Source of the DNA: Calditrichaceae bacterium
GTDB taxonomy: Bacteria; Calditrichota; Calditrichia; Calditrichales; Calditrichaceae
DNA: 13,788 nt
Direction: 5' to 3'
NCBI GenBank assembly: GCA_030622395.1
Contig: JAUXGF010000012.1
Coordinates: 1-13,788 of the forward strand
Below the pieces are notes generated by a model that was not told the DNA's origin, made no database searches, and saw nothing but the letters and a program-made list of their open reading frames with translations. Positions 1-13,788 of this stretch are shown here, piece after piece (the first letter of the stretch is position 1; every line of letters starts with the position of its first letter). Position numbers and translations under genes: made by a program.

Positions 1-60
1 CACGAAGACACAAAGACACTAAGAAATAATTAATTTTTAAATACTTAGAGCCTTTGTGGC
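1..60. repeat. octamer-type inverted-repeat element, copy 1 (left end may continue outside the window)
   Basis: The left part is a degenerate 8-bp tandem (CACGAAGA, CACAAAGA, CACTAAGA). Positions 9-23 (CACAAAGACACTAAG) match the reverse complement of 44-58 at 12 of 15 positions, so the element is an imperfect inverted repeat around an AT-rich centre. The 28 nt at 28-55 recur exactly at 10611-10638. It opens a 498-bp gene-free region at the left edge made almost entirely of repeats: this element, hairpin modules at 95-116 and 133-158, a heptamer array at 267-371 and GC-rich hairpins at 377-398 and 475-491. I see no gene in 1-498. Confidence 0.75.
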
Positions 61-84
61 TACTATTTTGAAAGGTCACTTTAA

Positions 85-176
85 CTTACCCCTCTAATCC
101 CGAATTTTCGGGACTTTTGGATCAAATCTTTCCCCTTCCCTATTGTATTAGGGAAGGGTTAGGGATGGGTAAGAAA
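85..176. repeat. two hairpin repeat modules (CTAATCCC type and CCCTTCCCT type), copy 1
   Basis: Module one is 95-116; it contains CCCGAATTTTCGGG (stem CCCGAA/TTCGGG) and recurs identically at 10776-10797. Module two is 133-158, a 10-bp perfect stem (CCCTTCCCTA, loop TTGTAT, TAGGGAAGGG), followed by TTAGGGATGGGTAAG; it recurs at 10902-10940 with a slightly different loop. Both resemble the larger inverted-repeat family seen at 12695-12843. Confidence 0.75.
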
Positions 177-266
177 AAGCGGCGGGAGCATCCATCCCTG
201 TCCCTTAGGAACACGCTTCTTTTGTTGAGATAAAAATTTAATATATTATTGTATTAAATCAAATAT

Positions 267-371
267 CTTCCCAATTCCTAATTCCTACTTCCTACTTATA
301 ACTTCTTACTTCCCAATTCCTACTTCTTACTTCTTACTTCTTACTTCTTACTTCTTACTTCTTACTTCTCG
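267..371. repeat. heptamer tandem array, CTTCCTA family (15 units)
   Basis: Reading from 267 in steps of 7, every unit is a variant of CTTCCTA: CTTCCCA, ATTCCTA (twice), CTTCCTA, CTTATAA, CTTCTTA, CTTCCCA, ATTCCTA, then six identical CTTCTTA and a terminal CTTCTCG. The register never slips. Related arrays lie at 1980-2028 and 11059-11100 in the same orientation. Confidence 0.9.
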
Positions 372-474
372 CGCCGTGCCCGCCGGCAGGCGGGGGCAGG
401 CGTCAACTCCAAATTTCATACCGCCCCGATGGGGCTTCCCACTTTTTGGGAGTATTTTTGTCTACAAACATTTC

Positions 475-491
475 GTCCGCCTGAGGCGGAC
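475..491. repeat. GC-rich hairpin just downstream of the AlkP gene
   Basis: A perfect 7-bp stem, GTCCGCC / GGCGGAC, with loop TGA lies 7 nt beyond the stop of the 499-1875 gene. It has no T-run on either side, so it is not a typical terminator. It resembles the other short GC-rich palindromes of the window, such as 377-398. Confidence 0.6.
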
Positions 492-498
492 TAAAGAA

Positions 499-1875
499 TT
501 AACAAACAGTTTCCATATCATCCGGAATCGGAACTTCAAGCGCGCTTAATATAATTGAAGCTATATGGGCGATTGACAGGCGTTTGTCCGGCAGCAATTT
601 GTTGCGCATTAAAATAAAAGCATCGTCAAAAGTATGTGTTCCGTTAAACACGGTTTTTTCAAATAAATTTTCACGCCATAAATTACCTTTTAAATCGTAC
701 CCATAATGACCAAGCGCTATCATGTCGGGAGTGGAATTTAATCTTTTACTATTCCCGCTTAAATTTATTCCATTTACATTGCCCGCTGAAAAAATTTGCC
801 TTTTTTGTTTGCTTTGTCCGCTTAACTGTTCGCTGAACAGAACATCTTTTACAACAGGCTGCCTGTTTTCAGGATCGCGTAATTCAAAAAGAATTTGCTT
901 TATTCTTTGGCGGGTTTGCTCATAATCCACACCCGGTTTAACAACGCCGTTTTTTTCTCTCCCCTGTAAATTGATGTAAATCCTGCCCGGATAAAGACTG
1001 TAGGCTGAACTTTCCGGATGCATATCGGCAAGGGTTTGAGGATTGGATTTAGTAAAACGCAGTAAACCCTTTTCCCACAGCCAGCGATTAATGCAGACTT
1101 CCTTTTTTAAAGTAGTAAAGCCATGATCGGAAAGCAGCAGCAATTCCATATCATCAGGTATTGTTTGGATAATTTCAGCAATCATGCAGTCGATCTTTTG
1201 GTAAAAATCAAAAAACAGCGGGGCGTATTCCGGATGATTATTTTCCATGTATTCCCATAGAAAATGGTGTAAGCGGTCGGTTTCCATTATGTGAGTCATA
1301 AAGAAATCCCATTTTTCCTGCCGCCAAAAATGCCGCATAGTTTCGATTCGCTTATCCAACACTGAATGCAATTGCCTGATAAAGGATATTAAATCCCGTT
1401 TAGCCGCTTCAGTATCAACGTCAATTTGATAGCCTCTTGCTTTTAGAATTTTACCGATTTCCGGCGGATACGTCCCTTTTAAAATATCGCTTCCTAAAAA
1501 CCCGCAAATAGAAATACCATTTACTTTACGCGGCGGATAAGTTAAAGGAACATTCATTACAAAAACCCTTTTGCCATGCTGAGACAGGTATTCCCAAAGC
1601 GTTTGACCCTGCAAATGATTGGATAAGGGGACGAACCATTCCAAAGTTTCGGGCGTACGGTCGACGAAACCAAATATACCGTGTCTGCTGGGAAATTTTC
1701 CAGTCATAAAAGAAGCCCAGGCAGCCGAGGAAACCGGCGGCAGAACCGAATCCATTTGCCGGAAATCGGATTGTTTAACCAACGCGGCAAAATTGGGCAT
1801 AAGTCCCCGATCAACCGCCTTTTTTAAAAAAGTAAACGGCGTACCGTCTAAGGCTAAAATAAAAATACGTTTCAT
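499..1875 (-). CDS. AlkP-superfamily phosphohydrolase (type I phosphodiesterase/phosphomutase-like), paralogue 1
   Basis: A predicted metal-dependent phosphoester hydrolase of the AlkP superfamily (the COG3379-like group); the substrate is unknown. The 458 residues keep the expected two-metal ligand set: D10 in ILALDGTP, D200 and H204 in ETDRLHHF, D250-H251 in LLSDHG, and H414 in GTHTFDD. The nucleophile position (PPVSSAAW, S49) is serine, where the neighbouring paralogue has threonine (PPITVPAW). The GKFPSRHGIFGF stretch at 59-70 is typical of the family. No signal peptide or membrane segment is evident, so it is probably cytoplasmic. Residues about 353-381 form a low-complexity insert, absent from the paralogue, containing a degenerate internal duplication (SAGNVNGINL / SGNSKRLNS). 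The C-terminus stops at PDDMETVC, shorter than the paralogue's tail. The ATG has only a weak upstream AGG. It follows paralogue 2 by 276 bp. Confidence 0.85.
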   Translation of the reverse strand: MKRIFILALDGTPFTFLKKAVDRGLMPNFAALVKQSDFRQMDSVLPPVSSAAWASFMTGKFPSRHGIFGFVDRTPETLEWFVPLSNHLQGQTLWEYLSQHGKRVFVMNVPLTYPPRKVNGISICGFLGSDILKGTYPPEIGKILKARGYQIDVDTEAAKRDLISFIRQLHSVLDKRIETMRHFWRQEKWDFFMTHIMETDRLHHFLWEYMENNHPEYAPLFFDFYQKIDCMIAEIIQTIPDDMELLLLSDHGFTTLKKEVCINRWLWEKGLLRFTKSNPQTLADMHPESSAYSLYPGRIYINLQGREKNGVVKPGVDYEQTRQRIKQILFELRDPENRQPVVKDVLFSEQLSGQSKQKRQIFSAGNVNGINLSGNSKRLNSTPDMIALGHYGYDLKGNLWRENLFEKTVFNGTHTFDDAFILMRNKLLPDKRLSIAHIASIILSALEVPIPDDMETVC

Positions 1876-1939
1876 AAATCAACGCCTAAAAAAATCCCTG
1901 TTCTATATTGTTTTGTGTGGGTATAAAAACATAGTACCA

Positions 1940-1976
1940 CCCCGTTCCACGGGAACTCCTGTGGAGTGTGACGGGG
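1940..1976. repeat. nested hairpin element in the AlkP intergenic region
   Basis: The outer stem is CCCCGT (1940-1945) with ACGGGG (1971-1976). The inner stem is TCCAC (1946-1950) with GTGGA (1961-1965). The core GGAACTCCTGTGGAG resembles GGGACTCCTGCGGAG at about 10663-10677, inside the 44-bp insert described there, so this is probably a dispersed element. Confidence 0.6.
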
Positions 1977-1979
1977 CTG

Positions 1980-2028
1980 CTTCCCAATTCCCAATTCCTA
2001 CTTCCTACTTCCTACTTCCTACTTCCTA
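1980..2028. repeat. heptamer tandem array, CTTCCTA family (7 units)
   Basis: Seven units in strict 7-bp register: CTTCCCA, ATTCCCA, ATTCCTA and four CTTCCTA, followed by a decayed CTTAAAA. The opening order CTTCCCA then ATTCC(C/T)A then ATTCCTA is the same as in the array at 267. It lies between the two AlkP genes; on the transcribed strand it reads as UAGGAAG repeats. Confidence 0.9.
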
Positions 2029-2083
2029 CTTAAAATATCGACAATCCCGATTTATTTATCAGGATCGATTTTGCCTCTAAGCG

Positions 2084-2135
2084 CCCACTCTCTCTTAAGT
2101 CCCATCCTTACTAAGGAGGGGATTTAGGGGTGGTT
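2084..2135. repeat. CCCCTAAATCCC-type inverted-repeat element, reverse orientation
   Basis: On the minus strand this reads CCCCTAAATCCCCTCC, a small stem (CCTTA/TAAGG at 2106-2116), then GGGACTT and AGAGTGGG. The same order of blocks occurs on the plus strand at 12695-12751. It lies just downstream of the AlkP gene that ends at 2152. Confidence 0.6.
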
Positions 2136-2151
2136 ACTGTGCTACACATCT

Positions 2152-3540
2152 TCAACCAAAGACTAAATCAATCACCCCACCTCCCACATCCTCCGGCACA
2201 GACATTCCCATCCTTTTTAAAACTGTTGGAACAACATCGAGAATATTGATCAATTCCTTCTTTTCTGGTTTGATATTTTCCCCTTTAATAATAAACACGC
2301 CGTTACGGGCATGATTAGCTCCATCGGGACCGATACCGCTTTTAAAAGTAAAAATAGTATTCATCCCTACATTTCCAATCGAACGCCGGCTTAAACCGCT
2401 AAAATAAACCAGCAAATCAGGCGGTATTCCATTTATCCGCCGGTATAGTTCCTGCGGCTTAAATACCTGGTTGCCAATATCAGCGCCTGATTCATCCTTC
2501 ATGCTTTCGATTTTTGATTTTAATTCATCGCGCAGCGCATCATATTCTTTAGCCGGAACAATTCCCTTCGGTTCCCGTCCTTTAACATTGATAAAACAGC
2601 GCCCATAGTAGCCCCCTTCTGCCCAGGCTCTCGTTTTATTCCAATCAACCATTTTTGAACTTAATTTAACTGACTGCCGGGGCTGTGCCTTTAGGACTAA
2701 ATATCCTTCTTTAATCAACCATTCATTAAAGCAAACGCCGCCCATCATAGTTTTAGCGCCATGATCCGAAACAATAATCACATCTGTAGTATTATCAAGT
2801 CGTTTCAGCAACGTGCCGATTTCGAAATCTAAATATTGATAATACTTTAATACCGCCTTTTCGTAGCGGTTCCCTTTTACATAATCCCGGCTATCGACCG
2901 CCTGATAATGCCAGAAGGCATGCTGGATGCGGTCAAGCCCGATTTCCACAAACATAAAAAAATCCCAGCGGCGCGTTTCCAGCATATAGCGTATAAATTT
3001 AAAGCGCGCCCGGGTCATATTGTAAATATCCTTAAGCAGCCTTTCTTTATTTTCAGTGCGAAAATCATCGGCGTCTATCATATAATCCGGCGCGATGCGC
3101 ATTAAATCATCCTTTAACCATTTCGGAAAAGTAAATTCTTTTTCCATAGAGGGGGTCATAATCCCGGATACCATATATCCTTTTAACGGCTTAACCGGAT
3201 AGGTTTGCGGGACGCCGATAACGATTGATGTTTTCCCTGCTTTAGTCATTAAATCCCATAGACGAGGTTCTTTCATTTGCCCGGAATCAGCCAAAGCCAA
3301 TTGATTATAATTATAGTTTTGACGATTTCGAAATCCGTATAAGCCGAGAGCGCCGGGACTTTTACCGCTCATCATAGCGCTCCAGGCGGGAACAGTAATT
3401 GGCGGGTCTGTACTGCGCATGGGAGCGCTAAAACCTTTATCAATTAAGGAAGCGATATTGGGCAGTTTATCTTTATATTTATCAAACACCAAACCCGGTT
3501 CGGCACAATCTAATCCGATTATGAATGTTTTTTTTGTCAT
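2152..3540 (-). CDS. AlkP-superfamily phosphohydrolase (type I phosphodiesterase/phosphomutase-like), paralogue 2
   Basis: A predicted cytoplasmic metal-dependent phosphohydrolase of the COG3379-like AlkP group, 462 residues from the chosen start; substrate unknown. Visible ligands are D11 in IIGLDCAEPG, nucleophile T49 in PPITVPAW, D203 and H207 in GLDRIQHAF, D259-H260 in IIVSDHGAK, and H410 in GANHARNG. Family stretches include EPRLWDLM, PQTYPVKPLKGYMVSG and a C-terminal VVPTVLKRMGMSVPEDVGG. The loop after the nucleophile reads SPGALGLYGF, without the HG found in paralogue 1. The reading frame stays open to 3645. I start at ATG 3540 because the conserved ILALDG-like strand begins there and the upstream part runs through a hairpin and a heptamer repeat. 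Ribosome-binding sequence is weak (AAGAAA). It probably follows the PHP gene after a 301-bp repeat-filled gap. Confidence 0.87.
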   Translation of the reverse strand: MTKKTFIIGLDCAEPGLVFDKYKDKLPNIASLIDKGFSAPMRSTDPPITVPAWSAMMSGKSPGALGLYGFRNRQNYNYNQLALADSGQMKEPRLWDLMTKAGKTSIVIGVPQTYPVKPLKGYMVSGIMTPSMEKEFTFPKWLKDDLMRIAPDYMIDADDFRTENKERLLKDIYNMTRARFKFIRYMLETRRWDFFMFVEIGLDRIQHAFWHYQAVDSRDYVKGNRYEKAVLKYYQYLDFEIGTLLKRLDNTTDVIIVSDHGAKTMMGGVCFNEWLIKEGYLVLKAQPRQSVKLSSKMVDWNKTRAWAEGGYYGRCFINVKGREPKGIVPAKEYDALRDELKSKIESMKDESGADIGNQVFKPQELYRRINGIPPDLLVYFSGLSRRSIGNVGMNTIFTFKSGIGPDGANHARNGVFIIKGENIKPEKKELINILDVVPTVLKRMGMSVPEDVGGGVIDLVFG

Positions 3541-3564
3541 AATATTTCTTGTGTTATCGTATAG

Positions 3565-3579
3565 TCCCGATTGTCGGGA
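3565..3579. repeat. CCCGA..TCGGG micro-palindrome
   Basis: A 6-bp stem TCCCGA/TCGGGA with loop TTG, 25 nt upstream of the AlkP start. Similar CCCGA..TCGGG hairpins occur at 99-112, 6680-6694 (reverse-type), 10780-10793 and 10830-10843. Confidence 0.55.
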
Positions 3580-3604
3580 AACGTAATGATAAATTATCAG
3601 CCTA

Positions 3605-3758
3605 AAATCACAAAACACAAAAACCAAAATACAAATAAATCTCAATTTACAAATCTCAATGACCCAAACATCTTACATCATCCTTTTTATTTTTGTAATT
3701 TGAAGTTTGAACATTGTTATTTATTTGTTATTTATGATTTGAAATTTGTCATTTTCAA
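3605..3758. repeat. paired heptamer arrays forming a large imperfect inverted repeat
   Basis: The left array (3605-3671) is A-rich: four heptamers (AAATCAC, AAAACAC, AAAAACC, AAAATAC), a 4-nt AAAT, then five more (from AAATCTC to CAAACAT). The right array (3692-3758) is T-rich: four heptamers (TTTGTAA, TTTGAAG, TTTGAAC, ATTGTTA), a 4-nt TTTA, then five more (TTTGTTA to TTTTCAA). The halves are roughly complementary around a 20-nt centre. The whole sits in the 301-bp gap between the PHP and AlkP genes, which otherwise holds only the hairpins at 3565-3579 and 3774-3833. Confidence 0.7.
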
Positions 3759-3773
3759 GACCAGTATTAATTT

Positions 3774-3833
3774 ACCCCGTTAAATAATATGTTTGCGCAT
3801 TTTCCAATCGTATTAATTTTTATTTAACAGGGT
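3774..3833. repeat. inverted repeat just after the PHP gene stop
   Basis: Arms 3774-3787 and 3820-3833 (ACCC.GTTAAATAA against TTATTTAAC.GGGT) pair over 13 of 14 positions around a 32-nt loop, 8 nt past the stop of the PHP gene. There is no T-run after the minus-strand hairpin, so it may be a 3'-end or processing structure rather than an intrinsic terminator. Confidence 0.5.
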
Positions 3834-3841
3834 GAATTTGT

Positions 3842-4708
3842 TTACTTGGGGATATTTTTACTTACACGTTTTTTAAGCTCATCAATAATTTTAACGGGCA
3901 CATGTAAATTACCCCGTCCGACGCCGGGTTGTATATCCGGTTTGGCTGCGCCATGGAAATCCGATCCTCCCGAAACAGCCAGATCATTTTTTTTGGCAAA
4001 TTCAAGCAGCCAGTTAGTAAAGTAACGGTCATGTGAGCAATAATATGCTTCAATGCCGTCTAAACCTAATTTTTTCAATTTCAATATTTCAGCGCCTGTT
4101 CTTTTGTAAGCGCTAAAGCCGAGGCTGATAGGATGGGCTAAGATTGCTAATCCTCCTGCCTGATGGATTAATTCGACAGCGGGTTCAATTTTCAACTTGC
4201 GTTTGGCGACATAAGCCGGGCAGCCCTTACTGAGATATTCCTTAAAAGCCTCATGAAATGACGACACTATCCCCTTTCGGACAAGTAAAGCCGCTGCATG
4301 AGGACGTCCTGCGCTTCCTTTGCCTACAATTTTTTCTAATTCGCTATAACTCACAGGCAGACCTAAGGCGCTTAATTTTTCAATGATTTCCCGGGCGCGG
4401 CTGACTCGGGCTTTTTTTAACAGGTCAAGCGTCCGGCATAATTCCTGATTTAAGGGATCAATAAACAATCCTACTAGATGTAAATGCCCTCTTCCCTTAA
4501 GTTGATATTCAATGCTTAATTCCACTCCCGCAATAACTTCAATCCCCTGCTTTTCGCCATAACTCCGGGCGGGTAAATTGGCGCCGACCTCATCGTGATC
4601 CGTAACGGCAATCACGCCAACATTCAATTTTTTAACGTAATCAATTAATTCCTGCGGTGAAAGAGCTCCGTCGGAAAAATTGGTGTGAAGGTGTAAATCA
4701 ACGAGCAT
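3842..4708 (-). CDS. PHP-domain phosphoesterase, RNase AM / TrpH (YciV) type
   Basis: A predicted cytoplasmic metal-dependent phosphoesterase. Known members of this family act as 5'-3' exoribonucleases on short RNA or as 3',5'-nucleoside bisphosphate phosphatases. The 288 residues match the family's usual length (about 280-295). The PHP motifs appear in order: HLHTNFSDG (H6, H8, D13), VTDHDE (D37, H38), GVELS (E63), GHLHLVGL (H75/H77), GRPHAA (H137), LAHP (H192) and GGSDFHG (D250, H252), so the three-metal site looks complete. The 130-190 segment (GRPHAAALLVRKG, PAYVAKRKL, AGGLAILAHP) is characteristic of TrpH/YciV. The ATG lies one base after the TAA of the upstream RHH gene, with an AGGA inside that gene's end, so translation is probably coupled. 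The AlkP paralogues follow. Confidence 0.88.
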   Translation of the reverse strand: MLVDLHLHTNFSDGALSPQELIDYVKKLNVGVIAVTDHDEVGANLPARSYGEKQGIEVIAGVELSIEYQLKGRGHLHLVGLFIDPLNQELCRTLDLLKKARVSRAREIIEKLSALGLPVSYSELEKIVGKGSAGRPHAAALLVRKGIVSSFHEAFKEYLSKGCPAYVAKRKLKIEPAVELIHQAGGLAILAHPISLGFSAYKRTGAEILKLKKLGLDGIEAYYCSHDRYFTNWLLEFAKKNDLAVSGGSDFHGAAKPDIQPGVGRGNLHVPVKIIDELKKRVSKNIPK

Positions 4709-4709
4709 T

Positions 4710-4922
4710 TTATAGGTATCCTAAATTTTCCAGACGCTTTGTAATTTCTTCAGTTTCGTCTTGTGATAAATTTTTATTTTCCTGCGGATCATTTTGATCT
4801 AAATAATCTTGAAGCACAAAGGTCACAAAATCATCTACGGAATTAAAAGCGGTTTTTTCCAAATAACTTTTTAGCTGACCAAATAAATGATCGGGGATAT
4901 TAACTTTTACGTCTTTTCCCAT
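4710..4922 (-). CDS. small ribbon-helix-helix (CopG-like) protein with a C-terminal RLENLGYL tail
   Basis: A 70-residue protein. Residues 4-9 (DVKVNI) look like the RHH strand, followed by helix 1 (about DHLFGQLKSYLEKTAF) and helix 2 (about VDDFVTFVLQDYLDQ), the usual RHH layout. An acidic linker leads to EEITKRLENLGYL. A similar R-L-x-x-L-G-Y tail is, to my knowledge, common at the C-termini of AlkP/sulfatase-superfamily enzymes and of some small RHH-like proteins; this is recalled, not checked. RHH proteins usually dimerise and bind DNA at inverted repeats, and one lies just upstream (4938-4954). AGAGG, 9 nt before the ATG, is a good ribosome-binding site. The gene leads the PHP and AlkP group and follows the terminator of the preceding operon. 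It could be an autoregulator or a partner protein of the AlkP enzymes. Confidence 0.8.
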   Translation of the reverse strand: MGKDVKVNIPDHLFGQLKSYLEKTAFNSVDDFVTFVLQDYLDQNDPQENKNLSQDETEEITKRLENLGYL

Positions 4923-4937
4923 TTTCTTAAACCTCTT

Positions 4938-4954
4938 ATTTCATTGTATGAAAT
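4938..4954. promoter_or_regulatory. candidate operator: dyad upstream of the RHH gene
   Basis: ATTTCAT-TGT-ATGAAAT is a perfect 7-bp dyad with a 3-bp spacer, 16 nt upstream of the RHH start codon and next to its ribosome-binding site. A further half-site-like TTTCAAT follows at 4954-4960. Position and symmetry suit autoregulation by the RHH protein; binding itself is inference. I could not identify a convincing -35/-10 pair here. Confidence 0.4.
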
Positions 4955-5004
4955 TTCAATGTATTATTAAAATAGATACTGGATAAAGAAACTTGATCAT
5001 CCCC

Positions 5005-5104
5005 GCATCCAGTAATCGGTAATCAGTAACCGGTAATCGGTATTCCCGCAAGGGCAGGATTTCCAACCAGCATCTTCCATTTTGCATCCAGTATCCAGTA
5101 TCCC
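5005..5104. repeat. heptamer arrays, GTAATCG and CCAGTAT families
   Basis: From 5005, steps of 7 give GCATCCA, GTAATCG, GTAATCA, GTAACCG, GTAATCG and GTATTCC. A second run at 5084-5104 gives GCATCCA, GTATCCA and GTATCCC. The second family is the reverse complement of the GATACTG array at 6554. A single GATACTG unit also occurs at 4975-4981. These fill most of the 275-bp gap between the terminator of the dehydrogenase operon and the RHH gene. Confidence 0.75.
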
Positions 5105-5152
5105 CGCAAAAGCGGGATTTACGATCCAACAAGTATCACATTTGCATAAAAC

Positions 5153-5179
5153 AAAAAAAGGCGGAACTGCTCCGCCTTT
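5153..5179 (-). terminator. rho-independent terminator of the dehydrogenase operon
   Basis: On the minus strand a perfect 9-bp stem (AAAGGCGGA / TCCGCCTTT) with a 5-nt loop (GCAGT) runs into seven consecutive T residues. It begins 18 nt past the stop codon of the gene ending at 5198, so it closes that transcript and separates it from the RHH-PHP-AlkP block. Confidence 0.92.
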
Positions 5180-5197
5180 AATCAAAAAAGATTTCTA

Positions 5198-6508
5198 TTA
5201 CGCTTTGACGATTTTATTACGGTTCTCCAAAACGTTTTGTGTAGCGTTGCGCGTATCAACTACAAGCTTAGCGTGTTTCACAACAAAATCCCAGTCATAA
5301 GTAGAATGATCCGTAGAGATAAGCACACAGTCATATTTTGCCAGATTAACAGGCGTCAAATCCACGCTTTTCTTTTTGATATCGTACATGCGCATATCAG
5401 GCAGTTCAGGTATAAAGGGATCGTGGTAATCCACATCAGCGCCTTTTCCCAGCATAATTTCAATCAATTTAAATGAAGGCGATTCGCGCGGGTCGTCAAT
5501 ATCTTTTTTATAGGCGGCGCCAAGAACTAAAATACTTGATCCTTTTATACTTTTGCTGCATTCATTCAAGGCGTCCATAACTTTGCCGACAACCCAGTAC
5601 GGCATTTGAGTATTCACTTCACCGGCTAATTCAATAAACCTGGTATTAATTTCAAATTCGCGGGCTTTCCATGTTAAATAAAAAGGATCGATTGGAATAC
5701 AGTGCCCTCCAAGTCCCGGTCCCGGATAAAACGGCATAAAGCCAAACGGTTTTGTCGAAGCCGCATTAATCACTTCCCAAACATCTATTCCCATACGATC
5801 TAAAATCATCTTCATTTCATTTACCAGGGCGATATTGACGCTTCTAAATATATTTTCCAAAAGTTTAGTGGCTTCGGCAGCCTGACTACTTGATACGGGA
5901 ACCGTTTTTACTATTACCTTTTCGTAAAGCGCAACCGCTAATTGACGGGCATATTCTGTATTAGCTCCCACTACCTTTGGAATAGTATGCGTATTAAAAT
6001 TCGGATTATTAGGGTCTTCGCGTTCCGGTGAAAATCCAACCCAAAAATCGCTGTCGCCTTTTAAGCCGGATTCTTCCAAAACAGGTTTAAGTACTTCTTC
6101 GGTAGTGCCCGGATAGGTTGAACTCTCCAGAACAATAAACTGCCCTTTACGAATATTTTTTGAAAGAACCTTTCCTGTATCTATGATAAATGACATATCC
6201 GGCTCGCGGTGTTTTGTGAGAGGCGTCGGAACGCAAATCAAGATACAATCCACTTCTTTAATTCTGATAAAATCACTTGTAGCCTCAAAAATGTTGGAAT
6301 CTCTGACAGCTTTAACCCTTTTGTGATCAATATGTTTTATATATGATTTACCGGCGTTTAGTTTTTCAACTTTACGTTCATCAATATCAAAACCGATTGT
6401 TTTAAATCCTTTCTCAACAAACTCCATTAATAAAGGCAGCCCTACATAGCCTAAGCCGACTACGCCGATAACCGCTTCATTATTTCTAATTTTGCTTAAT
6501 AAATCCAT
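5198..6508 (-). CDS. wbpA: UDP-N-acetylhexosamine (UDP-GlcNAc/ManNAc-type) 6-dehydrogenase
   Basis: A cytoplasmic NAD-dependent dehydrogenase that oxidises C6 of a UDP-N-acetylhexosamine to the uronic acid, a precursor for O-antigen or capsule. The 436 residues show the Rossmann motif VVGLGYVGLPL at 16-26, the ESSTYPGTT stretch at 128-136, K215 and N219 in AEATKLLEN, the catalytic cysteine C270 in GGHCIPIDPFYL, and the C-terminal domain starting near KGSSILVLGAAYKKD. The GGHCIPIDPFYL form, rather than GGSCFPKD, separates it from UDP-glucose dehydrogenases and points to the WbpA/WbpO/TviB/WecC group. GlcNAc versus GalNAc or ManNAc specificity cannot be read from sequence, so the symbol is tentative. 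GGAG lies 5 nt before ATG. It lies 256 bp downstream of the UDP-glucose dehydrogenase gene and ends at a strong terminator. Confidence 0.88.
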   Translation of the reverse strand: MDLLSKIRNNEAVIGVVGLGYVGLPLLMEFVEKGFKTIGFDIDERKVEKLNAGKSYIKHIDHKRVKAVRDSNIFEATSDFIRIKEVDCILICVPTPLTKHREPDMSFIIDTGKVLSKNIRKGQFIVLESSTYPGTTEEVLKPVLEESGLKGDSDFWVGFSPEREDPNNPNFNTHTIPKVVGANTEYARQLAVALYEKVIVKTVPVSSSQAAEATKLLENIFRSVNIALVNEMKMILDRMGIDVWEVINAASTKPFGFMPFYPGPGLGGHCIPIDPFYLTWKAREFEINTRFIELAGEVNTQMPYWVVGKVMDALNECSKSIKGSSILVLGAAYKKDIDDPRESPSFKLIEIMLGKGADVDYHDPFIPELPDMRMYDIKKKSVDLTPVNLAKYDCVLISTDHSTYDWDFVVKHAKLVVDTRNATQNVLENRNKIVKA

Positions 6509-6538
6509 TTTATCTCCGTTTATTATTTTATAGATGAT

Positions 6539-6587
6539 TGACGCCTGACGCTTGATACTGGATACTGGATACTGGATACTGGATATA
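6539..6587. repeat. heptamer tandem array, GATACTG family (7 units)
   Basis: In strict 7-bp steps: TGACGCC, TGACGCT, TGATACT, three GGATACT and GGATATA. It lies 30 bp upstream of the UDP-HexNAc dehydrogenase start. The same heptamer appears in reverse orientation at 5084-5104 and 12877-12904. Confidence 0.88.
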
Positions 6588-6661
6588 AAATTTCAAGCAA
6601 ACAGCGTCGAATGTCAAGTTTAATTTTATTTTTTGTTATGTCTTTCGGGTGGAATATTAAG

Positions 6662-6728
6662 ACCCACCCCTGCTTGCATCCCGACACTTCGGGGTAACCC
6701 CTCCCAAGAGGAGAATAAGCAATTCCCC
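6662..6728. repeat. CCCCTAACCCC-type element carrying a 24-bp insert, right arm lost
   Basis: ACCCACCCC (6662-6670) and TAACCCCTCCCAAGAGG... (6695-6728) match the continuous left arm, loop and start of right arm of the palindrome at 12777-12819, with few differences. Positions 6671-6694 are extra; read in reverse they end TCGGGATGCAAGCA, and the same segment occupies the same site at 10854-10874. After ATTCCCC the expected rest of the right arm is missing. Confidence 0.75.
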
Positions 6729-6764
6729 ACCCGAGTCTGAGATTTTACTTTTTTTCTGTGTTCT

Positions 6765-8081
6765 TTATATACGACCCACAGAGAAGTAATCGATCCCGAA
6801 TTTTTTCATACGTTTAGGATTATATAAATTACGTCCGTCAAAAATTGCCGCGCTTTTCAGAGTTTCTTTAATCAAATAAAAGTCCGGCTCTCTAAATTCA
6901 TTCCATTCGGTTAAAATAATCAAAGCGTCGGCGCCTTCTAAGGCGTCATATCGTTTTTTGGACAAAATCAGATTATTGCTATCAACATGATTTTTCAATC
7001 TGCGATTTGCTTCGTTCAATGCTTCAGGGTCATGTCCGCTTACTTTTGCGCCTTCGGCAATCAAGGCGTTTATCATAAAAATAGCCGGCGCTTCCCGCAT
7101 ATCATCGGTATTAGCCTTAAAAGCCAACCCCCATATTGCAAATATTTTACCTTTAAGTTCACCGTTAAAATACTTTTTAATTTTATCCATTAAAATAGTT
7201 TTTTGATTATTATTTACTTCTTCAACCGCCTTTAATATTTTCAATATTTTTTTATTTTCTCCGGCTGTTCTTATAATAGCCTGTACATCTTTCGGGAAAC
7301 AAGAGCCGCCGTATCCGACGCCGGGGAATATAAACGACGGTCCAATTCTGCTGTCGGAGCCGATCCCCTTACGCACCATTTCTATATTAGCGCCTACAGC
7401 TTCACACAAATTAGCCATTTCATTCATAAAGGAAATCTTGGTCGCTAACATCGAATTAGCCGCATATTTTGTTAATTCGGCGCTTCTTATATCCATAACA
7501 ATAATCGGCTTTCCTGTACGTACAAAAGGGGTGTACAAATTTCTTAATATTTCGGCGGCTTCTTCATTATCCGTTCCAATAATGACGCGGTCAGGTCTCA
7601 TAAAATCTTCAATTGCGGCGCCCTCTTTTAAAAATTCCGGATTGGAAACCACGGCAAATTCATGATTAGTATGTTTTTTAATTTCCGCCTTTACTTTATC
7701 AGCGGTTCCGACCGGAACCGTGCTTTTATCCACAACAACTTTAAAGCCATTCATATATTTGCCAATATCACGAGCCACGGCTAAAACATACTGCAAGTCG
7801 GCAGAGCCGTCTTCATCCGGCGGCGTGCCCACGGCAATGAAAAGAATCTGGGACACTTCAACGGCATTTTTAATATCCGTGCTAAAAAACAGACGTTCTT
7901 GCTCTACATTTCGTCTAATCATCGTTTTTAGACCCGGCTCATAAATAGGCACTTTACCGTTTTTTAACAGATCAATTTTATTTTTATCTACATCAACGCA
8001 AATTACTTCATTACCTGAATCTGCAAAGCAAGCGCCGGCTACAAGTCCGACATAGCCGCTTCCTACAACCGCTACCTTCAT
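6765..8081 (-). CDS. ugd: UDP-glucose 6-dehydrogenase
   Basis: Converts UDP-glucose to UDP-glucuronate with two NAD+, in the cytoplasm, giving the acidic sugar donor for capsule or exopolysaccharide. The 438 residues are of normal length. Motifs seen: Rossmann VVGSGYVGLV at 5-14, VGTPP at 84-88, STVPVGT at 120-126, SNPEFLKEGAAIEDF at 146-160, K205 in AELTKYAANS, the catalytic C261 in FPGVGYGGSCFPKD, and the C-terminal domain with WGLAFKANTDDMREAP and IFDGRNLYNP. A strong AAGGAG lies 9 nt before the ATG. The kinase gene is 129 bp upstream, with an AT-rich gap free of obvious repeats or terminator, and the second dehydrogenase lies 256 bp downstream across repeats. The three probably belong to one polysaccharide transcript. 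The family includes GDP-mannose dehydrogenase, but GGSCFPKD and the overall pattern favour UDP-glucose. Confidence 0.93.
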   Translation of the reverse strand: MKVAVVGSGYVGLVAGACFADSGNEVICVDVDKNKIDLLKNGKVPIYEPGLKTMIRRNVEQERLFFSTDIKNAVEVSQILFIAVGTPPDEDGSADLQYVLAVARDIGKYMNGFKVVVDKSTVPVGTADKVKAEIKKHTNHEFAVVSNPEFLKEGAAIEDFMRPDRVIIGTDNEEAAEILRNLYTPFVRTGKPIIVMDIRSAELTKYAANSMLATKISFMNEMANLCEAVGANIEMVRKGIGSDSRIGPSFIFPGVGYGGSCFPKDVQAIIRTAGENKKILKILKAVEEVNNNQKTILMDKIKKYFNGELKGKIFAIWGLAFKANTDDMREAPAIFMINALIAEGAKVSGHDPEALNEANRRLKNHVDSNNLILSKKRYDALEGADALIILTEWNEFREPDFYLIKETLKSAAIFDGRNLYNPKRMKKFGIDYFSVGRI

Positions 8082-8210
8082 CTTTTATTCTCCTTATAAA
8101 CTATATATTTGCGATATAATTTGCCGCATAATTATTTATTTAGATTTATTATTAATTAAGAGTAAATGAAAAATCTTACATGCATAAATCTTATTATCAA
8201 TTATTTTTAC

Positions 8211-10490
8211 TTAACTTGAAAAGATTCTGGAAGCCCAATTCTTTTTCTTTTTACCAGGCTTAGAATAGTAATGATGATAATAATAGTAATAATAGGAACC
8301 ATATATCCCGTCCACATCGATACCGTTTATAAGCAAACCTAACAATTTAGAATCAACATTATCTAAGAGCACATTTGCCCTTGTTAATGCGTCTCGATTG
8401 GTTTGCCCGGAATTAACGACTAATATAGTTCCATCAACCTTAGTGCTTAAAATGGCTGCGTCGGTTACAGCAATCACAGGAGGACTGTCTAATATAACAA
8501 TATCATAATCATTCCGCAGTTTCGTAAGCATCTCTTCCATTTTACGGGAGGCGAGTAATTCGGATGGATTAGGCGGCAAAACGCCGCACGGCATGATAAA
8601 TAAATTATCAAGAAATGTTTTTTTAGCTAATTTTTCATAAGGAATGGTTTCCATTAAATAGTTTGTAATGCCTTCGTCCTTATTTAAACCAAAGATAGAA
8701 TGAATAACGGGACGTCTTAAGTCGGCGTCGATTAAAGCAACCTTATTTCCAGTCTGAGCCATAGCGATAGCCAAATTAGCCGCCGTTGTTGATTTACCTT
8801 CTTTTGGCCCTGAACTTGTTACTAATATTGTTTTTATCTGGCGGTCTACTTTACTAAATTGCAAGTTTGTACGCAAAGTTCTATATGACTCTGAAACAGG
8901 CGATTTAGGATCCAAATGAGTGATCAAACGCGCTTCAATTTTTTTACCTTCGATTGATCCGAACTTCTCTAATTTACTTTCCAGTTTTTTCTCATACTTA
9001 TCCATTTCAATTTTAGGAATACTGGCTAAAATATTAAACCCCATTCGTTCCACATCTTCATGGGTTTTGATTGTATTGTCAAAATATTCAATTAAAAAGG
9101 TTAATCCAACGCCTAAGCCTAATCCAATTAAAGCTCCAAGCATGATATTCAATTTTTTCTTTGGGGAAACCGGATAGAGAGGTTCAATAGCTTCATCAAT
9201 AATACGCACATTCTTACTTTGAGCCGCTTCCTGTATCTTAGTTTCCTCTAATTTTTGAGTCATCATAATATAGGTTTGTTCATCTACTTTTCTGCGTCTT
9301 TCAAGCCGCGCTAACTCCAAAACTTTTTCAGGCAGGGATTCCAATTTATTGTTATAGTCTCTAACCACATCCTGCAAAGCGTTAATTTTTGCTGAAACAG
9401 ATTTTACATCAGCGTCAATAGTTATCAATCGGGTGACCAGTTCCTGTGATAATCGGAATGGATCCTGCACCATGCTTGATATGGAAATTTTCTTTGCCTC
9501 TTCCTCAAGTTTCTCTTTAAGCGCTTTTATATTAATATCATAACCCTTGATTTTTTCCTGGAAATGACGCTTATTAGCGGGATCAACTTCCATCTCGACC
9601 GCTATAACATATTTTGTCCGTTCAGCTACTAACTGAGCTAATTCATTCTGCAATGAACTTATATAAGGAGTCGAAATTCCACTCAGGTCTGATGATAAAG
9701 TTTCCTTGCGTTCTTCCAACTTCTCTTCTAAAGAACTCTTCATTTCCAGTTTTGATTTTAACTCAATCTGAGCCTCTTCAAATAAAGCCTCAACTTCCGC
9801 CAACCGATTAATAAGCTCGGTTGTTTCTTCATCTAAGCTGGCTACTTTTTTTCTTTCCTGATACTCACGAAGATGTTCTTCCGATCTGCGTAATTCTTCT
9901 CCTTTTTTAAACAGTTGGGTTTCTACAAATTTCCTTAATTCGTTTATTTCACTGCGATTAGCTTCGGAATTAGCCAGTTGAAATTCATCGGCGATTGTAT
10001 TAGCAATATAGGCGCTTTCAAACGTCGAACCCGCCTTATATTTGATTTCTATAACATCGGTTTCTTTCCTATGTTCAATTTCCATACTCTCCTGTATAAT
10101 ACGCACCATACTGCGCAGCGTTAAATATCCTCCTTCGGCATCAGGCTGAAATATTTGCAGAGAATCTCTTACATCGGAGAGATCAAGCCGTTTAACAACG
10201 CGTTCAGCCAGAGTCCTGCTTTTAAGTATTTCTATTTGATTTGCTATCAGCGTGCTTTGATTGCCAAAGGGATTCATATCAAAAAGCGAACGTTCCATAG
10301 ATCCGTTGCTTTCTATAATAATAGATGTTGAAGCCTCATATACCGGCGATGATGTAAAAGTAAAATAGATAGTTGATAAAAATACAATAATAAAAGAAAT
10401 CACAATAATCCAACGTCCGCGATACATGATTCTCAAATAGTCATTTAACGAAACCTGGGACTCAAATTCTTGCTCATTATTTTCTATCAA
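8211..10490 (-). CDS. wzc: polysaccharide biosynthesis tyrosine autokinase (Wzc-type BY-kinase) with Wzz domain
   Basis: An inner-membrane co-polymerase and tyrosine kinase that controls capsule/exopolysaccharide polymerisation and export. The 759 residues comprise an N-terminal Wzz domain, TM1 about 27-45, a long periplasmic coiled coil (about 180-430), the PVSPKKK motif (440-446) just before TM2 (about 447-467), and a cytoplasmic BY-kinase domain. Walker A is GPKEGKST at 561-568, A' is VALIDADLRRP at 584-594, and Walker B is DIVILDSPP at 663-671. The C-terminus has a tyrosine cluster (Y730, Y733-738, Y741-742) for autophosphorylation, then a basic KPGKKKK tail. Cytoplasmic and transmembrane parts are one chain, as in Wzc rather than CpsC/CpsD. 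The start is TTG: AAGGAG lies 8 nt upstream, and an in-frame TAA overlaps that site, so no earlier start is possible. Confidence 0.94.
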   Translation of the reverse strand: MIENNEQEFESQVSLNDYLRIMYRGRWIIVISFIIVFLSTIYFTFTSSPVYEASTSIIIESNGSMERSLFDMNPFGNQSTLIANQIEILKSRTLAERVVKRLDLSDVRDSLQIFQPDAEGGYLTLRSMVRIIQESMEIEHRKETDVIEIKYKAGSTFESAYIANTIADEFQLANSEANRSEINELRKFVETQLFKKGEELRRSEEHLREYQERKKVASLDEETTELINRLAEVEALFEEAQIELKSKLEMKSSLEEKLEERKETLSSDLSGISTPYISSLQNELAQLVAERTKYVIAVEMEVDPANKRHFQEKIKGYDINIKALKEKLEEEAKKISISSMVQDPFRLSQELVTRLITIDADVKSVSAKINALQDVVRDYNNKLESLPEKVLELARLERRRKVDEQTYIMMTQKLEETKIQEAAQSKNVRIIDEAIEPLYPVSPKKKLNIMLGALIGLGLGVGLTFLIEYFDNTIKTHEDVERMGFNILASIPKIEMDKYEKKLESKLEKFGSIEGKKIEARLITHLDPKSPVSESYRTLRTNLQFSKVDRQIKTILVTSSGPKEGKSTTAANLAIAMAQTGNKVALIDADLRRPVIHSIFGLNKDEGITNYLMETIPYEKLAKKTFLDNLFIMPCGVLPPNPSELLASRKMEEMLTKLRNDYDIVILDSPPVIAVTDAAILSTKVDGTILVVNSGQTNRDALTRANVLLDNVDSKLLGLLINGIDVDGIYGSYYYYYYHHYYSKPGKKKKNWASRIFSS

Positions 10491-10527
10491 TGAATTTTCT
10501 CCTTAAATGTATTTAATTGAAAAAGAA

Positions 10528-10556
10528 AATCTAAATAATTGTTTTAAATTGTTCAA
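10528..10556 (-). promoter_or_regulatory. candidate sigma-70-like promoter of the kinase gene
   Basis: On the minus strand TTGAAC (10551-10556) and TAGATT (10528-10533) are 17 bp apart and lie about 40 bp upstream of the kinase TTG start, in AT-rich DNA. Each box matches the consensus only partly, so this is a suggestion. It sits between the repeat-filled region and the gene. Confidence 0.35.
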
Positions 10557-10589
10557 TCTTTTTCTAAAATGTTTATATGAAAGTAGAAT

Positions 10590-10691
10590 GCCACTAAGAC
10601 ACGAAGAAACAATTAATTTTTAAATACTTAGAGCCTTTTTCCAAAGGGATCCCTTTCCCAAGGGGACTCCTGCGGAGCGGGAGTGGCTACT
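10590..10691. repeat. octamer-type inverted-repeat element, copy 2, split by a 44-bp insert
   Basis: CACTAAGA CACGAAGA, then 28 nt (10611-10638) identical to 28-55. In copy 1 the sequence continues directly to GTGGCTACT (56-64); here GTGGCTACT resumes at 10683-10691, after 44 extra bases (10639-10682). The insert holds a perfect palindrome AAAGGGATCCCTTT (10643-10656) and GGGGACTCCTGCGGAG. The whole gene-free stretch 10505-11162 consists of this element, the hairpin elements at 10725-10948 and a heptamer array; I see no gene in it. Confidence 0.8.
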
Positions 10692-10724
10692 TTCATTGTT
10701 TATTGCGTTCGACAGAACATGATA

Positions 10725-10800
10725 GTTTATATGCGCCAAAGGCGTCTCTTTGGGAAAGTCTTTCAACTCAGCCACTAATCCCGAATTTTCGGGACTTGGA
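10725..10800. repeat. repeat module with 21-bp insert plus CTAATCCC hairpin, copy 2
   Basis: GTTTATATG (10725-10733) and AAAGTCTTTCAACT (10755-10768) are adjacent, with one mismatch, at 12673-12695. Here 21 bases that begin CGCCAAAGGCG separate them. The following hairpin module 10776-10797 is identical to 95-116. Confidence 0.75.
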
Positions 10801-10883
10801 ATTCCCCTCTTGTTGAAGCGAAGCGGAAATCCCGATGTCGGGAGGAGGGGTTACCCCGTATCGGGATGCAAGCAGGGGTGGGT
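10801..10883. repeat. right half of the CCCCTAACCCC palindrome with two inserts
   Basis: ATTCCCCTCTTG (10801-10812), GGAGGGGTTA (10844-10853) and GGGGTGGGT (10875-10883) together reproduce the uninterrupted right arm at 12813-12843, with one difference. Between them lie a 31-bp segment (10813-10843, ending in the hairpin TCCCGATGTCGGGA) and a 21-bp segment (10854-10874, ending TCGGGATGCAAGCA). Confidence 0.78.
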
Positions 10884-10901
10884 TTGCATTTTACATCTTT
10901 T

Positions 10902-10948
10902 CCCTTCCCTGTTATATTAGGGAAGGGTTAGGGATGGGTAAAGAAAAA
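10902..10948. repeat. CCCTTCCCT hairpin module, copy 2
   Basis: Stem CCCTTCCCT / AGGGAAGGG (10902-10910 with 10919-10927), loop of 8, followed by TTAGGGATGGGTAAAG. It matches 133-176 apart from the loop and one base. It follows the other shared modules in the same order as at the left end of the window. Confidence 0.75.
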
Positions 10949-11058
10949 CACAAAACTTTTCCCGAATTACAGGATTGTCCCGACCGACTGGGATGAGTGT
11001 TTATTTAAAAGAGCAGAAATTAAATATTAGTCTCAAACAAAAACCCAAAACTGAAATA

Positions 11059-11100
11059 ATTCCTAATTCCCAATTCCTACTTCCTACTTCCTACTTCCCA
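11059..11100. repeat. heptamer tandem array, CTTCCTA family (6 units)
   Basis: Units in strict 7-bp steps: ATTCCTA, ATTCCCA, ATTCCTA, CTTCCTA, CTTCCTA, CTTCCCA, then decaying copies to about 11114. It has the same orientation and similar unit order as 267-371 and 1980-2028. It lies 62 bp downstream of the phosphatase stop codon. Confidence 0.88.
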
Positions 11101-11162
11101 TTTCCTCTTCCCCACTCCTAAACTTATCCCAAATTTTAGAATCAGATTTAGAAACAAAAAAC

Positions 11163-11984
11163 CTATATACCTCTTCGGAACTTTTTAAAATTTATAAAGA
11201 ATTTATTTAACCAATTATTACTTATTTTATTCTCATCTAATTGTTCCTGAAAAATCGGCTCGCCTGAAATTGCTTTACCGGGATTGATAATAAAAAGTTC
11301 ATCGGCGTATTCCGTTGACGCTGTTTCTTTAACCATATTATATGATTCATTAATTGAATCATAGCTGCGATATTCAAGGTCGTGCGCATCCGAAGCCGCA
11401 AAATGTAAGACCTTTGCTTCGAGTAATTTTTTAGTAAAATCCGCTGCCTTACTTCCGAATTGACCGGTTAAGCTGCCTGCATTCATCTGCATAAGGCAGC
11501 CCTGATTGTACCAGGTAAAAATTTTATCCAACGCTTTACGCAAATAAATATAGCGTTCCGGATGAGCTAAAATTGGAACCAGTCCGTTTAAACGGCATTG
11601 AAAAATAAAATCACCAACCCTGTCCGGAAAATCAAATAACGGCAATTCAAAAAGCAGATATTTTTTATTATTGTTAAAAGTTGACCAAGGCCTGTCCAGC
11701 CAATCATAAATGTGTCTGCTGTAAAACAATTCCGAAGCAAGCGAAATTTTGACCGGAATTTTTTCAGCTAAAACCTTCTCCTTTAATTGAGAAAAATTAT
11801 TAAGTATGCGTTGGCTTGTTTTTTTATTTATCAACTCCGTTACATGAGGCGTCGCCAATAAATGACGTATATTAAGAGAAGCCGCCTGTTCAAGCATCTC
11901 TAACGATTTTTTAATATTTTCCGCGCCGTCGTCAACGTCAAACAAAAAATGAGAGTGAATGTCTGTAAAAGAGACGTCTTTCAT
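11163..11984 (-). CDS. PHP-type protein-tyrosine phosphatase (CpsB/YwqE family)
   Basis: A predicted manganese-dependent phosphatase that removes phosphate from the tyrosine cluster of a BY-kinase, in the cytoplasm. The 273 residues carry the CpsB/YwqE signature DIHSHFLFDVDDG at 8-20 (H10, H12, D18), LATPH at 43-47, SELFY with E85, LAHPERY at 139-145 (H141) and ASDAHD at 197-202 (D199, H201). It is slightly longer than the usual 250-260 residues because of a C-terminal basic tail (KFFINFKKFRRGI). The ATG lies 20 bp after the lolA stop, with GGAG about 11 nt upstream, so it is cotranscribed with lolA. The probable target kinase is the next gene, across a 672-bp gap. CpsB-type phosphatases are best known from Gram-positive capsule loci, where the kinase is split; here the kinase is a single Wzc-like chain. 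Confidence 0.9.
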   Translation of the reverse strand: MKDVSFTDIHSHFLFDVDDGAENIKKSLEMLEQAASLNIRHLLATPHVTELINKKTSQRILNNFSQLKEKVLAEKIPVKISLASELFYSRHIYDWLDRPWSTFNNNKKYLLFELPLFDFPDRVGDFIFQCRLNGLVPILAHPERYIYLRKALDKIFTWYNQGCLMQMNAGSLTGQFGSKAADFTKKLLEAKVLHFAASDAHDLEYRSYDSINESYNMVKETASTEYADELFIINPGKAISGEPIFQEQLDENKISNNWLNKFFINFKKFRRGI

Positions 11985-12004
11985 ATTATCCGTAATCTCC
12001 GCGC

Positions 12005-12643
12005 TTAGCGCATATCTACAACATTTACGCTGTCATCCGCCTGATAAGTAAACAGATCGTCGGACAATTTTGATTTAGTGTCTATATCGGTAATTTCAAA
12101 GCGGCTCTGATTTCCGTTTAAATCCGTTGTTTCTATCATTAAAATATGCCAGTTATCTTTATCAATCCACAACTTGACGCTTTTAATATATCCGTGAACA
12201 TCTTCTTTTGGATCTAATCTGATTTTATAGACCTCGTTTTTGCCTGATTTTTCCTCGCCCAACAAAGTCGAATAATATTTTTTGGGATATTTGAATAACA
12301 AATCACGCGGCAGAAGGGCTCCGGAATTTTCACGGACATTATCAATCAAAAGCTGCTTACTCATTTCATTATATGTCCAGATTGTTTTACCGTCCGTTAC
12401 GATAACCTGATCTTCCGATTTAAAGCGGTACTTTACGCCGTTCTTTATAAATATCTTGCCTGACGTCTCCGTTTGAGATCCGGTTATTTTAAAAGTTTCT
12501 ACTTGCTTGAATGTCGCTGACAAATTATCCATCTTATCATACGTTTTCTGAACTTTTTTGATTATCTTATTCACATCGGCGGCATTTGCCTGTATTGCGG
12601 TCATCAATAAAAAAACTACGCTTATAAATAAAATATGTCTCAT
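12005..12643 (-). CDS. lolA: outer-membrane lipoprotein carrier protein LolA
   Basis: A periplasmic chaperone that carries lipoproteins from the LolCDE complex to the outer membrane. The 212 residues start with a signal peptide (MRHILF, hydrophobic to about residue 19) with likely cleavage after ANA at 19-21. The mature part has the LolA pattern: an early helix with VQKTYDKMDNLSATFKQ, SGKIFIKNGVKYRFK, TDGKTIWTYNE, and late strands with VKLWIDKDNWHILMIETTD and NQSRFEITDI. Length fits the family (about 200-215). AAAGGA lies 7 nt before the ATG. The ftsK-lolA order, conserved in several diderm lineages, supports the call. ftsK lies 296 bp upstream across a large palindrome that might limit read-through; the phosphatase gene follows closely. 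No LolB is present. Confidence 0.9.
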   Translation of the reverse strand: MRHILFISVVFLLMTAIQANAADVNKIIKKVQKTYDKMDNLSATFKQVETFKITGSQTETSGKIFIKNGVKYRFKSEDQVIVTDGKTIWTYNEMSKQLLIDNVRENSGALLPRDLLFKYPKKYYSTLLGEEKSGKNEVYKIRLDPKEDVHGYIKSVKLWIDKDNWHILMIETTDLNGNQSRFEITDIDTKSKLSDDLFTYQADDSVNVVDMR

Positions 12644-12672
12644 ACTTTTTCCTTTTAGATAATGTTTTTTAT

Positions 12673-12751
12673 GTTTATATGAAAGTTTTTCAACTTACCC
12701 CCTAAATCCCCCTCTCTTTAAGAAATAGAGGGGGACTTGGAAGTAGAGTGG
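12673..12751. repeat. CCCCTAAATCCC-type inverted-repeat element with its upstream module
   Basis: GTTTATATG directly followed by AAAGTTTTTCAACT (12673-12695) is the uninterrupted form of the module split at 10725-10768. Then come CCCCCTAAATCCCCCTCT, a loop, AGAGGGGGACTTGG and AGTAGAGTGGG. The same block order is found in reverse at 2084-2135 and, with a much shorter stem-loop, at 85-116. Confidence 0.7.
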
Positions 12752-12776
12752 GAAAATCCCCTCTCTTTAAAAATAG

Positions 12777-12843
12777 ACTCACCCCTAACCCCTCCCAAGA
12801 GGGGAATAAGCAATTCCCCTCTTGGGAGGGGTTAGGGGTGAGT
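12777..12843. repeat. perfect 31-bp inverted repeat (CCCCTAACCCC type) with flanking T-runs
   Basis: Arms 12777-12807 and 12813-12843 are exact reverse complements (ACTCACCCCTAACCCC... against ...GGGGTTAGGGGTGAGT) around a 5-nt loop AAGCA. On the minus strand the hairpin is followed within 3 nt by TTTTT; on the plus strand TTTTT follows within 6 nt. It lies 97 bp past the ftsK stop, so it could act as a bidirectional intrinsic terminator between ftsK and lolA. It is also the intact reference copy for the interrupted elements at 6662-6728 and 10801-10883. Confidence 0.88.
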
Positions 12844-12876
12844 TTCAATTTTTACAACCCCATACTCAGCTCCAAC

Positions 12877-12904
12877 CAGCATCCAGCATCAAGTATCCAG
12901 TATC
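12877..12904. repeat. short heptamer array, CAGTATC family (4 units)
   Basis: Units CAGCATC, CAGCATC, AAGTATC and CAGTATC. CAGTATC is the reverse complement of the GATACTG unit at 6554. The array ends 35 bp from the ftsK stop codon. Confidence 0.7.
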
Positions 12905-12939
12905 GCTTTCAACTTTGCAAAGCTATGTTCTCCCCTGCG

Positions 12940-13788
12940 CTATTGCATTTCTTTAAATTCCTGAAGTGTTACCAATACTTCACGCGGCTTACTGCTGTCC
13001 GGAGGACCCACAATTCCATCTTCCTCTAACTGATCCATCAAACGCGCCGCGCGGGCATAGCCGAGTTTTAATCTACGCTGCAGGAGTGAAATTGATCCCT
13101 GCTGATGCTGAATAACAATGGCACGGGCTTCTTCGTACATAGAATCGCGGCTGTCGTCTGCGAAAAAATCCCCGCCGCTATGCTTAGAAGCCGCCGGTTG
13201 AGGCACACTGTAATAGGGCAATTTCGGTTGACGTCGAACATGTTCAATAACCCGCTCCACTTCATCTGTATCTATAAACGAATTTTGCAGGCGAACCGGC
13301 TTGGGCCGACCCGGCGGCAGAAAAAGCACATCGCCGTTTCCTAATAACTGTTCGGCTCCATTCATATCTAAAACTGTTCGTGAATCGACTTTTGTTGCAA
13401 CTTGATAAGCCATTCGCGCCGGGAAATTAGCCTTAATCATTCCGGTAATTATATTTACACTGGGGCGCTGAGTAGCTACAATAAGATGAAGACCCACAGC
13501 GCGCGCCATTTGTGCTATACGGGCGATCGGCATCTCGACTTCTTTTGCGCCAACCATCATCAAATCCGCCAGCTCGTCGATTATAATTACAATATATGGT
13601 AAATGCTGATATTTAGCTTGTTTAACTTTAGCGCCGCCTTCTTCAATCTTTTTGTTATAGTCAATGATATTTCTTACGCCAAGATGCGCCAACTGGTCAT
13701 AACGACGTTCCATTTCTAAAACCAGGCTGTTTAACATACTCACTGCATTATTCGGCTTAGTAATCACTTCTTCATCTAAATCCGGACG
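12940..13788 (-). CDS. ftsK: DNA translocase FtsK, C-terminal part (5' end outside the window)
   Basis: A septal DNA pump that moves chromosome termini apart at division and activates dimer resolution. The reading frame is open to the window edge (first visible residues RPDLDEEVITKP), so only the last 282 residues are here; a GTG at 13767 is internal, not a start. Visible are EMERRYDQLAHLGVRNI, typical of the FtsK/SpoIIIE motor, Walker B in IIIDELADLMM, the ATQRPSVNIITG motif, VDSRTVLDMNGAEQLLGNGD, and a C-terminal winged-helix gamma domain of about 60 residues (from MYEEARAIVIQHQQGS to REVLVT) that reads polar DNA sequences. Walker A, the linker and the membrane domain are upstream and not visible. 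The protein ends FKEMQ; lolA follows after 296 bp of repeats. Confidence 0.95.
   Translation of the reverse strand, partial: RPDLDEEVITKPNNAVSMLNSLVLEMERRYDQLAHLGVRNIIDYNKKIEEGGAKVKQAKYQHLPYIVIIIDELADLMMVGAKEVEMPIARIAQMARAVGLHLIVATQRPSVNIITGMIKANFPARMAYQVATKVDSRTVLDMNGAEQLLGNGDVLFLPPGRPKPVRLQNSFIDTDEVERVIEHVRRQPKLPYYSVPQPAASKHSGGDFFADDSRDSMYEEARAIVIQHQQGSISLLQRRLKLGYARAARLMDQLEEDGIVGPPDSSKPREVLVTLQEFKEMQ

Follow-up and report, generated by a model that had tools for sequence, protein, structure and literature searches.

A 21- to 25-nt hairpin-plus-tail element nested within other repeats of a Calditrichaceae genome may be among the smallest mobile elements

In the window analyzed here (the whole 13,788-nt stretch from a Calditrichaceae bacterium), two copies of one palindromic repeat are interrupted by a short GC-rich segment, which raises the question of whether this segment travels as a unit in its own right or is a variant of the repeat that carries it. 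A preliminary description of the window had proposed a tiny mobile or gene-converted element on the grounds that the same segment occupies the same site in two repeat copies and that an empty site is also present. Both observations hold. The segment, CCCCGAnnnnTCGGGATGCAAGCA, consists of a hairpin and a fixed tail and measures 21 to 25 nt. Read directly from the sequence, the first insert is 21 nt long (CCCCGTATCGGGATGCAAGCA; 10854-10874, +), ends in the tail ATGCAAGCA, and lies between GGAGGGGTTA (10844-10853, +) and GGGGTGGGT (10875-10883, +). The second is a 24-nt version (CCCCGAAGTGTCGGGATGCAAGCA; 6671-6694, -) flanked by GGGAGGGGTTA and GGGGTGGGTC, with an identical insertion point. Both are intergenic and lie in a polysaccharide-type gene cluster. 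Their host, which we call host (a), is represented by three copies: one at 10801-10883 (+), with the 21-nt element and a layout (C-run, loop, G-run, TTA, G-run) that by eye is intrastrand-triplex-like in the sense of the accessible text of PMC4666352; one at 6662-6728 (-), with the 24-nt element (repeat family D8, inverted pairs I2 and I5); and an intact palindrome at 12777-12843 (inverted pair I3, 31-nt arms, 100%). The intact palindrome holds two empty sites, one in each arm (12834/12835, +; 12785/12786, -). The empty partner of the 24-nt insert is found in L044 (1428-1485), at 94.8% over 58 bp with 0 gaps.

Two uninterrupted relatives had also been pointed out. The first is correctly placed at 151-170 (+); the second, given as 10919-10938, was off by one and occupies 10920-10939 (+; repeat family D5). 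Both read GGGAAGGGTTAGGGATGGGT and belong to host (b), GGGAAGGGTTA^GGGATGGGT, with empty sites at 161/162 and 10930/10931, respectively; filled copies of (b) occur elsewhere (L027, L029, L050, and others). The preliminary description did not mention a third repeat family, host (c) (CACGAAGACAC^AAAGACACTAAG...), whose copy at 1-64 (+) has an empty site at about 11/12 and which has 11 filled copies plus one chimera (L006) in the genome. A second (c) copy (10577-10696, +; repeat family D2) is split by another micro-insert, a hairpin-rich segment of 44 nt (10638-10681, +) whose boundaries, between GAGCCTT and AGTGGCTAC, were read from the sequence; its empty counterparts are near 48-63 of the window and near 7435 of L231. 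Also unmentioned was a second micro-insert of 31 nt at the apex of the (a) copy at 10801-10883 (10813-10843, +; CCCCTCTTG^GGAGGGG), which ends in a CCCGATGTCGGG hairpin and resembles an insert in (a) copies L002, L014, L015, and L017. This (a) copy is thus doubly nested, with the 31-nt apex insert and the 21-nt element. Searched against Rfam, the window gave no match at gathering scores. It also contains tandem 7-nt arrays of the TACTTCC/ACTTCTT and GATACTG types (285-370, 1990-2030, 6554-6582, and 11060-11100), which recall the heptamer repeats of cyanobacteria.

A count across the source genome (G000, 3.05 Mb), which the preliminary description had proposed, yielded 48 copies of the 13-nt core CGGGATGCAAGCA (23 forward and 25 reverse) and 0 copies of the core read backwards; the core is therefore not a chance sequence. 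A stricter pattern, CCCCGN{2,6}TCGGGATGCAAGCA, gave 38 matches. Since only two of the 48 copies fall in a stop-to-stop frame of at least 150 aa, and four in a frame of at least 100 aa, copies in this genome are mainly intergenic. The element is composed of a hairpin (CCCGA, a loop that varies in both length and sequence, and TCGGG) and then the fixed tail, the constancy of the right arm and tail being partly by construction, as the search pattern fixes them. The left arm is noncomplementary only in L002 and in two truncated L021 copies (47 of the 48 copies, by eye). Modeled as single-stranded DNA, five forms fold into a hairpin of 4 to 5 bp that leaves the tail free, at -3.1 to -5.0 kcal/mol and z of -1.3 to -3.0, the copy at 10854-10874 giving a hairpin of -3.1 kcal/mol (z of -1.3). 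Diverged copies are scarce: 334 kb of contigs chosen for having no exact copy contained one with a single mismatch (L222) and four weak matches, compared with 1, 1, and 0 matches in shuffles of the whole 348-kb set. Given this near-uniformity, the family is probably young in G000.

The element splits at least two host repeats in this genome and probably three, namely, (a), GGGAGGGGTTA^GGGGTGGGT; (b), AGGGAAGGGTTA^GGGATGGGT; and (c), GCCACGAAGACAC^AAAGACACGAAG, where ^ marks the insertion point. Hosts (a) and (b) have a common layout (C-rich stem, loop, G-rich stem, TTA, G-rich stem) with the element after TTA or a variant of it, and hosts (a) and (c) have no visible sequence in common apart from the element. 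When the element is excised, 31 of the 48 copies align across the junction to element-free sequence (at least 12 nt on each side, among loci sampled from the genome). The best pair is L143 (filled) and L237 (empty), at 97.4% over 116 bp without a gap; for a few copies (L002, L013, L019, and the window copy at 10854) the partner is only approximate, and the remaining 17 have none in the partial genome sequence searched. By right flank, 27 copies are of the (a) class, 9 are of the (b) class, and 12 are of the (c) class. Ten of the 12 (c) copies have the loop GATTAAT, which occurs in 0 of the 36 (a) and (b) copies; of the other two, one has GATAATC and one is a chimera. Because loop type follows host family, most G000 copies look, from their sequences, like the product of a few founding insertions that then spread with the host repeats, and they need not be independent insertions. 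Two chimeras switch hosts at the element: in L006 the left half is of host (b) and the right half of host (c), and in L142 they are of hosts (a) and (b), respectively. For this reason the element seems to act in addition as a place of exchange between host repeats. The gene conversion half of the original proposal thus holds for G000. Four further copies (L009, L028, and both in L021) resemble (a) on the right, and on the left they are unrelated to it or truncated.

The junctions themselves are clean. Once the element is removed, the sites join without added bases, except for 1 to 3 nt of variation on the 5′ side in host (c), and excised filled sites compared with empty ones (e.g., L143/L237) revealed no target duplication. 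Clustering of 131 instances (some loci being counted twice beforehand, and copies less than 50 bp from a locus end being dropped) left 34 flanking contexts, or 28 after the removal of 6 near-duplicates; many independent flanks had been named beforehand as support for mobility. Across the 28 contexts, the six right-flank bases nearest the element agree with the element's own tail, CAAGCA, at 2.71 of 6 positions against a background of 1.55. CAAGCA ranks 8th of 4,096 hexamers, two of the seven higher words being one base different from it, and leaving out the self-nested context gives 2.59, the highest value at offsets of more than 7 nt being 2.04. This comparison is post hoc, having been devised once the flanks had been seen. 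The resemblance of the downstream flank to the tail would represent a possible target rule. No clear motif emerged from the left flanks of the clustered contexts. Targeting to hairpin apexes or loops, which had seemed true by eye, was unsupported (P values of 0.40, 0.36, and 0.09).

The search of close relatives, also proposed earlier, found the strict pattern in 3 of 146 genomes around G000 (itself included), all within the 15 genomes G000 to G014 of one family group. A scan of an 84,980-species collection returned at least 80 stretches from at least 26 genomes, with about 9 chance matches in 257 Gb estimated for this pattern under uniform base composition. In a recount of 24 of these genomes, the uncultured CAKZYZ genome had 25 copies, four Poribacteria genomes had 12, 9, 6, and 2, Bacteroidales SUG649 had 5, and Euphemobacter (phylum Auribacterota) had 2; the other 17, including a fifth Poribacteria genome, had one copy each, and the reversed control had none in the 24. 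Five loci (L054, L060, L089, L110, and L127) were excluded as probably being chance hits or matches to conserved coding sequence, and a doubtful one from Deltaproteobacteria (L129) was left out of the empty-partner count and kept in the context clustering. The other 20 carrier genomes belong to the Calditrichota, Poribacteria, Bacteroidota, Cloacimonadota, Planctomycetota, and Auribacterota, together with the CAKZYZ genome. A viral-contig scan gave 0 stretches, so that no vector was found there and a phage vector was dropped from consideration.

The surroundings of the element differ from lineage to lineage and from genome to genome, and the contrast of filled and empty sites extends to these genomes: 45 of 75 copies have an element-free partner (at least 9 nt on either side and agreement in 15 of the 19 columns at the junction, the five Poribacteria genomes being pooled), several of the matches being short and weak. 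The strong pairs are L109 and L076 (137 bp; E, 4e-28), L117 and L128 (E, 3e-36), and L062 and L069 (E, 8e-48). Twelve copies from Bacteroidales, Euphemobacter, Planctomycetota, G014, and the fifth Poribacteria genome had no empty partner in the little sequence searched. The element also nests in its own kind: in L071, L098, L119 (CAKZYZ), and L123 (Euphemobacter), a copy sits within another hairpin-plus-tail at GGGATG^CAAGCA, and un-nested relatives of the L071 and L098 host copies are found in L084 and L115. In Bacteroidales, it lies inside another short hairpin (L061, L080, and L101), and L285 has it directly at apparently the same outer site. A sister form shares the hairpin core and ends in the tail ATGTACCA; Poribacteria genomes G147 and G148 contain 20 and 18 copies of its core (L289-L309). 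The sister form stands at a CCCCCTAAATCCC^CTTATCAGGGGG repeat in 12 of 15 Poribacteria rows inspected, and in L117 it is the ATGCAAGCA form that stands at this repeat. Because the sister form and other hairpin inserts occur, the element is one of several such small units.

Some copies lie within proteins. In L101, the element is in frame in a WbqC-family gene, and we compared the best 120 of 3,850 homologs as protein sequences only. P0003 is without exactly the eight residues of P0001 (180 of 194 aligned residues are identical); P0019 carries SLHPDLSG where P0018, P0022, and P0033 have nothing (P0019 and P0018 are identical at 180 of 193); and P0004 carries LACRSIGE, by eye a diverged form, where P0002 has nothing (176 of 186). 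In these three pairs, one protein thus has a single 8-residue block that the other lacks, in each case in the same N-terminal region, one prone to insertions, and the variation, seen at the protein level only, would be of the kind that had been named as evidence for mobility. The blocks would fit the element; a peptide motif test on the same best 120 homologs flags only P0001 and P0019. Lined up as P0002, P0003, and P0001, three of the proteins differ by one 8-residue step and then another at a single point, and the linker looks like a natural record of what may have been stepwise nesting. Across P0001 to P0033 (some named Paludibacteraceae), the variable linker before QIEVMESFPKQTYRNRC gathers different short insertions. 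Sixty other genomes, relatives of that carrying L101, had no element-type match, and filled forms are therefore rare there. Among homologs of the Cloacimonadota protein in L087, CLHPDSSG occurs at one fixed point in 5 of 117 readable sorting-domain tails, a distribution that may have arisen by recombination among similar tails. In Poribacteria, the element is found in four related ORFs (L056, L091, L103, and L128); in the linker proteins concerned, its peptide was detected by the motif test in 0 of 120 listed homologs, with no close filled/empty pair.

What, then, is the element? We consider it fairly probable that it is a nonautonomous mobile micro-element of 21 to 25 nt, a hairpin plus tail moved by an enzyme supplied in trans, because its constant ends occur in many unrelated sequences and in several phyla, element-free sites exist, and it nests in itself. 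It might instead be a repeat subfamily that arose by one or two insertions and was multiplied thereafter only by gene conversion and duplication of the host repeats. The correspondence between loop and host family in G000, the two chimeras, and the TTA^GGG insertion point common to (a) and (b) are what this account would predict. We nevertheless judge it unlikely as a full explanation, given hosts (a) and (c) with nothing visible in common besides the element, surroundings that differ across six phyla, 8-residue blocks placed at more than one point within a protein family, and self-nesting. The preliminary description had reserved the subfamily reading for a segment confined to copies of one palindrome and descended from one duplicated ancestor. 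That situation does not apply here: the element also splits an unrelated CCACGAAGACAC repeat and, outside this genome, lies within many different sequences of other phyla. It is very unlikely, in our estimate, that no dedicated enzyme is involved and that hairpins stall replication, short template switches paste hairpin pieces into hairpin-rich repeats, and selection retains the pieces that fall in loops and linkers. Short insertions are indeed many and diverse rather than of one family: 24 places in 348 kb have insertions of 14 to 70 nt between repeat copies, one being the element (L222) and many being other hairpins. Hosts (a) and (b) likewise resemble triplex motifs linked to instability in the accessible text of PMC4666352. 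Template switching, however, sits poorly with constant ends (CCCC...GCA) in unrelated hosts and phyla, and the loop preference was not significant. In several contigs (L208, L221, L231, and L238), a segment of about 50 nt lies between ATTCCGGCAGGC and CATTTCAGGCAATGTCG.

As for the enzyme, the size, hairpin, and unpaired tail are reminiscent of a REP-type element moved by RAYT (a Y1 HUH transposase), and Y1 matches are present in G000 (4), in the CAKZYZ genome, G146 (18), and in Poribacteria genomes G147 to G150 (3 to 7). This assignment is nonetheless quite unlikely: the inspected copies have no GTAG or CGTC tag; Y1 was found in 32 of 36 genomes, element-free ones included; it was not found in carriers G151 (5 copies) and G162; and among the first 37 listed relatives of G162, 22 had no Y1, 14 had weak matches only, and 1 had a strong match. 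At 12 Y1 loci inspected (5 from element-free genomes, one from G000, none from G146), no full element lies alongside the gene, although a related hairpin is present at one of them. Y1/RAYT was rejected as the driver, as its presence does not track the carriers. In G146, with its 25 copies, several of the Y1-like matches lie in reading frames close to 340 aa long. Insertion through RNA, in which a group II intron or a retron-like reverse transcriptase acts on structured transcripts, has been proposed for yeast mitochondrial GC clusters (PMC4478555, in its accessible part), and reverse transcriptase matches occur in G146 to G150. We regard it as extremely improbable here, there being no RVT_1 match in G000 (76.6% complete, so that absences in it are not final), G151, or G152. 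The IS91-type Y2 domain (PF04986) likewise had 0 matches in G000 and G146 to G151, which include carriers with at least 5 copies, and is present in low-copy-number carriers G152 and G160 and weakly in G159. The IS91 transposase and reverse transcriptase, neither found in G000 or G151, were set aside as drivers.

Returning to the mobile micro-element, its variable-loop hairpin, constant tail, lack of target duplication, and target resembling its own end match the traces expected of an HUH-type mechanism. An enzyme recognizing hairpin and tail would copy the element in the form of a folded single strand and would join it 5′ of a tail-like target, following the logic of HUH single-strand transposases. 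Once inside a host repeat, it could be amplified with that repeat and through recombination between repeat copies, and passage between phyla would presumably occur by horizontal transfer. More tentatively, and with greater doubt than confidence, we suggest a class of transposons of about 24 nt in uncultured bacteria whose own 3′ tail directs target choice, which insert stepwise into each other, place 8-codon blocks in coding linkers, pass between phyla, and use an undescribed single-strand enzyme. If this is true, they would rank with the smallest mobile elements on record. Ever since the first descriptions of small dispersed repeats in cyanobacteria and of GC clusters in mitochondria, it has been an open question how DNA pieces of 20 to 30 nt spread as units; a 24-nt unit that is defined, occurs in several phyla with both filled and empty sites, and has a possible target rule makes the question testable by a plasmid assay, and the element suggests a route by which 8-codon blocks may enter proteins. 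In the literature searched, most subscription papers being outside its scope, searches by sequence, for nested hairpin repeats, and for repeats in these phyla listed no report of the element.

Several known systems invite comparison. The single-strand transposons IS91 and IS200/IS605 have a hairpin near an end and make no target duplication, and IS91 abuts a CAAG or GAAC target. The element has a hairpin and no target duplication in common with them and differs in being far shorter, with no autonomous partner found and no IS91 transposase in carriers of at least 5 copies. Rickettsia palindromic elements, known from genes of Rickettsia and relatives, are likewise palindromic repeats inserted in frame in proteins and are several times longer. 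Unlike a MITE, the element has two different ends (no terminal inverted repeats) and no target site duplication. The intrastrand triplex motif TM_ECO, with a 3-nt loop of which TTA is one form in the accessible text of PMC4666352, is relevant to hosts (a) and (b) and not to the element; by eye they have its layout (C-rich stem, loop, G-rich stem, 3-nt loop, G-rich stem), although their stems miss the strict consensus given there. REP/REPIN sequences with RAYT, as far as the accessible part of PMC3733652 describes them, form GTAG and CGTC families and have a 20- to 40-nt palindrome with an unpaired end. The element resembles these in its palindrome of that size range, its many copies, its intergenic and sometimes intragenic position, and its patchy occurrence over phyla and is unlike them in its precise nesting with empty sites, its lack of either tag on both strands (by eye), and the inconsistent association with Y1.

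The closest known kinds are the small dispersed repeats (SDRs) of cyanobacteria and the GC clusters of yeast mitochondria. SDRs were reportedly described in filamentous cyanobacteria by Elhai et al. in 2008. They are dispersed repeats of about 20 to 27 nt, possibly mobile by an unknown mechanism, that are discussed in PMC4390886 and PMC2884548; SDR5 is inserted inside HIP1, a precise insertion within another repeat (PMC4390886). The preliminary description had likened the nesting in the window to SDRs, and the element does agree with them, as compared by description, in size (within about 21 to 27 nt), dispersal, and precise nesting with empty sites. GC clusters such as GC42 (PMC4478555, accessible part) are tiny GC-rich hairpins, and with them and with double-hairpin elements of organelles the element has in common merging and shuffling, loops that change more than stems, and, presumably, horizontal transfer, whereas it resides in bacterial chromosomes, shows no target duplication, and is 21 to 25 nt rather than 42 nt long. 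Its hairpin with a fixed tail also separates it from the SDRs as so described. It is best filed as SDR-like in size and nesting, yet new in spanning several noncyanobacterial phyla, nesting in itself, lying in frame in genes, and having a possible target rule.
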